NCBI RefSeq assembly: GCF_001426685.1
Contig: NZ_LMFB01000039.1
Location: 1 to 64,000 of the forward strand
DNA length: 64,000 nt
Origin: Rhizobium sp. Root483D2
GTDB lineage: Bacteria > Pseudomonadota > Alphaproteobacteria > Rhizobiales > Rhizobiaceae
Direction of reading: 5' to 3'
The notes below the pieces were generated by a model. That model did no database searches and was not told where the DNA came from. It saw only the letters and a list, made by a program, of their open reading frames with translations. Position 1 is the stretch's first letter; each line of letters begins with the position of its first letter. Shown in pieces: positions 1 through 64,000 of this stretch. Position numbers and translations under genes: made by a program.

Positions 1-255
1 GAATATCGTAAGAGCCTCGGCCTGAGCATTTAAAACAGTCCAAGTTTTTATCCGCACCCCCGCCGGGTCAGCTCTCAGTGGAAATCAACAGCCGTCCCCC
101 TTTTCAAGCAAAAACCCCTCTTCCATATCTGAGTTGCATCTACTGCATTGATAGGACATATCCGTGCCCTCCTAAACGTCGGTTGCGGTCCCGCTTATCG
201 CTAATTGGCGGCTTGCGGCCCAATCCGGACATCGCCGGTCGCGGCTTCGTGTTCA

Positions 256-726
256 TCACAAAACGCCTGAATCGCCTAACGGAGACTCTGCGCTCGAAAT
301 TTGATCCAGATTTTTTATCAGACGGGTCAGTAGATCGACAAGTCGCGAAGCTTCTGCTTCCGTGAAACCGACCAATGCCTCGCGATTGCCATGGAACAAG
401 GCTGTCATCGCCTCGGGCATGCGTTGCTGTGCAGCCTTCGTGAGCACGATACGGCTGCTGCGACCGTCCGCCGGGTCGCGCGCCCGTTCGATCAAGCCGT
501 CCCTCTCCATGCGCGCGAGCATTTGCGCCATCGGCGGTTGTTCGACCTTGGCGAAGCGGGCGAGGTCCCGCTGCGTGCTTGCTTTTCCATCTCGCAGTGC
601 GACCAATACAGGCAACTGGCCAACACCGAAGCCGAGAGGTTTAAGGCGTGCCTCGCTTAGGCGGGTAAATCCCCGCGCTGCGAGACTGATGAGATGCCCC
701 GGCGTCGCAAGCACATCTTCGTCCAT
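256..726 (-). CDS. MarR family transcriptional regulator
   Basis: This 156-residue protein has the MarR winged-helix layout. An N-terminal dimerisation helix is followed by the helix-turn-helix around residues 50-75 (QRDLARFAKVEQPPMAQMLARME) and the wing motif RDPADGRSSRIVLT. MarR proteins are usually dimeric repressors released by phenolic ligands or oxidants. The gene starts with ATG and is divergent from the SnoaL-like gene at 853, with a palindromic 127-bp spacer between them. It probably represses itself and that neighbour; the ligand cannot be deduced. Confidence 0.9.
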   Translation of the reverse strand: MDEDVLATPGHLISLAARGFTRLSEARLKPLGFGVGQLPVLVALRDGKASTQRDLARFAKVEQPPMAQMLARMERDGLIERARDPADGRSSRIVLTKAAQQRMPEAMTALFHGNREALVGFTEAEASRLVDLLTRLIKNLDQISSAESPLGDSGVL

Positions 727-763
727 TCAGTTCACCCCTATTGGCCTGCACTTGACTTGAAAT

Positions 764-780
764 TACATATGTACGTATAC
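764..780. promoter_or_regulatory. candidate MarR operator in divergent spacer
   Basis: The perfect 10-bp palindrome TACATATGTA (764-773) runs into a second short palindrome, GTATAC, at 775-780. The site lies between the MarR gene at 726 and the divergent gene at 853, where an autoregulatory operator is expected. Binding is inferred from position and symmetry only. Confidence 0.4.
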
Positions 781-852
781 ATCTACGAGCGGCATTATCA
801 ATCTCGATCCGGTGCCGCCCAACTCGTCTTTCAACCGCCACCGAGAAACAAT

Positions 853-1230
853 ATGCCGAACAATAACTTAGAAATGAACAAGCGTATCTATCAGAGCTTC
901 AACGCCAGAGACATCGACGGGGTACTTAGCGTTCTTTCCGAGGATGTTGCCTGGGCCAACGGCATGGATGGTGGCCACGTTCATGGTCGTGAGGCCGTGC
1001 GCGACTATTGGACACGTCAGTGGGCTGTCGTCAATCCGCACGTTGTGCCGGTGGCATTTGACGATAGCGAGGATGGAGTTCTGGCTGTCGAGGTGATCCA
1101 GTCTGTGTTCGACCTGAACGGTCAGCCCCTGGAGGGACAAACCCATGGTCTGAAGGACAAGACCGTGACGCACATCTTCCGGACGGAAGGCGAAAAGATC
1201 GTTCGCTTCGATATTCAGGATGCCCTTTAG
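853..1230 (+). CDS. SnoaL-like / nuclear transport factor 2 fold protein
   Basis: The protein has about 125 residues. Its opening MNKRIYQSFNARDIDGVLSVLSEDVAW is typical of the SnoaL/NTF2-like superfamily, in which a conical alpha+beta barrel binds small molecules in isomerase, hydrolase or unknown roles. The start at 853 follows a weak GAGAA; an internal ATG at 874 is the alternative. A longer in-frame extension to 694 overlaps the divergent MarR gene and is unlikely. The pairing suggests a target of the neighbouring MarR protein. The substrate is unknown. Confidence 0.8.
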   Translation: MPNNNLEMNKRIYQSFNARDIDGVLSVLSEDVAWANGMDGGHVHGREAVRDYWTRQWAVVNPHVVPVAFDDSEDGVLAVEVIQSVFDLNGQPLEGQTHGLKDKTVTHIFRTEGEKIVRFDIQDAL

Positions 1231-1324
1231 GCATTGCTTCAATCTACGCCGGGGGGATAAAGCGGTCAAAAGTCAGGCCATTGAAGCTTGCCGCTCACCT
1301 TCCTCACATGCACCCTGTCATGCC

Positions 1325-2230
1325 TCATTGTGTAAGGCGCCTCCGGAGATCGTCAAGCAACCAGCTTCCCGCCCGTCCCAAGGCGCGATTGCGCATGTGT
1401 GCCGCATAGATTGGCAGCGTATCCGTGGGCGATGGGCCGTCTCCGGAAAGGTCCAGTTCTTTCAGGCGTCCTGCGGCAATGTGTTGCTCGACGAGGTATG
1501 GCGGCATCTTGCACCAACCGAACCCTGCAAGCAGAAAGTCCAGGCGGCGCGCGATATCGACAAACCTCCACACTCGACTGCTAATGACCCCATAATTGGG
1601 ACCATCGGTGTCTAAGGCGTCGGCCAACACAAGTTGAATGTGCGCATCGAGGTCCTCGCGGGTCAGCGGGCGAGGAAGACACGCCAGCGGGTGCGCCGCC
1701 GCGGCGACGGGGATCAGCGTCCGATCCATGAGAGGGTATGCCGTCAGGTCATCCGGGACCGACGGCAGCAGCAGACAGAATGCCAGAGACGCTGACCCTG
1801 TCCGCAGCCGACGCTCCGCCCCTCCCAACCCTTCGGTGTAGAACGAGACCGGCAAGTTGGGAAACGCGTCCCTGACCGCGCGCATGCTGTCGATCAACGG
1901 TTCGGTCGGAACCAGGGGATCGATAGCGAGAGTGAGCGATGCCTCCTGCCCTTGCCTAGTTCCAGCGGCGATGGCTTCGAAGCGTTCTGTGCTTGCCAGG
2001 ATGGCACGTGCCTGCTCGACAAGCACGCGGCCGACCGCCGTCAAAGTGGGCCGCTGACGGCTGCGATCGAAGAGTTTGATACCCTGGTTTTCTTCCAGCG
2101 CCTTGACCGATTGACTTATGGCCGATTGAACCCGGCCGAGTGTCCGCCCGGCCGCTGAAAACCCGCCTTCGTCGCTCACTGTTACCAAAATCCGCAGCTG
2201 ATCCAGTGTCAGGCTCTCAATCACGCCCAT
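1325..2230 (-). CDS. LysR family transcriptional regulator
   Basis: At 301 residues this is a normal-length LysR protein. The N-terminal helix-turn-helix (LDQLRILVTVSDEGGFSAA, then LGRVQSAISQSVKALEE) precedes a periplasmic-binding-like effector domain. It is divergent from the azoreductase gene at 2357, and the spacer holds a perfect inverted repeat of the LysR-box type. By the usual LysR pattern it would activate that gene in response to a small molecule, perhaps a quinone or aromatic compound; the effector is inferred. Confidence 0.93.
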   Translation of the reverse strand: MGVIESLTLDQLRILVTVSDEGGFSAAGRTLGRVQSAISQSVKALEENQGIKLFDRSRQRPTLTAVGRVLVEQARAILASTERFEAIAAGTRQGQEASLTLAIDPLVPTEPLIDSMRAVRDAFPNLPVSFYTEGLGGAERRLRTGSASLAFCLLLPSVPDDLTAYPLMDRTLIPVAAAAHPLACLPRPLTREDLDAHIQLVLADALDTDGPNYGVISSRVWRFVDIARRLDFLLAGFGWCKMPPYLVEQHIAAGRLKELDLSGDGPSPTDTLPIYAAHMRNRALGRAGSWLLDDLRRRLTQ

Positions 2231-2260
2231 CTCCGATTATGATTGCTTCGATCACTATTT

Positions 2261-2277
2261 AATCAGTTCTCCTGATT
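2261..2277. promoter_or_regulatory. candidate LysR box (inverted repeat)
   Basis: AATCAG and CTGATT form a perfect 6-bp inverted repeat around TTCTC, and the symmetric T-N11-A core of LysR sites fits inside it. It sits between lysR (starts at 2230, leftward) and the azoreductase gene (starts at 2357, rightward), the classic location of a LysR activation site. Confidence 0.5.
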
Positions 2278-2356
2278 GAAGTCATCCCGTAAATGTTTGC
2301 CAAGCGCGCCATTGAAGTGCGCCCAGCCATCGGGACATATCATCAAGGAGTAGCCC

Positions 2357-2977
2357 ATGCCCACTTTGCTCGTCGTAGAATCCAGTCCCCGTGGAAACCA
2401 TTCGATGTCCCGCGGACTGACCGCAATGTTCGTCGAGCAATGGTTGGCGAAAAATCCCGGCGGCACAGTGGTCGAGCGCGACCTGATGGAGAGCAATTTG
2501 CCTTTCGTCACCATGCCATGGCTTGGCGCATATTTTACTCCCGTAGATCAGCACTCGCCGAAAATGAGGGAGATTCTGCGTCTTTCGGACGAACTCGTGA
2601 GCGAAATTTTAAATGCCGATCACATCGTTATCGGGACCCCGGTCTACAACTACAACGTCCCGGCGGTTCTAAAAGCGTATATCGATCACATCGTCCGCAA
2701 AGGAAAGACGCTCGGCTTTGCTGGCGAAGGACTTGTCCATGGCAAGGCCTGTACCATCGTGTTGGCATCGGGCGGTGTCTATACGGAGGGCTCACCCATC
2801 CGCGACCGCGACATCGCGACAAAATACCTGAAGCTCATCCTCAAGGTGATCGGCATCGAGGACGTCACCGTTGTTGCAGGTGGAAACGCCAAGTCGGTCG
2901 ATATGGGGCAAAAATCCCGAAGCGCGTTCTTGGAAACGTTTGCGCCTCAGATCGAAGCGGCCGCAGCCCTGGCCTGA
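2357..2977 (+). CDS. azoR: FMN-dependent NADH-azoreductase
   Basis: This 206-residue flavodoxin-fold oxidoreductase matches AzoR in length and landmarks. The FMN-phosphate loop [11 protein letters not shown] is near residue 10. The segment [26 protein letters not shown] lies near residue 95, and ASGGVY near residue 140. AzoR enzymes are cytosolic homodimers that reduce quinones and azo compounds by two electrons from NADH, which protects against thiol-reactive quinones. The ATG at 2357 follows AAGGAG. It is divergent from the LysR gene, which probably controls it. Confidence 0.9.
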
Positions 2978-3242
2978 TCTGGTCTGCTGCAAAGGCGCAA
3001 TCGATCGTGAAAGGCGCGCCCTGCGACTGGTCGGTCTGCCACATGCCTGCAATTGGTACAATCCAGCCAACAATGTTCCAGCGATAGTTTCGAAAACCGC
3101 CTTTCGGGCTTGGTCAATGCGCGAGGAAAACAGCGCTTGCGGCTTAAATGCTTGTGGTGACGAGTTCTATGTCGGGTGCCGATGCTTCTCGACTGAAACA
3201 TAAAGCCAGAGCCCGCTAACTGTATTCCGTTTCTCTCTTTCT

Positions 3243-4160
3243 TCAATGGACGTTGAAGCGCGGTACGGTGAGCAGCAAAACGCCAATAGTCGTGAGCAGA
3301 ATTCCATAGGCCAGGAAAGCCAACGGGCTGCCGGAGGGAATTCCTTGAAGGATCAAGCTGTCGTTGCCTCCAGGGACCAATGCGCTTCCGGCACCCATTA
3401 ACATCCCTCCCACAAACCGGTCCAACACGGCGCCGAGTTTAGGCCGTGCTAGTCGAAACCGTCCCCGCGCCACACCGGTTGCGATGCTGCCAGAAACAAG
3501 GCCAACGAGGCCTAGCCCAGTCAACCAGTCCGACGTCCCGATGTATCTCAATGCCAGCATCCATGGCCAGGGCTGGTGCAGCGTACCAACGAATGCGCCG
3601 ATGATCCCTATGACCGCCATCAGAATGGAAAGCTGCATGACGATGCCTATGGGCCGTCGCCATAGGAGAAACCGCAATGCTATGAGAAGCGGCAGACCGA
3701 CGGCGACAATCAGCACTGCATTTTCCGGAACCGGGCTCTTTTCTGGAAAAGTAGCGCGACCTTGCCCGAGCGCATCGAGAATGCGAAAAGAGAGGTATGC
3801 CCCGGCTCCTGTCAGTAGAAACTCGAGCCGACCTTCGCCCAGGCGGGCAATTGAGCCAAAGGCGCAGCCGCCGTTCATCGTCGCGCCGGCGCCAAAAAGA
3901 GCAGCGCCAAAACACAACCATCCCACGGGCTCCCATTGAGGTACTGCCATCTCTGGTGTCAATAGCCACGCGACCAACAACGCCCAGAGACCGCATTCGA
4001 GAAATCCCAAGAGTCCGTCAGCTCGATGTTCGCGGAGCAAATCAGACATCGCTCGAACGGCACAGGTCGTGCCGTGCTGAATAGCCACGCCTAACGCGAA
4101 CGCTGCCGCGAACAGAAGTACCGCGAGTGCTGGAATGGGAAGTCCGTGAAGAACGTTCAT
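3243..4160 (-). CDS. YeeE/YedE family (thiosulfate/sulfur transport) membrane protein
   Basis: The protein has about 305 residues and many hydrophobic segments. Two cysteine-containing motifs are diagnostic of the YeeE/YedE (DUF395) family: QHGTTCAVRA near residue 30 and GGCAFGSIARLGEG near residue 100. Characterised members import thiosulfate or move sulfane sulfur through the inner membrane by relay over such cysteines. The ATG shares one base with the stop codon of the upstream OsmC-hydrolase gene (TGATG), so translation is probably coupled. The pair suggests handling of reactive sulfur or oxidants. Confidence 0.88.
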   Translation of the reverse strand: MNVLHGLPIPALAVLLFAAAFALGVAIQHGTTCAVRAMSDLLREHRADGLLGFLECGLWALLVAWLLTPEMAVPQWEPVGWLCFGAALFGAGATMNGGCAFGSIARLGEGRLEFLLTGAGAYLSFRILDALGQGRATFPEKSPVPENAVLIVAVGLPLLIALRFLLWRRPIGIVMQLSILMAVIGIIGAFVGTLHQPWPWMLALRYIGTSDWLTGLGLVGLVSGSIATGVARGRFRLARPKLGAVLDRFVGGMLMGAGSALVPGGNDSLILQGIPSGSPLAFLAYGILLTTIGVLLLTVPRFNVH

Positions 4161-5383
4161 CACTGATCCATGATGTGTGTGACGATGACCGAGGATGCCT
4201 CAAGTGTCCTGTGAACTGGACAGCGGTCGGCGATGCGAAGCAAATCGGCGGAAGTCCTGTCGTCGACACCGCCGCGGATGCGAATGCGGCGTTCAAAACG
4301 ATCGATTTTGGGTCCTGCCGTGGTCTTTTCAATACATTCCAAGCAGTCGGATGCGTGGATTTTCGTATGATCGACTTCGACCGAGATCTGATCAAGCTTC
4401 ATTTTTTCTCTCTCCGCGTACATTCGCAACGTCATCGAAGTGCATGTACCAAGCGCGATCGCGAGAAAATCGTAAGGGGTCGGCCCAGTATCCGTACCAC
4501 CGGCACCGCTAGGCTCGTCGGCCATCAGCAGATGGCCATGAGCATCCACTCTCTGCTGGTATCGACCATGCCCGGTCTCGGTGACCAGCACCGGACCGGA
4601 ATGACGCGTGACTGGCTCTTTTGTTACACCGATGTAACGCGATGACCATCCCGCGATCACACTGGCGGCATACTCGGCATCCTGGGCGCGTGTCAGAAGA
4701 TGGTCCGCTCCGTCGAGGGAGACGAAGCTTTTGGGGTGTTTTGCTGCCGCGAAAATCAATGCGGCATTTTCAATTCCGACGGTGTCGTCCAGCGGTGCAT
4801 GCAAGATAAGAAGCGGCTTGCGCAGAGTTGCAATCCGCGCCGACAAATTGGCCGTCCTCGCATCCTCTATAAACTGCCTCTCAATCGTGAATTCGCGTCC
4901 ATGCAATGAAACCGTCGCCTCGCCCTCTCCCTCAATTTCGGCCAGGTCGGATCCAAAATTGTGCAGGACATGAGCGACGTCTGCCGGAGCACCAATGGTG
5001 ACTACAGCCTCGATGCCGGGGATAGAAGAGGCCGCTGCCAACACTGCTGCCCCTCCAAGCGAGTGGCCGATGAGGAGGCGGGGTGCTTCGCGGATATCGG
5101 CCAGATGGGTTGCTGCCCGCTTAAGGTCCTCGATATTGGATGAGAAGTTCGTGGACGCGAATTCTCCATCCGAGCCGCCCAAACCCGTAAAATCGAACCG
5201 CATGAGAGCAATCCCATGCCGTACAAGCCCGGCGGATATCCGGCGCACGGCCATCAGATCCTTCGAGCAGGTAAAGCAATGCGCGAATAGCGCATAGCCG
5301 CGGATGTCACCGTCTGGCAAGTCGAGCCGGGCGGAAAGGATGCCGCCCGCGTGGCCCGTGAATTCCAGTTTCTCGGTTTTCAT
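4160..5383 (-). CDS. bifunctional alpha/beta hydrolase - OsmC family protein
   Basis: This 407-residue protein fuses two domains. Residues 1-250 are an alpha/beta hydrolase with nucleophile elbow GHSLGGAA and acid/histidine region DGADHLL. Residues 270-405 are an OsmC/Ohr-like domain carrying the two expected cysteines, in GTCTSMTLRMYAEREK and RCPVHRTL. OsmC proteins are thiol peroxidases that reduce organic hydroperoxides. This fusion is a recurring architecture in proteobacteria. The ATG follows AAGGAT. The yeeE-type gene overlaps its stop codon, and the DUF417 gene lies upstream on the same strand. Confidence 0.9.
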   Translation of the reverse strand: MKTEKLEFTGHAGGILSARLDLPDGDIRGYALFAHCFTCSKDLMAVRRISAGLVRHGIALMRFDFTGLGGSDGEFASTNFSSNIEDLKRAATHLADIREAPRLLIGHSLGGAAVLAAASSIPGIEAVVTIGAPADVAHVLHNFGSDLAEIEGEGEATVSLHGREFTIERQFIEDARTANLSARIATLRKPLLILHAPLDDTVGIENAALIFAAAKHPKSFVSLDGADHLLTRAQDAEYAASVIAGWSSRYIGVTKEPVTRHSGPVLVTETGHGRYQQRVDAHGHLLMADEPSGAGGTDTGPTPYDFLAIALGTCTSMTLRMYAEREKMKLDQISVEVDHTKIHASDCLECIEKTTAGPKIDRFERRIRIRGGVDDRTSADLLRIADRCPVHRTLEASSVIVTHIMDQ

Positions 5384-5602
5384 TGTGGTTATCCTTAGAT
5401 AAGTCTGGCTATCCGGGGCATGGGTTTGTCCAGCCCCGTGTGGCGTTCAGTGCGATCGAAAAGGACAAAGCCTCCGATCTAATCTTCCCCGTCTGTCGGG
5501 AAAAACGAGTTCGTCATAGCGTGCGAAGTTTTTTGCCGGGAAGGTTCGAATCGCCGCTTTGCGACGCTGGTCATGAAACCTGTCCTTGATGGCGCCGGCC
5601 GA

Positions 5603-6124
5603 TCAGGCCCGGGAAATCTGGGCCTTGGCACGTGTGAGGCTTTCGCCGAAAATGACGATGCTCACGCCAAGAAGCGACACATCTTTGAGCAGGAACTGGC
5701 CAACAGGATTGAGCCAGGGGAAGCCACCAATTTCGGCGTAAAAGATTGGTAGCGCGAGCATCACGGAAACCGTGGTGAGAAACGTGAGCGACCCGATCGC
5801 GCCACCAAGTATCCCAGCGCGTGCCGACCAGGGCGATGCGATCAGGAGGATGGCGGTAAAGATCTCCGCAGTCCCCAAGAGTGCCGTGGCGCCCACTTCT
5901 CCGAAAGCGGGATAGAGCCATGACAGCCATGGGGTATTCGTAATCAGAGGCTTGAGCGCATCGACTTCGACTTGGGTAAATTTAAGAAGGCCGATCAACA
6001 GAAGCGGCAAGACCACCCCTGCGAGCGCGATACCGCGGCCGACCTTCGTTATCGTGGCGGCGGGTGCAATCCGATCCAGGCCAGTGATAGCGCGATCGGC
6101 GACTGATGTGATGTTCTGTGTCAT
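5603..6124 (-). CDS. DUF417 (YkgB/RclC-like) inner-membrane protein, copy 1
   Basis: The protein has 173 residues and four predicted membrane segments. The family signature GVVLPLLLIGLLKFTQVEVDALKPLI is near residue 40. The E. coli member RclC (YkgB) belongs to the reactive-chlorine resistance system, though its chemistry is unknown. The start at 6124 is chosen because AAAAAGGAGAG precedes it; the open frame extends upstream to 6157 through operator DNA. It is a close paralogue of the gene at 9733 and, like it, is divergent from a MarR gene with a cysteine-rich tail. Confidence 0.87.
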   Translation of the reverse strand: MTQNITSVADRAITGLDRIAPAATITKVGRGIALAGVVLPLLLIGLLKFTQVEVDALKPLITNTPWLSWLYPAFGEVGATALLGTAEIFTAILLIASPWSARAGILGGAIGSLTFLTTVSVMLALPIFYAEIGGFPWLNPVGQFLLKDVSLLGVSIVIFGESLTRAKAQISRA

Positions 6125-6147
6125 TTCGCTCTCCTTTTTGCGATTTG

Positions 6148-6162
6148 TATGCACCAAGCATA
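6148..6162. promoter_or_regulatory. 15-bp palindromic operator, module 1 site near DUF417
   Basis: TATGC and GCATA arms are separated by ACCAA. This is one of two such boxes in the 85-bp spacer between the DUF417 and MarR genes. The same box recurs in the mirror-image module at 9.6 kb. It is probably bound by the adjacent MarR protein. Confidence 0.65.
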
Positions 6163-6182
6163 TATTAATTTCACTTGATGTC

Positions 6183-6197
6183 TATGCGTGACGCATA
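6183..6197. promoter_or_regulatory. 15-bp palindromic operator, module 1 site near marR
   Basis: TATGC and GCATA arms are separated by GTGAC, 35 bp centre to centre from the other box and just ahead of the MarR start at 6210. The flank CTTGATGTC is shared with the equivalent site at 9640-9654, read on the opposite strand. This supports common descent of the two modules. Confidence 0.68.
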
Positions 6198-6209
6198 TAT
6201 ATTTTCGCA

Positions 6210-6722
6210 ATGGACGAGAAAAAAACTGAAAACGTAATCGGTGCGATGGCTTTAGGCCTCGCAGACGCAGTAATAAGAGAGACGGAAAACCAAGCTCCGG
6301 AGAAAGGGCAGGCAGCTGCGGCGATAGCGCTATTGAGGCACGAGCCTGCAATGCCCATCGAGCGGATGCGCCGCGCTTTGGGGCTTTCGCACTCCGCAAC
6401 GGTTCGCCTTATTGATCGGCTTGTGACCGATGATTTGGTCGTACGACGACCGGGTGTAAGCGACCGGCGAGCCGTCGCTCTGCATTTAACGGAAGCGGGT
6501 GAAACCAGGTGCAATGCAATCCTGTCGTCTCGTTTCGAGCGTATAGCCAAAGCTCTGGAGAGCTTCGATCCTGTTGAAAAAGAGACGTTTCGATTGCTTA
6601 CAGAAAAATTTCTGTCCAACTTCGTAGAAGATCTCGATCACGCTTATTCAGTTTGTCGACTATGCGACCTCAGTGCTTGTCCAGACTGCCCAGTCCAATG
6701 CACTCTCCAAGCTAAAGTGTGA
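6210..6722 (+). CDS. MarR family regulator with C-terminal cysteine cluster, copy 1
   Basis: This 170-residue MarR protein has its helix-turn-helix at about residues 50-80 (MRRALGLSHSATVRLIDRLV) and the wing around SDRRAVALHLTEAG. The tail carries cysteines at 149, 152, 157, 160 and 164. C152, C157 and C160 (CDxxxCxDCPV) are also present at the same numbers in the paralogue at 9082. Such a cluster could bind metal or act as a redox switch; this is inference. It is divergent from the RclC-like gene and two palindromes lie between them, so it probably represses both. Confidence 0.9.
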   Translation: MDEKKTENVIGAMALGLADAVIRETENQAPEKGQAAAAIALLRHEPAMPIERMRRALGLSHSATVRLIDRLVTDDLVVRRPGVSDRRAVALHLTEAGETRCNAILSSRFERIAKALESFDPVEKETFRLLTEKFLSNFVEDLDHAYSVCRLCDLSACPDCPVQCTLQAKV

Positions 6723-6889
6723 CCTGCGCGTCTAAGTTAAGCAATCGGCTTGATTAAACTACTTATTCCCTTGGTATTTGTGAAGGCGGGAACAGAGCGC
6801 GCAGTATGCGGATGCAGCATTAAAGACTGCAAAATTCGCATGGGAAACAATGGAAATCATCGCGTAGTCTGAAGCCAGCGGAGGCATAA

Positions 6890-7870
6890 ATGCTTGATAT
6901 CAGATGGCTAGTAGACTTGGCGGCAATAGCGGAATACCGAAATCTTACCAAGGCAGCCGAGAAACGAAATGTTACCCAGTCTGGGCTAAGCCGCAGGCTT
7001 CAATCTCTGGAACGATGGGCAGGTGCGTCGCTTATCGATAGAAGCAAAAACCCTATCTGTCTTACGAAGGCCGGCGAAGAGCTTTTGGCGACATCAGGCG
7101 AGGTCGTTGCGCGGCTGAACGAAACACGCAGGGCGATACGCGACGATGCTGACGAAAGGATGACAGCCGTTCGCTTCGCCGCGCCGCATGTCCTTTCCGT
7201 TACATTTTTTCCGAAGTGGCTTCCGGTTCTCCAACGTCAGGTCGGGTCACTTCCCCTCAACGTCCGATCCGATAGCCTCGGTTGCTGCTGCGAGGCTCTG
7301 GAGCATGGCGATGTTGATTTTGTTGTGTGCTTCGTAGACGCTCGAACTGCCCGGAACGGGGCCTACGGCTCCCTCCCTCTATCTAAGTGCGACTCGATAC
7401 TCGTAGGAAGAGATAAACTCGTTCCCTTATCAGTGCCGTCGAGGGCAGGGGAACCACGCCATCGCCTGGATGGCGGTAGCGAAACCGTTGTTCCCTATCT
7501 AGGTTATGAGACGGCGTGCGCTCTGGGCTGGGCTATCGACGATGCGATTGGACGGGACGGGTCTCTCTCCCGGTTGCGTCGCATCGTGCAAAATGCGCAG
7601 GCTGACGGTTTGCGTTGCATGACCCTTCTTGGGATAGGGGCCGCATGGCTTCCTTTGAGCATGACCCATCAAGACATCCTGAACGGCAAGCTCGTCCGGG
7701 CTGGACCCGAACACCTGGACGTTGATCTCGAGGTGAGGGTTTTCCGTGCCAACAGGGATCTGGCCAAGCGCTCGGAAGCGGTCTGGCGCGAAATGTCGGC
7801 GCAATCAATGACGAGGCGCCGCAATACCTCAGAGCCGGCAAAGATGCTGGCTGTTGGTCACATTGTTTGA
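6890..7870 (+). CDS. LysR family transcriptional regulator
   Basis: At 326 residues this is a LysR protein with the N-terminal helix-turn-helix (LTKAAEKRNVTQSGLSRRLQSLERWAG) and an effector-binding domain with several unusual cysteines (GCCCEALEHGD near residue 128). The ATG follows GGAGG. It converges on the next LysR gene and has no obvious divergent target, so its regulon cannot be guessed. It lies between the two mirrored MarR/DUF417 modules. Confidence 0.9.
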   Translation: MLDIRWLVDLAAIAEYRNLTKAAEKRNVTQSGLSRRLQSLERWAGASLIDRSKNPICLTKAGEELLATSGEVVARLNETRRAIRDDADERMTAVRFAAPHVLSVTFFPKWLPVLQRQVGSLPLNVRSDSLGCCCEALEHGDVDFVVCFVDARTARNGAYGSLPLSKCDSILVGRDKLVPLSVPSRAGEPRHRLDGGSETVVPYLGYETACALGWAIDDAIGRDGSLSRLRRIVQNAQADGLRCMTLLGIGAAWLPLSMTHQDILNGKLVRAGPEHLDVDLEVRVFRANRDLAKRSEAVWREMSAQSMTRRRNTSEPAKMLAVGHIV

Positions 7871-7949
7871 AGCCATTTGGCAGACAAGTGACCGACTTTC
7901 GCTACATCAATTTCAGCAAATTGCATGGCATAAAAAACCGACGGGCTGC

Positions 7950-8873
7950 CTATTGAGAAGTGCTGTTCTTGGCGACCTGCAACACCATTTTCCGAAGCCA
8001 CATATGGGCGGGATCGGTCCTCATTCTAGTGTGCCAGAATAGGTTCATCCCAAACACGGACACAGGAAGTGGAGGAGGGAAAAGATCGAGCGTGTCCTCA
8101 AATCTTTTCAGGAAACGCCTCGGCAAGGTGCATATACAATCCGTGTTCGACAGAACCAGCGGCGCGAGGGCATAGCTCTGAATGGATACCGATACGCGAC
8201 GCTCAAGTCCCATTTCAGCGAGAGCATCATCGATCATTCCAGAGAAATGTCCGCCGGTGGTCGAAATTAACAAGTGCTGGGCGTCGCAGAACTCCTCGAT
8301 GGTCAACGGTTTCGTCCCACGGGGATGGTTTCGGCGCTGAGCAGTCAGGAATTCCTCTTGGAAGAGTGTTTGCCCGATAAGTTCAGCGGAACCGTCTTCC
8401 GCCGCGCCTACGAACAAGTCCACATCGCCTTGCTCTAGGTGCTCTGCGATCAGCGCCTTGTTGGGAAGTGTAAACGCAATCTTGGCCAACGGCGCCTGGG
8501 CTTGAAATAATGGGATCAGGTCTGGAGCGAGGATGGCGGCGGGATTGTCGGTCGCCGCGATACGAAAAACCCTCCTCGTAGTCATGGGATCGAACAAGTG
8601 AGCTGTGTTGACGAAGTCGTTGAAGCGCTCAAGTAAGCGAGTCAACTCAGGCTGCAGAGAAGAAGCGTGTGGCGTCGCAACCATGCCTCGTCCAGATGCG
8701 GCGGGGACAAATAACGGATCGTTGAGTAATGTACGCATCCGGGTCAATCGCGCGGAGAGTGCAGACTGTGTGATGTTAAGGCGATCGGCGGCATGGGTCA
8801 CGTTTGGATCCTTTAAAAGGGCATCAAGCGTAACCAAAAGGCCTACATCAAAGTCCGATATTCTTTGAGCCAA
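7950..8873 (-). CDS. LysR family transcriptional regulator (NodD-like subgroup)
   Basis: The NodD/LinR-like subgroup is indicated by the opening DFDVGLLVTLDALLKDPNVTHAADRLNITQSALSARLTRMR, by DPLF, and by the C-terminal RTDPAHMWLR. No ATG starts this frame. A TTG at 8873, six bases after AAGGAAG, gives a 307-residue protein of normal length; a further TTG at 8957 lacks a good ribosome site. The gene converges with the LysR gene at 6890. The target is unknown. Confidence 0.85.
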   Translation of the reverse strand: MAQRISDFDVGLLVTLDALLKDPNVTHAADRLNITQSALSARLTRMRTLLNDPLFVPAASGRGMVATPHASSLQPELTRLLERFNDFVNTAHLFDPMTTRRVFRIAATDNPAAILAPDLIPLFQAQAPLAKIAFTLPNKALIAEHLEQGDVDLFVGAAEDGSAELIGQTLFQEEFLTAQRRNHPRGTKPLTIEEFCDAQHLLISTTGGHFSGMIDDALAEMGLERRVSVSIQSYALAPLVLSNTDCICTLPRRFLKRFEDTLDLFPPPLPVSVFGMNLFWHTRMRTDPAHMWLRKMVLQVAKNSTSQ

Positions 8874-9081
8874 AATTACTTCCTTTGCATTGTCCGCCCC
8901 GTACGATCGACCCGGCAGGGCATTTAACAGTGAGCGAAGCTTTATCTGGGCTACCAACTCTTTGCGTAAATAAGTCCCAGAAAGTGCGCTCGATTTTCAT
9001 TGTTTAGGCCAGCGACGCAGAATTCATTGGTGACTTGGACCGCATCGACGCACCCTGTGACATCAAGTCGCCGAATTTGAG

Positions 9082-9627
9082 TCATCGTTCGGCCGCTGTG
9101 TTGGCGGTCGGCGTTCCTTCCTCTAAGAACAATGCTTGGTTGACCGGGCAATCGGTGCACGAGTTATGATCGCATAGCCGATATATAGAACAGGCGTCTT
9201 CTATACCATTTATGAATTGAACAAGCATTTTCTCGGTGAGTTCACCGAACGCAACACGTTCAAATGGCTCGAGATGCTGCAAAGCCGCCGCCATCCTCCG
9301 TCGCCTCGCGCAGAGGATCGCCGCGGAGCTTTTCCTGCCCACATCTGTCAGATGCACCTCGACCGCACGCCGATCATTTTTACTCGGCTGTCTCCGAACC
9401 AGTCCCTCGGCGGATAAGCGATCGACGAGACGGACGGCCCCAGGATGCGACAAGCCAAGGATGCGGCGTAACTTCTCAATGGACATCCCAGGCGCATCTC
9501 CCAACAACGCCAACGCGGAAACCGCAGGCCCCGGCTCCGGGGCATGGCTTTCCATATCCCGAACCATGGAGTCCGACAGTGCAAGCAGGAATGCACCCAG
9601 GACGTTCTCGATTTTACCCTCGTTCAT
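9082..9627 (-). CDS. MarR family regulator with C-terminal cysteine cluster, copy 2
   Basis: This 181-residue paralogue of the MarR protein at 6210 shares its opening (VLGAFLLALSDSMV) and recognition helix region (RRILGLSHPGAVRLVDRL). Cysteines 152, 157 and 160 lie in CDHNSCTDCPV at identical numbering; position 149 is tyrosine instead of cysteine. A 17-residue tail follows the cluster. The gene is divergent from the second DUF417 gene at 9733, with two copies of the palindromic box between them. The whole arrangement is the mirror image of module 1. Confidence 0.9.
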   Translation of the reverse strand: MNEGKIENVLGAFLLALSDSMVRDMESHAPEPGPAVSALALLGDAPGMSIEKLRRILGLSHPGAVRLVDRLSAEGLVRRQPSKNDRRAVEVHLTDVGRKSSAAILCARRRRMAAALQHLEPFERVAFGELTEKMLVQFINGIEDACSIYRLCDHNSCTDCPVNQALFLEEGTPTANTAAER

Positions 9628-9639
9628 TTCCCAAACATA

Positions 9640-9654
9640 TATGCACGGTGCATA
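9640..9654. promoter_or_regulatory. 15-bp palindromic operator, module 2 site near marR
   Basis: TATGC and GCATA arms flank ACGGT, 13 bp ahead of the leftward MarR start at 9627. Read on the minus strand, the flank CTTGATGTC matches the site at 6183-6197. It is probably the operator of the adjacent MarR protein. Confidence 0.68.
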
Positions 9655-9678
9655 GACATCAAGCTACTTGTATGTTTA

Positions 9679-9693
9679 TATGTGTAGCGCATA
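9679..9693. promoter_or_regulatory. 15-bp palindromic operator, module 2 site near DUF417
   Basis: TATGT and GCATA arms flank GTAGC, with one base off perfect symmetry. The site is 39 bp centre to centre from the box at 9640 and upstream of the DUF417 start at 9733. Two boxes per spacer is the same layout as in module 1. Confidence 0.6.
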
Positions 9694-9732
9694 CAAATTT
9701 GCGAGATTTTCCATGAGAAAGGATCGGTTCAG

Positions 9733-10242
9733 ATGTCTAACATCAGTACCCACACCGCTGCCAAAGCTTACAAGAATGCTCGGCCAGCAGATCGCCTGAC
9801 ACTCAACGTTGGCCGCGTTACTTGCCTGCTCGGCGTCGTCTTGCCGCTTCTCCTAATCGGCGTTCTGAAGTTCACCCAAGTTGAAATTGACGCGCTCAAG
9901 CCGCTGATCAACGGCACGCCGTGGTTAGCATGGCTTTACTCGGTATTCGGATTCGCTGGCACCAGCTATTTGCTCGGTACAGTGGAGCTTTTCACCGCCT
10001 TAATGTTCATCGCATCGTTCTGGTCGGTCCGCGCCGGACTTGCTGCCGGGTTCCTCGGAGCGCTGACGTTTGCGACCACGGCCTCGACGTTATTCGCCCT
10101 ACCGATTTGGGAAGCAGCCTCGGGTGGTTTTCCGTACCTCAATTTCGTTGGATCATTCTTGATCAAAGACATTGCCCTCCTTGGAATCAGTCTCGCTGTG
10201 CTGGGGGAAAGCTTGATCAAGACCCGGGCGGGGGCGAATTGA
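9733..10242 (+). CDS. DUF417 (YkgB/RclC-like) inner-membrane protein, copy 2
   Basis: This 169-residue four-helix membrane protein closely resembles copy 1. It shares GVVLPLLLIGVLKFTQVEIDALKPLI near residue 36, GGFPYLNFVG and LIKDIALLGISL. Family knowledge points to protection from hypochlorous acid in E. coli (RclC), but no enzymatic role is established. AGAAAGGATC precedes the ATG. It is divergent from MarR copy 2 and probably derepressed when that protein senses its signal. Confidence 0.87.
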   Translation: MSNISTHTAAKAYKNARPADRLTLNVGRVTCLLGVVLPLLLIGVLKFTQVEIDALKPLINGTPWLAWLYSVFGFAGTSYLLGTVELFTALMFIASFWSVRAGLAAGFLGALTFATTASTLFALPIWEAASGGFPYLNFVGSFLIKDIALLGISLAVLGESLIKTRAGAN

Positions 10243-10623
10243 GCGCCATCCTGATAGAAGTGGCAAAATATGCAGCCGCCATTACCGATGCACACCGAAA
10301 TGAATACGTTGGCTCGTGCGCTAGTTTCAGACGAAGTATTGGGACAAAGGCCAGCGACATCCGAGTTAGCACTCTCTACCACATTGCCACATGACGGCTT
10401 TAAATGCGGAAACCGCAAGAGCCGATGCGTGAACCGCATTGGATGTCGTTAACTAGGGAAGGCTAGATGCCCGAGTAGATTGAAGATGAGTGGCGCCAGG
10501 TTCCGCCGACTGTGCGCTGCTGATCCCAGACAATCAGCCACAAAGAAGTCCAGGTACGCTGATTTCGAGTTGCACGCCCCGTAATCGCTGACAGCGGTCG
10601 AGGCAAACCTTTGAGGGCAAAAC
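10243..10623. other. 381-bp intergenic region, no gene recognised
   Basis: Short open frames here have no family resemblance and no convincing ribosome sites. The only structure noted is two related inverted repeats, TGCGG-AAA-CCGCA (10405-10417) and ATGCG-TGAAC-CGCAT (10425-10439). They could be an operator for an unidentified regulator or chance. Confidence 0.3.
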
Positions 10624-11322
10624 ATGCACTACGCTGAATATAAGCACACCGATCCACATCTCGTCCATGCCCTGGTGGATGTATTTTCCTTCGCGGCCAT
10701 CTCGGTCAATGGATCAAAAGGACCGCGCATTGCGCATGCACCCCTTACTTTCAGAAACGGTCAATTTCCCGCAGGCGCCCTCGAATTTCATTTGGCGAAA
10801 GCCAACCCGATCGCGCGGGACATGAAAATCGGCGTACCTGTTACTATTCTGGTTCAAGGTCCTGGCGCCGCGATTTCGCCGAGTTGGTTTACGTCCAGCT
10901 TTCCGCAACCAGACTCCGATCGAAGCAGGACTGCACCGACGTATAACTACATCAGTTTGATTATGACCGGCAGGCTGGAGTTCTTGGATGACCTCGCGCT
11001 ACAGACTCAGATCAGGGACCTGGTGTTAGCCAGTGAACCAGAGGGTGGCTGGCGAACCGAGGAGTTGGCTCCCGACCTCTGGCAGGGCTGGCGCAGGCTC
11101 ATCCAGGGATATCGGCTCGAGATCGAAAGTTTTGATCTCACTGCAAAGCTGAGCCCAGGCGAAATACCGGACGACAAAGTTGGCGTCATTGCAGGCTTGC
11201 TGGAACGCGGTGTTCTCGCCGATGAGGGCATGGCATATCTTCTAAGAGGGTATGAAGGCACCTCCCAGTCACTTGTCTCCCTTGTCCGCGCGTTGAAACA
11301 TGGCGTTGGCACTTCGAGCTAA
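10624..11322 (+). CDS. FMN-binding negative transcriptional regulator family (PaiB-like)
   Basis: This 232-residue protein fits the PaiB/FMN-binding split-barrel family in length and motifs. AHAPLTFRNG is near residue 38, the conserved SPSWFTSSFP near residue 86, and TYNYISLIMTGRLEF near residue 104. B. subtilis PaiB is described as a regulator of sporulation and degradative enzymes, but most relatives are better described as flavin-binding proteins of unknown function. The ATG at 10624 has a weak upstream site (TTTGAGGGC). The gene stands alone, so no pathway can be assigned. Confidence 0.82.
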   Translation: MHYAEYKHTDPHLVHALVDVFSFAAISVNGSKGPRIAHAPLTFRNGQFPAGALEFHLAKANPIARDMKIGVPVTILVQGPGAAISPSWFTSSFPQPDSDRSRTAPTYNYISLIMTGRLEFLDDLALQTQIRDLVLASEPEGGWRTEELAPDLWQGWRRLIQGYRLEIESFDLTAKLSPGEIPDDKVGVIAGLLERGVLADEGMAYLLRGYEGTSQSLVSLVRALKHGVGTSS

Positions 11323-11595
11323 AGCGGTGGTGTCGGCTTCTAAAGCGGTCCATGCAAATTCAGCAGGGCGACATCCATCCTTGCAGCGAGCAGCGATGCC
11401 AAAGCGGATCTGAAACCGTGCCTTTTGCATGCCCACAGCCGCTTCTCCGTTACCCTATCGCTAAAATTCCATAAATAGGCGTTACGCTTCGCTCCATTGA
11501 TATAGCTTACATTTTTGACTTCTCGCGGGGTCGGCTGTTCGAATCTGCTCAAGGCGAACGCTATCGCACTCTTTAGTGAAACGCAGCGTCGCTTT

Positions 11596-12501
11596 CTATG
11601 ACACTACCAGGTCTTTGGCGAGTTCGCTGACGACACCCCTGAGCCATCGATGTGCTGGATCGTGGCGATAGCGCACGTGCCAAGCCATCTCGACCGGGAA
11701 CGTTCCGAGGTCGACAGGGGCTTCAACGACCTTCAGCCGAGGATCGCGCTCGAGGCTGCGACAGATCAGCCGAGGAAGGGTTGCGCAGTAGTCAGTGACC
11801 GCGACCATCTCGGGAACTGACAGGAAATGCGTGACGGAGACGGCAACGTCGCGCTTGAGGTTCTGTTGCCCTAAGGCCTGGAACACGCCCGCGCGAATTC
11901 GACCTGGCGGTAGGACGTTGACGTGTTTCAGGCTCTCGTAAAGGTCTCGCGTCAGGCTGGCGCCGACGTCCGGATGGTCGCGACGGACGATACAGGCAAG
12001 GCCGTCGTCCATCAGATGCTGGACGACCAGGTTGTCAGGCGGATCGATGACCCTGCCCAGCACTATTGCGGTCGTCCCTGAGATCACGCCAGTCTCCGCC
12101 AGATCGTTGCCGAATGGGGTCATGCGAAGTTTGATCCCTGGAGCTTGCTCTCGCAGCCTTGCCACCAGCGCTGGCATCAACACCAGTTCGACGTAGCTGT
12201 TCGGAGCGATCAGGAACAGCCGCTCCGCACTTGCCGGATCGAAATCCTGCTGGTGGACGACGAGATCATCAAGCTGCGCCAATGCGGCCTCGATCGTCGG
12301 CGCGATCTCCTCGGCAAGCTGTGTCGGTCTGATGCCATAGCGCTCCCGGATGAACAGCGGATCTTTCAGCATGTCGCGAAGCCGATTGAGCGAATTCGAC
12401 AGCGCAGGCTGCGTAATGCCCAAGCGGCTGGCGGCGCGGGTGACGCTCCGCTCCTCCATGAGAGCCAGAAAGACTGGCAGAAGATTCAGATCGTATTTCA
12501 T
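11596..12501 (-). CDS. LysR family transcriptional regulator (NodD-like subgroup)
   Basis: This 301-residue protein has the NodD/LinR-type opening (MKYDLNLLPVFLALMEERSVTRAASRLGITQPALSNSLNRLR) followed by DPLFIRERYG and the C-terminal RHDPAHRWLR. It is divergent from the DJ-1/PfpI gene at 12649, which is its most likely target. Effector unknown. About 270 bp downstream (11323-11595) hold no recognisable gene. Confidence 0.92.
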   Translation of the reverse strand: MKYDLNLLPVFLALMEERSVTRAASRLGITQPALSNSLNRLRDMLKDPLFIRERYGIRPTQLAEEIAPTIEAALAQLDDLVVHQQDFDPASAERLFLIAPNSYVELVLMPALVARLREQAPGIKLRMTPFGNDLAETGVISGTTAIVLGRVIDPPDNLVVQHLMDDGLACIVRRDHPDVGASLTRDLYESLKHVNVLPPGRIRAGVFQALGQQNLKRDVAVSVTHFLSVPEMVAVTDYCATLPRLICRSLERDPRLKVVEAPVDLGTFPVEMAWHVRYRHDPAHRWLRGVVSELAKDLVVS

Positions 12502-12648
12502 CCAGATGTAATTGCACGTGAATATCTAAAATCCAACAAGTAAATTTCTCAAATATCTCTCCAGCTGACATGATCACTTCATCGAAAAGCCAGCAGCGCC
12601 GATCGACAATCCAGGCCGGTCCGGCCGCGACCAACAAAGGATAAGACG

Positions 12649-13347
12649 ATGAAAATTCTCATGGTGCTGACTTCGCACGACACGCTTGGCGACACCGGCC
12701 GCAAGACCGGGTTCTGGTTGGAGGAGCTGGCAGCTCCCTATTACGTCTTCAAGGACGCCGGCGCCGAGATCACGCTTGCTTCGCCCAAGGGCGGCCAGCC
12801 GCCGCTCGACCCGAAGAGCGACGAACCGATGTTCCAGACCGAACTCACGGCTCGTTTCAAGGCAGACGCCGACGCCAACGCCCAGCTCTCCCAGACAGTA
12901 CGCCTCGACAGCGTTGACCAGAAGGATTTCGACACGGTGTTTTATCCCGGCGGTCACGGCCCGATGTGGGATCTCGCTGAAGACAAGAATTCCATTGCGT
13001 TGATCGAATCCTTCATCGCCGCCGGCAAGACCATCGCGTTGGTCTGCCACGCTCCGGGTGTACTGCGCCATGTCAAGAATGCTGATGGCTCGCCGTTTGC
13101 TCAGGGACGCTACCTCACAGGTTTCACCAATACCGAAGAAGACGGCGTTGGCCTGACCAAGGTGGTCCCTTTCCTGGTCGAGGACGTGCTCATCGCCCAA
13201 GGAGCCGTGTTCTCCAAGGTGAAGGACTGGGGCGTCCACACGGTCGTCGACGGCCAACTCATCACCGGGCAGAACCCGGGTTCCTCCGGCGAGGCCGCTG
13301 AAGCTCTGCTCACCGCCTTGAGCCAGGCACGGGTCCGGGCAGCCTGA
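12649..13347 (+). CDS. type 1 glutamine amidotransferase-like (DJ-1/PfpI, Hsp31-like) protein
   Basis: This 232-residue DJ-1/PfpI superfamily protein resembles the Hsp31/YajL-type branch. TGFWLEELAAPYYVFKDAGAEITLASPKGG is near residue 20, the acidic-residue loop FYPGGHGPMWD near residue 100, and the nucleophile-elbow cysteine is in VCHAPG near residue 132. Members include glyoxalase III-type enzymes, deglycase-like proteins and holdases that defend against reactive carbonyls. A good AAGGATAAG site precedes the ATG. It is divergent from the LysR gene, whose control is likely. Confidence 0.9.
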   Translation: MKILMVLTSHDTLGDTGRKTGFWLEELAAPYYVFKDAGAEITLASPKGGQPPLDPKSDEPMFQTELTARFKADADANAQLSQTVRLDSVDQKDFDTVFYPGGHGPMWDLAEDKNSIALIESFIAAGKTIALVCHAPGVLRHVKNADGSPFAQGRYLTGFTNTEEDGVGLTKVVPFLVEDVLIAQGAVFSKVKDWGVHTVVDGQLITGQNPGSSGEAAEALLTALSQARVRAA

Positions 13348-13365
13348 GCATTCAGCATCGTGGGG

Positions 13366-13382
13366 CCGCCGACAGCCGGCGG
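13366..13382 (+). terminator. weak GC hairpin downstream of the DJ-1/PfpI gene
   Basis: CCGCCG and CGGCGG arms enclose ACAGC, 19 bp after the stop codon. No uridine run follows, so it may be only a transcript-stabilising hairpin. Confidence 0.25.
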
Positions 13383-13468
13383 TCGGCCACCTAAAATCGG
13401 ATACCGAAATGATCAGCCTCAAACGAACGCTCTCGATTTCGCATGCCCGAGAGATGATCGAGACATCA

Positions 13469-13494
13469 AAATCCAAGGCGACCGCCTTGGATTT
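13469..13494. terminator. perfect 11-12 bp hairpin, possible bidirectional terminator
   Basis: The arms AAATCCAAGGC and GCCTTGGATTT are perfect complements around a GACC loop, with T-rich sequence on both sides of the element. It lies in the 460-bp gap (13348-13807) between the DJ-1/PfpI gene and the exported hydrolase. That gap otherwise shows no credible gene; a 68-codon open frame at 13409-13615 merely crosses the hairpin. Confidence 0.45.
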
Positions 13495-13807
13495 ATTCTG
13501 GGGGCAGGTAATCGGCGCGATCGGCGTTAGCGGTGGCACCGTCGCAGAAGACGTTGCCATCGAGGAGGCTGGCGCAGGGGTTCTGGCCGACCTTCTCGTC
13601 CCCGCTCGCTCTTAGGCCAAACATGGCGCCGAAGCCAAATAACCATCGGCACCGTAATCTGATCCCATTCTGAAGGCCGCATGTCCGTGGCTTGACCCTT
13701 CATCGCGCATTGTAGCGCCCGATTCAACAAAGGTTGTTTCGGGATCGGACAACTGCGCGCTCAGTTTCCCTTCCGATCACCATGATTTCTCAAAAAGGAT
13801 GCATGAA

Positions 13808-14560
13808 ATGAAACTCCTGAACTCGCTCATCTCGGCTGTTGCAATCACAGCCAGTGTCGCCCTGCCGGCGGCTGCGGCAGAATTTAGCGCCAAGACCGTT
13901 GTCCTCGTTCACGGCGCATTTGCCGATGGTTCTTCTTGGAACAAGGTCATCCCGCTTCTCAAAAAGGCAGGATTGAAGGTCGTGGCTGTCCAGAACCCGT
14001 TGGATACCCTGGAAAATGACGTTGCTTTTACCGACCGGGCAATTGCCGATGCCGAAGGACCGGTCGTGCTGGTCGGGCACTCCTATGGCGGTGCCGTCAT
14101 CACGCAAGCAGGTGTCAACCCGAAGGTACACTCGCTTGTCTACGTCGCGGCGTATGCGCCAGAGGTCGGCCAGTCGGTACTCGATACGCAGAAGCCATAT
14201 CCGGATGCGCCCGGCAGGCCATTCATCGTGAAAGATGACGCCGGATATCTGAAATTCACCGACGAAGGCATCTTCCACTACTTCGCACCGGACCTGCCTC
14301 GCGACGAACAGGAACTGATCGCAGCGACACAGGGCGCGTTTGGCGTCAAGGCGATCTCGACCCCCCTGACCCAGGCCGCGTGGCACACCGTTCCCTCGTT
14401 CGAGGTCGTCTCGACCGATGACAGGGTGATCCTGCCCCAACTGCAGCGAGACCAGGTCAAGCGTCTCAAGGCAACAGCCGTCGACGTGGCCGCCAGCCAT
14501 GTCGTGATGCTGTCGCACCCGGATGTGGTGGCGAAGCTGATCATCGAGGCCGCGAAGTAA
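13808..14560 (+). CDS. exported alpha/beta hydrolase (esterase EstC-like)
   Basis: The protein has 250 residues with a Sec signal peptide (MKLLNSLISAVAITASVALPAAAA). The hydrolase fold follows: oxyanion strand VVLVHGAFADGSSW, nucleophile elbow VGHSYGGAV, and a C-terminal histidine in ASHVVMLSHPD. It resembles salicylate-esterase/EstC-type hydrolases often annotated from soil bacteria, and is probably periplasmic. The ATG at 13808 is preferred because AAAAAGGA is then at proper spacing; an in-frame ATG at 13799 sits directly on that site. Substrate unknown. Confidence 0.9.
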   Translation: MKLLNSLISAVAITASVALPAAAAEFSAKTVVLVHGAFADGSSWNKVIPLLKKAGLKVVAVQNPLDTLENDVAFTDRAIADAEGPVVLVGHSYGGAVITQAGVNPKVHSLVYVAAYAPEVGQSVLDTQKPYPDAPGRPFIVKDDAGYLKFTDEGIFHYFAPDLPRDEQELIAATQGAFGVKAISTPLTQAAWHTVPSFEVVSTDDRVILPQLQRDQVKRLKATAVDVAASHVVMLSHPDVVAKLIIEAAK

Positions 14561-14646
14561 TAGCGGCCTCATGACGGGCAGTCTACAATGGGCTTCCATG
14601 CAGTAGTCACATCGTGACCACATGCCGCGTCATCACCAAGTATGTG

Positions 14647-14681
14647 GCAACACCGCAGCAATCCGCGGCGGTGTTGCTTTT
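14647..14681 (+). terminator. Rho-independent terminator of the exported hydrolase gene
   Basis: Perfect 10-bp arms GCAACACCGC and GCGGTGTTGC enclose an 11-nt loop and are followed by TTTT. It lies 87 bp after the hydrolase stop codon. Confidence 0.8.
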
Positions 14682-14732
14682 GCACAGGCCTAACGACGGC
14701 AGCTCGTCGCCGTTAAACTTTATATCTGCTGC

Positions 14733-16143
14733 TCACAGGTCTGGATGAAGGCCACGAACTGGGCTTATGCTTTCAAGCAGTGATGCGACGTGCAGGATCG
14801 TCGACTCCGCCTGCCAGGCACCGACGATATGGACGTTGATCGGCATGCCCTCGCTGCTTGTGCCGAACCTCATTGATACGCCCGGTAAGCCGGTAACGTT
14901 CAACGGCACGGTCGCGCCCTGCAGGTAGGTGGCATCGACGGTCTTTCCGTCGATGACGAACTCCTCGACCCCGTGCATGTGGGCGGGAATTGGAAGCACG
15001 TGGGTAATGAGCGCGTCGTAACGGGAGAAGTAGTCGGCATAGCCGTCCCGGATTCGCTCGGCGGCCTGCTCGGCGTCGATATAGTCCGTCATCGACGTAT
15101 TCGGTAGGGACAGCATGGTCTTCGCCATCTTGTAGATTTCGTCCTCACCGCGGCCAGCGGTTGCCTCTTCAAATGCGGGCTTCATCTCCATCACATGCAG
15201 CCGGTTGAAGACATCGAGTGCGAAGTCGCGTTCCAGCGCCGGGATACCGACATGCTCGACGGAAACGCCGACGTCCTTCAGCGCCTCGGCGGCTGCCTTG
15301 ACGGTGGCTGCGACCTCCGGATCGACCGGCCCAAAGCCCGGGCCAACCATCCAACCGACGCGCAATTGGCGGAAAGGCTGGCGACCAATGCCGGCATCGA
15401 ACATCGTCGTGCTGCTGGAAAATGCATCCTTGCCGTCGGGTCCTGCCAGTTGCGAAAAGGCAAGCGCGATATCTCGGACTGAGCGGGCCATCGGGCCGAC
15501 ATGCCAGAAGCGGCGCGGTGCACGTGGCCAGATGCCGGTCATCGGCACGCGGCCGTGGGTCGCCTTCATCGACGTAATCCCGGTCTGGGCTGCCGGGCCG
15601 CGAACGGAGATAGCGAGGTCGGTGCCAAGACCGATCGGCGACATTCCGGCGGCGATTGCCGCAGATTCGCCTCCGCTTGACCCGCCCGGCGTGCGTTCGA
15701 GGTTCCACGCATTGTTTGAACGGCCGGAGAGAAGGTTGTCGCTCTCGATCCAGTAAGAAAATTCGGGCAGGTTGGTCTTCGCCAGCAGGATGCCACCGGC
15801 CGTCTTCAGGCGGGCTACGCTCGTTGCATCTTCTATTGGAAGTCGTCCCTTGAAGATCGGGGATCCACGCTGGGTCATAACACCTGCCGTGTCGATCGAA
15901 TCCTTTGCCGTAAAACGGCACACCGTGCAGCGGACCGAGCTCCCCTCCCGAGAGAACGGCGGCTTCTGCGCGCCTGGCTGCTTCCAGTGCGCCGTCGGCG
16001 ACAGTGACGATTGCATTGACGTCGCCGTTGACCGCTTCGATGCGATCGAGATGCGCCCGCATGATTTCAACAGGGGAGACGTCCTTGGTCCGGACGAGCT
16101 CGGCGAGTTTGGTTGCGTCGGAATAGATCAGGTCGTTTATCAT
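14733..16143 (-). pseudogene. amidase (amidase-signature family), frameshifted
   Basis: Two overlapping frames together make one amidase of about 469 residues. The N-terminal part (MINDLIYSDATKLAELVRTKDVSPVEIMRAHLDRIEAVN to LGPLHGVPF) reads from 16143. The rest, starting AKDSIDTAGVMTQRGSP, is one base out of phase. The break is an extra T in a TTTT run (AAAA at 15912-15915 on the given strand), exactly at the conserved GVPF-xxKDS junction. The catalytic lysine, the GGSSGG serine and the DLAISVR nucleophile region are intact. It could be a true pseudogene or a sequencing indel. It is divergent from a TetR gene. Confidence 0.85.
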
Positions 16144-16158
16144 AATGTGCGTCCCTAA

Positions 16159-16172
16159 CTAACAAATGGTAG
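16159..16172. promoter_or_regulatory. TetR operator-like repeat 1
   Basis: CTAAC-AAAT-GGTAG is one of two near-identical 14-bp imperfect palindromes between the amidase and TetR starts. It overlaps the expected amidase promoter/leader. Confidence 0.5.
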
Positions 16173-16212
16173 GCAAAAGCAGGGCTTTTCTTTTTGGCCC
16201 GTCAACCCCTAT

Positions 16213-16226
16213 CTAACATTCGGTAG
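16213..16226. promoter_or_regulatory. TetR operator-like repeat 2
   Basis: CTAAC-ATTC-GGTAG is the second copy, 54 bp from the first and 21 bp ahead of the TetR start at 16247. The duplicated site suggests that one regulator controls both divergent promoters. Confidence 0.5.
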
Positions 16227-16246
16227 GTAAAGTTGGAGTAGAGAGC

Positions 16247-16810
16247 ATGAGCGCGAATGCGAAAGAGGCAATTTTGGCGGCGGGCAAACTAAGTGCTCAA
16301 GCACACGGCTACGGTGGATTGAACATGCGCGACTTAGCGGCGGAGGTCGGGATCAAGGCCGCCAGCATCTATTATCATTTCCCAAACAAGGCTGATTTGG
16401 CGGCGGCGATCGCCGAGCGCTACTGGCAGGACACGAAGGCATGGCTGGACGATGTGGCGAGCCGTAATAGTGACCCGAAGGAGAGTCTCCGCGAGTATCC
16501 TGCGACATTCCGCATGTCGCTCGAAAACGGCAATCGCCTTTGCTTGGGTAGTTTTCTGGGGGCAGAGTACGACGATCTTCCCGAACACGTCAAAAAGGAA
16601 GTTCAGACCTTTGCCGATGTCAACGTCGCTTGGCTCCATGAACGCTTGATCGAAGCCGAACTGGTAACCGCTAAGGACGGCGAGGAGCGGGCACGTGCTA
16701 TCTTTGCGGCGATTGTCGGTGCCCAGCTTCTCGCCCGCAGCCGTTCGGACATTTCCATCTTTGACTCAACGATCAAGAGCTACCGGGGGGCAGGGCTTCT
16801 CCCGAAATAA
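16247..16810 (+). CDS. TetR/AcrR family transcriptional regulator
   Basis: This 187-residue TetR protein has its N-terminal helix-turn-helix at residues 10-50, with MRDLAAEVGIKAASIYYHFPNKADLAAAIAERYW. The C-terminal ligand domain is unclassified. It is divergent from the amidase gene with two operator-like repeats in the spacer, so it probably represses both itself and the amidase. The ligand could be an amide or electrophile; that is speculation. Confidence 0.92.
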   Translation: MSANAKEAILAAGKLSAQAHGYGGLNMRDLAAEVGIKAASIYYHFPNKADLAAAIAERYWQDTKAWLDDVASRNSDPKESLREYPATFRMSLENGNRLCLGSFLGAEYDDLPEHVKKEVQTFADVNVAWLHERLIEAELVTAKDGEERARAIFAAIVGAQLLARSRSDISIFDSTIKSYRGAGLLPK

Positions 16811-16921
16811 GGAATTCGCCGGAGGCGTGATGTCAATTCGGGACGCCATTGGAAGCCTGATTGAGGGGATCGAATCCGCCCTAGACCAGTGGATTGTGTT
16901 TAAAGGGCCCATCACGCCGGC

Positions 16922-17341
16922 TCATTGAGCCTTTTCGATCTTGACGGTGACCTTACCGGGTCGGTCAAACACCGAAATTTCGCCTTGGACCTGCCCCAGT
17001 ATCACGATGCCGGGCTGCGGCACGCGCCCGTCGCGGTAGTAGATCACGAAATCGCCCGAGCTCCACAAACCAAGAGTACCCGCAGAAAATTCGCGCTGAC
17101 GGGGAGCGGCCGGCAAGGCGGCCGGCAGGTCCCCGGTCTTCTCCTGAAGAAGATGATCATCCATTTCGATCGTCAACGGCAGCATGGCAACGAGCGCGCG
17201 AGTGGCGTCGTTATCCGCCAGTTCGGCAGAAACATTGCCCCAATCAGACGAAATCCGAATACGGTCCTGCGCCAAGGCGGGTCCTCCAAGGTTGAGCGTG
17301 AGAGTAGCGGCGATGAAGCCTGCGCCAAAAATCTGTTTCAT
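16922..17341 (-). CDS. secreted cyclophilin-like fold protein
   Basis: This 139-residue protein has a signal peptide (to about residue 25, ALA-Q) and a cyclophilin-like (DUF3830/cyclophilin_like) domain. Signature stretches are LPLTIEMDDHLLQEKTGDLP and the strand pattern GDFVIYYRDGRVPQPGIVILGQV. Relatives lack proven peptidyl-prolyl isomerase activity. It is the last gene of a five-gene leftward run and overlaps the preceding DUF4405 gene by four bases (ATGA). This suggests a periplasmic accessory role in that redox operon. Confidence 0.8.
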   Translation of the reverse strand: MKQIFGAGFIAATLTLNLGGPALAQDRIRISSDWGNVSAELADNDATRALVAMLPLTIEMDDHLLQEKTGDLPAALPAAPRQREFSAGTLGLWSSGDFVIYYRDGRVPQPGIVILGQVQGEISVFDRPGKVTVKIEKAQ

Positions 17342-18036
17342 GTTTGATCTTCCGTTTTACGAATACGGGTCCTATCAAGCGATCTCAGGCCAGCCATGGT
17401 GTAGTGCGAAAGTACGGCAACGCTTGCCATCACAGCTGTCCAGTGTGCGAAGAATGGCGAGACCGCACTGGTGAAGTCCCAGAACTCAAGGCTGTAGCTG
17501 AACGTAAGCTTGGTCGACACGCCGAGAACGGCAAAACTCCATGCGCCAAAGCCCAGAAGCAAGAGGGCCGCCAGCCGACGTACGCCAGACCTGATCGGGG
17601 ACGGAGAAAGCCTCAAAAGGTTTGCTGCCACCGTCATGACACGCGTCCAATGGGTCCCTGCATGAATGGCAACAATGATGACAACCCAGTATGCCGAGAA
17701 CCAGTGAAGTTCGATGACGCTCACGCTATTGGTGAATTGCGCGAAGCCCAGGACCGAACGAGAGATCAACACGCTGGTGACGACCAGCGCCGCCATGGTT
17801 ATGCCAAGCCAGACATGTATCATCAGGACCACCCATCGGCGGGCATCATAATGACCGCTGCGGAGCTTCAGGAACCAGCGCCTGTTCATGGTCAGGTGCC
17901 ACCCAAGAAGCCCGAACATGGCTGTGCCGAAGATTTCATGCGGACCGTTGTCGAGCCACCAATAGGCGAGGGCCGATATCAGGAGGGCCGCCATTGCGAC
18001 AGGAAGGAGGAGGCGATCCCTAGCTAACCTCAACAT
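17338..18036 (-). CDS. DUF4405 / cytochrome b561-like membrane protein
   Basis: The protein has 232 residues and about six predicted helices. Histidines suited to haem b ligation lie in GLLGWHLTMNRRWF, LMIHVWLG and LHWFSAYWVVIIVAIHAGTHW, the pattern of DUF4405 and cytochrome b-type quinol:acceptor proteins. AAGGACAAGC precedes the ATG. It follows the P460-like gene by 18 bp and overlaps the cyclophilin-like gene. It probably passes electrons between quinones and the periplasmic haem protein encoded upstream. Confidence 0.82.
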   Translation of the reverse strand: MLRLARDRLLLPVAMAALLISALAYWWLDNGPHEIFGTAMFGLLGWHLTMNRRWFLKLRSGHYDARRWVVLMIHVWLGITMAALVVTSVLISRSVLGFAQFTNSVSVIELHWFSAYWVVIIVAIHAGTHWTRVMTVAANLLRLSPSPIRSGVRRLAALLLLGFGAWSFAVLGVSTKLTFSYSLEFWDFTSAVSPFFAHWTAVMASVAVLSHYTMAGLRSLDRTRIRKTEDQT

Positions 18037-18054
18037 CGTAGCTTGTCCTTTTCG

Positions 18055-18528
18055 TCACAGCGGATCATCGTTGGACATCGCGCCGCTCATGGTGAACATG
18101 AACTGCTCGGACTGTTGCGACCGGTGGCAGGAGTAGCAACGGGCGACATTTTCGTCTAACTTGACGGTGCGATCCGGCCAAAACCACTGGTATTCCCATT
18201 GATCCGCGCCGGCACCGATCTTCTGGGCCACGAGGTAACGGGTGAGAACATCGCTCTGATAATCGACGAGAACCATATGGGTGCCGGTTGGAACAGGTTG
18301 GCCGGCCTTGAGTGCTGCAAGAGCCGCCGGGTTTGTCAGCATATGCTCGCGGGTGATCCCTCGCCGAACCGTTGTGTAATGCACGAGCTGTTCAAGCGGC
18401 GGAAACGTCACGGAGTTGGACGCTGCAAGCGCTGGGGTTGGCGACACCTCGGTGTCAACAATGAAGTAGCCCGTCAGGACAATGGCGAGCGGCGCAACCA
18501 GCAAGGCGGACCGGCGAAACAGTTTCAT
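18055..18528 (-). CDS. periplasmic haem-binding protein (cytochrome P460-like, CYSCH motif)
   Basis: The protein has 157 residues. A membrane anchor/signal (FRRSALLVAPLAIVLTGYFIV) precedes a domain ending in one c-type haem motif, CYSCH, near residue 137. The region YQWFWPDRTVKLDENVARCYSCH resembles cytochrome P460 and related haem-binding domains. The start at 18528 is supported by GAAGGAAAAG; the open frame runs further upstream without a site. It is probably exported and matured by the Ccm system. It sits between the Tat hydrolase and DUF4405 genes in one operon. Confidence 0.8.
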   Translation of the reverse strand: MKLFRRSALLVAPLAIVLTGYFIVDTEVSPTPALAASNSVTFPPLEQLVHYTTVRRGITREHMLTNPAALAALKAGQPVPTGTHMVLVDYQSDVLTRYLVAQKIGAGADQWEYQWFWPDRTVKLDENVARCYSCHRSQQSEQFMFTMSGAMSNDDPL

Positions 18529-18678
18529 ATCTTTTCCTTCAAGTCGTGCGGTCAAAACAACCGCCGCACCGGCCATCGCTCTAAAACGAGGCGGACTGGA
18601 ACAGCCCCCACGCAGACGGCAAAGCTCGCGTGGCGGCAACGAAGCAAGAAGACTCAGGAGGCTCGTTCTTGCTCAGTT

Positions 18679-19791
18679 CTATGCGAGGTGCTGATCGAAA
18701 AAGCCCTTCACCTTGTCGAAGGGGATGAGATCGACGCGGTCATAGAGATCGACGTGACCAGCCCCCTTGACCCATACGAGTTCCTTCGGCTCGGACGCGC
18801 GGTTATAGGCGTCCTGGCTGAATTCCTTCGAGTGGGCCTGGTCGCCAGAGATGAATAGCATCGGCCGCGGCGAGATCGTCTCGATATCGTTGAAGGGATA
18901 GAAGTTCATGAACTTGACGCTGCTGCTCAGCATCGGCTTCGTCGTCGTTTCTCGGGTCACACCAGCAGGTGTGAACTCGCCCCGCGGCGTGCGGTAGAAG
19001 TCGTAGAATTCGCGCTGGATTGGATCTGTCTCGGCCGTCAGTTCGAGCGTGGTGCCGCCGATGTACTGGATATTTGCGCCGTCGGCCTCGGCCCAACGCT
19101 GTTCGGCCGCGGTCGCGATGAACTGCTTGCGCTGCTCGACCGTCTGCGACTTGTTGAGCGCATCGCGGAAGGCTGCACCCATGTCATACATGCTGACCGT
19201 GGCAACGGCTTTGATGCGCGGATCGATCTTGGCGGCGCTGATGACGAAGCTGCCGCTACCGCAGACACCGATCGCGCCGATATTCTGTCGATCCACGAAG
19301 TCGCTCGATCCGAGGAAGTCGACGCCGGCGCTAAACGCTTCGGCATAGGCTTCCGGTGAAACCAGATTACGCGACTGGCCTTCACTCTCACCCCAGAAGG
19401 GCAGGTCGATCGACATGGCGACAAAACCTTGCTCGGCCATCTTTGTGGCGTAGAAGTTTGCGCTCTGTTCCTTGACCGCTCCCATCGGGTGACCGACGAT
19501 GATAGCAGGGCTTTTGGCGGCCCGGTCGAGGCCTTTGGGGAGGTAGAGGTTGCCGGCGACAGACGTCTGGTACTGGGTTTTGAACGTGACCTTGTGCAGA
19601 GTCACCTTGTCACTGGTGTAAAAATTGGATGCGCCGTTGGACATGTCTTGCGCTCTTGCTTCCATGATATCGAACATTGACATCGCGCCAAGCGCGGCTA
19701 CGCCTGCGCCAGTCATCTTGAGAAGGTTGCGGCGATCGATACCGGTGCTACTGGCGTTTGTGTCGTCGTATTGGATGGTGTTGTTCGTCAT
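18679..19791 (-). CDS. Tat-exported alpha/beta hydrolase (dienelactone hydrolase-like)
   Basis: The protein has 370 residues. A twin-arginine signal (DRRNLLKMTGAGVAALGAM) is followed by an alpha/beta hydrolase domain. The nucleophile elbow reads IGVCGSGSF, so cysteine replaces serine as in dienelactone hydrolase relatives. The histidine is in KGAGHVDLYDRVD near the C-terminus. CAGGAGAT precedes the ATG at 19791; the longer frame to 19938 invades the MFS gene. It probably folds in the cytoplasm and acts in the periplasm. It lies 63 bp after the MFS exporter gene. Confidence 0.88.
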   Translation of the reverse strand: MTNNTIQYDDTNASSTGIDRRNLLKMTGAGVAALGAMSMFDIMEARAQDMSNGASNFYTSDKVTLHKVTFKTQYQTSVAGNLYLPKGLDRAAKSPAIIVGHPMGAVKEQSANFYATKMAEQGFVAMSIDLPFWGESEGQSRNLVSPEAYAEAFSAGVDFLGSSDFVDRQNIGAIGVCGSGSFVISAAKIDPRIKAVATVSMYDMGAAFRDALNKSQTVEQRKQFIATAAEQRWAEADGANIQYIGGTTLELTAETDPIQREFYDFYRTPRGEFTPAGVTRETTTKPMLSSSVKFMNFYPFNDIETISPRPMLFISGDQAHSKEFSQDAYNRASEPKELVWVKGAGHVDLYDRVDLIPFDKVKGFFDQHLA

Positions 19792-19853
19792 TTGCTTATC
19801 TCCTGAGGTAGTGCTTCGATGGAAGAGGGTTCGAATGGAGTGACCGCGGGTGT

Positions 19854-21086
19854 TCACCGGCGTGTTGACCGCCAGGCCGCGACGGCCAGCAGGGATGACC
19901 CGGCAAGCAGGACTGCGGCGAACAGGAAGGTGGACCACCAGCCAGTTGCGTCGAACAGCACGCCGCCTGTTGAAGCACCCAAGGTGATGGCAAGCTGGAT
20001 GGTTGCGACCTGCAATCCGCCGCCGGCCTCCGCGTCGTCAGGCATGGTGCGGCTAAGCCACGTGCCCCACCCGACCGGGGCGGCCGTGCCGAACAGACCC
20101 CAGCCGATCAGAAGGGCGGCAGTGGAGGTAGTGGATGATCCGACGGCAATCAGGCTCAAGGCGATTAGGGCCATGATCAGCGGGATTGCCACGAGAATAG
20201 GAAACAGCCGGTTCTCAAGCAGATGGCTGACGAGATACGTCCCGACGACACCCGCAAGCCCCATCAACAGCAGCAAAAGGGATAGGGTCGATATCGACAC
20301 TTCCGTTACCATCTCCAGGAATGGCCGCAGATAGGTGAACAGCGCGAACTGGCCCATGAACAGCAGCATGATCGAGGCCATGCCGATCGCGACCTGCGGG
20401 CGCCGAAGTAAACGAAAGACGTTGGATGATCCCTCGTTACGCGGCGGTGGCAAAGACGGCAGGCTGATCCACTGCCAAACGAGCGCTAGAAGGGCGAGCG
20501 GAACGACGGCGAAGAAGGCACCTCGCCAGCCGATATAGCTACCAAGCAGACTTCCAAGCGGCGCGGAGATCGTCGCGGCAATGGCATTGCCCGCATTCAG
20601 CATGGCCAGTCCCTTGGGCACAGACTCCTCTGGAACCAGCCGCATGACGATCGAGGTCGACATCGACCAGAAGCCACCGATAGCGACCCCCAGCATGGCG
20701 CGGCCGATTATCAGCACGAGATAGTTCGGGGCAAAAGTGACGATTGTTCCGGAGATCACCAGGATCAGCGAGAAGGACGCAAGAACCAATCGCCGGTCCA
20801 GCCGTCGCGTCAGACCGGCCACACACAGACTGGTCAGGACGGCGAAAATACCGGAGATCGAGATCGCTTGTCCTGCCCGTCCTTCGGTCACGCCGAGTTC
20901 GGTGGCGATCGGCGACAGGAGACTGACCGGCATGAATTCCGATGCGATCAGCACGGCGACGCATAGAGCCATCGAGATGACCGCGCCCCAGGCAGCAACG
21001 GGCACAGCCGAGTTGGCAGACGCCACCCCGTTCGGTTCGGCTTCGTCATCGAGAAATTCGGATCGTGTGAAAGCTTGTTGTGTCAT
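19854..21086 (-). CDS. MFS transporter (DHA1-type efflux protein)
   Basis: This 410-residue major facilitator has twelve hydrophobic segments and drug:H+ antiporter landmarks, such as LTRRLDRRLVL in the first cytoplasmic loop and GRAMLGVAIGGFWSMS in helix 5. It resembles the YdhP/NepI group of exporters. It is first in a leftward run of five genes and divergent from a LysR gene at 21185. It probably exports the compound that triggers the operon; the substrate is unknown. Confidence 0.88.
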   Translation of the reverse strand: MTQQAFTRSEFLDDEAEPNGVASANSAVPVAAWGAVISMALCVAVLIASEFMPVSLLSPIATELGVTEGRAGQAISISGIFAVLTSLCVAGLTRRLDRRLVLASFSLILVISGTIVTFAPNYLVLIIGRAMLGVAIGGFWSMSTSIVMRLVPEESVPKGLAMLNAGNAIAATISAPLGSLLGSYIGWRGAFFAVVPLALLALVWQWISLPSLPPPRNEGSSNVFRLLRRPQVAIGMASIMLLFMGQFALFTYLRPFLEMVTEVSISTLSLLLLLMGLAGVVGTYLVSHLLENRLFPILVAIPLIMALIALSLIAVGSSTTSTAALLIGWGLFGTAAPVGWGTWLSRTMPDDAEAGGGLQVATIQLAITLGASTGGVLFDATGWWSTFLFAAVLLAGSSLLAVAAWRSTRR

Positions 21087-21114
21087 GACGGCAATATATG
21101 CCGGGTGCAGTTCG

Positions 21115-21126
21115 ATGATTAGTCAT
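21115..21126. promoter_or_regulatory. candidate LysR site between MFS and lysR genes
   Basis: ATGA-TTAG-TCAT is a perfect 4-bp-arm palindrome centred in the 98-bp spacer between the divergent MFS and LysR genes. It is short, so support rests mainly on position. Confidence 0.3.
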
Positions 21127-21184
21127 TGCAATTCGCTTGGACTTATCGGCCTATGACATGAATGGGCGATACCTGGAGGTGGCG

Positions 21185-22081
21185 ATGAAACGCGAAGATC
21201 TCAACGACATGCTCTGGTTTCTGGCGGTGGCAGAAGAGCGAAGCTTCACCAAGGCCGCAGCAAAGCTCGGGACATCGCAGTCGACAATCAGCCACACGAT
21301 CAAGAAGCTTGAGGCCCGGATGGGACTGCGGCTTTTGACACGGACCACCAGAAGCGTCGTTCCAACAGAAGCCGGAGAGCGGCTCATCCGCTCATTGGCG
21401 CCGCGTATCGAGGAGCTGGAAAACGAGATCGACGAACTGATGGAAATCAGGGACAAGCCGACCGGCTCGGTTCGCATCACCCTGTCGGATCACGCCCTGG
21501 AGAGCGTCGTCTGGCCGAAGCTTCGGCCTGTGCTCAGGCAGTATCCGGACATCAAGGTGGAACTGAACAGCGATAACGGCTTCAGGAATATCGTCGAGGA
21601 GAAGTTCGACGCCGGCGTGCGCCTTGGTGAGAGCCTAGACAAGGATATGATTGCCGTTCGCATTGGTCCCGATTGGCGGTTGGTCGCAGTCGCCTCTCCG
21701 GACTATCTCGCAAAGCGCGCCGCTCCAGAAACGCCCCGTGACCTCGTTGCTCACGACTGCATCAACCACCGGCAAGCCCGAGCCGGCGGCCTCTATGTGT
21801 GGGAGTTCGAAAAAGACGGTGCGGAAGTTCGGGTTCGGGTGGATGGTCAGCTCACCTTTAACACGTCCTACGCGATGATCGACGCAGCCGCCAGCGGGTA
21901 CGGAATCGCCTATGTGCCGGAAAGTCTCGTGATGGATGAAATTGCTTCGGGGCAGCTTAGCCAGGTCCTCGATGACTGGTCGCCTATGTTTCCAGGCTAC
22001 TACCTCTACTATCCAAGCCGCCGGCAGAACTCACCAGCATTCAGGGTTGTTGTAGACGCGTTGAAGGCCAACACGCTTTAG
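21185..22081 (+). CDS. LysR family transcriptional regulator
   Basis: The protein has 298 residues. LNDMLWFLAVAEERSFTKAAAKLGTSQSTISHTIKKLEAR opens a typical LysR helix-turn-helix. The ligand domain contains GVRLGESLDKDMIAVRIG, usual for the subgroup that controls oxidoreductase or efflux genes. The start at 21185 follows GGAGGTGG; the frame upstream begins with a TTG and lacks a site. It is divergent from the MFS-hydrolase-cytochrome operon. Confidence 0.92.
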   Translation: MKREDLNDMLWFLAVAEERSFTKAAAKLGTSQSTISHTIKKLEARMGLRLLTRTTRSVVPTEAGERLIRSLAPRIEELENEIDELMEIRDKPTGSVRITLSDHALESVVWPKLRPVLRQYPDIKVELNSDNGFRNIVEEKFDAGVRLGESLDKDMIAVRIGPDWRLVAVASPDYLAKRAAPETPRDLVAHDCINHRQARAGGLYVWEFEKDGAEVRVRVDGQLTFNTSYAMIDAAASGYGIAYVPESLVMDEIASGQLSQVLDDWSPMFPGYYLYYPSRRQNSPAFRVVVDALKANTL

Positions 22082-22156
22082 CGTTCGGGCCCACTACCGA
22101 TGTCGCCACCAATCAGCTCTTTCGGGAAGCGCAGCAGGCGAGAACAACGCCCGCGA

Positions 22157-23089
22157 TCAGCCTAAGCTACCCGCAAATCGCTCCGGATACCGCTCGCGCT
22201 GAAACCATTCGACGACGAAGTCGATGAATACGCGTGTCTTTGCGGGAAGCAGGGTCTTGCTGGCATAGTAGATCGATATCGGCCCGGCATCCACCCACCA
22301 GGCGGGGAGCAGCCGCACGAGCTCGCCTCTCTCTAGATGCGGCAGGGCGTCCGGCTTGGCAAGAAGTGTTACCCCCAGCCCGAGGATAGCAGCCGCTCGC
22401 ATTGCGGCAGGATCGTTGACGACGATCGTTTCTTTCAGGGAGATTGCCTCCTCTTCCCCAGCGGCGTTGCGCATCTGCCTCTGGGTCACGCGCCCTGTGC
22501 GCAGCGACCGCATGACTATCCCGTCCATCTCAGCAAGTTCGATTGGCCCAGCAATCCGCGGTCGGGCCTCGAGATAGCCGGGGGAGGCAACTGCCACAAG
22601 GTGTGCTGGTGCAAGCGTTCTGGCGACAATACCTTGCGCAAGTTCGAAGCCGCCGCCGATCGCAGCGTCATACCCCTCGGCGATCAGGTCCACCTGACGG
22701 TTCTCGAACATCCATTCAGGCCGTATGAGAGGATATCGCTGCCTGAACTCGGGTAGCATCGGCAGGATATAGCCGATACCGAAGGTTGGACCCATGCTGA
22801 TCTTCAGTGTGCCGGCAGGTTGGCCGTCCGGCTGCGCAGCTTCAGCAATTGCACCCTGCAGGTTTTCAAGATGGTCGCGAATAGCAATAAGAAACCGTTC
22901 GCCAGCTTCCGTGAGCGTCAAGCTACGAGTGCTGCGGTGAAACAGTCGCAGCGCCAAGTTGGTTTCGAGCGCGGCGACGTTGCGGCTAACGCCCGCTGGC
23001 GTCAATCCGAGGCGCCGTGCTGCAGCCGAGAAGCTCCCGAGCTCGGCGCTGCGTACGAATGACTCCAGGTTAGCGAGACTTTCCATCAT
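22157..23089 (-). CDS. LysR family transcriptional regulator
   Basis: At 310 residues it has LANLESFVRSAELGSFSAAARRLGLTPAGVSRNVAALE at the N-terminus and GFELAQGIVARTLAPAHLVAVASPGYL in the effector domain. ATGATG at the start gives two options, 23089 or 23086, after AAGGTGG. It is divergent from the SDR operon at 23193, its most likely target. Confidence 0.92.
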   Translation of the reverse strand: MMESLANLESFVRSAELGSFSAAARRLGLTPAGVSRNVAALETNLALRLFHRSTRSLTLTEAGERFLIAIRDHLENLQGAIAEAAQPDGQPAGTLKISMGPTFGIGYILPMLPEFRQRYPLIRPEWMFENRQVDLIAEGYDAAIGGGFELAQGIVARTLAPAHLVAVASPGYLEARPRIAGPIELAEMDGIVMRSLRTGRVTQRQMRNAAGEEEAISLKETIVVNDPAAMRAAAILGLGVTLLAKPDALPHLERGELVRLLPAWWVDAGPISIYYASKTLLPAKTRVFIDFVVEWFQRERYPERFAGSLG

Positions 23090-23115
23090 TCCACCTTCAA
23101 CAATCGCTTGAAACG

Positions 23116-23139
23116 GATAGCGCCTATTGGCGGCTAATC
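23116..23139. promoter_or_regulatory. imperfect inverted repeat between lysR and SDR genes
   Basis: GATAGCGCC and GGCGGCTAATC flank TATT, giving an almost complete dyad with one extra base. It is placed midway between the divergent starts, as expected for a LysR binding site. Confidence 0.4.
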
Positions 23140-23192
23140 AAACCGAATTCGTTGCGCCATCTTGAGGTCATCGAACAAAAGGAATGAATTTA

Positions 23193-23951
23193 ATGACCCA
23201 GGTACATCAACCACTCTCTGGCAAGGTTGCACTTGTCACCGGCGGGTCACGCGGGATCGGTGCCGCCATTGTTCGGCGCCTTGCTCATGACGGTGCCGAT
23301 GTCGTATTCAGCTACGCCGCTTCGGCCAAAATCGCGGATGAACTCGTCGAGGAGATCGAAGGCACCGGCCGTCGTGCGCTCGCCGTCAAGGCAGACCAGG
23401 CGATTCCAGCGGAGGTAGCCGCACTGGTCCATACAGCCCTTACGGCTTTCGGCAGGCTCGATATCCTGGTCAATTCGGCCGGTGTTTTCATAACCGGCAT
23501 GGTCGACGACACCCAAGCGGACCTGGCCGCTTTTGACAGTCAGATTGATGTCAACGTGAAAGGCGTCGCAGCCGCTGTACGGGCCGCGGTACCGCTGATG
23601 AATGATGGCGGCCGGATCGTCTCGATCGGCACCACAGGCGCTGTACACATTCCCTTCGCCGGCGCTGCCGATTACGTCGCCACCAAAGCTGCAGTCGCTG
23701 CGTACACGCGCGGGTGGTCCCGCGACCTTGGCCCGCGAAACATCACCGTCAACATTATCCAGCCCGGTGCGATCAATACCGACATGAACCCACAGGACGG
23801 CCCATTCGCCGAAAGCTTGAACAAGCTTGCAGCACTCGGTCGCTACGGACAGCCGGAAGATATTGCCGCGGCCGTCGCCTTCCTCGTGGGACCGGACGCC
23901 GGCTACATCACCGGCGCCACCCTCAACGTCGATGGCGGCCAGTCCGCTTGA
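23193..23951 (+). CDS. SDR family NAD(P)-dependent oxidoreductase
   Basis: The protein has 252 residues. The classical SDR features are the NAD(P) loop TGGSRGIGAAI near residue 17, NSAG near residue 92, the catalytic serine before GAVHIPF, and YVATK near residue 158. The C-terminus ITGATLNVDGGQSA is typical of 3-oxoacyl-ACP reductase-like members. The ATG at 23193 is preferred over 23184 because AAAGGAA is then correctly spaced. It is first in a three-gene run with an F420-like reductase gene and a SnoaL-like gene. Substrate unknown. Confidence 0.9.
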   Translation: MTQVHQPLSGKVALVTGGSRGIGAAIVRRLAHDGADVVFSYAASAKIADELVEEIEGTGRRALAVKADQAIPAEVAALVHTALTAFGRLDILVNSAGVFITGMVDDTQADLAAFDSQIDVNVKGVAAAVRAAVPLMNDGGRIVSIGTTGAVHIPFAGAADYVATKAAVAAYTRGWSRDLGPRNITVNIIQPGAINTDMNPQDGPFAESLNKLAALGRYGQPEDIAAAVAFLVGPDAGYITGATLNVDGGQSA

Positions 23952-23980
23952 GCCTCACCCAATCCAACAGGAGAAAAGAC

Positions 23981-24583
23981 ATGACCACCATCGGCATCAT
24001 CGGCGCTGGAAACATCGGCGCGGCCTTTGCAAGAATCCTCGCCCGAAACGGTATCGCAGCCACCATCGCCAATAGTCGCGGGCCGGAAACGCTTGCAAGC
24101 TTGACACAGGAGCTCGCTCCTGATGTCACAGCTGGTACCATCGAGGCTGCGGCACAAGCCGATATCGTACTTATTGCCGTTCCGTGGTCTAAACTACCAT
24201 CGGCGCTCGCGGGGCTGCCGAACTGGAATGGTCGAATCGTCATCGATGCCAACAACCCGATCGAGGCGCCGCTGTTCAAGCCTGCTGATCTCCATGGACG
24301 GCTTTCGACCGAGATCGTCGCCAGCCTGGTGCCGGGCGCGCGGGTGGTAAAGGCATTCAATCATCTCCTTGCTGCCATTCTGTCCGGTGACCCGCATGCG
24401 GAAGGTGGGGAACGTGTGCTCTTCTATTCGGGAGACGACGAGACCGCGAAGGCGGAGGTGGCGGCTTTGATTGCAAAGCTCGGGTTCGCCGGCGTTGATC
24501 TTGGACCTCTCTCGATCGGCGGTCGGCTCACGCAGTTTCCAGGCGGACCCTTGCCCGCAAACAATTTCGTCAAGTTCGCTTAA
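23981..24583 (+). CDS. NADP-dependent F420H2:NADP oxidoreductase-like protein
   Basis: This 200-residue Rossmann protein starts TIGIIGAGNIGAAFARILARNG, with the dinucleotide-binding glycines. It continues with IVIDANNPI and VVKAFNHLL, hallmarks of the NADPH-dependent F420 reductase (NPD/YqcF-like) family in bacteria without F420. CAGGAGAAAAG lies ahead of the ATG, 29 bp after the SDR gene. It probably acts as a nicotinamide-dependent reductase together with its neighbour. Confidence 0.88.
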   Translation: MTTIGIIGAGNIGAAFARILARNGIAATIANSRGPETLASLTQELAPDVTAGTIEAAAQADIVLIAVPWSKLPSALAGLPNWNGRIVIDANNPIEAPLFKPADLHGRLSTEIVASLVPGARVVKAFNHLLAAILSGDPHAEGGERVLFYSGDDETAKAEVAALIAKLGFAGVDLGPLSIGGRLTQFPGGPLPANNFVKFA

Positions 24584-24601
24584 ACTCTCTGGAGAACAAG
24601 C

Positions 24602-24991
24602 ATGTCCACCAACCCGATCGATATCGCCACCACTTTCTTCGGTCACTGGACGGCCAATCGCATCGAGGATGCCCTCGCTATGCTGGCGGATGACGTCCTC
24701 TACGACAACGTGCCTCTGCCCAGCATCACGGGCCGAGACAACGTCCGGAAATTTCATCAGGACTTCGGTGTAGGAACGGCGTTCACGGTCGACTGGACCG
24801 TGGCCAACATCGCGGCATCAGGAAACGTTGTCCTCAACGAGCGCATTGATGTGTTCACGCATGAGAGCGGCGGGACGATCACATTGCCGGTCATGGGTAC
24901 AGTCACCGTGGAGGGCGGGTTGATCACGGTCTGGCGTGACTATTTCGATCTGGGCGATTTCGAGAGGCAGGTTTCAGCTCTCAAGAGATAG
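24602..24991 (+). CDS. SnoaL-like / limonene-epoxide hydrolase-type NTF2 fold protein
   Basis: The 129-residue protein opens with IDIATTFFGHWTANRIEDALAMLADDVLYDNVPLP. Its end, GLITVWRDYFDLGDFERQV, matches the limonene-1,2-epoxide hydrolase catalytic-domain pattern within the NTF2 superfamily (W-R-D-Y-F-D). CTGGAGAAC precedes the ATG. It is third in the SDR operon and may open an epoxide or isomerise a product of the reductases; this is inference. Confidence 0.85.
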   Translation: MSTNPIDIATTFFGHWTANRIEDALAMLADDVLYDNVPLPSITGRDNVRKFHQDFGVGTAFTVDWTVANIAASGNVVLNERIDVFTHESGGTITLPVMGTVTVEGGLITVWRDYFDLGDFERQVSALKR

Positions 24992-25060
24992 GCAGACTGC
25001 ACTCTGCTCGATGAATTCTGCGGCTAGGCCCACCCTGGCCCGATCAGGGGTTACGGTTTG

Positions 25061-25160
25061 TTAACCATGACGTGCCAGTCTTATCGTCTCGACGTGGTTC
25101 TCCTCCCTCCTCAGTCGATGAAAAACCTGGGCCGCGAGACACTGTCTCCGGCCCTTTTTT
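25061..25160 (+). ncRNA. candidate trans-acting small RNA with anti-Shine-Dalgarno loop (alpha-r14-like)
   Basis: A 5-bp stem (TCGAC 25089-25093, GTCGA 25114-25118) exposes a loop containing CTCCTCCCTCCTC, complementary to ribosome-binding sites. It is followed at once by a strong terminator. The anti-SD loop plus terminator resembles the rhizobial alpha-r14 (NfeR1-type) sRNA family as I remember it. The 5' end is not defined; 25061 is a guess. It could instead be only the 3' end of the upstream operon's transcript. Confidence 0.45.
25129..25160 (+). terminator. strong Rho-independent terminator
   Basis: GGGCCG-c-GAGAC pairs with GTCTC-CGGCCC around ACT, followed by six T residues. It ends either the SDR operon or the proposed small RNA. 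Confidence 0.85.
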
Positions 25161-25199
25161 CGCGTGCTTTTAAGGACGCGATTCATTTCCCTTAAGACA

Positions 25200-25817
25200 T
25201 CAATCGGACTGCAAAGCCCGGAACTTCCGTACTCTTGCGTGCGATCCACATGTTCTGTCCGAACACCAGCGACGATGGCCGTTACGAGAGTGGTCGAGAA
25301 ACAGCCATCCGCAATTTGGGCCTTGGCATTCCCGGATTGGCCGACGCTCGGTTTTTGACGTGAGCAGTTCAGCTGCCAACCAGCCAATACGGTGCACGAT
25401 AGCGTTCATTTGTTCTGCAGCTGAGTGCCGCCACCTGATGGTGCCTGCGATACTGACCAATCTTCGTTGTGACTGGGCAGCCTGTACCGCGCGGTCGAGA
25501 AGTGCCAAATCCTCCTCTCCGACCGAGACCTCGCCAGATTCAGTCAGGAATATGCGATGCAATGCCTCGCGTACTCCCCGGGCATGGATCAGCTCCCTCT
25601 GGGCTTGGGCGGGAGATGCGGTCGCCCTCGCAAGCAAGACGTTTCGCTCTTCGTCGTCAATCACGTCGAGACGCCGCGCCCAGGTCACCAGATCGCCGTA
25701 GGTGTTCAAAAACTCCGGCCCCCGGCGCTCACCTCGACTGTCAACGGTGTTGACGAAATCGAGCGCGGGGTGTCCGCCGAGCAGGCTGATGTCCTCGATG
25801 GTTTTCTGACTGGTCAT
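25200..25817 (-). CDS. ABATE/CGNR zinc-finger transcription factor-like protein
   Basis: The protein has 205 residues. The N-terminal ABATE domain starts GGHPALDFVNTVDSRG. A C-terminal CGNR-type zinc finger has cysteines in CQGPNC and RWCSDRTCG. The usual CGNR box reads CGSHAR here, keeping C, G and the downstream basic residues. These proteins are putative DNA-binding regulators, often next to transporters or oxidoreductases. It is divergent from the EamA exporter at 25907 and an inverted repeat lies between them, so control of that exporter is likely. Confidence 0.87.
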   Translation of the reverse strand: MTSQKTIEDISLLGGHPALDFVNTVDSRGERRGPEFLNTYGDLVTWARRLDVIDDEERNVLLARATASPAQAQRELIHARGVREALHRIFLTESGEVSVGEEDLALLDRAVQAAQSQRRLVSIAGTIRWRHSAAEQMNAIVHRIGWLAAELLTSKTERRPIRECQGPNCGWLFLDHSRNGHRRWCSDRTCGSHARVRKFRALQSD

Positions 25818-25860
25818 CTTTTGAATATTGGATGGCGGAACGATTTAAGCAAGAGTGAGT

Positions 25861-25892
25861 TGTAACGGTCTATTGGTCCTTTGAGCGTTACA
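25861..25892. promoter_or_regulatory. inverted repeat in the CGNR/EamA spacer
   Basis: TGTAACG (25861-25867) and CGTTACA (25886-25892) are perfect 7-bp complements separated by 18 bp, immediately upstream of the EamA start at 25907. It is a candidate binding site for the divergent CGNR protein. Confidence 0.45.
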
Positions 25893-25906
25893 GTATCGGA
25901 GCCATT

Positions 25907-26851
25907 ATGTCCTTCGCCCTCAATAAGAACCAGCTCCGCTTTTTGATGTTATGCGGCATCTGGGGAAGCACCTGGATCGGAACCAAGGCCGGTATCCAAG
26001 TCGTGCCACCCCTCCTGTTTGCCGGGACGCGTTTTACGGCTGCAGGCGCGCTGCTGCTTGTTTATGCTTGGACGAAAGGTGAAACGGCGGGCTTCAAAGT
26101 CGCAGACTGTGGGCGGTTCGCCGCCGTCAGCATGTTGATGATCACGCTGTGCTACGGGCCGTTGTTCTGGGGCATGCAGTACATCGATACCGGGACTGCC
26201 GCTGTCTTGGAAATGTCGCTGACGCCGATCGCGCTCTTGTGCTTTGCTCTGCTATTGCGCGAAGAGACGCTCGACGTGAGGCGGATCGTGGCGATTGTAC
26301 TTGGTGTCTCAGGGCTGATCGTCCTCTTCTGGCCTTCGGCAACTGACGGACAAGTCTCGACGCCGGAGACCTTTGCTGGAGCCAGCCTTTGGGGCGGCTT
26401 GGCGGTGGCATCTGCGGCATTTACCTATGGGTACGGCTCGGTGCTGGCTCGACCTGTGTTGCGAACCTATCCAGCCTTGTTCGTCGCCGGTTTTACGACA
26501 CTGGTTGGCGGTATCGCCCTGGTCGCTGTAGCGCTGGCGTTCGAGCCTGGTGCTATTTCCGCGCTATCACGTAATTGGGGCACAACCGCCTGGGCCAGTT
26601 GGCTCTTTCTGGTGATCTTCGGATCGCTGATCGGTTACACGACCTATATGCGGCTGCTGAGAGACATTGGAGCCTCGCGTGCCGGCAGCTATGCGTTCGT
26701 ATCTCCAGTGATCGCCGTCGCACTCGGGGCACTTTTCTTTTCCGAACAAGTCACGGCCTTCGACGTGATCGGGATTATCGTCATGCTCAGCGGCGCCTAT
26801 CTCGCCATGGCCGAAACCACGACGACGAAACCCGCAGTGATGGAAACGTGA
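25907..26851 (+). CDS. EamA/DMT superfamily transporter
   Basis: This 314-residue protein has ten hydrophobic segments and two EamA repeats. The first has WGSTWIGTKAGIQVVPPLLFAGTRF and the second GSLIGYTTYMRLLRDIGASRAGSYAFVSPVIAVALGALFFSE. DMT exporters move small metabolites, amino acids or drugs out of the cell. It is divergent from the CGNR regulator. The cargo is not predictable. Confidence 0.9.
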   Translation: MSFALNKNQLRFLMLCGIWGSTWIGTKAGIQVVPPLLFAGTRFTAAGALLLVYAWTKGETAGFKVADCGRFAAVSMLMITLCYGPLFWGMQYIDTGTAAVLEMSLTPIALLCFALLLREETLDVRRIVAIVLGVSGLIVLFWPSATDGQVSTPETFAGASLWGGLAVASAAFTYGYGSVLARPVLRTYPALFVAGFTTLVGGIALVAVALAFEPGAISALSRNWGTTAWASWLFLVIFGSLIGYTTYMRLLRDIGASRAGSYAFVSPVIAVALGALFFSEQVTAFDVIGIIVMLSGAYLAMAETTTTKPAVMET

Positions 26852-26993
26852 GACCAGGCCAGGAAGAAGGAAGGCAATGGAATATCTCAAGGCGCAGCCA
26901 CAGTAAGACGACGTTTAACCAGGCATTATCTGGCCACTGCGACAGTGGCGGCCCTCCTCAGTTTTCTTAAAAAGGGGAGGAAAGCGCCGCGAG

Positions 26994-27253
26994 CTAGCCA
27001 CCTTTATCGCCCTGGACGGCATAAAGCAGCGGGGTCAGTTCTCGCGGAGTAATCGGCAGCATAGGGACAAACTGCATGGCAGCCGTCAAGGGTTGATCGC
27101 GATCGCGCATGCCTCTGGTGTAGAGCCTGGCGACGAATGCTGTCAGGCTTGCGATCGCGCCCGGGTCCTTAACGATACCTTTGCTTGAGCAATCTCCTTG
27201 ACGACACAGGCGCATAGACGTGCATCTTCTTTCGAAATCGGTCCAGACGTCAT
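26994..27253 (-). pseudogene. possible frameshifted small gene of unknown function
   Basis: From ATG at 27253, after GAAGGACG, the reading starts [21 protein letters not shown] and soon stops. The next frame continues [23 protein letters not shown] to a stop at 26994. Together they would make about 86 residues if one base were restored near 27185. The composition looks coding, but I do not recognise the family. It lies just beyond the groEL remnant. Confidence 0.35.
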
Positions 27254-27269
27254 TTCGTCCTTCAGAAAT

Positions 27270-27294
27270 GCCCGCCCCGGCGGATGGGGCGGGC
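27270..27294 (-). terminator. terminator hairpin attached to the groEL remnant
   Basis: GCCCGCCCC and GGGGCGGGC are perfect 9-bp arms around seven bases, just after the groEL-remnant stop on the minus strand. The following sequence, ATTTCT, is only weakly T-rich. Confidence 0.6.
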
Positions 27295-27304
27295 CCGTTA
27301 CTGA

Positions 27305-27486
27305 TTAGAAGTCGGTGCCGCCGCCTGCGGGCAGCGCTGGAGCGGCGTCCTTCTTCGGCTTCTTGGCATTCATCGCCTCGGTTTGTGACCAGAAGGCCCG
27401 CGACCGAGGCCGCATCCTGCAGCGCGGTGCGCACCACCTTCGCGGGGTCGATGACGCCTTGGGCATAAAGGTCGCCGTACCACCGG
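27305..27486 (-). pseudogene. groEL: groEL C-terminal fragment
   Basis: The minus strand reads [19 protein letters not shown] and then [13 protein letters not shown], which is unmistakable GroEL C-terminal sequence. After a one-base insertion in an A run, another frame gives [21 protein letters not shown] and ends GTDF-stop at 27305. The upstream ~490 codons are absent; homology stops abruptly near 27486. It is a remnant of a lost groEL copy that retained its own terminator. A recombination or deletion end-point at about 27486 is likely. Confidence 0.88.
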
Positions 27487-27517
27487 CCAGAAGGAACGAA
27501 GCTGATCTCGGAAGAAA

Positions 27518-27542
27518 GGAACTTGACGGGTCGGTAAAGCTT
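27518..27542 (+). promoter_or_regulatory. EcfG-type promoter candidate for the GGDEF-EAL gene
   Basis: GGAAC (27518-27522), 16 bases, then GCTT (27539-27542), 68 bp before the ATG at 27610. The alphaproteobacterial general-stress consensus is GGAAC-N16/17-CGTT, so the -35 and the TT of the -10 match but CG does not. Confidence 0.35.
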
Positions 27543-27609
27543 TATGGTTTTGGGCAACCGGTAATGAAGGCTGCCACTGTATAACCTTTTTCAAACGAAC
27601 CGACGCAAC

Positions 27610-29415
27610 ATGACCATCGAGCTGCAAAACATCATTCTGGAGATGATCGCTAGGGGCGAGCCGCTATCAGCGACGGTTGAGAGATTGTGTTTTGAAGTCG
27701 AAGCCATGGCACCGGGCGCCGTTTGTTCCGTTCTGCTCGTCGATGAAGGACGCCTACATCCCCTGGCGGGACCGTCTCTTCCGGGGCATTACTCCGCGGC
27801 CCTCGATAATCTTGAAATCGGACCTTTTGTTGGCTCCTGCGGCACTGCCGCATATCTGGCAGCACCAGTCACGGTCACGGATATAGCGAACGACCCCAAA
27901 TGGGCGGATTTCAAGGGGCTTGCCTTGCCGCTTGGGTTAAAAGCCTGCTGGTCGACTCCGATCTGCAGCGGCGGCCGTGTCGTCGCGACTTTTGCTTTCT
28001 ATTATCGTGAGCAGCGTGGGCCAAGCGATCTGGAAAAGTTGATTGTCGACGCTTGCGTCCATCTTTGCGCCATCGCGATAGAAAGGGATCAGCGCGTCCG
28101 GGAGCGCCAGCGTCTAACCTATGTCGACGCCCTCACCGGACTTCCGAACCGCGCCAGCTTCAACAAGGCGCTTGCAGAACATTTGTCCCCACTCCCGTCT
28201 TGGGGCATTCTGCTTGCGGATCTCGATAACCTGAAGGTCGTCAATGACACGTTCGGGCATTCGACAGGGGACGAGCTTATCAGCACCGTCGGGCAGCGCA
28301 TCGCATCGGTCACGCCGCCGGAAAGGGTCTTCCGGATCGGAGGTGACGAATTCGCAATCATACTGGACGCTGCAACGCGGCCCGACCTTGCAACACAGGC
28401 TACGAGGCTCATTGATGCGGTCAAGAAGCCTGCGCGATGCCATGGCCATGTTGTCGTTCCGGGGATAACTGTCGGGGGCGTACTTGTGAGGCAAGATCAA
28501 AGCCCGGATGAAGCCCGCCAATGCGCTGACATAGCCCTCTATCACGCCAAAGAGAATAACCGGGGCCAGTACGTCGAGTACACTGGCGGATTAGGGACCG
28601 CCTTCACGAAAAGATTTAGGGCTATTCGAGAGGTCAGTCGGGCCTTGGCCGAAGAGCGGATCGATGCCCACTATCAACCAATCGTCCGACTCGATACTGG
28701 TGAAATTGTAGGCTTCGAAGCCTTGTGCCGGATGAGGACGTTGTCGGGCGAGATTATCGCCGCGGCAAACTTCCATGAAGCGACGAAGGATGCGCATGTT
28801 GCTGCGGAGCTGACCCAATGCATGCTCCGGAAAGTCGCTACAGATATGCGTCGATGGCTGGATCGAGGGCTACCGCTTCAGCATGTCGGAATCAATCTCG
28901 CCGCCGCGGATTTCCACGCGGGCAATTTGCTGGAGCGGGTTTGCATGGTGTTCAGTGAAGCAGGTGTTCCACTGAAGCACGTCATCCTCGAGGTGACAGA
29001 ATCGGTCTATCTCGGCCAGCGTGATCATGTCGTTGCTGACGAGATCAAGTCCTTGAGGGCCTGTGGCATGCGTGTCGCGCTCGACGATTTCGGAACTGGT
29101 TTTGCGTCCCTGACCCACCTTCTGTCCGTTCCTGTCGATATCATCAAGATTGACAGGTCATTTGTTGAGCGGCTGGTTCCGGGAGACGGTGCGGCGATTA
29201 TCGTTGAAGGCGTAATGAGTATCGCGACCAAGCTCGGTTTGCGGGTCGTGGCAGAAGGTATAGAAACGGATTCCCAACTCGCCCAACTCCTGTCCTTCGG
29301 TTGCATGCTAGGGCAGGGCTACCTGTTCTCTAAAGCCGTCGATCGAGAGGTAGCGACTACCCTCCTGTCTCAACGCGGGCAAAAAGCCACCAAGGTCCAG
29401 CAATCTCAGGGGTAA
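27610..29415 (+). CDS. GAF-GGDEF-EAL cyclic-di-GMP signalling protein
   Basis: The protein has 601 residues. A GAF sensor domain (about 10-160, with GSCGTAAYLAAPVTVTDI) is followed by a GGDEF domain with intact GGDEF at about residue 244, and an EAL domain with intact EAL near residue 370. The later EAL-domain motifs EVTES, DDFGTGFASL and KIDRSFV are present. Both diguanylate cyclase and phosphodiesterase activities are therefore possible. No membrane segment is seen, so it is cytosolic. A GGAAC-N16-GCTT motif lies upstream. Confidence 0.93.
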   Translation: MTIELQNIILEMIARGEPLSATVERLCFEVEAMAPGAVCSVLLVDEGRLHPLAGPSLPGHYSAALDNLEIGPFVGSCGTAAYLAAPVTVTDIANDPKWADFKGLALPLGLKACWSTPICSGGRVVATFAFYYREQRGPSDLEKLIVDACVHLCAIAIERDQRVRERQRLTYVDALTGLPNRASFNKALAEHLSPLPSWGILLADLDNLKVVNDTFGHSTGDELISTVGQRIASVTPPERVFRIGGDEFAIILDAATRPDLATQATRLIDAVKKPARCHGHVVVPGITVGGVLVRQDQSPDEARQCADIALYHAKENNRGQYVEYTGGLGTAFTKRFRAIREVSRALAEERIDAHYQPIVRLDTGEIVGFEALCRMRTLSGEIIAAANFHEATKDAHVAAELTQCMLRKVATDMRRWLDRGLPLQHVGINLAAADFHAGNLLERVCMVFSEAGVPLKHVILEVTESVYLGQRDHVVADEIKSLRACGMRVALDDFGTGFASLTHLLSVPVDIIKIDRSFVERLVPGDGAAIIVEGVMSIATKLGLRVVAEGIETDSQLAQLLSFGCMLGQGYLFSKAVDREVATTLLSQRGQKATKVQQSQG

Positions 29416-29666
29416 GACCCTGTCGCGCGCACGATAGCATCGACGACTTCGCAGGCCTTGATATTCAAGCAGATGCTCGCCGAATGTTAGGAGCTGCTTT
29501 TCATCATTTCGAAGTCGAGCACCGTTTTTTTGGATCTGCGGAACACACTCCCGCTGTCCCTTTAGACCTGCTTGAAGCAATTCGAAAAGCCAGGTCTCTG
29601 AGAGATCGTGGCAAAAACTCTTGCAAGACTGCGCCAACTCCATAATTTATTTCTCGGTTAAATCGA

Positions 29667-31523
29667 GTGCGGCACTGGCAAGGTCGTCCTGGAAATGTAG
29701 AGCGAGTGCTAAAGTTGGACGGGGCAGAAAAAACGCGTTGGGGGCAAGACGAAATCTCTCGCATGATCGAGAGCGGCGGCTGGGATATGAGCGTGCTCGG
29801 TCCGCCGTCGTCATGGCCGGACTGTCTCCGGAGAGCAGTCGATATCATGTTGCCGTCGAAGGCGCAGATCGTCCTTTTCTGGGGGCCTGCCTTCGCGGCA
29901 CTTTACAATGAGGCTTATGCGCCGAGCATTGGACTGCGGCACCCCAAGGCCTTCGGTCGACCGGCACAGGAGAATTGGAGCGAACTCTGGGACGACCTTG
30001 AGCCTCTCCTGCGTCAGGTGCTTGACACCGGCGAGACGGTAGCCGCCAAGGATCGTCCCTTCTACATCGAGCGCCACGGGCATCCCGAGACGGTGTATTT
30101 CGACATCTCCTATTCACCGATCCTTGATGAGGATCGAAATGTGCGGGGCGTGTTTTGCATCGTCAGCGAAACCACCGATCGCATCCGCGTCGAACACGCG
30201 TTAGGGCAAAGCGAGGAACGGCTGCGGGCTGTGGTATCGCAGTCAGCAGCCGGGATCGGCCAGGGCAGTCTCGACGGCGAGATCCTTCACGTCAACAGCC
30301 GGTTTTGCGAAATGCTTGGCTATGACGAACATGAGCTGGTCGGCAAAAACATCCGCGATATCACACACCCCGAGGATCTTACTGAGCAGGGCAGGCTATA
30401 CAGGCTTTTGGTGGAAACAGGCAAAAGCTTCGACATCGAGAAACGCTACCTCCGAAAGGACGGCAATGTCCTATGGGTCAACAACACGGTGTCGCCACTA
30501 CGAGACGAGGCCGGTAAAATCCTTCAGGTGGCCGTCGTCTCCATCGATATTAGCGAGAGAAAGAAGAACCAGGAAGTCGAACGCCTGTTGGCGTCCATCA
30601 TTGCCTCGTCCAACGATGCCATTATCGGTATCGATCTGGCGATGACCATCACATCCTGGAATACAGCGGCTGAACGCCTGTACGGCTTCAAAGCTGAAGA
30701 GATTGTCGGAAGGTCGGTCATGGGTCTTGTCCCCGAGGATCGGCTTGAGGAGGAGCCGGCTCTTCTTAGCCAGATCAAAGCGGGATTTCGGGTTGAACCC
30801 TACGAGACGAAGCGGCGGCATAAAAACGGTCGTCTGGTCGACGTGCTTCTCAGTGTCTCGCCGATTTTTGACAGCGCCGGCCAGATCGTTGGCGCTTCGA
30901 AGATCGCCCATGATATTTCGGCGAGAAAGGAGGCCGAACGTCTCCAGTCGGTCCTGATCGGTGAGTTGCACCACCGCGTCAAGAATGTCTTCGCAACAGT
31001 CATCGCCATCGCCAGACAGACGTTTGGAAAAGACAACAGCGAAGGCGAGGCCGTCAGCGCATTCGAGGCACGCCTATCAGCCATGGCCCATGCCCACGAT
31101 CTTCTTGCTCAGGACGACTGGCAACGTGCGGAACTCACGGCGGTTGTCGAACAGGCCGTCGCCCCCTATCCCCCGGAGCGGTTCGAAATCATCGGTGTGC
31201 CGGTGCTGCTGCCGCAAAAGGCCGTCGCATCCTTGTCACTTGCACTTCACGAACTGGGCACAAACGCAGCAAAGTATGGGGCTCTTTCGGTTTCGGAAGG
31301 AAAGGTCGCGATCAGCTGGACCTACGATGACAAAACGGGAGCGCTCAACCTCCGCTGGCAAGAAAAAGATGGCCCGCCCGTGGTGCCTCCGACGCGGAAA
31401 GGGTTTGGTTCCCGACTTGTCGAACGCCTGTTGGCTGCAGAAATGCATGGGCGCTCGACGATCATCTATGATCCATCCGGCGTGATCTGTGACATCGAAG
31501 CGCAGCTGCATCCTCACGTTTGA
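29667..31523 (+). CDS. PAS-containing HWE-family histidine kinase
   Basis: The protein has 618 residues. An N-terminal sensor begins around GPPSSWPDCLRRAVDIML and contains WGPAFAALYNEAY. Two PAS domains follow at about 185-305 and 305-430, then the HWE kinase core. The phosphoacceptor is in ELHHRVKN (about residue 435), the N-box reads ALHELGTNAAKYGAL, and the W-x-E signature is in LRWQEKDGPPV. The start is uncertain: GTG at 29667 is used, with GTG at 29706 or ATG at 29764 possible. HWE kinases often feed the PhyR/EcfG general stress pathway. Confidence 0.9.
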   Translation: MRHWQGRPGNVERVLKLDGAEKTRWGQDEISRMIESGGWDMSVLGPPSSWPDCLRRAVDIMLPSKAQIVLFWGPAFAALYNEAYAPSIGLRHPKAFGRPAQENWSELWDDLEPLLRQVLDTGETVAAKDRPFYIERHGHPETVYFDISYSPILDEDRNVRGVFCIVSETTDRIRVEHALGQSEERLRAVVSQSAAGIGQGSLDGEILHVNSRFCEMLGYDEHELVGKNIRDITHPEDLTEQGRLYRLLVETGKSFDIEKRYLRKDGNVLWVNNTVSPLRDEAGKILQVAVVSIDISERKKNQEVERLLASIIASSNDAIIGIDLAMTITSWNTAAERLYGFKAEEIVGRSVMGLVPEDRLEEEPALLSQIKAGFRVEPYETKRRHKNGRLVDVLLSVSPIFDSAGQIVGASKIAHDISARKEAERLQSVLIGELHHRVKNVFATVIAIARQTFGKDNSEGEAVSAFEARLSAMAHAHDLLAQDDWQRAELTAVVEQAVAPYPPERFEIIGVPVLLPQKAVASLSLALHELGTNAAKYGALSVSEGKVAISWTYDDKTGALNLRWQEKDGPPVVPPTRKGFGSRLVERLLAAEMHGRSTIIYDPSGVICDIEAQLHPHV

Positions 31524-31588
31524 GGATACCGTAGGAACCCTTTCAGCTGTCGCGACTTTATTTGCGGGAAAACATCGCCAGGACCTTT

Positions 31589-32716
31589 ATGCCGGAAAAG
31601 GATCAGTTTCAAACCGACGCCCGGAACGCGGGCAACCGCCTTGTCGCAGGCCATGTCAGCGAAGACCCCTTCGCCGCGGCCTTTAAGGCAACGCGGATGC
31701 CGATGATCGTCACCGATCCGAACCAGAGCGATAACCCGATTATTTTTTGCAACAATGCTTTTCTAAGGCTGTCCGGGTATAGCGACGATGAGGTCATCGG
31801 CCGCAACTGTCGTTTTCTGCAGGGACCAGAAACAGATCAGGAAACGATCTCGAAGGTCCGAGAAGCGATCGCAGCCGGGCAAGACGTCGCCGTCGATATT
31901 CTCAACTACCGGAAAGATGGTAGCCAGTTTTGGAATGCGGTGTTCATCAGCCCGGTACGAGATGAGGCCGGTGCGATCATCTATTTCTTTGCCTCACAAC
32001 TCGACTTCACCAATGTCAAAAGCCGCGAAGCCGATCTAGCGGCGGCCCGGCATGAGGCGGAAGCCGAGGTTGCCAAACACACGGCCAACCTTCGCTCGGC
32101 GCTCGAGGCTCGCACATTGCTGGTCCACGAAGTCGACCACCGCGTGAAAAACAACCTGCTGACGATGGCGTCCATCGTGAAGATGCAGGCACGGGTTACC
32201 AAGGACGACGGTCGCCGGCAAACGCTGATGTCCGTGCTTAATCGCATCGAGGCGCTCAGTACCGTCCAGCGAAAATTGTTCACACTCGACGACGTCTCGA
32301 AGTTCGATATATCCGAGTTCGCGCGCGAGCTGGTGACCGACCTCGTCGATGCAACCGGCCGCAAGGATATACGCCTCACCCTCGATCTTTCGCCGCTGCT
32401 GGTGCCCGCGGTCAAGGCCACTCCGCTTTCGCTGATCGTGAATGAGTTGGTCGGAGACGCGGTCCGCCGAGGATTGAGTGACGGAGGAGGCGATATTCAC
32501 GTCGTCGTCCGACGCCTAAACGGGCATTTCCTGATCAGGATCGAGGATACATCCGAGCCGGTCGAGCCGGATATCGAAAATGCCGAGCTTGGCCAGATGC
32601 TACTGGAGGCGTCAGCTCGTCAGCTCGGAGCCGAGATTGAACGGAAGCAGGATGGTCGCAAAACGATCGTCGACGTGGTTTTGTTGGTCGACGATCATCA
32701 GGAGAATACACATTGA
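31589..32716 (+). CDS. LOV-domain sensor histidine kinase (HisKA_2 type) with degenerate ATP-binding domain
   Basis: The protein has 375 residues. The PAS domain (about 25-135) carries GRNCRFLQG with the flavin-adduct cysteine at residue 74, plus [11 protein letters not shown] and ASQLD, so it is an intact blue-light LOV domain. The HisKA_2 motif [10 protein letters not shown] has its histidine near residue 184. The catalytic domain is poor: the N-box reads [11 protein letters not shown], the G1 position reads EDTSEP, and no GLGL-type box is seen. The ATG at 31589 follows AGGA. The next gene, a lone receiver, overlaps its stop codon, recalling the LovK-LovR pair. Confidence 0.88.
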
Positions 32717-33138
32717 AAGTCATGATCGTCGAAGATGAGATGCTGCTCGCCATGGAGCTGGAGAGCGAAGTGGAGATGGCGGGCCACGAGGTCACAGGGC
32801 TCGCCATGAGCAGAAGTCAGGCCCAGGAGCAGATTGGTTCATCGAAACCCGACTTCGCGTTCGTCGATATCCATCTCATGGACGGGCCGACTGGCGTCGA
32901 TGTCGGACGCGAACTGGCCGCTGCCGGTATTCCTTACGTCTTTGTAAGTGGCAACATCAAGAAGATCCCGCAGGATTTCGCCGGCGCGCTCGGCGCAATT
33001 GAAAAACCGTACACGATGAACGGAATGAAGAACGCACTTGCCTACGTGTCCGCTGTTATTGCAGGCGACGCAAGCGGTTCTCCGCCTGTCAGCCTTGTCT
33101 TGGCGGAAGATGTGACACCTGCAAAGCCCCAAAGTTAA
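32713..33138 (+). CDS. single-domain response regulator (LovR-like)
   Basis: The protein has 141 residues and is a receiver domain only. The acidic pocket is VEDE at residues 7-10, the phosphoacceptor D52 is in FVDIHL, the switch serine is in VSGN, and the lysine is in EKPYT. There is no output domain. The start is TTG at 32713, overlapping the kinase stop codon and eight bases after AGGAG, so it is translationally coupled to the LOV kinase. By analogy with Caulobacter LovR it may act as phosphate sink or competitor in the general stress response; this is inference. Confidence 0.9.
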
Positions 33139-33179
33139 TGGCTTCGGTACGCGCGGAATTTATGTCGCAGGAGGAGAAA

Positions 33180-33398
33180 ATGACAAACAACGAGAATATT
33201 TTGAAAGACGTAAGACCGCGCCTTTTGTCTATTGTGGAGGAGCTTGTCGCGAAAGGCGCTGAGAAAAGTGCCGTGATCTACATGATCGAGAAGGAATCTA
33301 CGCAGCTTCGTGAGGTGATTGATTCCATGTCACGCACCGATGATGACTCTGGCTCGGAGGAGCCCTCCAATGACTGGCCAGCCGCTGGGGCCAGTTGA
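33180..33398 (+). CDS. small acidic protein of unknown function
   Basis: A 72-residue product starts at the ATG after the very strong AGGAGGAG; an in-frame ATG at 33138 abuts the previous stop codon and is less likely. The sequence is mostly helical (ENILKDVRPRLLSIVEELVAKGAEKSAVIYMI) and ends in an acidic tail. It is not NepR by sequence. It sits between two response regulator genes, so an accessory role in that signalling block is possible. Confidence 0.6.
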   Translation: MTNNENILKDVRPRLLSIVEELVAKGAEKSAVIYMIEKESTQLREVIDSMSRTDDDSGSEEPSNDWPAAGAS

Positions 33399-33555
33399 TG
33401 TCTCCCGGCTGAGCGCTTCTGCAGCTTCAAACCAGCGGACAGCAGAATTAAATGAGGACCTTCCTCTTCTTACGGACCCATTCCGCTCGGGGTGCGTTAC
33501 CAGAGTTCGTCCACCATTAAAAAAAGACATAACCGTGGGCAGGGGATGGTTCGGG

Positions 33556-33927
33556 ATGGCGCATGATGTAATTGCAGTTCTCGTCGTCGAAGACGAAACG
33601 CTAATTCGAATGGATATCACCACTTTGCTTGAGGATCAGGGGTTCACGGTCTATGAGGCGGCTGACGCCGATGAGGCGATTGCGATTTTGAACACCCATT
33701 CCGAAATTCGGGCCATGTTCACGGACATCGACATGCCAGGCACAATGGACGGGCTGAAGCTGGCGGCGGCGGTACGCGATAGATGGCCACCTGTACAAAT
33801 TATTGTCACATCTGGGCATCGACAGTTGCGTGACGACCAGCTGCCAGTCCAGGGCAGGTTTTTCAGCAAACCCTACGATCATTTACGGGTATCCAGTGCC
33901 ATTAGGGAAATGGTCGCAGCAGAGTAG
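33556..33927 (+). CDS. single-domain response regulator
   Basis: The protein has 124 residues forming a receiver domain alone. Acidic pocket VEDE is at residues 11-14, D57 is in FTDIDMPG, the switch residue is in VTSGH and the lysine is in FSKPYD. The ATG at 33556 is chosen because the receiver fold starts there; the open frame upstream to 33319 overlaps the small gene and has non-family sequence. It is CheY/FixJ-like without output. Its partner is probably one of the adjacent kinases. Confidence 0.85.
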   Translation: MAHDVIAVLVVEDETLIRMDITTLLEDQGFTVYEAADADEAIAILNTHSEIRAMFTDIDMPGTMDGLKLAAAVRDRWPPVQIIVTSGHRQLRDDQLPVQGRFFSKPYDHLRVSSAIREMVAAE

Positions 33928-34166
33928 CAGTCGGACTGAATGATCAAAACCACCGCTCCCAATCGAATGAGCAGGGACTGGAGCTTGGACTGTATCGCGC
34001 TGCAGACCGCTGCCCGTCATATTGGGAGGATCCATGCTGTCTCCGACGAAGCTGCGACCTGCGTCACATTGCGTATGCTGCTCGCAAAGCAACCCGCGTT
34101 CTAACAGTCTGAGTGGCTTTCACGGCGCTCTTATCCGGCCAATCCCGGCAATGGTCGCAGGTGTAG

Positions 34167-34460
34167 CTACGAGAGCTTCCTGAACTTTGCGTCCCGCGTC
34201 GCCACGTGGACCAGCACTGCGGTTGACAACAAGATGGATGAGACCAATGCCGCGACAGACAGCAGGCCGCCGTTGGTGATCTCAATTTCGGCGCTGAGCC
34301 CCGCGTCTTTTGTCACCATGATCGCGGCATTGGCGTGCTGACGCTGTGAAAGAAACGGTTGAGCCGATCCGGGCAGACCGTCAGACGACCTAATCATACG
34401 CTGTTGAGGGCGCGGATCGCTGACATCGTCCTGGCGCTCGTTTGTCGGTAATCGGTTCAT
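34167..34460 (-). CDS. small single-pass membrane protein of unknown function
   Basis: The product has 97 residues: a polar N-terminus and one C-terminal hydrophobic helix (GGLLSVAALVSSILLSTAVLVHV) followed by basic residues. GGAGAAC sits ahead of the ATG. I do not recognise a family. The flanking stretches 33928-34166 and 34461-34710 show no convincing gene. Confidence 0.5.
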   Translation of the reverse strand: MNRLPTNERQDDVSDPRPQQRMIRSSDGLPGSAQPFLSQRQHANAAIMVTKDAGLSAEIEITNGGLLSVAALVSSILLSTAVLVHVATRDAKFRKLS

Positions 34461-34710
34461 TCGTCTGTTCTCCGATGTCGTTTGTCCAGACGCAACGCTT
34501 TAATGTCTCAGCGTAACGTGTGGCAATTCGAGTGAGCTTTCACGACGCGTGCACCAGAACGGCTGTGACCGCAACGGAATGTTGCGCTTCCTTGGTCGGC
34601 ATATCGAGACCGTAGGGAATTGTAACGGGTTCGAACAGGAGATGGATTGGCTAAGCCATTGCGGGGCGTCCGGCTGTCGTTGACACAAGTGGCGGCGACT
34701 CTCGCGGCTT

Positions 34711-34946
34711 TCAGCCCCGAAACTCGCCTTCGTTCATGTCACGCTCGTCGTAATTGATGTCCCAATCCTTGGCGTCTTCATCCTTGCCAGGCGTCTTTTT
34801 ATTGACGGTCGCGTCGTCCGAATGCGTGATGACCTTGGCTTGGCGCTGCTCACGCCGTTGTTGGATCCTCCGGCGTGATTGCTTTCGGACTGTCCTCTAG
34901 CGTCGTTCTCGATTTCTGCCTTCGATGGCTCTTTATCTATTTCCAT
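34711..34946 (-). pseudogene. small basic/acidic hypothetical gene, frameshifted
   Basis: From ATG at 34946 the frame reads EIDKEPSKAEIENDARGQ, then SESNHAGG. One base out of phase near 34864 a second frame reads RREQRQAKVITHSDDATVNKK and ends NYDERDMNEGEFRG at 34711. The join would give about 78 residues. The first codons overlap the end of the preceding small gene (ATG inside its last codons). It is either a decayed gene or a sequencing deletion; the family is not known to me. Confidence 0.5.
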
Positions 34947-35139
34947 GTTGCTGCCGTTCCTTCATTTTCAATGTGTGTTTGTCTGATGCTTGGTCTGTTC
35001 CTTTTATGGCCCGGTGCAATCGTTTCGCCGCCGCCTTGGCCAGATCGTTGCGGTGACGATCGGCGGCGGGGCTGTCTATCGAGCGGGCATCATCTGTCTC
35101 GGCCGGGATGGCTTCAGGCGGCGTTTCGCGTGTCGTCAT
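34933..35139 (-). CDS. small hydrophilic stress-type protein of unknown function
   Basis: The protein has 68 residues and is highly polar (TTRETPPEAIPAETDDARS, then AKAAAKRLHRAIKGTD). An excellent AAAAAGGAGGTC site precedes the ATG at 35139, so I reject the longer frame to 35190. It follows the oxidoreductase-DUF2934 fusion by 20 bp and overlaps the next small gene by 14 bp, which indicates one operon. Confidence 0.65.
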   Translation of the reverse strand: MTTRETPPEAIPAETDDARSIDSPAADRHRNDLAKAAAKRLHRAIKGTDQASDKHTLKMKERQQHGNR

Positions 35140-35159
35140 TGTCGACCTCCTTTTTGCGG

Positions 35160-36488
35160 TTACCCCAATCGACCCCAGGCGGGGTTCCATTCGACGCCTT
35201 CGACAAGCTCGACGAAGACAGGGTCGCTGCTATCGGCCTTGTGAGAATCTGCCAGTTTGAAGGCCGCATCCGGCTCCATTTCCTCGCCGGGAAAGATCGT
35301 ATCGTCCGCAGCTGTGTCCGCGACCTTGCGCACGTATCCGCGAATCTGATCGCCGGAATGATAGAATTTGATCACTAGCGACCCAGCAGGCGCGACACCG
35401 GTAGAGTATCGCCGATAGTCAGGGCGTTCCTCTGGCGCGTCGAGATCACCGGCTCTATACCAATGCGCGAGGTCCTGACCCTCCGGTCGCCCTTCGTCTT
35501 CCCAGATTTGGTATGCCCGCAATCTCCGTGCCTCGTCGTCAATCACGGTTCTTGCCTGCTGCTCGACGACCGTCAGGACGACTTTGCCGCGGATGTGCTT
35601 TTCCCCAAGGGCAGACTGTGCTTCTGCGGCTTGACGAAGCTCAAAAGTGCTGGCAACGACGACTTTCACCTTGCCCTCATCGATCAACGCCGCGATCTCC
35701 TGCAACTGGGATCCATTCGGCTGAGCCGTGTATCGTCCCGCCCGAATCTTCAGTTTTTTGGAGCGTGCCTTGTCCGGCTCCTCGAGTGTCGAGATTAGCG
35801 CTCCTCCCGGTTTGACGACACCAAAGCTACGGTCCTGTGTCTCGCCGCCGATCAGGTCGAACACCAGGTCTACGGGCTCGACAAGCTCTTCAAATTTCTC
35901 AGCTTTGTAATCGATCACCTGGTCGGCGCCGAGATCAGTCACGAAATCCTTGTCGGACGAGGACACGGTCGTTGCCACCCATGCGCCCTTCGCCTTGGCG
36001 AACTGAATGGCGAAATGGCCGACACCGCCCGCACCACCATGAATAAGGACGCGTTGGCCAGATCGAAGCCCACCATGATCGAACAGGCCCTGCCAGGCGG
36101 TGATGCCGGCCAAGGGTACGGCGGCGGCGCCCACTGCATCGAGCGATTGCGGCTTTGCAGCCACCTCGTCAGCCCGTGCCAATACAAATTCCTCGTAGCC
36201 TCCATGCTCCGGCGACAGGAACGCAAAGACCTCGTCGCCGACCGGGAAGCTGGCAACGTCGGAACCGGTGGCAGCAATTTCGCCGCTGACATCGCGGCCG
36301 AGCACATAGGGAAGATCCTTGTCGGTAACGACCGGATATTTTCCCTCGCGTATCTTCGCGTCGACCGGATTGACGCTTGCAGCAAAGACTTTGATGAGAA
36401 CTTCATTGGCGGCAGGTGTTGGCCGATCGATTTCCTCGATTGCCATGACTTCCGGACCGCCGAAGCGATGGATACGGACAGCTTGCAT
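35160..36488 (-). CDS. zeta-crystallin-like NADPH oxidoreductase fused to DUF2934 and an extra C-terminal domain
   Basis: The protein has 442 residues. Residues 1-310 are a medium-chain, zinc-free quinone-oxidoreductase-like enzyme with nucleotide loop IHGGAGGVGHFAIQFAK near residue 150. Residues about 315-350 match the DUF2934 pattern (RLRAYQIWEDEGRPEGQDLAHWYRA). The last ~90 residues (SLVIKFYHSGDQIRGYVRKVAD to the end) resemble nothing I know. Normal family length is about 310-330, so the tail is a true extension. The reading frame is continuous. It heads an operon of small stress proteins. Confidence 0.88.
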   Translation of the reverse strand: MQAVRIHRFGGPEVMAIEEIDRPTPAANEVLIKVFAASVNPVDAKIREGKYPVVTDKDLPYVLGRDVSGEIAATGSDVASFPVGDEVFAFLSPEHGGYEEFVLARADEVAAKPQSLDAVGAAAVPLAGITAWQGLFDHGGLRSGQRVLIHGGAGGVGHFAIQFAKAKGAWVATTVSSSDKDFVTDLGADQVIDYKAEKFEELVEPVDLVFDLIGGETQDRSFGVVKPGGALISTLEEPDKARSKKLKIRAGRYTAQPNGSQLQEIAALIDEGKVKVVVASTFELRQAAEAQSALGEKHIRGKVVLTVVEQQARTVIDDEARRLRAYQIWEDEGRPEGQDLAHWYRAGDLDAPEERPDYRRYSTGVAPAGSLVIKFYHSGDQIRGYVRKVADTAADDTIFPGEEMEPDAAFKLADSHKADSSDPVFVELVEGVEWNPAWGRLG

Positions 36489-36606
36489 AATCGGTCTCCT
36501 TTAAGCTCGAGAGTAAGTTTTGAAACGAACCGCCAGGCAATGCGCCGATTCATCTGTCGGCGGATCGCTTGGCGGTAGCCGGGCTGTTGGCGATGCCGCC
36601 CGATGA

Positions 36607-36903
36607 TCAGTGTTTCGGCTGCTTGTCAAAATCGTTGCGCAACTCGTCCTTGGCCCTGTCGAGCGTCGCCAATCTCGATTTCGACAGCTGCTTGCCAGCG
36701 CGATTGATGTAGAAATTCAGCATCGACATGGCGGACTGGAAAGGGCTGGCTTTGCGACGGTCGCTATGTTCGGCCGAGGCCTTCAGCGAGTCGGCGATCT
36801 TCTTGGCGCTACGCTGTTTGAAGACGCCGTCTTTCAGGTCCATTGCATCGCTGTTGTCAGTCACATCCTGCGACCATTTCTGTTTGGATTTCTTCTTCGG
36901 CAT
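36607..36903 (-). CDS. DUF3175 domain protein
   Basis: This 98-residue protein shows the DUF3175 pattern: KWSQDVTDNSDAMDLKDGVF, then AEHSDRRKASPFQSAMSMLNFYINRAGKQL. It is small, basic and soluble, and of unknown function. GGAGGAAC precedes the ATG. It lies between the KGG-like gene and the oxidoreductase fusion in the same direction. Such genes are commonly found in general-stress regulons. Confidence 0.85.
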   Translation of the reverse strand: MPKKKSKQKWSQDVTDNSDAMDLKDGVFKQRSAKKIADSLKASAEHSDRRKASPFQSAMSMLNFYINRAGKQLSKSRLATLDRAKDELRNDFDKQPKH

Positions 36904-36954
36904 GAACGTTCCTCCATAGAAGAAACGGCGCCACTGTCGTGTCGCCGTGTCCTA

Positions 36955-37269
36955 TCAATGATGTGCATGCTGCTCGTTCCGCTTGCGCGTGGCTGCAGCT
37001 TTCTTGGCGGATGCCGAGCGCTCTTCCTTGGTGCGTGACGCGGCAGCTGCGCCGCCCTTATGTCCGCCCTTTTCGGAAGAGGCGTGGTTTTCGGCATGGC
37101 CCCGGCCGGACCCTGACTTCTTGCCACCACCGCTTTCTTTGTTGACGGTGGGCCAGGCACGGCGTTCGGCTTCCTTCTCGGAAACACCACGGTCCTCGTA
37201 GCCTTCCTCGATATGCTCGGCCTTGCGCTTCTGCTTGTCGGTATATGCGGATTTGTCGCCCTGCGGCAT
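36955..37269 (-). CDS. KGG/plasmid-stabilisation-annotated basic stress protein
   Basis: This 104-residue, very basic, low-complexity protein opens GDKSAYTDKQKRKAEHIEEGY, then WPTVNKESGGGKKSGSG. The tail is rich in K, A and S (RTKEERSASAKKAAATRKR). Relatives are annotated as plasmid stabilisation proteins without proof; histone-like or stress roles are also suggested. AGAGGAGATG precedes the ATG. The full-consensus EcfG promoter at 37304-37328 lies directly upstream. Confidence 0.8.
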   Translation of the reverse strand: MPQGDKSAYTDKQKRKAEHIEEGYEDRGVSEKEAERRAWPTVNKESGGGKKSGSGRGHAENHASSEKGGHKGGAAAASRTKEERSASAKKAAATRKRNEQHAHH

Positions 37270-37303
37270 GGAACATCTCCTCTTGCTTCGATGAAGAAAA
37301 GAA

Positions 37304-37328
37304 AACGATGTCTCATCGTCAAAGTTCC
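37304..37328 (-). promoter_or_regulatory. EcfG (RpoE2)-type promoter of the KGG-like gene
   Basis: Read on the minus strand, GGAAC (37328-37324) and CGTT (37307-37304) are separated by exactly 16 bases and followed by further T. This matches the alphaproteobacterial general-stress consensus completely. Transcription would start about 30 bp ahead of the ATG at 37269. Confidence 0.65.
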
Positions 37329-37450
37329 GCGACGAGCGCTGACACGTCGGTAGAGATAAACCGCGTTAGGCGCGTCCCGGCATCATTCATCAAGAACAAC
37401 TAGATCCGGCTGTCAGCCGTCCGCAGATCGTTTCAGGACGCTTAGCGCAT

Positions 37451-40400
37451 TCAGGACTTGATGAACTCCTGAACGCGTTTCGCAAATGCGTTCATCTCGA
37501 ACGGCTTGGTGACGATCTGCATGCCGGGATCGAGGTGACCGTTGCTGAGGACCGCCGTTTCGGCGTAGCCAGTTACGAACATCACCTTGAGGTCGGGTCG
37601 AATTTCGCGTGCTGCGTCCGCGACCTGCCGTCCGTTCATGCCGTTCGGCAAGCCGACGTCCGTGATCAGTAGATCGATCTTTGCCTCCGATCTGAGAACC
37701 TTGAGACCGTCAGGACCGTCGCCTGCTTCCAGCGTGCGGTAGCCAAGGTCCTCGAGCACTTCGACGACGAGCATACGAACGAGTGCCTCGTCGTCGATCA
37801 CAAGTACCGTTGCGCTGCCTTTGGCCGCTGGATCGGCGTTTTCCACCTCAACATTAGCGGGAGCAGCTTCGGCGATAGCATGACGTGGAAGAAAGACAGT
37901 GACGGTCGTCCCTTGCCCGACCGCTGAATGAATTCTGACGTGGCCGCCCGACTGGTTGACAAACCCGTGGATCATAGACAGGCCCAACCCCGTGCCAAGA
38001 CCTATCGGCTTTGTCGTGTAGAAAGGTTCAAATGCGCGCTTCACCACCTCTGGTGTCATACCGACTCCGTTGTCGGACACCGCCAGTGACACGTAATCTC
38101 CGGCAGGTATCTCCCGTAGGCTCCCGGCGGCCCGGTCGATTGTCCGGTTGCCCGTCTCGATGGAAATGGTCCCTCCGTCCGGCATTGCGTCGCGGGCATT
38201 GATGCAGAGGTTGAGAAGTACGTTTTCGAGCTGGTTCGGATCGACCAGCGTGGACCAAAGGCCATCGGTGAAATGGATTTCGACGGCGGTTTCAGGCCCA
38301 ACCGTCCGGCGGACTAGGTCTTCCAAGTTGGCCACGAGCCTGTCCACATCGGTGGGCTTTGGTTCAAGGGTCTGTCGCCGTGAAAAGGCCAGCAGGCGAT
38401 GGGTGAGCGCGGCGGCCCTCTTAGCGGCACCCTGCGCACCCGTCATGTAGCGGTCGAGTTCATCGAAACGACCTTGCTCTATACGGGTCTGCATCAGGTC
38501 GAGGGAACCGGAGATACCGGCCAGCAGGTTGTTAAAGTCGTGGGCCAGGCCGCCAGTGAGCTGTCCGACCGCCTCCATCTTCTGGCTTTGCCGGAGCGCT
38601 TCCTGAGCTTGCTCCAACTCCGCTTCGCGGGCTTTCACGTGACTGAGATCACGGCCGACGGCGATGAAGTTGAAGCCATCCTGTTCTGGGGCGACTGTCC
38701 ATTCGATGTGCTTCCAGCCGCCGTCGCTGGTGGCAATGCGGTTCTCGAAGCGCGTCGGCTGGCGGGTCTCAGCCATTCGGCCGATCGCCTCGATCGTAGG
38801 AGGCTCATCGTCGGGATGCATGAACGTTGCGTAACCGCGCGATAGCAACTCGCGCTCGCTCCAGCCCAGTACCTGTGTCCATGCAGGACTGACCGCCGAC
38901 ATCATCCCGCTGTAGTCGGCTCGGGCCAGCATGTCCTGGGACAGGTGCCACAACCGATCACGCTCGGCGGAGCGCGCCTCGACCTGTGCCGCCAAAGTTT
39001 CGTTCAGTTCCCGTAGGCGCGCTTCGCTTTCACGCAACGCATGTTCACCACGCGCGCGCTCCACGGCGATCCGCGTACGCTCTGCGAACTCTTTGATCAG
39101 GGCGAGGTCGCCTTCGGTCCAGTTGCGCTTTTCACCGTGGTTGACGAAGAAGACGGCGACGAGCCTTCCCTGTTCCAGGACCGGGGCATTCACGAAGGCC
39201 CGGGTGCTTTTACCTTCCAATGCCTCAGCCGCCGGGCCAGCCGTCCTTGCATCGGTGCGCACATCTTCTACGACGGTGAATTCGCCACGCTTCAGACTGT
39301 CGATGAAGGAACCGTAGTTACGCAAGGACAGCGTGCCCGCAAGTGTCTGGACTCCCGGCGCAGTCCAATCCCGGTCCGTGTGGAGCGTCTCAGCATCATG
39401 ATCAATCGCGGCATATCCCACCCGGGTGCTGCCGATGGTTCGACCGAGGACCTCGGCGGCGGCATAGGCGATGTCGGCTGGCTCCTCTAGGTCGCGGGTG
39501 GCCTGGGTCAACTCGACGAGCGCACCACGGCGAATTTCCGCGGTCTTCCGTGCGGTGATTTCGAGCGCTGTTCCAGCGACCCGTAAACAGCGCCCGGACG
39601 CGTCGAAAGCGCCGCGTCCTTTTGCGGCCACCCAGCGCTCGACACCGTCTTCCTTGCCGATCGTGCGGTACTCGATATCGTATACGGCTCGTTGCGCTGG
39701 ATCGGCCGCGGCAAGGAACGCCGCCGTGGTAACCTCACGGTCATCAGGATGAAGGCCGTTATAGAAGTCGTCCATACTGACGGGCACATCTGCGGAAATG
39801 CCGAACATCGCTTTGGTGCGGGCAGGCCAGATCAGCCTGTCGTTGACCAGATCGACATCCCAGAGGCCGACATCGGCGTTGTCTACGGCAAGGCGCAGGC
39901 GCTCCTCGCTGGTCGCCAGCGCGGCTTGTTCTTCGGTCAACTGGCGTTCAAGGATGACGCGGGTGGTCGTCTCGGGGGTGATGTTGAGGACTGCGGCCAC
40001 ACTTCCGTCCTCGTCGCGCAGGGCCGAAAGCGAATAGTTGAACCATGCCGTTTCCGTCCCGCCGCCTTCGAGCCGCGCCATGACAAACGGAGCATCCTCG
40101 AAATAGACCGGGTCGCCTCCGGCACGGACACTCTCAAATTGAGGTCGAAGCTCATCCCAAATCTCTGCCCAGACAACGGAGCCTGGTTGACCGAGGGAAA
40201 AAGGATGTTTCGCGGCGAGGATGCGGCGGTATGGGTCGTTATAGACGAGACAGAAATGGGGACCCGACCATAAGCAGATCGGAAACGGTGAATCGAAGAT
40301 GGACCGCGACATTGTCCGGAGCGCCGGCGACCAGCTTGTGGTCGGACCGAGCGGGGTCGTGGCCCAGTCCAGACTTCTTGCTAACGCACGTACTTCGCCA

Positions 40401-40477
40401 GGACCTGCAAAAAGCGACGTTGCGTCGAAAGTTGCTTCCCTCCCCGAATTCTCCGTAATCTCGCCCGTCACGTCCAA
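37451..40477 (-). CDS. hybrid sensor histidine kinase with PAS, GAF and receiver domains
   Basis: The protein has 1008 residues. Domain order is an N-terminal sensor ([20 protein letters not shown]), PAS (about 185-310), GAF (about 320-475), a coiled linker, PAS (about 510-620), HisKA with [14 protein letters not shown], HATPase with [16 protein letters not shown] and GTGLGLSM, and a C-terminal receiver with [12 protein letters not shown] and TKPFEM. All catalytic motifs look intact and there is no membrane helix. The start is a TTG at 40477 or GTG at 40471, both near GAGGG. The signal is unknown. Confidence 0.92.
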
Positions 40478-40600
40478 CCCTCACCGCGTTCTTACCGATA
40501 TATAGAGCATCCCGTGGCCCAGAAAAGTCATTCGGAACTGAGTTCACGCGGGAATTGCTCAGCAGTTTCAGGGGGCAAGAGACCTTTCGTACCCGCAAGA

Positions 40601-40945
40601 CTAACTACTTGGTCTTCTCAGTCGAGGCCCCTTTCTCCAGTAGTGGTCGATGATGTGCTGTCCGTTGCGGACGATCTTCGCTCCGATCTCGGGATCGCCG
40701 CCCTCCAGCGTCTCTGGGTTGCCGCCGCAGAGCCGTACGAAGAGGACCTGCTGTGTTGCGAAAGTAAAGTAATCCTTGCTCGTAGGCTCGAATTCCAGCC
40801 CGGCTTCCCGGAACCTGTCGGCCACTTCAGCTGTCGCGTCGTCGATAGCCTTGTCGACCTTGTCTAGCATCGCGCGCTCCGCTGCCTCCCTGATTTCCAT
40901 GTACTGGCGCTGTTCGGGTGTCGGGATGGGGCAGCTCTTCGTCAT
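40601..40945 (-). CDS. hypothetical protein
   Basis: This 114-residue soluble, mostly helical protein opens TKSCPIPTPEQRQYMEIREAAER and contains FATQQVLFVRLCGGNPETLEGG. A good AAGGAGAC site supports the ATG at 40945 over the longer frame to 40990. I do not recognise a domain. It is divergent from the cupin gene at 41020 and lies upstream of the hybrid kinase on the same strand. Confidence 0.7.
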   Translation of the reverse strand: MTKSCPIPTPEQRQYMEIREAAERAMLDKVDKAIDDATAEVADRFREAGLEFEPTSKDYFTFATQQVLFVRLCGGNPETLEGGDPEIGAKIVRNGQHIIDHYWRKGPRLRRPSS

Positions 40946-41019
40946 CTGTGTCTCCTTAACTGTCGGCCTTGGCGATCTCGGCAACCGCACTACCTCCGGT
41001 TTGGAATAGGGAGGTAGAT

Positions 41020-41373
41020 ATGAAGGTTCAGAAATTCAGCCTGTCCGACGCGGGACTGGTCAAGTCTCCCGGCCAGAATGCCGATATCTTTGTCGGAAAT
41101 CTGGTCGACGAGCGCCACGGCGGCCCGGTCACCATAGGTTACGGCCGCTACGCGCCGGACCAGTCCCTGACCGAGACGATGGCCGTCCACGACCCCATGA
41201 TCGTCCTAGAGGGCAGGCTCTCGGTTTCCACCGGGGAAGGAACCGTGACGGCAGGACCTGGCGACATCGTCTACATGCCCAAGGGTGAGGCTGTGACGAT
41301 CACGACGGAGGGCGAGGGCGCGCTGACAGCATACGTGACCTATCCTCATTGGGCGGAGGCGCATGCAGGATGA
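41020..41373 (+). CDS. cupin-domain protein (EutQ-like)
   Basis: This 117-residue single cupin barrel has HDPMIVLEGRLSVSTGEGTVTAGPGDIVYMPKGEAVTI, the second-motif pattern of EutQ/ethanolamine-utilisation-like cupins. GGGAGGTAG precedes the ATG at 41020. Few metal-ligand histidines are present, so catalytic function is doubtful. Its stop codon overlaps the start of the next gene (ATGA), which indicates coupled translation. Confidence 0.85.
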   Translation: MKVQKFSLSDAGLVKSPGQNADIFVGNLVDERHGGPVTIGYGRYAPDQSLTETMAVHDPMIVLEGRLSVSTGEGTVTAGPGDIVYMPKGEAVTITTEGEGALTAYVTYPHWAEAHAG

Positions 41374-41972
41374 CGGGAATGGCACCTTCGCCGAAAGGCT
41401 GGGCGACGTTAGCCTGGCAGTCCGACTACGGTCAGTTCTACCTTGTGGATAGGGAGGACGAAGCTTTCGAGGCTCCCGTGGAGATCACGGTGGAGATGGA
41501 GGCACGCAGCCTGTGCGTGATGCCCAGGGGTCTCGTGATCTACACCCAGTCCAGCCTTCAGCAACATATCAGGATCGCTATCTACGACAGCGAACCGGAG
41601 CATCCGGTAACCGAGCCCATGAGCGGCAATCTTTGGACCCGAATAGAGCAGACACAAGCCTCGTTCCCTTCGGGGTCGTTCGGGATATCTAGCCCCTCGT
41701 TGCCCGATCCGTTACCGTACGGCCCGATCTTCCTCGTGGGTAGCGTCGACTGCGTGATCCAGATCAACTGGATGGAATTCCAGGGCGGAAGGGATGACAG
41801 CGTCCCGGTCGATCCGGACATCATCGATATTGCGATCTGGCCAGCCGTTGCACATGACAACGCAGTGGAAGAACTGGGCGCGGAACTGAAGTACCCCCTC
41901 GAAACGGCTCTCGCCGACGAGACCGTTGACGGATCGATGACCCTGCGAGCCGATCCGGTGCGGCAAGACTAA
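41370..41972 (+). CDS. hypothetical protein coupled to the cupin gene
   Basis: This 200-residue soluble protein is rich in acidic residues and beta-prone segments, for example YGQFYLVDREDEAFEAPVEI, then WMEFQGGRDDSVPVDPDIID. It starts at the ATG overlapping the cupin stop; a second ATG follows at 41379. No family is recognised. The tight coupling suggests that the two products work together or interact. Confidence 0.75.
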   Translation: MTGMAPSPKGWATLAWQSDYGQFYLVDREDEAFEAPVEITVEMEARSLCVMPRGLVIYTQSSLQQHIRIAIYDSEPEHPVTEPMSGNLWTRIEQTQASFPSGSFGISSPSLPDPLPYGPIFLVGSVDCVIQINWMEFQGGRDDSVPVDPDIIDIAIWPAVAHDNAVEELGAELKYPLETALADETVDGSMTLRADPVRQD

Positions 41973-42230
41973 TTCAGTTGGCGCGAAGCGCTACGCCGAC
42001 GTTAAAGGCGGCGTTCCCACTGCTCACGAAACTAGCCGACGAGCCAGGTAAGGACGTAGGTCGCACCGACGAGGTTTGTTACAGGGGAAAGGCAAAGCCG
42101 AACCGCTGTCTCTTCTGTAAGCCGTCTGCGGTTGCGGCCAAACATCTGGACATCACCGACGACATCCTCGCTCTCGGATGTCATAGAGATCGCGATCTGC
42201 CCCGCACGCATTACTGAAGAATGAGGTCCT

Positions 42231-42431
42231 ATGCAGAGTTCCCATAAAAGCCTGATCTTTGCCCTGGCGATGATAGTCGGCGGTATCCTGGCCTTTTTCC
42301 TCTTCCTCTATCTCACGGGACACGATCCTGACGAGAGCCCGCTCACCCTGATCGAGTGGGTGATCGCTGGGGTCCTGATAGGACCCGGCTTCGGTTATCT
42401 GGTCAGGTGGAGGAGAGCCAAGGACCGATAG
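42231..42431 (+). CDS. small two-helix membrane protein
   Basis: This 66-residue product has hydrophobic helices at about 8-30 (IFALAMIVGGILAFFLFLYL) and 42-58 (WVIAGVLIGPGFGYLVRW), with a basic C-terminus. ATGAGGTCCT precedes the ATG. The function is unknown. The preceding 258 bp (41973-42230) hold only a doubtful TTG-initiated frame. Confidence 0.6.
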   Translation: MQSSHKSLIFALAMIVGGILAFFLFLYLTGHDPDESPLTLIEWVIAGVLIGPGFGYLVRWRRAKDR

Positions 42432-42514
42432 GACGCGTATGGCGCATGGCAATTGCTCTGGAACAGAGCTCCGATTTTGAATTGCAGTCATCACCAGCGC
42501 GTCGCCTGTATGAT

Positions 42515-43417
42515 CTAGACGAGCTCGATCAACATGTTCAGGAAGGCGCGAACCGATGGGTTGGTGCGGCGGCTTTCTGGCCAGACGGCAGTGATGTTGT
42601 GCCGGTCCACGGCAAATTCGGACAGAATGGGGATCAACTCGCCGCGTTTGATCCAGGGCGCAGCCGTAAAGCTCGTGCCCATTCCGATGCCGGCACCCGC
42701 AGTGATCGCTGCTATAACCGCTTCGCTTGCATCGACGACGACGCCGGACGAAGGCACGATCTCGATCTCCCGTTCCCCAATCCGGAAAGGCCAGCGGAAC
42801 AACTGGCCCGTGCTTTGGTAGCGCATGTTGACCGTCTCATGCGCATCAAGGTCATCGGGATGCTTCGGCAAGCCGCGCGTTGCGAGATACTCGGGCGAAG
42901 CATAGCAACCGAGCCGATGCGGCGAGAGCCGTCGTGACAAAAGGCGCGAGTCACCGAGCTCACCGATGCGGACAGCCAGATCGATACCCTCTTCGATAAG
43001 GTCGACCATTTGGTCACTCAGCCGCAAGTCGATTGTCACCTTCGGGTGCAGCTTCCGGAATGCGGCAAGCGCCGGCGCAATGACATGCAGGCCGATCGGC
43101 AGTGACGCTGCGATCCGAAGTGTGCCGGACGGCTCCGCGCGCGCCGCCTTGGCCACCTGCTCGATCTCTTCTGCATCCCGCAACAGGCGCAAGGCGCGCT
43201 CGTGCAGGTCACGCCCCTCGGCCGTCAGCGTTAGCGAGCGCGTCGTGCGCGTGAACAGCGAGATGCCGAGATGCTGCTCAAGCCGCTGGACGCTCTTGCT
43301 GATCGCCGACGGCGAAACAGACAGCGATCGGGCGGCCGCGGTGTAGCTCCCCAGAGATCCGGCTTTTGCGAACGCGATGAGACCGGTCAGCCTCTCCAAA
43401 CCCATTTGTTCCTTCAT
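42515..43417 (-). CDS. LysR family transcriptional regulator
   Basis: At 300 residues it has [42 protein letters not shown] at the N-terminus and an effector domain with [20 protein letters not shown], the AaeR/DsdC-like subgroup that usually controls a neighbouring oxidoreductase. It is divergent from the MDR gene at 43510 with a 92-bp spacer. Confidence 0.92.
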
Positions 43418-43509
43418 GGCACTATTAAAGCGAATGACAGCGCAATTATCAACAGGACGACGTGGGGCTATCTTCTGATGGAAACAATGAACCTTTTAGC
43501 GAGGCTATG

Positions 43510-44526
43510 ATGACTGAGATGACGAAGGCAGTTCTGCTACACGCGTTTGGGGGCCCTGAAGTCTTGCACTACGGGAATGCGCCGCGACCTGCACCGGCGA
43601 ACGGTGAGGTCCTGGTTCGCGTTCATGCGGCAAGCCTCAATCCACCCGACCTCTATCTGCGTGATGGATATCGCGCACTGCCGCCAGAGTGGCAGCCTGA
43701 TCCTGTCTTTCCTCTCATTCTTGGCACCGATGTTTCGGGGGTGGTCGAGGCGGTCGGCGACGGTGTTTCGGAATTCAATGTCGGCGACGAGGTCTATGCG
43801 ATGGTGCGTTTTCCGGAGGACGTGATGAAAGGCAGTGGCGCCTATGCCGAGTATGTCCGCGTGCCCCTATCGGAACTGGCTATCAAGCCGACGGGCATCG
43901 ATCACATCCAGGCAGCCGGGGCGCCGATGTCCCTGCTGACAGCATGGCAGTTTCTGGTCGAACTCGGCCATGATGCGCCGAACCCGTTCCAGTCGTTTCC
44001 TCATGCGCCAATCCCGCTCGACGGCAAGACGGTTCTAGTCAACGGCGCGGGCGGTGGCGTGGGGCACCTGGCCGTGCAGGTCGCGAAGTGGAAAGGGGCG
44101 CGCGTGATCGCCGTCGCGTCAGGCAAGCATGAGGCGCTTCTGCGCAATCTGGGCGCGGACCAATTCATCGACTACACCACGACGTCGGTTGAGAAATCCG
44201 TGCAGGATATGGATCTTGTGATCGATGCCTTCGGCGGCCCGAACATGGAGCGCCTCTTGGAGGTCCTGAAGCGTGGGGGCGCGCTGTATCTCGTCAATCC
44301 TCTGGGCTTTTCGGGTCATGAGGAAGCGGCGAGACGTGGAATCACGGTGTCGTCGACACAGGTTCGTTCGAACGGTGCGCAACTGGCCGAGACCGGTCGA
44401 CTGCTCGGCAACGGCACCATTCGCGTCGTGATCGATAGCGTCTATCCGTTAGCGGAAGCGTCCGTTGCGCATCAGCGCGCGTCGCGAGGAAGTATTCAAG
44501 GAAAAATCGTGCTTTCAGTCGTTTAA
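43510..44526 (+). CDS. NADP-dependent medium-chain oxidoreductase (quinone reductase-like)
   Basis: The protein has 338 residues. The GroES-like N-domain (LHAFGGPEVLHYGNAPRPAPANGEVLVRVHAASLNPPDLYLRDG) is followed by a nucleotide-binding domain with VNGAGGGVGHLAVQVAKWKGA. It lacks zinc-binding cysteines, so it is a zeta-crystallin-like quinone or enone reductase. ATG codons at 43507, 43510 and 43519 compete; 43510 fits GCGAGG best. The adjacent LysR gene probably controls it. Confidence 0.9.
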   Translation: MTEMTKAVLLHAFGGPEVLHYGNAPRPAPANGEVLVRVHAASLNPPDLYLRDGYRALPPEWQPDPVFPLILGTDVSGVVEAVGDGVSEFNVGDEVYAMVRFPEDVMKGSGAYAEYVRVPLSELAIKPTGIDHIQAAGAPMSLLTAWQFLVELGHDAPNPFQSFPHAPIPLDGKTVLVNGAGGGVGHLAVQVAKWKGARVIAVASGKHEALLRNLGADQFIDYTTTSVEKSVQDMDLVIDAFGGPNMERLLEVLKRGGALYLVNPLGFSGHEEAARRGITVSSTQVRSNGAQLAETGRLLGNGTIRVVIDSVYPLAEASVAHQRASRGSIQGKIVLSVV

Positions 44527-44600
44527 CGACCGCGAGTCCCACCCACCAAACCCACGTTAGTCGGCCGTGGAGGGGCGGCCCGGCAGCAGAAGGAGGCGTC

Positions 44601-44903
44601 ATGCTCATAATTGCCGGACACATACACGTCGATCCCGCTGACGGGGCGCAGTTTCTCGCCGATCTAAAGGAGCTTGCGATGGCCGCTCGCAAGCGCCCCG
44701 GAAACAGCGCTTATGATATTGCCATGGAGGATCCACAGGCCGGGCTGCTGCTCATATCGGAACGATGGACAGATCAGGCAGCGCTCAGCGCTCATCTGGA
44801 TGCTGCCGAGACCGTTGCGTTCGTCAACCGTTGGCAGGTACGGATGCAGGGCGATGTCCGCAAGTTCGACGCTTCGAACGAACGCGGACTGATGGACAGT
44901 TAA
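44601..44903 (+). CDS. antibiotic biosynthesis monooxygenase (ABM) family protein
   Basis: This 100-residue ferredoxin-like ABM-fold protein has IIAGHIHVDPADGAQFLADLKELAMAARKRPGNSAYDIAMED, then LLLISERWTDQAALSAHLD. Members include quinol monooxygenases such as YgiN and haem-degrading enzymes. AAGGAGGC precedes the ATG, 74 bp after the oxidoreductase gene, so the two are probably co-transcribed for quinone turnover. It ends convergently on the P450 gene with a 4-bp overlap. Confidence 0.88.
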   Translation: MLIIAGHIHVDPADGAQFLADLKELAMAARKRPGNSAYDIAMEDPQAGLLLISERWTDQAALSAHLDAAETVAFVNRWQVRMQGDVRKFDASNERGLMDS

Positions 44904-46291
44904 GCCGTGCTTCTGTTGTCACCCTGGCGCGCGACCAATCTCATGGTGAGCGTCTTGCTGGGGCGTAGCGTCACTTTCATGACAGGCTTCGGCGGTTGTG
45001 GCTCAATGGCGGCAAGGCGAACCTTCTGGAGCAACACAGCCAGGATGGCGACGGCTTCCATGACCGCAAAAGCATTGCCGATGCACACACGCGGTCCGGC
45101 GCCAAACGGCATATAGGCATAACGGTGCCGCGCTCTGGAGTTCTCCGGGCTGAAGCGATCGGGATCGAACAGTTCAGGATCAGACCAGAGAGCGGCGTGA
45201 TGATGAACCGCGTAAATTGGAACGATCAAGACCGTGCCTTCCGGAATGAGGTACTCGCCAAGCTGAAAATCCTTGAGCACCGTCCGCGTAATGATCGGGG
45301 CGGGCGGATAAAGGCGCATGGCTTCGGAAAAGACCTGCCGGGTATAGACCAGCTTTGAAACGTCATCTGAGGTTACCGGCCGGCCCTCCGTCACCGCGTC
45401 GATCTCCTTGAGAACTCGGCTCTCGACCCCCGGGTGCCGGGCAAGAAGATCGAATGTCCATGCAAGCCCAAGCGCCGTCGTCTCGTGGCCGGCGGTGATG
45501 AAGGTCATGAGATTGTCGACGATCTCCGCGTCGCTCATCGTCCTCCCGCTTTCCGGGTCGCAAGCCGCCAGAAGCATGTTAACAAGATCGTGGCGGTCAT
45601 CCGGGCTCTTCCGCCTCTCCTCGATCACGCTGAAAAGGCTGGATCGCAGAAACTCGACAGCTGCCTCTGCCTTACCGCGACCCGGATAGGGGAACCACTC
45701 CGGTGCGTGCAACAGCGCGAGTGCGAAACTCCAGCCCGTCGGCTTGAGGAAATCGGATATGCCTTTCTCCACCGCGCCGACGTCAATTCCATGGCCGCCT
45801 GACATCATGGTCTCGACGATGATGTCGAACGTCGTGCGCATCATCTCGTGGCCGACATCGACCGCACCCTTGCCCATCTCCAGCCACCTGTCACGCGCAC
45901 GCTCTGCCGCTGCGATCATGGTCGGTTGCAGCTCAAGAATCTTGTCGTGCCGAAAAGCACCTGCGACCGACTGCCGTTGCCATTTCCAATGTGCACCATC
46001 AGCGGTCAACAGGCCTTGGCCGAGCGCTGGTCCAAGCGCCCGGCGGACTTGATCGCCCTTGCCCAGCGCGTCGGCGTTTTTCACCAGCGCCTCATGGATG
46101 AGCGCGGGATCGGCCAGATAGACCTTCACCTCACCTGCGGTTTTTGAAAAAACAATCGGATCGATGAAGATCGACGGAGGAAGCGCGTCGAGGGGGTTGC
46201 GGACGATCGCGACGAGGGCGCCGAGCGTCGATTGCCGAGTAAGGGGGAAAGTTGTTTTAAGTTCGCCATCTCTCAACGCTGTCATCTTCAT
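44900..46291 (-). CDS. cytochrome P450
   Basis: This 463-residue P450 has all landmarks. I-helix ITAGHETTALG is near residue 260, ExxR is in EAMRLYPP near residue 320, and the haem-cysteine loop FGAGPRVCIG is near residue 405. No membrane anchor is present. It resembles the CYP102/CYP4-like fatty-acid or terpene hydroxylase branch. The ATG at 46291 follows AAGGGATC; the track's longer frame starts with TTG. It is divergent from a TetR gene with two strong palindromes between them. The redox partner is not encoded nearby. Confidence 0.93.
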   Translation of the reverse strand: MKMTALRDGELKTTFPLTRQSTLGALVAIVRNPLDALPPSIFIDPIVFSKTAGEVKVYLADPALIHEALVKNADALGKGDQVRRALGPALGQGLLTADGAHWKWQRQSVAGAFRHDKILELQPTMIAAAERARDRWLEMGKGAVDVGHEMMRTTFDIIVETMMSGGHGIDVGAVEKGISDFLKPTGWSFALALLHAPEWFPYPGRGKAEAAVEFLRSSLFSVIEERRKSPDDRHDLVNMLLAACDPESGRTMSDAEIVDNLMTFITAGHETTALGLAWTFDLLARHPGVESRVLKEIDAVTEGRPVTSDDVSKLVYTRQVFSEAMRLYPPAPIITRTVLKDFQLGEYLIPEGTVLIVPIYAVHHHAALWSDPELFDPDRFSPENSRARHRYAYMPFGAGPRVCIGNAFAVMEAVAILAVLLQKVRLAAIEPQPPKPVMKVTLRPSKTLTMRLVARQGDNRSTA

Positions 46292-46332
46292 GATCGGATC
46301 CCTTATTGCGTTTGACCAATTGTTCAATTATC

Positions 46333-46348
46333 TAAGGTGTATGCCTTA
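46333..46348. promoter_or_regulatory. TetR operator candidate, box 1
   Basis: TAAGG-N6-CCTTA, a perfect 5-bp-arm palindrome, lies between the divergent P450 (46291) and TetR (46391) starts. It repeats with box 2 at 24-bp centre spacing. Confidence 0.65.
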
Positions 46349-46356
46349 AAGTTATC

Positions 46357-46372
46357 TAAGGTGATTACCTTA
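46357..46372. promoter_or_regulatory. TetR operator candidate, box 2
   Basis: TAAGGT-GATT-ACCTTA is a perfect 6-bp-arm palindrome, 18 bp before the TetR start. The flank ATC is shared with box 1, so two TetR dimers could bind in tandem and shut both promoters. Confidence 0.7.
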
Positions 46373-46390
46373 CTTCTGCAAGGGGCGTGC

Positions 46391-47077
46391 ATGGAAAAGG
46401 CGAAGAGCGGCGACGGCGAGAAAAGCCAAAAGGTCAGTACGCGTGACCGGATCCTCGATGCCAGTCTCACACTCTTCAACGACAAGGGACCGGACCGGGT
46501 CACAACCGCGGAAATCGCGCGTTCGGTCGGCATCAACGAGGGCAACCTCTATTATTACTTCAAAACCAAAGAGGCCCTGCTCCAAGCCTTGTTCGGAAGA
46601 CTTGAGGCTGACGCCACGGCTTTCATGGCGGAGGCCCGTTCTAATACCGCGACCGACCCCGGCATTTTTTCAGGATTTATGCAGCGCTGGTTTTCGATCG
46701 TCTGGACGCATCGTTACATATTCCGCGACCTTCCGGGCATCATCGCTATCGCGCCGTCGCTGCGTGAGCCAACCCGCACGCTCAGCGCAGGCATGCGGCT
46801 GGTGGTCGAGGAAACGCTGCGTCAGATGACGAATGCGCGGCTGATAGACGTTTCGGACGAGGACGCCCCGCAGTTGCTCGCCAATGTCTGGATCGTCTCC
46901 ACCTACTGGGCGGTTTATCTCAGCCTGCAGGAAGGCATCGAAGACCTGGGGCCGGAACATCTCGACTGGGGACTGAAGCAGGTCGCGAGCCTGTTCAAGC
47001 CGTACCTGTCGGATGCGGCGAAGAACGAGCTAAAGGCTATGCTTAGTCGCTCTTTAGCGCCGGGCCGAAGCGCATGA
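46391..47077 (+). CDS. TetR family transcriptional regulator
   Basis: The 228-residue protein has its helix-turn-helix at about residues 20-65 (TRDRILDASLTLFNDKGPDRVTTAEIARSVGINEGNLYYYFKTKEALL). A C-terminal TetR_C domain with several aromatic residues (WFSIVWTHRYIFRDLPG) suits a lipid-like ligand. The ATG at 46391 follows AAGGGG. It probably represses itself and the divergent P450 until the P450 substrate or a relative binds. Confidence 0.93.
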   Translation: MEKAKSGDGEKSQKVSTRDRILDASLTLFNDKGPDRVTTAEIARSVGINEGNLYYYFKTKEALLQALFGRLEADATAFMAEARSNTATDPGIFSGFMQRWFSIVWTHRYIFRDLPGIIAIAPSLREPTRTLSAGMRLVVEETLRQMTNARLIDVSDEDAPQLLANVWIVSTYWAVYLSLQEGIEDLGPEHLDWGLKQVASLFKPYLSDAAKNELKAMLSRSLAPGRSA

Positions 47078-47172
47078 GGATTTCCCATGGGATACCGAGT
47101 TCGCGATGTTGAGAGTAATAGATTTTCCTGAATATCCGTAATAAGCAAAAACCCCTCACATGGAGATGCTCG

Positions 47173-48174
47173 ATGCCGTTTAGCGATCCCAGTCATACGC
47201 TCTGGAAGCCGGAAAATCTGCGCCGCGCAATCCACGCGGCAGGCGTGGCTCTTTGGTCATGGAACGTCACCAACGACCGTTTCGCGATGGATGAGCAGGG
47301 GTTCAAGCTCTGGGGGCTAGAGCAGAGCGGACAGGTGAAATTCGAGGATCTCTCGGCAAATATCCACCCGGCCGACCGGGATCGTGTCCGCGCTGCATTT
47401 ACCGCAACACGTGGGATAATTGGAGCCTATGAGATCGATTTTCGAATTATGGTTGGCACAGAGATACGCTGGATCTCGGCGCGGGGACTGGGCGATGACG
47501 CTGCGCTGCATGAGGGCCAGATGTTCGGCGTGTTTCTGGATGTCACCGGGCGAAAGCAGGCGGAGGAAGGCAACGAACTACTTGCCGGCGAAATGAGCCA
47601 TCGGGTCAAGAACTTGCTGGCGATTGCCATGGGCCTGACCAACATCACGTCGCAGTCGACGACAACTGCTAAGGAAATGGCCAAGGAACTTACCGCTCGA
47701 CTGGCCGCTCTGGGACGAGCACATGACCTGGTGCGTCCAATCCCGGGCGAGCAGGGACATGCGGCACTTTTGGGCGACCTTCTGTCCGTTCTGTTGGCGC
47801 CATACGAGGATCTCGGTGCCTTCAAAGGCCGCATTCGGGTCGCCGTGCCACGCATGGGCGTTGGCGAAGCTGCCGCGACTGCCTTGGCGCTCATCTTCCA
47901 TGAACTGGCGACCAACTCGATGAAATACGGCGCCTTGTCGGAGGATATCGGCACTCTCGATTTGTCCGGCTCCACCAACGGCGACGAGCTAATGCTGACC
48001 TGGACAGAGCGCGGCGGGCCACTGGTAGAACCGCCCACTGGTGCCGAAGGCTATGGAAGTAAGTTGCTCAACCGAAGTGTATCGGGTCAACTCGGCGGAA
48101 CGATCACCTATGACTGGTCGGAAAAAGGCGTGGTCGTCGTCTTGAGATTAAGCGTCGAAAAACTCGCCAAGTGA
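47173..48174 (+). CDS. PAS-HWE histidine kinase
   Basis: The protein has 333 residues. One PAS domain (about 15-125, WSWNVTNDRFAMDEQGFKLWGL) is followed by an HWE kinase core with phosphoacceptor EMSHRVKNLL near residue 140. The N-box is FHELATNSMKYGAL, the W-x-E is in LTWTERGGPLV, and GYGSKLLNRSV is also present. All are intact. No membrane segment is seen. It is an orphan kinase with no receiver next to it, so a shared target such as a PhyR-type regulator elsewhere is plausible. Confidence 0.92.
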   Translation: MPFSDPSHTLWKPENLRRAIHAAGVALWSWNVTNDRFAMDEQGFKLWGLEQSGQVKFEDLSANIHPADRDRVRAAFTATRGIIGAYEIDFRIMVGTEIRWISARGLGDDAALHEGQMFGVFLDVTGRKQAEEGNELLAGEMSHRVKNLLAIAMGLTNITSQSTTTAKEMAKELTARLAALGRAHDLVRPIPGEQGHAALLGDLLSVLLAPYEDLGAFKGRIRVAVPRMGVGEAAATALALIFHELATNSMKYGALSEDIGTLDLSGSTNGDELMLTWTERGGPLVEPPTGAEGYGSKLLNRSVSGQLGGTITYDWSEKGVVVVLRLSVEKLAK

Positions 48175-48196
48175 ACGTGCGCGAGTTCCTGTTAAA

Positions 48197-48901
48197 TCAT
48201 TCGCGATCCAAGAGCAGTGCGGCGGCTCCGTCCAAGTCCGGTACTTCCGCATAAGGAAGCCAGTCGGCGTTGCCAACATCGCCGCGCCGGTTAACCCAGA
48301 TGCCGCGCAGTCCCAGTTCATGGCGTGCTTTCATGTCCCAGTACATGCCCATCGCCACGTGCACCGTCTCGCCAAGTCGCACGCCCATCTTACGATAGGC
48401 ATATTCGAAGAGTTCGCGTGACGGCTTGTAGGCACCAGCCTGTTGAGCGGTAATGACGTAGTCAAACGGCACGCCAATGCTCTCAACGGTCGGCGCGATG
48501 AGATCGTCGTCGGAGTTTGTAAAGATCGCGAGCTGGTAACGTTCACGCAGGCGGCGCAAGGCAGCTGGGACTTCGGGATGCGGTCCCATTGTCATCGGCG
48601 ATGACGCGATACGCTCGATCTCACCCTTGTCTGGGGTCAGGCCGTGCTCGGCAAACGCGGCGGCAAAGCCGACCCGCAGGATGTCTTTATAGAGACGGTG
48701 GGGTTTTTCGGCCGTCAAGCGCCGGCCCTGCACCGAGAAGCTGTCGATTACCATCGTCGCGCTCACGTCTGTCACGCCGAGCTTTTGGAGCGTGACATCG
48801 ATCTCTCGCGACAGAACTTCATACCATTGAACGAGCGTGCCATAGCAGTCGAAGGTAATGATCTTCGGCGGAGGGTCACGGTAGGAGATGTTTTCGGACA
48901 T
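48197..48901 (-). CDS. haloacid dehalogenase type II-like HAD hydrolase
   Basis: The protein has 234 residues. HAD motif I is ITFDCYGTLVQW with the nucleophilic aspartate near residue 15. Motif II is IFTNSDDD, the lysine is in GAYKPSRELFEYAYRK, and motif III lies around MYWDMKARHELG. The pattern fits L-2-haloacid dehalogenase relatives, though many are phosphatases. The ATG at 48901 follows AGGAACTC. It converges with the HWE kinase gene. Confidence 0.87.
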   Translation of the reverse strand: MSENISYRDPPPKIITFDCYGTLVQWYEVLSREIDVTLQKLGVTDVSATMVIDSFSVQGRRLTAEKPHRLYKDILRVGFAAAFAEHGLTPDKGEIERIASSPMTMGPHPEVPAALRRLRERYQLAIFTNSDDDLIAPTVESIGVPFDYVITAQQAGAYKPSRELFEYAYRKMGVRLGETVHVAMGMYWDMKARHELGLRGIWVNRRGDVGNADWLPYAEVPDLDGAAALLLDRE

Positions 48902-48979
48902 CAAGAGTTCCTGTAGTTGCTGGCGGCAAAAACATGTTGCCGCACCGCTCATCATCATCTAGCGGGCTTCACGGCGGGA

Positions 48980-49156
48980 TCAGCGCTTATGGTCGCCCTT
49001 GTCACCCTGACCGGGTTTTGCGTCGTGTTTGGCATCGTGGCGAGCGTCGGCAGAGAGGGAGCGGGAGACGTCAACGCTCTCCTTGAACTTGCCCTCTTCG
49101 TCGCGGCGCACATACCGCTTGTCGCTTCCTGTATCGATCAGTTCGCGTTTGGTCAT
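48980..49156 (-). CDS. 58-residue hydrophilic conserved-type protein
   Basis: From an ATG at 49156 after GAAGGAGTC, the minus strand reads TKRELIDTGSDKRYVRRDEEG, then KFKESVDVSRSLSADARHDAK, and ends KGDHKR. It is short, polar and basic. I recall similar small proteins (RYVRRDE, then F-K-E-S-D-D-V and R-S-L-S-A-D) in Rhizobium and Sphingomonas relatives, function unknown. The opposite strand has a longer but unconvincing hydrophobic frame. It lies upstream of the HAD gene. Confidence 0.75.
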   Translation of the reverse strand: MTKRELIDTGSDKRYVRRDEEGKFKESVDVSRSLSADARHDAKHDAKPGQGDKGDHKR

Positions 49157-49296
49157 GGCGGGACTCCTTCATGGTTGCTGCTGGTCATAAACGCACCTAG
49201 CGTCTAAAAGATGCATAGAATCAGCCGCCTAACTGGGACTCGTAAAACGGGCACGTCCGGGGGGCTAAGCCATTGAAAAATGATTCGTTTCGACTC

Positions 49297-49321
49297 GGAA
49301 CAATTGCCCTCTGATTCGCTT
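49297..49321 (+). promoter_or_regulatory. EcfG-type promoter candidate for ku
   Basis: GGAAC (49297-49301), 16 bases, then GCTT, 34 bp before the first ku start. The -35 is perfect; the -10 keeps only TT of CGTT. The same spacing and -10 are seen ahead of ligD. Confidence 0.35.
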
Positions 49322-49354
49322 GAATCGCCTAAGTTGCGTTAGGAGTTCAGCGTC

Positions 49355-50254
49355 ATGGTTTCCCCAAGAGCCAATTGGAAAGGCTTCATCAAGTTCGGAG
49401 AGGTCTCATGCCCGGTGGCGCTCTACACCGCCGCCTCCTCGTCGGAGCGAATTGCCTTCAACACGCTGAACCGCAAGACTGGCAATCGGGTGAAGCGAGA
49501 ATTCGTCGATAGCGAAACCGGCAATCCCGTCGAGCGCGATGATCAGGTCAAAGGCTACGAGATTGAGAACGGCCAGTACATCGTTCTGGAGCCCGATGAA
49601 GTCGTGGCCGCCGTACCCGAGAGCGACAAGACCCTGACGATCGACGCGTTCATTCCCTGCAACGAAATCGACGACGTCTATTTCGACAAGCCCTATTATC
49701 TGGCGCCTGACCGGATGGGTAAGGATGCTTTCGTGCTTCTGCGCGACGGAATGAAAAAAGCAAAGGTCGCCGCCATCGCTCGCACCGTCCTCTTTCGCCG
49801 GATGCGCACAGTCCTGATCCGCGCGCACGGCAAGGGCCTGATCGCCTCGACGCTGAACTTCGACTACGAAGTTCGCTCATCGGAGAAAGCGTTCGAGGAA
49901 CTGCCGGATCTGAAGATCGAGGGCGAGTTGCTAGAACTCGCCGAACATATCATCGGGAAAAAGAAGGGCAGTTTTGACGCCAGCACTTTCGATGACCGGT
50001 ACGAGGCCGCGGTCGCCGAACTGGTGAAGGCCAAGATCGAAGGCCGCTCACTGCCGAAGAAGAAGGCGCCCGCTGTTTCCAAGCCGAGCGATCTGCTGCA
50101 GGCACTGCGCGAAAGTGCCGGGCTCGGAGCCAAAGCCGAGCCGAAACGCACCGCCGCCAATGCCAACAAAGGCACCAGCCGTCAAAAGGCTGCGAAACCT
50201 GCGACTGCAGCGAAGTCGAAGGCCGCGACGACGCCAGCGCGCCGCGCAAGCTGA
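49355..50254 (+). CDS. ku: Ku protein (first copy)
   Basis: The protein has 299 residues. The bacterial Ku core spans about 1-255 (SPRANWKGFIKFGEVSCPVALYTAASSSERIAFNTLNRKTGNRV, then DAFIPCNEIDDVYFDKPYYLAPD). A lysine/alanine-rich tail of about 60 residues follows, the kind that binds DNA and ligase. Ku homodimers ring double-strand ends in non-homologous end joining. AGGAG lies ahead of the ATG. It is first in a tight ku-ku-ligase operon, 12 bp before the second copy. Confidence 0.95.
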   Translation: MVSPRANWKGFIKFGEVSCPVALYTAASSSERIAFNTLNRKTGNRVKREFVDSETGNPVERDDQVKGYEIENGQYIVLEPDEVVAAVPESDKTLTIDAFIPCNEIDDVYFDKPYYLAPDRMGKDAFVLLRDGMKKAKVAAIARTVLFRRMRTVLIRAHGKGLIASTLNFDYEVRSSEKAFEELPDLKIEGELLELAEHIIGKKKGSFDASTFDDRYEAAVAELVKAKIEGRSLPKKKAPAVSKPSDLLQALRESAGLGAKAEPKRTAANANKGTSRQKAAKPATAAKSKAATTPARRAS

Positions 50255-50266
50255 TCGGAGGATATC

Positions 50267-51079
50267 ATGGCAGTCCGTCCCTACTGGAAAGGCTATCTCA
50301 AGCTGTCTCTGGTCACCTGCCCGGTGCAGATGATGCCGGCGACCTCCGAGAACGAGAAGGTTCGCTTTCACACGCTCAACCGCGAGACCCAGAACCGCGT
50401 CGTCAGCCACTATGTGGACTCGGTCACGGGAAAGGAAGTGCCGGAAGAGGACGAGGTCAAAGGCTACCAGCGCGGCGAGGACGACTATGTCATGCTGGAG
50501 GACGAGGAGCTCGAGAACGTCGCGCTCGACAGCACCAAGACCATAGACATCTCCACTTTTACCCCCCGCGATACGATCGAGTGGATCTGGCTCGACACGC
50601 CCTATTATCTCTCGCCGAACGATCCGGTCGGGCAGGAAGCGTTCTCGGTCATCCGCGACGCGATGGAATCCCAGGATATGGTCGGCATTTCGCGGCTAGT
50701 CATCACGCGACGCGAGCGCGCCGTCATGCTGGAGCCACGCGGCAAGGGTATCGTTTTGTGGACTTTGCGTTATGGTGACGAGGTGCGCGATGAAGAGACC
50801 TATTTCGAGGACATCGGTGATGAGACAGCGGATTCCGATATGATGCCGCTGATCCAGCAACTGATCAAAAAGCAGACCCAGCACTGGAACCCGAAAATGG
50901 TCATCGACCCGGTTCAGGACCGGCTGCTCGATATCATCGCGAATAAGAAAAAGGCACTGAAAAAGCCGTCGAAGACCAAGGGCAAAGCACCCGCCTCGGC
51001 GCCTGCACCGAGCAACGTCATCAACATCATGGATGCCTTGAAGAAGTCGGTCGCAGCCGAAACCCGGGCCGGCAAATGA
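50267..51079 (+). CDS. ku: Ku protein (second copy)
   Basis: This 270-residue paralogue of the preceding Ku (AVRPYWKGYLKLSLVTCPVQMMPATSENEKVRFHTLNRETQNRV, then DTIEWIWLDTPYYLSPND) also has a basic C-terminal tail. Rhizobial genomes often carry several ku genes whose products can pair as heterodimers, as reported for Sinorhizobium meliloti. GGAGGATATC precedes the ATG. Its stop overlaps the ligase start (ATGA), so all three are co-translated. Confidence 0.95.
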   Translation: MAVRPYWKGYLKLSLVTCPVQMMPATSENEKVRFHTLNRETQNRVVSHYVDSVTGKEVPEEDEVKGYQRGEDDYVMLEDEELENVALDSTKTIDISTFTPRDTIEWIWLDTPYYLSPNDPVGQEAFSVIRDAMESQDMVGISRLVITRRERAVMLEPRGKGIVLWTLRYGDEVRDEETYFEDIGDETADSDMMPLIQQLIKKQTQHWNPKMVIDPVQDRLLDIIANKKKALKKPSKTKGKAPASAPAPSNVINIMDALKKSVAAETRAGK

Positions 51080-52107
51080 GCAAACGCGCTAAGCCCCTTC
51101 TTCAGGACGATAGTTTCACCGCAAAGTCGCAGCCGAGACGCAAGCGGGATCCGGCGCAGCCCAACTTACCGTTCGACCCCATGCCCGATCGCGTCGAACC
51201 CTGCTTGGCGCTATTGAAGACGGTCCCGCCGACGGATCCGGATTGGGCCTTCGAAATCAAATGGGATGGATACCGGCTCGCCATCCATATCGAACCCAAG
51301 GGCGTGCGGATTATCACCCGTGGCGGCCATGACTGGACCCACCGTTTTCCGGCGATTGCCGCGGCCGCCAGGGACCTTGGCGTTGGAACAGCGATCCTCG
51401 ACGGGGAGGCTGTCGTCCTCAACGCTGAGGGCCGATCCGACTTCGGAGCCCTACAGCGGTCGCTCGGTGGACGCGGCGGCAAGAAAGCCTCGACGGAGTC
51501 CATCCTGTTTGCTTTCGACCTCCTGTATTTCGATGGGCATGATCTGACGAAGACTGAGCTCTCGGTCCGACGGCATCTGCTGACTGATCTGCTCGAGGGT
51601 GCGGTTGGCGCGATCCAGCTTTCGGAGGAAGTGCAAGGCGATGGCGCCGCACTTCTGGAAAATGCCCGCTCTCTCGGACTTGAAGGCATCATCGCCAAGC
51701 ACCGCGACAGCCGGTACCGATCCGGGCGTACCGGGGATTGGCTGAAGATCAAATGCGTCCAGAGCGAGAGTTTCATGATTGTCGGCTACGAGCAGTCGGC
51801 CGCCGCGCGCGGGGGGATTGGCAGCCTGCTGCTCGCCGCTCGTCGTGGTCATGACTGGGTCTATGTCGGCGCCGTCGGCACGGGGTTCAAGGAAAAAGAT
51901 GCCATTTATCTCAAGAAGACGCTCGACACGCTGAAGACGAGGACGCCGGTCGTTCCGTTGAAGGGCAAGAACTATGTCTTCGCCCAGCCGACGCTGATCG
52001 CCGAAATCGAATTCCGGGGCTGGACCGACGATGGCAATCTGCGCCATGCCTCTTACAAAGGCTTGCGCGAAGTCCAGGATAACGCCGCGGTTTTCGAGCT
52101 CGATTGA
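51076..52107 (+). CDS. stand-alone ATP-dependent DNA ligase (LigD ligase-domain type)
   Basis: The protein has 343 residues. The adenylation motif I is EIKWDGYR with the nucleophilic lysine near residue 63. Motif III is FAFDLLYFDG, motif IV is LEGIIAKHRDSRY, motif V is WLKIKC, and an OB-fold domain follows. It lacks the polymerase and phosphoesterase domains of LigD. Because it is translationally coupled to ku, it probably seals ends held by these Ku proteins, with the full LigD encoded nearby supplying end processing. Confidence 0.93.
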   Translation: MSKRAKPLLQDDSFTAKSQPRRKRDPAQPNLPFDPMPDRVEPCLALLKTVPPTDPDWAFEIKWDGYRLAIHIEPKGVRIITRGGHDWTHRFPAIAAAARDLGVGTAILDGEAVVLNAEGRSDFGALQRSLGGRGGKKASTESILFAFDLLYFDGHDLTKTELSVRRHLLTDLLEGAVGAIQLSEEVQGDGAALLENARSLGLEGIIAKHRDSRYRSGRTGDWLKIKCVQSESFMIVGYEQSAAARGGIGSLLLAARRGHDWVYVGAVGTGFKEKDAIYLKKTLDTLKTRTPVVPLKGKNYVFAQPTLIAEIEFRGWTDDGNLRHASYKGLREVQDNAAVFELD

Positions 52108-52111
52108 CTTG

Positions 52112-52149
52112 GGCCGGCAGAAGCAAAAAAACCACAAATTTTTCCGGCC
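52112..52149 (+). terminator. possible terminator after the ku-ku-ligase operon
   Basis: GGCCGG and CCGGCC arms, with A-run/T-run pairing inside, lie a few bases after the ligase stop. No T run follows the stem, so it is a weak candidate. Confidence 0.3.
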
Positions 52150-52221
52150 GCTCTCTTGAATCCGAAAATCCCAAAAACCAAATCGATTGTCGCCAGCCGC
52201 TGATGAAGGGCTGGCCTTGCT

Positions 52222-52280
52222 GGAGGCACCGTCTTTCGGCGCTTCCGTACCCCCATGTTGCTTCAAGGAGGATATGGCTA
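52222..52280 (+). promoter_or_regulatory. ROSE-like RNA thermometer in the hsp20 leader
   Basis: One hairpin (GGAGGC / GCTTCC around CCG-TCTTT-CGG) precedes a second, in which CCAT-GTTGCT faces AGGAGG-AT-ATGG. The Shine-Dalgarno sequence would be masked opposite a TTGCT element, the hallmark of ROSE thermometers of rhizobial small heat-shock genes. The fold is judged by eye, not calculated. Confidence 0.5.
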
Positions 52281-52753
52281 TGGCAACATCTTATGACTAC
52301 GCACCTCTCTTCCGTTCGAGCGTCGGCTTCGATCGGGTCTTCAATCTTCTGGAAAACGCCCAGCGCGCCCGCTCCATCAGCGACTGGCCGCCCTATGACA
52401 TCGTCAAGACCGGCGACGACAGCTACCGGATTTCCATTGCGGTGGCTGGCTTTTCCCAGGACGATCTCGACATCACCTTCCAGTCCAACCTTCTGACCGT
52501 CACCGGCAAGAAGCAGGAGGGAGCAAATGAAGGCTACCTGCATCGCGGCATCGCCGGCCGGCCGTTCGAACATCGGTTCGAGCTGGCCGACCACGTCCGG
52601 GTGAACGGAGCGGATCTGAGTAACGGCTTGCTGTCCATCGATCTTCTCCGCGAGATCCCCGAGGCACTGAAGCCTCGGAAAATCACCATCGAAAGCGGAC
52701 CCGCACTGACGTCGGCTGCTCCGGCGCAGATCGAAGCGCAGAAGGCAGCTTAA
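52280..52753 (+). CDS. Hsp20/alpha-crystallin small heat-shock protein
   Basis: This 157-residue class A-type bacterial sHsp begins ATSYDYAPLFRSSVGFDRVFNLLE. The alpha-crystallin core contains YRISIAVAGFSQDDLDITFQ and LTVTGKKQEG, and the region near GLLSIDLLREIPEALKPRKI holds the C-terminal I-x-I-type element. It forms oligomeric holdases. The ATG at 52280 is preferred over 52274 because AAGGAGG is then eight bases away. The leader could be a ROSE thermometer. Confidence 0.93.
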   Translation: MATSYDYAPLFRSSVGFDRVFNLLENAQRARSISDWPPYDIVKTGDDSYRISIAVAGFSQDDLDITFQSNLLTVTGKKQEGANEGYLHRGIAGRPFEHRFELADHVRVNGADLSNGLLSIDLLREIPEALKPRKITIESGPALTSAAPAQIEAQKAA

Positions 52754-52827
52754 TCGACATCGTCCGCTCAAAGAGGGCGCCGTTGCGACGGCGCCCATCG
52801 ACATTCCGGGTTGGAAAGGAGAGAGCG

Positions 52828-53127
52828 ATGAAACCCGATATGTTCAGACAACCTGTTTCCATTCTTGTTGGCCTTGGCTTTCCGGCAGAGGTCCGCAGTG
52901 CCATGGACGCCTACCGGCATCTCGTCGAATGGCCAGCCTCACAAAGGGATGGCGCGCACTCAATTGCGCTAAAGGCATGCAGTGCTGCGCTGCGCGGTGA
53001 GATCGAAGCAGAAACCGCACGCGGTCTGTTTACTGCTTTTGCCGAGAAACACGACCTGCTGGCCCCGGAAATCGACGAGATCGTCGCATCGCGCTTGCGG
53101 CGGGACAGAGATCCGCACGTGCGGTGA
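52828..53127 (+). CDS. DUF982 domain protein
   Basis: The protein has 99 residues with the DUF982 pattern: PVSILVGLGFPAEVRSAMDAYRHLVEWP, then ALKACSAALRGEIEAETARGLFTAFAEKHDLLAP. DUF982 proteins are small, abundant in Rhizobiaceae and uncharacterised. AAAGGAGAGAG precedes the ATG. It follows hsp20 by 74 bp and precedes another small gene by 9 bp, so a stress-linked operon is likely. Confidence 0.87.
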   Translation: MKPDMFRQPVSILVGLGFPAEVRSAMDAYRHLVEWPASQRDGAHSIALKACSAALRGEIEAETARGLFTAFAEKHDLLAPEIDEIVASRLRRDRDPHVR

Positions 53128-53136
53128 GGTGGTCAG

Positions 53137-53415
53137 ATGAGGCACGATATGTTGCAGCAGGCCGCCGACAGTGCGATCGCGATGGGACCAACGGTCCTGC
53201 TTCAGGGCATGCAGCTTCGGCGGCCAACCGATGTGGTGAGAGCGTCGGCTCTTTCCATCGACGACAAGCGCGCGATTCTCGCGGCCTGGGCGTCTGACTT
53301 TTACGCTGTTGATTCCAGGCCGGCGCTCCGTCAACTGCCGGGTACACCGGAGCCGGTCTCGATCGATGACGTGCAGTCTGCCCTCAAGGCGCTCGATCGG
53401 CGCTATGGTGTCTGA
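53137..53415 (+). CDS. conserved-type hypothetical protein
   Basis: This 92-residue soluble protein contains VVRASALSIDDKRAILAAWASDFYAVDSRPALRQLPGTPEPV, a stretch I recall from many rhizobial hypothetical proteins, usually near stress genes. GTGAGGTGG precedes the ATG. It follows the DUF982 gene by 9 bp and ends 12 bp from the convergent ligD. The function is unknown. Confidence 0.75.
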   Translation: MRHDMLQQAADSAIAMGPTVLLQGMQLRRPTDVVRASALSIDDKRAILAAWASDFYAVDSRPALRQLPGTPEPVSIDDVQSALKALDRRYGV

Positions 53416-53427
53416 TGGACTGTGCGT

Positions 53428-56100
53428 TCAGGCGGCCTGCTTCATCGACTTGGCCAGCCGCTTGATTGCCTGCTCCAGCGAGCGCTTTCCGTCGCAATAA
53501 TCCTGCCAGGCACTCGTCTTCTCAGGAAGAGCCGGCACGGTGCGGATCGTGAAGCGCTTCGGATCAAGATCCGTCTTCACTTGGGCCCAGGTCAGCGGCA
53601 TCGATACGGTGGCACCGGGACGGGCACGCGGAGATAAAGGCGCAACAGCGGTCGCCATGCGATCGTTGCGTAGGTAGTCTAGGAAGATGCGGCCGTTGCG
53701 CTGGTTCTTTGCCATCTTGATCAGGTAGAGGTCGGGGTTCTCGCGCGCCATCTGCAGGCAGACGTCATGGGCGAAACCCTTCGCCTCTGGCCAGGCCAGT
53801 TTCTTTCCCTTAGCCACCGCAAGCGGCGTCACCACGTGCAGCCCTTTGCCGCCGGTGGTCTTGCAGAAACTGACAAGACCAAGCTCCTCCAGCCGGTCGC
53901 GCATCTCGCGGGCAGCTTCAACGACGGTGGAGAAGGGGACGTCCGGACCGGGATCCAGGTCGAAGACCAGGCGGCCCGGAACTTCTGGCTGGTCTGGCTC
54001 GCAATTCCAAGGGTGAAGCTCGACGCCGCCGATCTGGGCGATTGCCGCAAGCCCCTCGACGCGATCGATCTGCAGGTAAGGCTTTTTGTCGCCGAACACG
54101 GTCACCAGCTCCAGCAGGTTCGATGTTCCGGGCATGGCATGGCGCTGGAAGAACTGCTCGCCGCCGATACCATCGGGGGTTCGGATGATTGAACACGGCC
54201 GACCCTTGATGTGGTCGATGAGCCACGGGCCGACGGCTTCGTAATATTGCGCAAGCTCGACCTTGGTCACCGGCTTGTCGTCGCTGGCATCCGGCCACAG
54301 CGGCTTCTCCGGATTTGAGATGAGCACCCCCATCACATTTGCCTTGCCACCTTTCCGGAAAGACTTGGCCGGGGTTGGCTTTTCGGCCTCTGCCTCGGGA
54401 TCAAGGACATCGGCTTCTGCGGGTGCGGAAGGCTTCTCGGCGACGACTTCGCCGGCCGGCTTGTCTTCCCGCAAGCCCTTGAACGCCGCCTGACGCACGA
54501 GACCATCGGCCGTCCAGCCGGCGAACTGGATCTCGGCGACAAGCTCCGGCTTCAGCCAGACGATGTCAGGATCCTTCTTCGGCGCGCCGATGCCTGTGAA
54601 TGGCGACTTGGTGGTTTCCAGCTCGCGAAGCTTTGGCAAGATCGTGTCGACCACCTTCGCGCCGTAACCTGTCCCGACCCGGCCGACATAGACGAAATGA
54701 TCGCCCCTGAAGACACCGACCAGCAGCGACCGGAACTTTCCGTTGGTTTTGGCATAGGCGCCGATCACCACCTCATGGCCGGCCCGGCACTTGGACTTCG
54801 CCCAGGTCTCGGTGCGGCCGGATTGATAGGGCGCGTCGGCTTGCTTCGAAACGATGCCTTCCAGCGACAGGCGGCAGGCCGACTTCAGAACTGCGTCGCC
54901 GCCAGTTTCGAAATGCTCGACGAAGCGCAGCCGCGGATCTTCGCCTGCGTCATCAAGTAGCTTATGCAGCCGTTCCTTGCGTTCAGTCAGCGGCAACTCC
55001 CGGAGATCCTCATCGCCCTCGAACAGCAGGTCGAAGGCGAAATACACCAGCGCATCGGTCTTACCTTCCGACAATGCCGCTTGCAGCGCGGCAAAGTCCG
55101 GCGCGCCGTGTTCGTCAAGCGCGCAGATCTCGCCATCGATGATGGCATCGCGCAGGTTTGCGGCGGAGGCCGCGATGGCCGGATATTTTGCTGTCCAGTC
55201 GAGGCCCTTGCGGGTCTTCAGCGTCACCTCGCCATTCTCGATACGTATCTGGATGCGGTAGCCGTCGAACTTGATTTCATGGATCCAGCCGTCCGCCGTG
55301 GGTGGGCGTTCGCGCGTGTCGCAGAGCTGCGGTGGGATGAAGTCGGGCATTGTGGACTTTGCTTGCCTGGCAGCTTTGGCCGGCGCGGCTTTCTTCCTGG
55401 TTTTGGTTTCGGCTTTGCGCTCCTCAGCAGCAAGACCGTGATTGCTGTCCCAGACGGCATCCGCCTGAACGTCACCACTTTCGATCATGAAGGGCGTTGG
55501 CTTCTTACCCTTGCCGGCAGCGATCGCCTCCATCGTCCGGCCCGACGCGACGGAGGTGGCGTTGTCCTCAAGGACAGCCGCGCCGTTTTCCTCGACAGAA
55601 AAATCGTCGTGATGCTTGATCAGCAGCCAGTTGGTGCGCTTGCCGCCGTCACGATCGTTGCACATCCGCACGAGGACGAAGCTGCCATGCAGACGCTCGC
55701 CCTCCAGAGTGAACTTGAAGTCGCCTTTGGCGAGAGCCTGTTCCGGGCTTTTGTTACCCTCCGGCTCCCAGTAACCACGGTCCCAGAGCATAACCGTGCC
55801 ACCGCCATACTGGCCTTTCGGGATGGTGCCTTCGAAGTCGCCATAGTCGAGCGGATGGTCCTCGACCTCGACGGCCAGACGCTTGTCGTGTGGATCGAGC
55901 GACGGCCCTTTTGTCACGGCCCAGGATTTGAACACGCCATCGAGCTCAAGCCGAAGATCGTAGTGTAAACGTGTCGCGTCATGTTTCTGGATGACAAAGC
56001 GCCGACGGTCGGACGCTTTCAGCTTTGCCTGACCGCTCGGCTCCTGGGTCTTCTGAAAATCACGTTTCTGCTTGTAGGTTGAGAGCTTGTCGCTGGCCAT
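53428..56100 (-). CDS. ligD: multidomain DNA ligase D
   Basis: The 890-residue protein has all three LigD modules. The 3'-phosphoesterase spans about 30-150 ([37 protein letters not shown]). The ATP ligase spans about 255-545 ([17 protein letters not shown]). The primase-polymerase spans about 590-880 ([43 protein letters not shown]). It fills, trims and seals ends in Ku-dependent joining. The ATG at 56100 is used; the frame extends to 56259 with non-family residues. It converges on the ku operon's small downstream genes. Confidence 0.95.
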
Positions 56101-56276
56101 CGCGGTCCCCGATACACTTCCGCCATCCGCATCGAATGACGCGGAGCTGAGGCGCGGGCCGGACAGGTGGGACGCTCGACTGCCAATTCGTTGGCCGCAA
56201 GGAGAAACCGGAAAAATCCTCGCGTTCATCATCCCTGTCACGTCCGGTTGACACGGCACGCGACCTCGGAACTCAG

Positions 56277-56301
56277 AAGCGTCCAGCCTGCATTTTGTTC
56301 C
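56277..56301 (-). promoter_or_regulatory. EcfG-type promoter candidate for ligD
   Basis: On the minus strand GGAAC (56301-56297) is followed after 16 bases by GCTT (56280-56277), 177 bp before the ligD start. The motif is identical in spacing and -10 to the one ahead of ku. Confidence 0.33.
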
Positions 56302-56364
56302 AACTCAGCCTGTTGAAACGCCGAGACGGAAACAGGACGCACGACAATTTTCGATGTACCCGAC

Positions 56365-56949
56365 TTAATCGAGATCGGATACACGGTTCCGCCGAGCGAC
56401 TTTCATGACCCGTGCCCCATAGAGACGCGCTGTTTCTAAATCGCCCGAGGACATTTCATCCGGGGCTGCGTCAGCGTCCGACTGCGCCATCGGGCCGATA
56501 TAGGATCCCATGCGGTTCGCATCATCGCGTTTAGACGCTTTCACGTTCGACGGCTTGACGCCTAGGCTCACCCATAGGCCGCCATGCTGCCCGGAAAGAA
56601 GGACAAAGTATTGCAGCGTGTTGAGCTTATCGCCATTGAGGCTGGCGCTGTTGGTGAAGCCGCCAAAGACCTTGTCCTGCCACTTCGCGGAAAACCATGG
56701 CTTTGAAGATGCATCAGCGAATTTCTTAAACTGCCAGCTCGGTCCGCCCATATACGTCGGCGAGCCGAAGATGATCGCGTCGGCGGCATCCAACGCCGCC
56801 CATGCGTCGTCTGACAGGTTGCCTTCCGCGTCAATGGCGAGAAGCGTTGCGCCAGCCCCTTCTGCGACGGCTTCAGCCATGCGGTGCGTATGGCCGTAGC
56901 CGGAATGGTAGACGATAACGGTGCTTGGGACGGAACTCGATGTAGTCAT
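56365..56949 (-). CDS. flavodoxin-family NAD(P)H:quinone reductase (WrbA-like)
   Basis: This 194-residue flavodoxin-fold protein has FMN loop YHSGYGHTHRMAEAVAEGA at residue 13. GSPTYMGGPSWQFKKFADAS and LLSGQHGGLWVSLG are typical of WrbA-type quinone reductases, although shorter and divergent. It follows a DoxX-like gene in the same direction by 98 bp. The pair is divergent from a TetR gene, so it is probably part of an inducible quinone-defence operon. Confidence 0.87.
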   Translation of the reverse strand: MTTSSSVPSTVIVYHSGYGHTHRMAEAVAEGAGATLLAIDAEGNLSDDAWAALDAADAIIFGSPTYMGGPSWQFKKFADASSKPWFSAKWQDKVFGGFTNSASLNGDKLNTLQYFVLLSGQHGGLWVSLGVKPSNVKASKRDDANRMGSYIGPMAQSDADAAPDEMSSGDLETARLYGARVMKVARRNRVSDLD

Positions 56950-57047
56950 GACTGGCTCCTTATGCCGTGGTTATGCGCCTCGCCGATGGAATTCAGCGCG
57001 GTTCGGATTTAGCGATTGCTGTGATTGAGCTGGCGGTTTCCGCGCAG

Positions 57048-57398
57048 CTAAATTGAGAACTGGACGAGAGCTGCAATAATGAGCAGCAGGAGGAACACCG
57101 ATGGCGGAGGGAGATGGCGGAAATCGCGGGCCCTAATGATAGCGATAATGGCGGCGACCATGATGCAGGCTCCGAGCGCCACGCCGGGTACGAAGGTTGG
57201 CCGCAAGACCAACAAAATTGCCGTCAGGAATTCCAGGATTGCGGTGATCCAACACCACCACGATGGAAATCCGTAACGAACGAACTCGCCTTGAACAGCC
57301 TTGCGCCCGGACGCGTTGATGGCCGCACCGAGAAGGAATGCGGCGGCGGCCAGCAGCGTTGCAGCATTGGCGACTGAAAGCGATATGAAGTTGGACAT
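57048..57398 (-). CDS. DoxX-like four-helix membrane protein
   Basis: The protein has 116 residues with four hydrophobic helices (LSVANAATLLAAAAFLLGAAIN, then ILEFLTAILLVL). The pattern is that of the DoxX/DoxD-like family, which partners with oxidoreductases in respiratory or sulfur chemistry and membrane redox control. It is divergent from TetR at 57538 and upstream of the flavodoxin gene. Confidence 0.82.
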   Translation of the reverse strand: MSNFISLSVANAATLLAAAAFLLGAAINASGRKAVQGEFVRYGFPSWWCWITAILEFLTAILLVLRPTFVPGVALGACIMVAAIIAIIRARDFRHLPPPSVFLLLLIIAALVQFSI

Positions 57399-57459
57399 TG
57401 GACAATCCTAACGGTGACGCTCGCGATCGTCGCGAAGCCGATAGCGTTATAAATAAATA

Positions 57460-57470
57460 TAGCAATGCTA
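57460..57470. promoter_or_regulatory. candidate TetR operator
   Basis: TAGCA-A-TGCTA is a perfect 11-bp palindrome in the AT-rich 139-bp spacer between the divergent DoxX and TetR genes. A half-copy, ATAGCGTTAT, lies to its left. Confidence 0.45.
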
Positions 57471-57537
57471 GATTGTCAACCGTTGCCTTAAATTATTTGT
57501 GTCGCTATGATGCTTTGAAACGAATGAAGGTGAAGTT

Positions 57538-58110
57538 ATGGGCATAAGTGAACGCAAAGAGCGGGAGAAAGCCGAGCGAGAGCAGCGGATCATCGGCGCG
57601 GCAAAGATGCTTGCGGAAAAAGACGGATGGGCTTCGGTGACAGTTCGTCGACTTGCTGAGGAGATCGAATACAGTCAGCCGGTCCTGTACGCCCATTTCG
57701 AAAACCGCGACGCGATTGTCGGGGCGGTTGCTCTGGAAGGATTTGGGGAACTGGGGCCGGTGCTGCGGGCATCGGTTCGCCGCGGCGCAAGTGCAGCGCA
57801 AGCAATTGAGGACATTGCTATGGCCTACCTGGAATTCGCCTTTGAGCGGCCGGCTTTGTACGAAGCCATGTTCGTCCTTCCAAGCGGTCTGCGGTTTGCA
57901 AAGTCCGATACACCTCAGTCGTTGCGCGATACATTCGGGGCCATGATGGCGGTCGTTGAGCCATTTTGCGCAAATGCTGAACTCGCGACCGAGGCCTTCT
58001 GGGCTACCCTTCATGGTCTAGCAGAACTTGAGCGCCATGGTCGGATCAGGGCGGCGTTCCGCAAAGAGCGGGTGACTCATATCGTTGGTATGTTTTCGCG
58101 TACGAGTTGA
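57538..58110 (+). CDS. TetR family transcriptional regulator
   Basis: This 190-residue protein has a helix-turn-helix at about residues 12-55 (EQRIIGAAKMLAEKDGWASVTVRRLAEEIEYSQPVLYAHFENRDAIVGAVA). The C-terminal domain (TetR_C WHG-like) includes YLEFAFERPALYEAMFVLPSGLRF. GAAGGTGAAG precedes the ATG. It probably represses the divergent DoxX-flavodoxin operon. Confidence 0.93.
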   Translation: MGISERKEREKAEREQRIIGAAKMLAEKDGWASVTVRRLAEEIEYSQPVLYAHFENRDAIVGAVALEGFGELGPVLRASVRRGASAAQAIEDIAMAYLEFAFERPALYEAMFVLPSGLRFAKSDTPQSLRDTFGAMMAVVEPFCANAELATEAFWATLHGLAELERHGRIRAAFRKERVTHIVGMFSRTS

Positions 58111-58232
58111 TAACGAATACGAGATACGTTTCGGTACAGACATCCAACTTGAGGTCATTTGCGGCGTTCGCCCCGCTTGATATTGCTCTTGGCTCGAACT
58201 GGACGTCGATACCGACCTTGCGGAGGCCGCAA

Positions 58233-58457
58233 CTATGCCGGTCGCTTCCTGGCTTTGCGAGCTTTCCATTCATCGATCGCGTCACCCATCGTCTTACCCA
58301 CGGCCGATTTCATCCATCCCATGAATTCACGGTCAAACTTGAAATCGGAGCCGCATTCTGCCACGAAAAATCGTCGGACCTTCTGAGTATTCCTATACGA
58401 GTGCGTAATTGGGGTGGCACGGGTGACTTCCCCGCTATGCCAGTCGAATGCCGTCAC
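58233..58457 (-). CDS. DUF6434 domain protein
   Basis: The protein has 74 residues. FDWHSGEVTRATPITHSYRNTQKVRRFF and then KFDREFMGWMKSAVGKTMGDAIDEW match DUF6434, often found fused to SAP-like DNA-binding domains or alone. The start is GTG at 58457 after GCGAGGAG; the frame to 58505 lacks such a site. The function is unknown. It lies between TetR and the imuA cassette, on the opposite strand. Confidence 0.8.
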   Translation of the reverse strand: MTAFDWHSGEVTRATPITHSYRNTQKVRRFFVAECGSDFKFDREFMGWMKSAVGKTMGDAIDEWKARKARKRPA

Positions 58458-59012
58458 TTTGTTCTCCTCGCCCAAATGCCTGCCGGACCCTGTTTGCAGC
58501 CTCACAGTAAAGGCTACCCATCTCCCGGCTAAAACGCGTTGCGAGTTCCCGCTTTCCCGGCTTTCTGACCGACGCTATCCTGAAAGCTCTTTTCAGGCTC
58601 CCTCCCAACGGTGGGCGAGGCAGTGTAACCGGATCCTGTCGATCGTTGTGTCAATTCCGTTCCGACTGGACTTCCAGCCGCCGATCGCCAACCACACCAG
58701 ATTTAGACACCGAGTTGAAGGCTTTTACCTGCGCCGTTGACACGTTGCAGCACGGATGGTTTCGCAACCCTTCGTTTCGGATCGCATGAATTCAGAGAAA
58801 TTGTAAATAAATGAATCGGCGGAGTTACTTAGCTAGGATCCACCTAGACGCCTGATTCGTCTCAATATTTGCCCCGACAGCGCTTTAGCGGAGCCTAAAT
58901 AAGCCCGCTAGGACTGCCTTGACTCTTTCAAGGGGTCGGAACAAAAGACGAACGCCAACAATTTTCGGGGACATGAAGTCCATGCAACGCGAGCCGGGGA
59001 GGTCCGTGAACG
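58458..59012. other. 555-bp intergenic region upstream of imuA
   Basis: No credible gene is seen. It holds the leader of the DUF6434 gene, including TTGACA on the minus strand near 58655 as a possible -35 element, an AT-rich stretch around 58800-58820, and the LexA box at 58939-58953. Confidence 0.4.
58939..58953 (+). promoter_or_regulatory. LexA (SOS) box of the imuA-imuB-dnaE2 operon
   Basis: GAAC-AAAAGAC-GAAC is a perfect direct repeat with 7-bp spacing, the alphaproteobacterial LexA site (GTTC-N7-GTTC read on the other strand). It is 60 bp before the imuA start. DNA damage should therefore induce the cassette. Confidence 0.85.
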
Positions 59013-59771
59013 ATGTCGCGCGCCACCAATCCTCGGGTCATCGAGGAACTTAGAGACCGTATCGCGCACCTTGAGGGCAGCGCGACGAAAAAGGCCGTGG
59101 TGCTGCCCTTCGGCGTTCGCGAGATGGACGAGCGTTTGCCGGGAGGCGGCCTGCCTTATGGGGCTCTCCATGAGATCGCGGGTGGCGGGCCCGGCACGGT
59201 GGATGGAGCAGCGGCAGCATTGTTCGCCGCCGGCATTGCCGCGCGCTCAAAGGGCAAGGTGCTTTGGTGCCTGACGAGGCCCGATCTCTTTTTCCCCGCT
59301 ATCGCCCAGGCAGGCTTGCATCCCGACCGGGTGATCTTCTGCGAAGGCGACAAGGAGGAGGACGTGTTGGCGTCCATGGAAGACGGACTTTCCTTCGGTG
59401 GATTGGCAGCAGTGGTCGGGGAACTGGTCCGACTGCCGATGGTCGCATCCCGGCGGCTGCAGTTGGCTGCCGAGAAGACAGGGACCATGGGCCTCGTTGT
59501 CCGCCGATGGCGGCGACAGACGGAGGCGTCGGACTTCGGCAATCCCACAGCCTCGACGACACGATGGAGGGTGAGCGTGCTGCCGTCGGAGGCGTTGCCA
59601 GTCGCGGGCGTTGGCCGACCGAGGTGGCTCGCGGAATTGATGCGCGTGAAAGCAGGCGAGTGTGCCGAGTTCGAAATTGGAGCCTGTGATGCCAAGGGTC
59701 GTCTGTGTCTACTTCCCCACTCTGCCAACAGACCGGATACGTCGGCATGGAGAGGGAACCGTGCCAGTTGA
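59013..59771 (+). CDS. imuA: ImuA translesion-synthesis accessory protein
   Basis: This 252-residue RecA/SulA-related protein has VVLPFGVREMDERLPGGGLPYGALHEIAGGGPGTVDGAAAALF near residue 30 and VLWCLTRPDLFFPAIAQAGLHPDRVIF near residue 83, as in ImuA of Caulobacter and Pseudomonas. It works with ImuB and DnaE2 in SOS mutagenesis. GGGGAGG lies ten bases before the ATG. It overlaps imuB by 83 bp in another frame. A LexA box precedes it. Confidence 0.93.
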   Translation: MSRATNPRVIEELRDRIAHLEGSATKKAVVLPFGVREMDERLPGGGLPYGALHEIAGGGPGTVDGAAAALFAAGIAARSKGKVLWCLTRPDLFFPAIAQAGLHPDRVIFCEGDKEEDVLASMEDGLSFGGLAAVVGELVRLPMVASRRLQLAAEKTGTMGLVVRRWRRQTEASDFGNPTASTTRWRVSVLPSEALPVAGVGRPRWLAELMRVKAGECAEFEIGACDAKGRLCLLPHSANRPDTSAWRGNRAS

Positions 59772-61203
59772 CCAGCCTCTCGTCGTCATTTCGAAATCGG
59801 GCTCGAAACGCTGGGTCTCTGCTGCCGACACCGCCGCGCGCAAACTTGGCCTCAAGCTCGGTATGCCGGCGAGCAAAGCCCAGGCCGTCGTTGCCAATCT
59901 GACCATGATCGATGCAGATCCTGCCGCCGACGCGGCTGCCCTTGAACGCCTGGCGCTGTGGGCGCTCCGGCAATACAGCCCTGTCGTTGCCGTCGACGGC
60001 ACGGACGGTATCGTCATGGACACCGAAGGTGCCGATCACCTTCAGGGCGGCGAAGCCCTGCTGATTTCCGGGCTGGTCAACGGCTTGAGAGGACGAGGCC
60101 TCACCGCTCGTGCAGCGGTCGCCGATACGTGGGGAGCAGCGCACGCGATCACCCGACTGACCTCGGCGGAGACGACCGTTGTTTCGCTAGGCGGCATTGC
60201 GAAAGCAGTCGCGCGCCTGCCGATTCACTGTCTCCGGCTCGCCCCGGACACGATCCACGGCCTTCGGGTGATCGGCGTCGAGACCGTCGGTGAGCTCTCT
60301 GCGATGCCGCGCGCCCCGTTGACGCTGAGATACGGCCCGGAGGTCGGTCGGCGGCTGGACCAACTGTTCGGCCGGATGGCAGAACCTATCGAGCCTCTGC
60401 GGACACCAGAGCTGGTCGAGGTGGCCAAGAACTTTCAGGAGCCGATCGGCGCCGCCGAGACGATCGCCAAATATGTGCGCCGACTGGTTGGCGAGCTGAC
60501 CTCCAAACTGGAGACACGCGGTCTTGGCGTCAGACGTTCCGATCTTGTCATCCACCGCGTCGACAACACGCGGCAGTGCATTCGAGCCGGGCTGGCAAAA
60601 CCGGTCCGAGACTCCGCGCGTCTGTCAAAGCTCCTCTGCGACCGCATCGAAAAAATCGACCCGGGCTTCGGGATAGAGCGGCTCGTGCTTGTCGCGATCC
60701 TGGCCGAGCCACTGGAGGAGCGACAGGTCGCATCCTCGCTGATCGAGGAGCAGGTAGTCGATGTCACACCGCTCGTCGACATTCTCGGCAACCGCGGCCA
60801 ACGTCTCTACCGGGTCACGCCCGTCGCCTCCGATGTGCCCGAGCGATCGGTGATGCGCGTCGGTCCGACGGCCGACGAGACCGGCGCGACATGGGCCGCA
60901 AAATGGCCACGGCCGTCGCGGCTGCTGGCGAACCCGGAACGCATCGACGTAACCGCTTTGCTCCCCGACCAGCCACCTGCCGTGTTCACCTGGCGCGGCA
61001 AGCGCCGGCGGGTGAAACGGGCAGACGGACCCGAGCGTATCTTTGGCGAATGGTGGGTTCGCCCGAGAGAACACAATGCGGTGCGGGATTACTTTGTCGT
61101 CGAGGACGAGGCCGGTGAACGCTACTGGGTATACCGCGCCGGCGACGGCGTGGACACCGACACGGGCTCGCATCTCTGGTTCCTCCACGGGGTGTTCGGA
61201 TGA
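59689..61203 (+). CDS. imuB: ImuB, inactive Y-family polymerase
   Basis: This 504-residue Y-family protein starts [19 protein letters not shown]. It has a helix-hairpin region ([25 protein letters not shown]) and a little-finger domain ([22 protein letters not shown]). The usual catalytic acidic residues of DinB are absent, as in other ImuB proteins, which act as adaptors between the beta clamp, ImuA and DnaE2. The ATG at 59689 follows TTGGAGCC; a GTG at 59662 is upstream. Its stop overlaps dnaE2 (ATGA). Confidence 0.93.
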
Positions 61204-64000
61204 GATATGCCGAACTGCAGGTCACCACACATTTCTCGTTCCTGCGCGGTGCGAGTTCGGCGGAGGAGCTGTTCGCCGCGGCTGCAGCGCTTGGCATCGA
61301 TGCCTTGGGTGTTGTCGATCGCAACTCGCTCGCGGGGATCGTGCGCGCTTGGGAAGCCGCGAAAACCACGGGCGTGCGACTGGTTGTCGGCTGTCGTCTC
61401 GATCTTTCCGACGGCATCTCTATCCTGGTCTATCCAACCGACCGGCCAGCCTATTCGAGATTGACCCGGTTGCTTTCGCTTGGAAAGAGCCGTGGCGGCA
61501 AGGGCAAGTGCATCCTCGATCTCTCCGATGTGGAAGCCTATAGCGGCGGACTGATTGCGATCCTTATCCCTGATGAGGCTGACGAGACCACTGCAGGCCA
61601 GCTTAGGAAGCTCGCTGCGATCTTCGGAGACAGGGCCTACGTTTCGCTCTGCCTGCGACGTCGTCCGAATGATCGCTTGCGGCTCCACAATCTGTCGAAC
61701 CTGGCCGCCCGTCACAAGGTTAAAACGGTCGTCACCAACGACGTCCTGTTTCATGATCCCGGTCGCCGGCAGTTGCAGGAGATCGTCACCTGCATCCGCA
61801 ACCGCACCACCATCGACAGCGTCGGCTTCGATCGCGAGCGGCACGCCGATCGGTTCTTAAAAACACCGGAGGAGATGCATCGGCTGTTTTCGGACTATCC
61901 GGAGGCGCTGGCGCGAACGCGAGAAATTGTCGAACGCTGTCGCTTCGACATGAGCGAGCTTCAGTATCAATACCCGGAAGAAGCCCTTGTGCCGGGTCTC
62001 GACGCGCAGCAGTCGCTGACGAAGTTCGCCTGGGAAGGGGCTACCACCCGATACCCAGAGGGAATCCCCGACAAGGTCCGCAAGGCGATCTTGCACGAAC
62101 TCGAACTCATCCGGGTGATGAAATACGCACCGTATTTTCTCACAGTCTACAGCATCGTCCGGTTTGCCCGGTCTCAGGGAATTCTGTGCCAGGGGCGGGG
62201 GTCGGCAGCGAACTCGGCGGTCTGCTACTGCCTTGGTATTACCAGCATCAATCCGGAAACGGGTGATCTGCTGTTCGAGCGCTTCGTTTCGATGGAACGA
62301 GACGAGCCGCCGGATATCGACGTCGATTTCGAGCACGCCCGCCGCGAGGAGGTCATCCAGTGGATCTACGAGACCTACGGCCGCTCACGCTCGGCGCTCT
62401 GCTCTACGGTCACCCGCTACCGAGCCAAGGGCGCGCTGCGGGATGTTGGCAAGGCGTTGGGGCTACCGGAAGATCTGATCACCCAGCTTTCCTCGGGAGT
62501 CTGGGGCTGGTCGGAAGGCGTGGGCGAAAAGCAGCTCAAAGAAAACAATATGAACACCGCCGACTACCGCCTGAAGTTGGCGCTGGATCTTTCGTCCCAG
62601 CTCATGGGTGCCCCCCGCCATCTCGGCCAGCATCCGGGCGGCTTCGTTCTGACCCAGGACAGGCTGGACGATCTGGTGCCGATCGAACCGGCCTCGATGA
62701 AGGATCGTCAGGTGGTGGAATGGGACAAGGACGATATCGAGGCGCTCAAATTCATGAAGGTCGACGTGTTGGCGCTCGGGATGCTGACCTGCATGGCGAA
62801 ATCCTTCGAGCTGCTGCGCGACCACAAGGACATTCCGATGGGCCTGTCTGATGTAGAGCAGGAGGATCCGGCCACATACGCTATGATCCGAAAGGCCGAT
62901 ACGCTCGGTACCTTCCAGATCGAAAGCCGCGCCCAGATGGCGATGCTGCCGCGCCTGAAACCTCGCACATTTTATGACCTCGTCGTGCAGGTGGCCATCG
63001 TCCGGCCGGGACCCATCCAAGGCGACATGGTCCATCCGTATCTGAGGCGGCGTGAGGGCAAGGAAAAAATTGAATATCCGACGCCCGAGCTCGAAGCTGT
63101 TCTCGGAAAGACGCTCGGCGTACCGCTGTTTCAGGAGAGCGCGATGAAGGTCGCCATGACCTGCGCGGGCTTCACCGCAGGCGAGGCCGACCAGTTGCGC
63201 CGGGCAATGGCGACGTTCAAGTTCACGGGCGGGGTCTCGAAGTTCAAGGACAAGCTTGTCGAGGGCATGGTCAAGAACGGCTACACCCGCGAATTTGCCG
63301 AGAAGACGTTTACCCAGCTCGAAGGCTTCGGAAGCTACGGTTTCCCGGAAAGCCACGCCGCCAGCTTCGCGCTGATCGCCTATGCCTCCAGCTGGATGAA
63401 ATGCCACCATCCAGATGTCTTCTGCGCGTCCCTGCTCAACAGCCAGCCGATGGGTTTCTACAGCGTTGCCCAGATCGTCCAGGATGCCCGGAACCACAGC
63501 GTCGAAGTCCGGCCGGTCTGCGTCAACCGCTCGCGTTGGGACTGCACCATGGAACGGATCGGCACTTCCGACCGCTTTGCCGTCAGGCTTGGCATGCGTG
63601 TTGTCAAGGGATTGTCCACCAACGAGGCCGCCCGCATTATCCTGGCGCGGGCCGAACAGCCGTTTGCATCGGCCGATGACATGTGGCGGCGTTCCGGCGT
63701 ATCGCCGTCGTCGCTGGTCAAGCTTGCGGAGGCGGATGCTTTCCTGCCGTCGCTGCAACTGGAGCGGCGCCAGGCACTCTGGGATATCAAGGCGCTCCGG
63801 GATGAACCCCTGGAGCTTTGGGCGGCCGCCGCTGAGCGCGAAGCCAAGGTGATCGCCGAGATGCAGGAGCCCGACGTGGCGCTGAAGTCGATGACCGAGG
63901 GCAGGGAGGTCGTCGAGGACTACTCACACACGGGCCTCACCCTGCGAGCACACCCGATCTCGTTTCTCCGGAAAGACCTCGACCGGAAAGGTATCGTCAC
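61200..64000 (+). CDS. dnaE2: error-prone DNA polymerase DnaE2 (partial, runs off window)
   Basis: The first ~933 codons are present; the family is about 1,080-1,100. The PHP domain opens [19 protein letters not shown]. The polymerase core has [32 protein letters not shown] with catalytic aspartates, and [20 protein letters not shown]. DnaE2 is a second alpha subunit that copies damaged DNA mutagenically after SOS induction. The frame is uninterrupted to the window end. The start overlaps the imuB stop, so the three genes are one operon. Confidence 0.95.

Follow-up and report, generated by a model that had tools for sequence, protein, structure and literature searches.

How are two neighboring genes for RclC-like membrane proteins controlled in Rhizobium sp. 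Root483D2, and to what signal might they answer? We analyzed a 64,000-nucleotide stretch of its genome (the window) in which, as first described, each of these genes is divergent from a MarR-family gene and the two pairs form mirror-image modules. The first module comprises DUF417-1 (5603-6124, minus strand, 173 amino acids), an RclC/RcrB-like membrane protein, and MarR1 (6210-6722, plus strand, 170 amino acids); the second comprises MarR2 (9082-9627, minus strand, 181 amino acids) and DUF417-2 (9733-10242, plus strand, 169 amino acids). Both membrane proteins passed the curated cut-off of Pfam PF04224 (DUF417; 97.9 and 91.0 bits, respectively, against 27), as did both regulators for the winged-helix MarR domain (MarR_2; 32.1 and 50.7 bits against 27). 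The open reading frame list starts DUF417-1 at a TTG at 6157; we preferred the ATG at 6124, which matches an annotated relative. The protein contains no cysteines.

The DUF417 proteins, first described as close paralogues, are 61% identical over 149 columns, and the MarR proteins are 49% identical over 166 columns. An origin of the modules by duplication with inversion, suggested in the preliminary description, found no support in the trees of either family, where the modules did not pair. MarR2, on a long branch, was placed with two proteins other than MarR1 (support 99/88 and 98/92), and a clade of MarR1 and MarR2 was marginally disfavored, not rejected (AU p 0.053). In the DUF417 tree, whose bootstrap had not settled, DUF417-2 fell in an unresolved fork. 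At the related loci L003 and L035 of R. leguminosarum, the two DUF417 genes share one strand. Duplication with inversion is neither shown nor rejected.

Each intergenic spacer holds two candidate operators of the form TATGC-N5-GCATA, with one arm off by a base in module 2, as had been noted. Three are exact: box 1, proximal to DUF417-1 (6148-6162, TATGCACCAAGCATA), box 2, proximal to marR1 (6183-6197, TATGCGTGACGCATA), and box 3, proximal to marR2 (9640-9654, TATGCACGGTGCATA). Box 4, proximal to DUF417-2 (9679-9693, TATGTGTAGCGCATA), has one mismatch. Six boxes with at most one mismatch were found in the window, where shuffles averaged 0.90 and never exceeded 3, and two of the six are located outside the modules, at 29916 and 34074. 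Across the 6.04 Mb of the genome there are five exact boxes, of which three are in the two module spacers and the other two on contigs C8 and C11; the reversed control pattern does not occur. Since about 3.6 exact boxes per genome are expected from independent bases, the genome total of five is ordinary; their clustering and position are not.

The flank CTTGATGTC is indeed found at both marR-proximal boxes; its most plausible role is that of the -35 hexamer in the marR promoter, with the box occupying the 17-bp spacer. For marR1, the promoter scan and its geometry predict TTGATG-17-TATATT (6175-6203, plus strand), the spacer of which is filled by box 2; box 3 lies within TTGATG-17-TATGTT on the minus strand. 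The scan returned six sites in the region versus a shuffle mean of 2.6 and recognized no clear sigma-70 promoter on the DUF417 side. The marR1 ATG is found 6 nt past the -10 element, so its transcript is likely leaderless.

The three cysteines first noticed in both regulators (Cys152, Cys157, and Cys160) are common to MarR1 and MarR2, but they belong to a four-cysteine motif that characterizes a MarR subfamily, including members without a DUF417 neighbor. This motif, C-X2-C-X4-C-X2/4-C, was present in 113 of 117 relatives (the last gap being 2 in 109 and 4 in 4). MarR1 carries it as C149-X2-C152-X4-C157-X2-C160-P and has further cysteines at 101 and 164. The first motif position of MarR2 is a tyrosine (Tyr149), and its further cysteines are at 106 and 146; a MarR2 copy on CP050515 has cysteines at both 146 and 149. 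A profile search of solved structures and a structure comparison matched the MarR part of the proteins; many of the matches span residues 1-142, which leaves the tail hardly probed, and we claim no new fold. The MarR fold is combined with cysteine-based derepression in redox-sensing regulators of the family, among them OhrR and E. coli MarR. MarR1 and MarR2 differ from them in that their cysteines form a C-terminal cluster past the MarR fold. MarR2 was rejected as an OhrR (20.9 bits against a cut-off of 200 for the NCBIfam model), and MarR1 had no OhrR match in NCBIfam at E values up to 0.001. The proposed cysteine-based sensing and derepression would be consistent with these sequences, with the missing first motif cysteine of MarR2 as a point against it.

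DUF417-1 is 36% identical to RcrB (130 columns) and 26% identical to RclC (175 columns). Both DUF417 proteins are relatives of RclC rather than RclC proper (62.3 and 52.5 bits against the NF040476 cut-off of 275 in NCBIfam). The E. coli proteins RclC and RcrB, themselves DUF417 proteins, are reported to protect against HOSCN and HOCl, and a review describes RcrB as a glutathione-dependent detoxifier. In the rcrARB system of uropathogenic E. coli, the TetR repressor RcrR is reported to be inactivated by cysteine oxidation under HOCl, which frees the DUF417 gene rcrB (PMC9600549). There, as here, the repressor gene adjoins the DUF417 gene. However, that repressor uses other cysteines and shares one operon with its target, according to the same account, whereas in the modules described here the MarR gene is divergent, the cysteines cluster in a C-terminal tail with a four-cysteine motif, and the candidate operator is a palindrome of 15 bp; with a MarR-family rather than a TetR-family regulator, they are not an rcrARB-type system. 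The rclABC-rclR system of E. coli (PMC12096828, PMC7464077) likewise joins a DUF417 protein, RclC, to a chlorine-responsive regulator, a response that is proposed for our modules. Its AraC-type regulator RclR is reported to be an activator rather than a repressor. An rcl operon was also discounted: RclA, RclB, and RclR were absent from the nine open reading frames between 3243 and 11322 in Pfam and NCBIfam searches.

The literature matches listed, drawn from published and mostly open-access papers, contained no description of the MarR-DUF417 pair, this operator, or the plasmid island discussed below. This agrees with the earlier impression that the pairing is undescribed. Among these matches, PMC2830190 deals with Ohr/OhrR, the apparent DUF417 mentions in PMC13118837 refer to DUF4177, PMC8980031 matched YkgB together with MarR, and PMC7674653 and PMC3628994 matched MarR together with DUF417.

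Between the modules are two genes for LysR regulators. The product of the first (6890-7870, plus strand) had HypT as its top NCBIfam match (87.6 bits, under the equivalog cut-off of 301) and is 24% identical to E. coli HypT (301 columns); it is not a true HypT by this measure and may have a HypT-like role. The second (7950-8957, minus strand) matched Pfam HTH_1 and LysR_substrate. On the 3' side of DUF417-1, on the same strand and after a 219-bp gap, is a gene for an alpha/beta hydrolase-OsmC fusion (4160-5383, minus strand; OsmC 63.0 bits, Hydrolase_4 54.4 bits), the end of which is overlapped by the start of a gene for a YeeE/YedE sulfur-transport family protein (3243-4163, minus strand; Sulf_transp 62.8 bits). 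An FMN_bind_2 gene (10624-11322, plus strand; 92.2 bits) follows DUF417-2 on its 3' side, and its homologue in locus L004 has two boxes at the 5' end (positions 6505 and 6544 of that locus). The wider window also encodes a flavodoxin-fold reductase and a DJ-1/PfpI protein. Neither an msr gene nor a metal-resistance gene was found among the 19 window open reading frames scanned.

In keeping with the shared operator predicted at the outset, promoters of DUF417 genes and of this type of MarR gene carry the box again elsewhere: in Rhizobium, in two genomes from a different family within the order, and on plasmids of Aeromonas and Sphingomonas. Islands on these plasmids have the box and this MarR type at DUF417, OsmC-hydrolase, YeeE/YedE, MarR, and gap/rpiA promoters. 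The island of Aeromonas plasmid pFBAOT6 (L034) contains three exact and two one-mismatch boxes, placed before MarR, DUF417, and a second MarR gene and between the OsmC-hydrolase and LysR genes. The Sphingomonas plasmid (L070) contains five exact boxes, one before YeeE/YedE, one before MarR-DUF417, one between the genes gap and rpiA, and two between the OsmC-hydrolase and LysR genes, as well as a one-mismatch box before MarRb. Exact boxes were absent from 200 Markov shuffles of each island. The pFBAOT6 island resembles the Rhizobium modules in its MarR tail, box, DUF417, YeeE/YedE, hydrolase-OsmC, and LysR genes; it differs in having extra msrA, msrB, alcohol dehydrogenase, and GST genes, and its DUF417 and MarR proteins are about 29% and 40% identical, respectively, to those of Rhizobium. 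The oxidant-repair genes msrA and msrB and GST genes are also found in the Sphingomonas island, along with a ZIP-type transporter gene. Of 388 matching plasmid records, 111 carried 80% or more of the Aeromonas island. The pFBAOT6-type island is annotated; no function for it was reported in the literature found. Because the box recurs before similar stress-defense genes on plasmids of distant bacteria, the MarR-DUF417 pairs seem to belong to a common oxidant-defense regulon.

Spacing and exceptions were also recorded. At DUF417-linked loci, the distance from a TTG to the box on the marR side is exactly 8 bp in 13 of 16 cases; in five of six loci without DUF417 it is 10 bp. L003 and L035 keep the second-module boxes, and MarR2 there is undetected or a 30-amino-acid remnant. 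In L064, MarR is divergent from DUF417, yet only two-mismatch sites are present. An exact box precedes a DUF417 gene of genome G1021, where the four-cysteine MarR was not found; chance is possible for this box since the reversed control pattern occurs four times in that genome. One-mismatch sites away from promoters occur inside the OsmC gene of L070 (8276) and as strays in L003 (9540) and L033 (4010).

We evaluated how common the association is by counting genomes, with the genome of Root483D2 included, and by extending loci 1.5 kb on each side, so partners farther away were missed. DUF417 was found in 21 of 397 genomes of the order, and a four-cysteine MarR was found at 3 of 28 DUF417 loci outside the Root483D2 genome (two genomes). 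A closer DUF417 profile matched 8 of 385 genomes of the class and 24 of 398 of the phylum, and a four-cysteine MarR was present at 2 of the 33 loci examined, one of which belongs to a genome from the preceding count. The MarR profile matched 16 of 385 class genomes and 8 of 398 phylum genomes; DUF417 adjoined this MarR type in 2 of 24 loci outside the Root483D2 genome. Near the MarR start in these 24 loci, the box was exact in six, had one mismatch in two, had only two mismatches in nine, and was absent from seven. Shuffles gave exact boxes in 0 of 300 and one-mismatch boxes in 4 of 300 each, and the two-mismatch sites (several being TGTGC-N5-GCACA or TATGA-N5-TCATA) were individually within the shuffles (18 to 37 of 300). 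Fifteen of 112 contig sizes for MarR recurred among the 120 listed of 510 DUF417 matches, compared with 0 to 3 in a shifted control, a pairing that is only suggestive because several contigs are short; in one MarR/DUF417 pair the locus tags, N825_13800 and N825_13795, are adjacent. The survey called for in the preliminary description did find the co-occurrence, but the motif and box also accompany DUF3237 genes, and most DUF417 loci examined were without this MarR.

The reading that fits these features best is a MarR repressor with a thiol or metal switch that controls a defense set against reactive chlorine; the signal and the cysteine chemistry are what we infer. That each module is a self-regulating MarR/DUF417 defense switch answering to reactive chlorine seems to us about an even bet. 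A MarR dimer would occupy the 15-bp palindrome that separates the -35 from the -10 element in its own promoter, as well as the second palindrome beside the divergent DUF417 start, and would block both. Reactive chlorine species (HOCl, chloramine, or HOSCN), the most likely signal, would modify the C-terminal four-cysteine cluster, and either thiol oxidation or loss of a bound metal or Fe-S center would release MarR from DNA. DUF417 would then be expressed, probably together with the genes that follow it for the OsmC-hydrolase, YeeE/YedE, and FMN-binding proteins, and might clear or exclude the oxidant at the inner membrane, by likeness to what is reported for RcrB. Given the shared arms of the four boxes, MarR1 probably controls module 2 as well. 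The oxidant-defense theme raised at first is strengthened by msrA/msrB and OsmC genes in the plasmid islands and by the published roles of RclC and RcrB. Several observations weigh against the switch model: 16 of the 24 MarR loci lack a box with fewer than two mismatches near MarR, some boxes lie away from promoters, the DUF417 side shows no clear sigma-70 promoter, the scanned window genes include no msr gene, and identity to RclC and RcrB is only 26-36%.

The signal of the family may be wider, since the same MarR tail and box are found beside DUF3237 (five loci) and other genes without a known oxidant role; glyoxalase-type, SnoaL, and alpha/beta hydrolase genes also neighbor members of this subfamily. 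Such neighbors would suit a regulator of electrophiles or thiol-reactive organics (quinones, aldehydes, or isothiocyanates) with DUF417 as one target of several, as would the reductase and DJ-1/PfpI genes of the wider window, the island GST genes, and the alcohol dehydrogenase of L034. The msrA/msrB genes and the published DUF417 roles favor chlorine oxidants, however, and we regard an electrophile sensor as unlikely, if worth keeping in mind. A zinc, iron, or copper site, with MarR following the metal level and oxidant defense secondary, appears distinctly improbable: the four-cysteine motif with its last gap of 2 or 4 is metal-site-like and the Sphingomonas island has the ZIP-type gene, but the first motif cysteine is missing in MarR2 and the scanned window genes lack metal resistance. 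Least probable by our estimate is a reactive sulfur signal (persulfide, polysulfide, or sulfite) with OsmC and YeeE/YedE as main effectors, for although YeeE/YedE accompanies the set in Rhizobium and both islands and in L043 the MarR gene converges with a gene of metallo-beta-lactamase fold whose likeness to a persulfide dioxygenase was judged only by eye, the methionine sulfoxide reductases and DUF417 better match chlorine oxidants, and annotations for sulfide or persulfide oxidation are absent from the L034 and L070 stretches.

Returning to reactive chlorine, we tentatively propose, with somewhat less than even confidence, a distinct MarR subfamily that senses reactive chlorine species, in which the C-terminal C-X2-C-X4-C-X2/4-C-P motif acts as a metal or Fe-S thiolate switch and one conserved 15-bp operator between -35 and -10 governs a mobile chlorine-defense regulon (DUF417, OsmC hydrolase, YeeE/YedE, MsrA/B, and a spare GAPDH), with versions on Rhizobium, Sphingomonas, Aeromonas, and enterobacterial plasmids. 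In the literature found, DUF417 genes are controlled only by AraC (RclC) and TetR (RcrB) regulators. If true, the proposal would add a third class of DUF417 regulator with its own operator, carried on conjugative plasmids. The box would then serve as an address for the rest of the regulon, the cysteine tail would offer a sensor for study, and together they would provide a means of spotting mobile gene sets for disinfectant tolerance.

Between 3243 and 11322, the window carries, in order, YeeE/YedE(-), hydrolase-OsmC(-), DUF417-1 (5603-6124, -), MarR1 (6210-6722, +), LysR(+), LysR(-), MarR2 (9082-9627, -), DUF417-2 (9733-10242, +) and FMN_bind_2(+). An identical order was found on CP050515, a plasmid of 1.05 Mb, typed as conjugative, from R. 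leguminosarum bv. trifolii; its MarR1 and DUF417-1 are ~96% identical to those of the window. This recurrence of order and sequence marks the window as Rhizobium-like DNA, which is perhaps plasmid-borne. At 256-1230, a third MarR gene (256-726), without the four-cysteine tail described below, is divergent from a SnoaL-like gene. Two further LysR genes are divergent from enzymes of stress type, a flavodoxin-fold reductase (2357-2977, within 1325-2977) and a DJ-1/PfpI protein (12649-13347, within 11596-13347). Upstream of the CP050515 modules (locus L033, 244-2786) are genes annotated as cytochrome P460, cupin, sulfite-oxidase-like and oxidoreductase, and P460 is likewise found near the modules in the Rhizobium-type loci L003 and L035.

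The spacers of the two MarR-DUF417 modules contain three exact copies and one single-mismatch copy of the palindrome TATGC-N5-GCATA, a putative MarR operator. The rest of the 6.04-Mb genome contains two more exact boxes. Because ~3.6 exact boxes are expected by chance from base composition, the genome total is uninformative; what does inform is that three exact boxes lie inside 3.5 kb, each at a divergent promoter region. Read in the marR direction, the marR-proximal boxes of both modules are embedded in TTGATG-TC-box-TAT(A/G)TT, a predicted -35 hexamer, 17-bp spacer (the 15-bp box with two bases before it) and -10 hexamer. Repressor sites are commonly placed between -35 and -10. Since only 6 nt separate the predicted -10 from the marR1 ATG, the marR1 transcript is expected to be leaderless or nearly so. 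The promoter scan returned 6 sites against a shuffle mean of 2.6, which is weak taken alone, and no promoter was clearly recognised on the DUF417 side.

The TTG-to-box distance was constant in 13 of 16 marR-side boxes from DUF417-linked loci, a sample that includes Aeromonas and Sphingomonas plasmids as well as close relatives; the exceptions were at 6544 in L004, 11218 in L035 and 3658 in L070. At five of six loci without DUF417, TTG was found 10 bp ahead of the box, again giving a 17-bp spacer, here ending within the box.

Among 117 MarR proteins (MarR1, MarR2 and 115 search matches), the C-terminal tail reads C-X2-C-X4-C-X2-C in 109 and C-X2-C-X4-C-X4-C in 4. The motif is missing from the other four: MarR2, a pair of fragments and a distant match. 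Cys149 is present in 32 of the 33 rows of the MarR alignment, MarR2 being the sole exception; MarR2 of CP050515 has cysteines at both 146 and 149. In the predicted model of MarR1, the cluster lies past the MarR fold, in the loop that joins helices 142-148 and 161-169. It may hold a metal or an Fe-S centre, or act through disulfides.

How tightly is this MarR linked to DUF417? DUF417 was absent within the stretch in 22 of 24 loci of the MarR subfamily from other sampled genomes, and in most of these genomes the neighbours were other genes. At five loci (L040, L041, L044, L048 and L055) the regulator was accompanied by DUF3237; in L041 a SnoaL gene intervenes, and L055 has a glyoxalase-type gene. 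Four of the five had paired exact boxes 43-45 bp apart. This MarR was rare at DUF417 loci outside this set (3/28 and 2/33 in two surveys). The preliminary description would have been refuted had the cysteine motif and box failed to co-occur with DUF417; they do co-occur with it, but neither element is confined to DUF417. At one locus of genome G1021 (L095), a DUF417 gene directly follows a molybdopterin oxidoreductase gene (Pfam Oxidored_molyb; MsrP-like by eye); this genome has a single exact box, which stands ahead of the DUF417 gene, and a four-cysteine MarR was not found at the locus.

Within the Rhizobium-type loci, the second module varied. The second DUF417 of L003 and L035 shares its strand with the first copy and adjoins FMN_bind_2; MarR2 was undetected in L003 and reduced to a 30-aa remnant in L035, and both second-module boxes are still there in each. 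In L004, a second DUF417 was not found within the stretch, and the second box pair is at the 5' end of the FMN_bind_2 gene. Retention of boxes at the target gene after loss of the second MarR suggests that MarR1 controls both modules.

Related islands were found on plasmids. On pFBAOT6 of Aeromonas caviae (L034), the order is LysR, MarR, YeeE/YedE, DUF6314, DUF417, MarR, alcohol dehydrogenase, MsrA, hydrolase-OsmC, LysR, MsrB, MsrA, GST. Boxes lie at 2547, 4693, 5973, 9894 and 9934. They precede both MarR genes (with starts at 2574 and 6001, taken from an alignment in place of the annotation) and DUF417, and also occupy the gap between OsmC and LysR. The second MarR has all four cysteines (CRLCCYEGCTNCP), and the first keeps only CHLC of the motif. 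A third version of the island was found on a plasmid of Sphingomonas paucimobilis (L070). Exact boxes there precede YeeE/YedE and MarR-DUF417, two more lie between OsmC and LysR, and single-mismatch boxes stand before MarRb and, as a stray, inside the OsmC gene. The gap and rpiA genes of this island (3831-5778) have another exact box between them, which suggests that a spare enzyme, itself sensitive to oxidants, is controlled in the same way. A megablast search with a 9.65-kb stretch of L034 gave matches in 388 plasmid records, of which 111 contained at least 80% of the query in one place; many of the remainder matched only at msrA/msrB. Klebsiella (92), Citrobacter (82) and Enterobacter (50) led the tally of all 388 records, not of the 111. 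Two genomes from another family of the same order (G001 and G152) have plasmid-type MarR, DUF417 and YeeE/YedE genes with boxes.

Two E. coli DUF417 proteins have reported functions: RclC is required for HOSCN resistance (PMC12096828), and RcrB is described as the chief protection of CFT073 against HOCl, released once its TetR repressor, RcrR, becomes linked by intermolecular disulfides (PMC9600549). A 2026 review reports, from a preprint it cites, that RcrB uses glutathione to detoxify extracellular chlorine species (PMC13367049). Gly45, Lys48, Glu53, Pro59, Glu87 and Lys147-Asp148 are invariant among the window DUF417 proteins, RclC and RcrB in a six-row alignment. The LysR protein at 6890-7870, between the modules, had as its best NCBIfam match HypT (87.6 bits, below the cut-off of 301), shares 24% identity with E. 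coli HypT, reportedly a hypochlorite-responsive regulator (PMC7464077), and is possibly a second chlorine sensor. Taken with the msrA/msrB, OsmC and spare gap genes of the plasmid islands, these findings point, by association, to thiol and methionine oxidation as the theme.

The preliminary description had claimed MarR-DUF417 modules with a shared operator; the regulatory unit is genuine, and it exceeds that account in size and mobility. The MarR proteins are probably a new class of regulator for a known family of defence proteins, DUF417.
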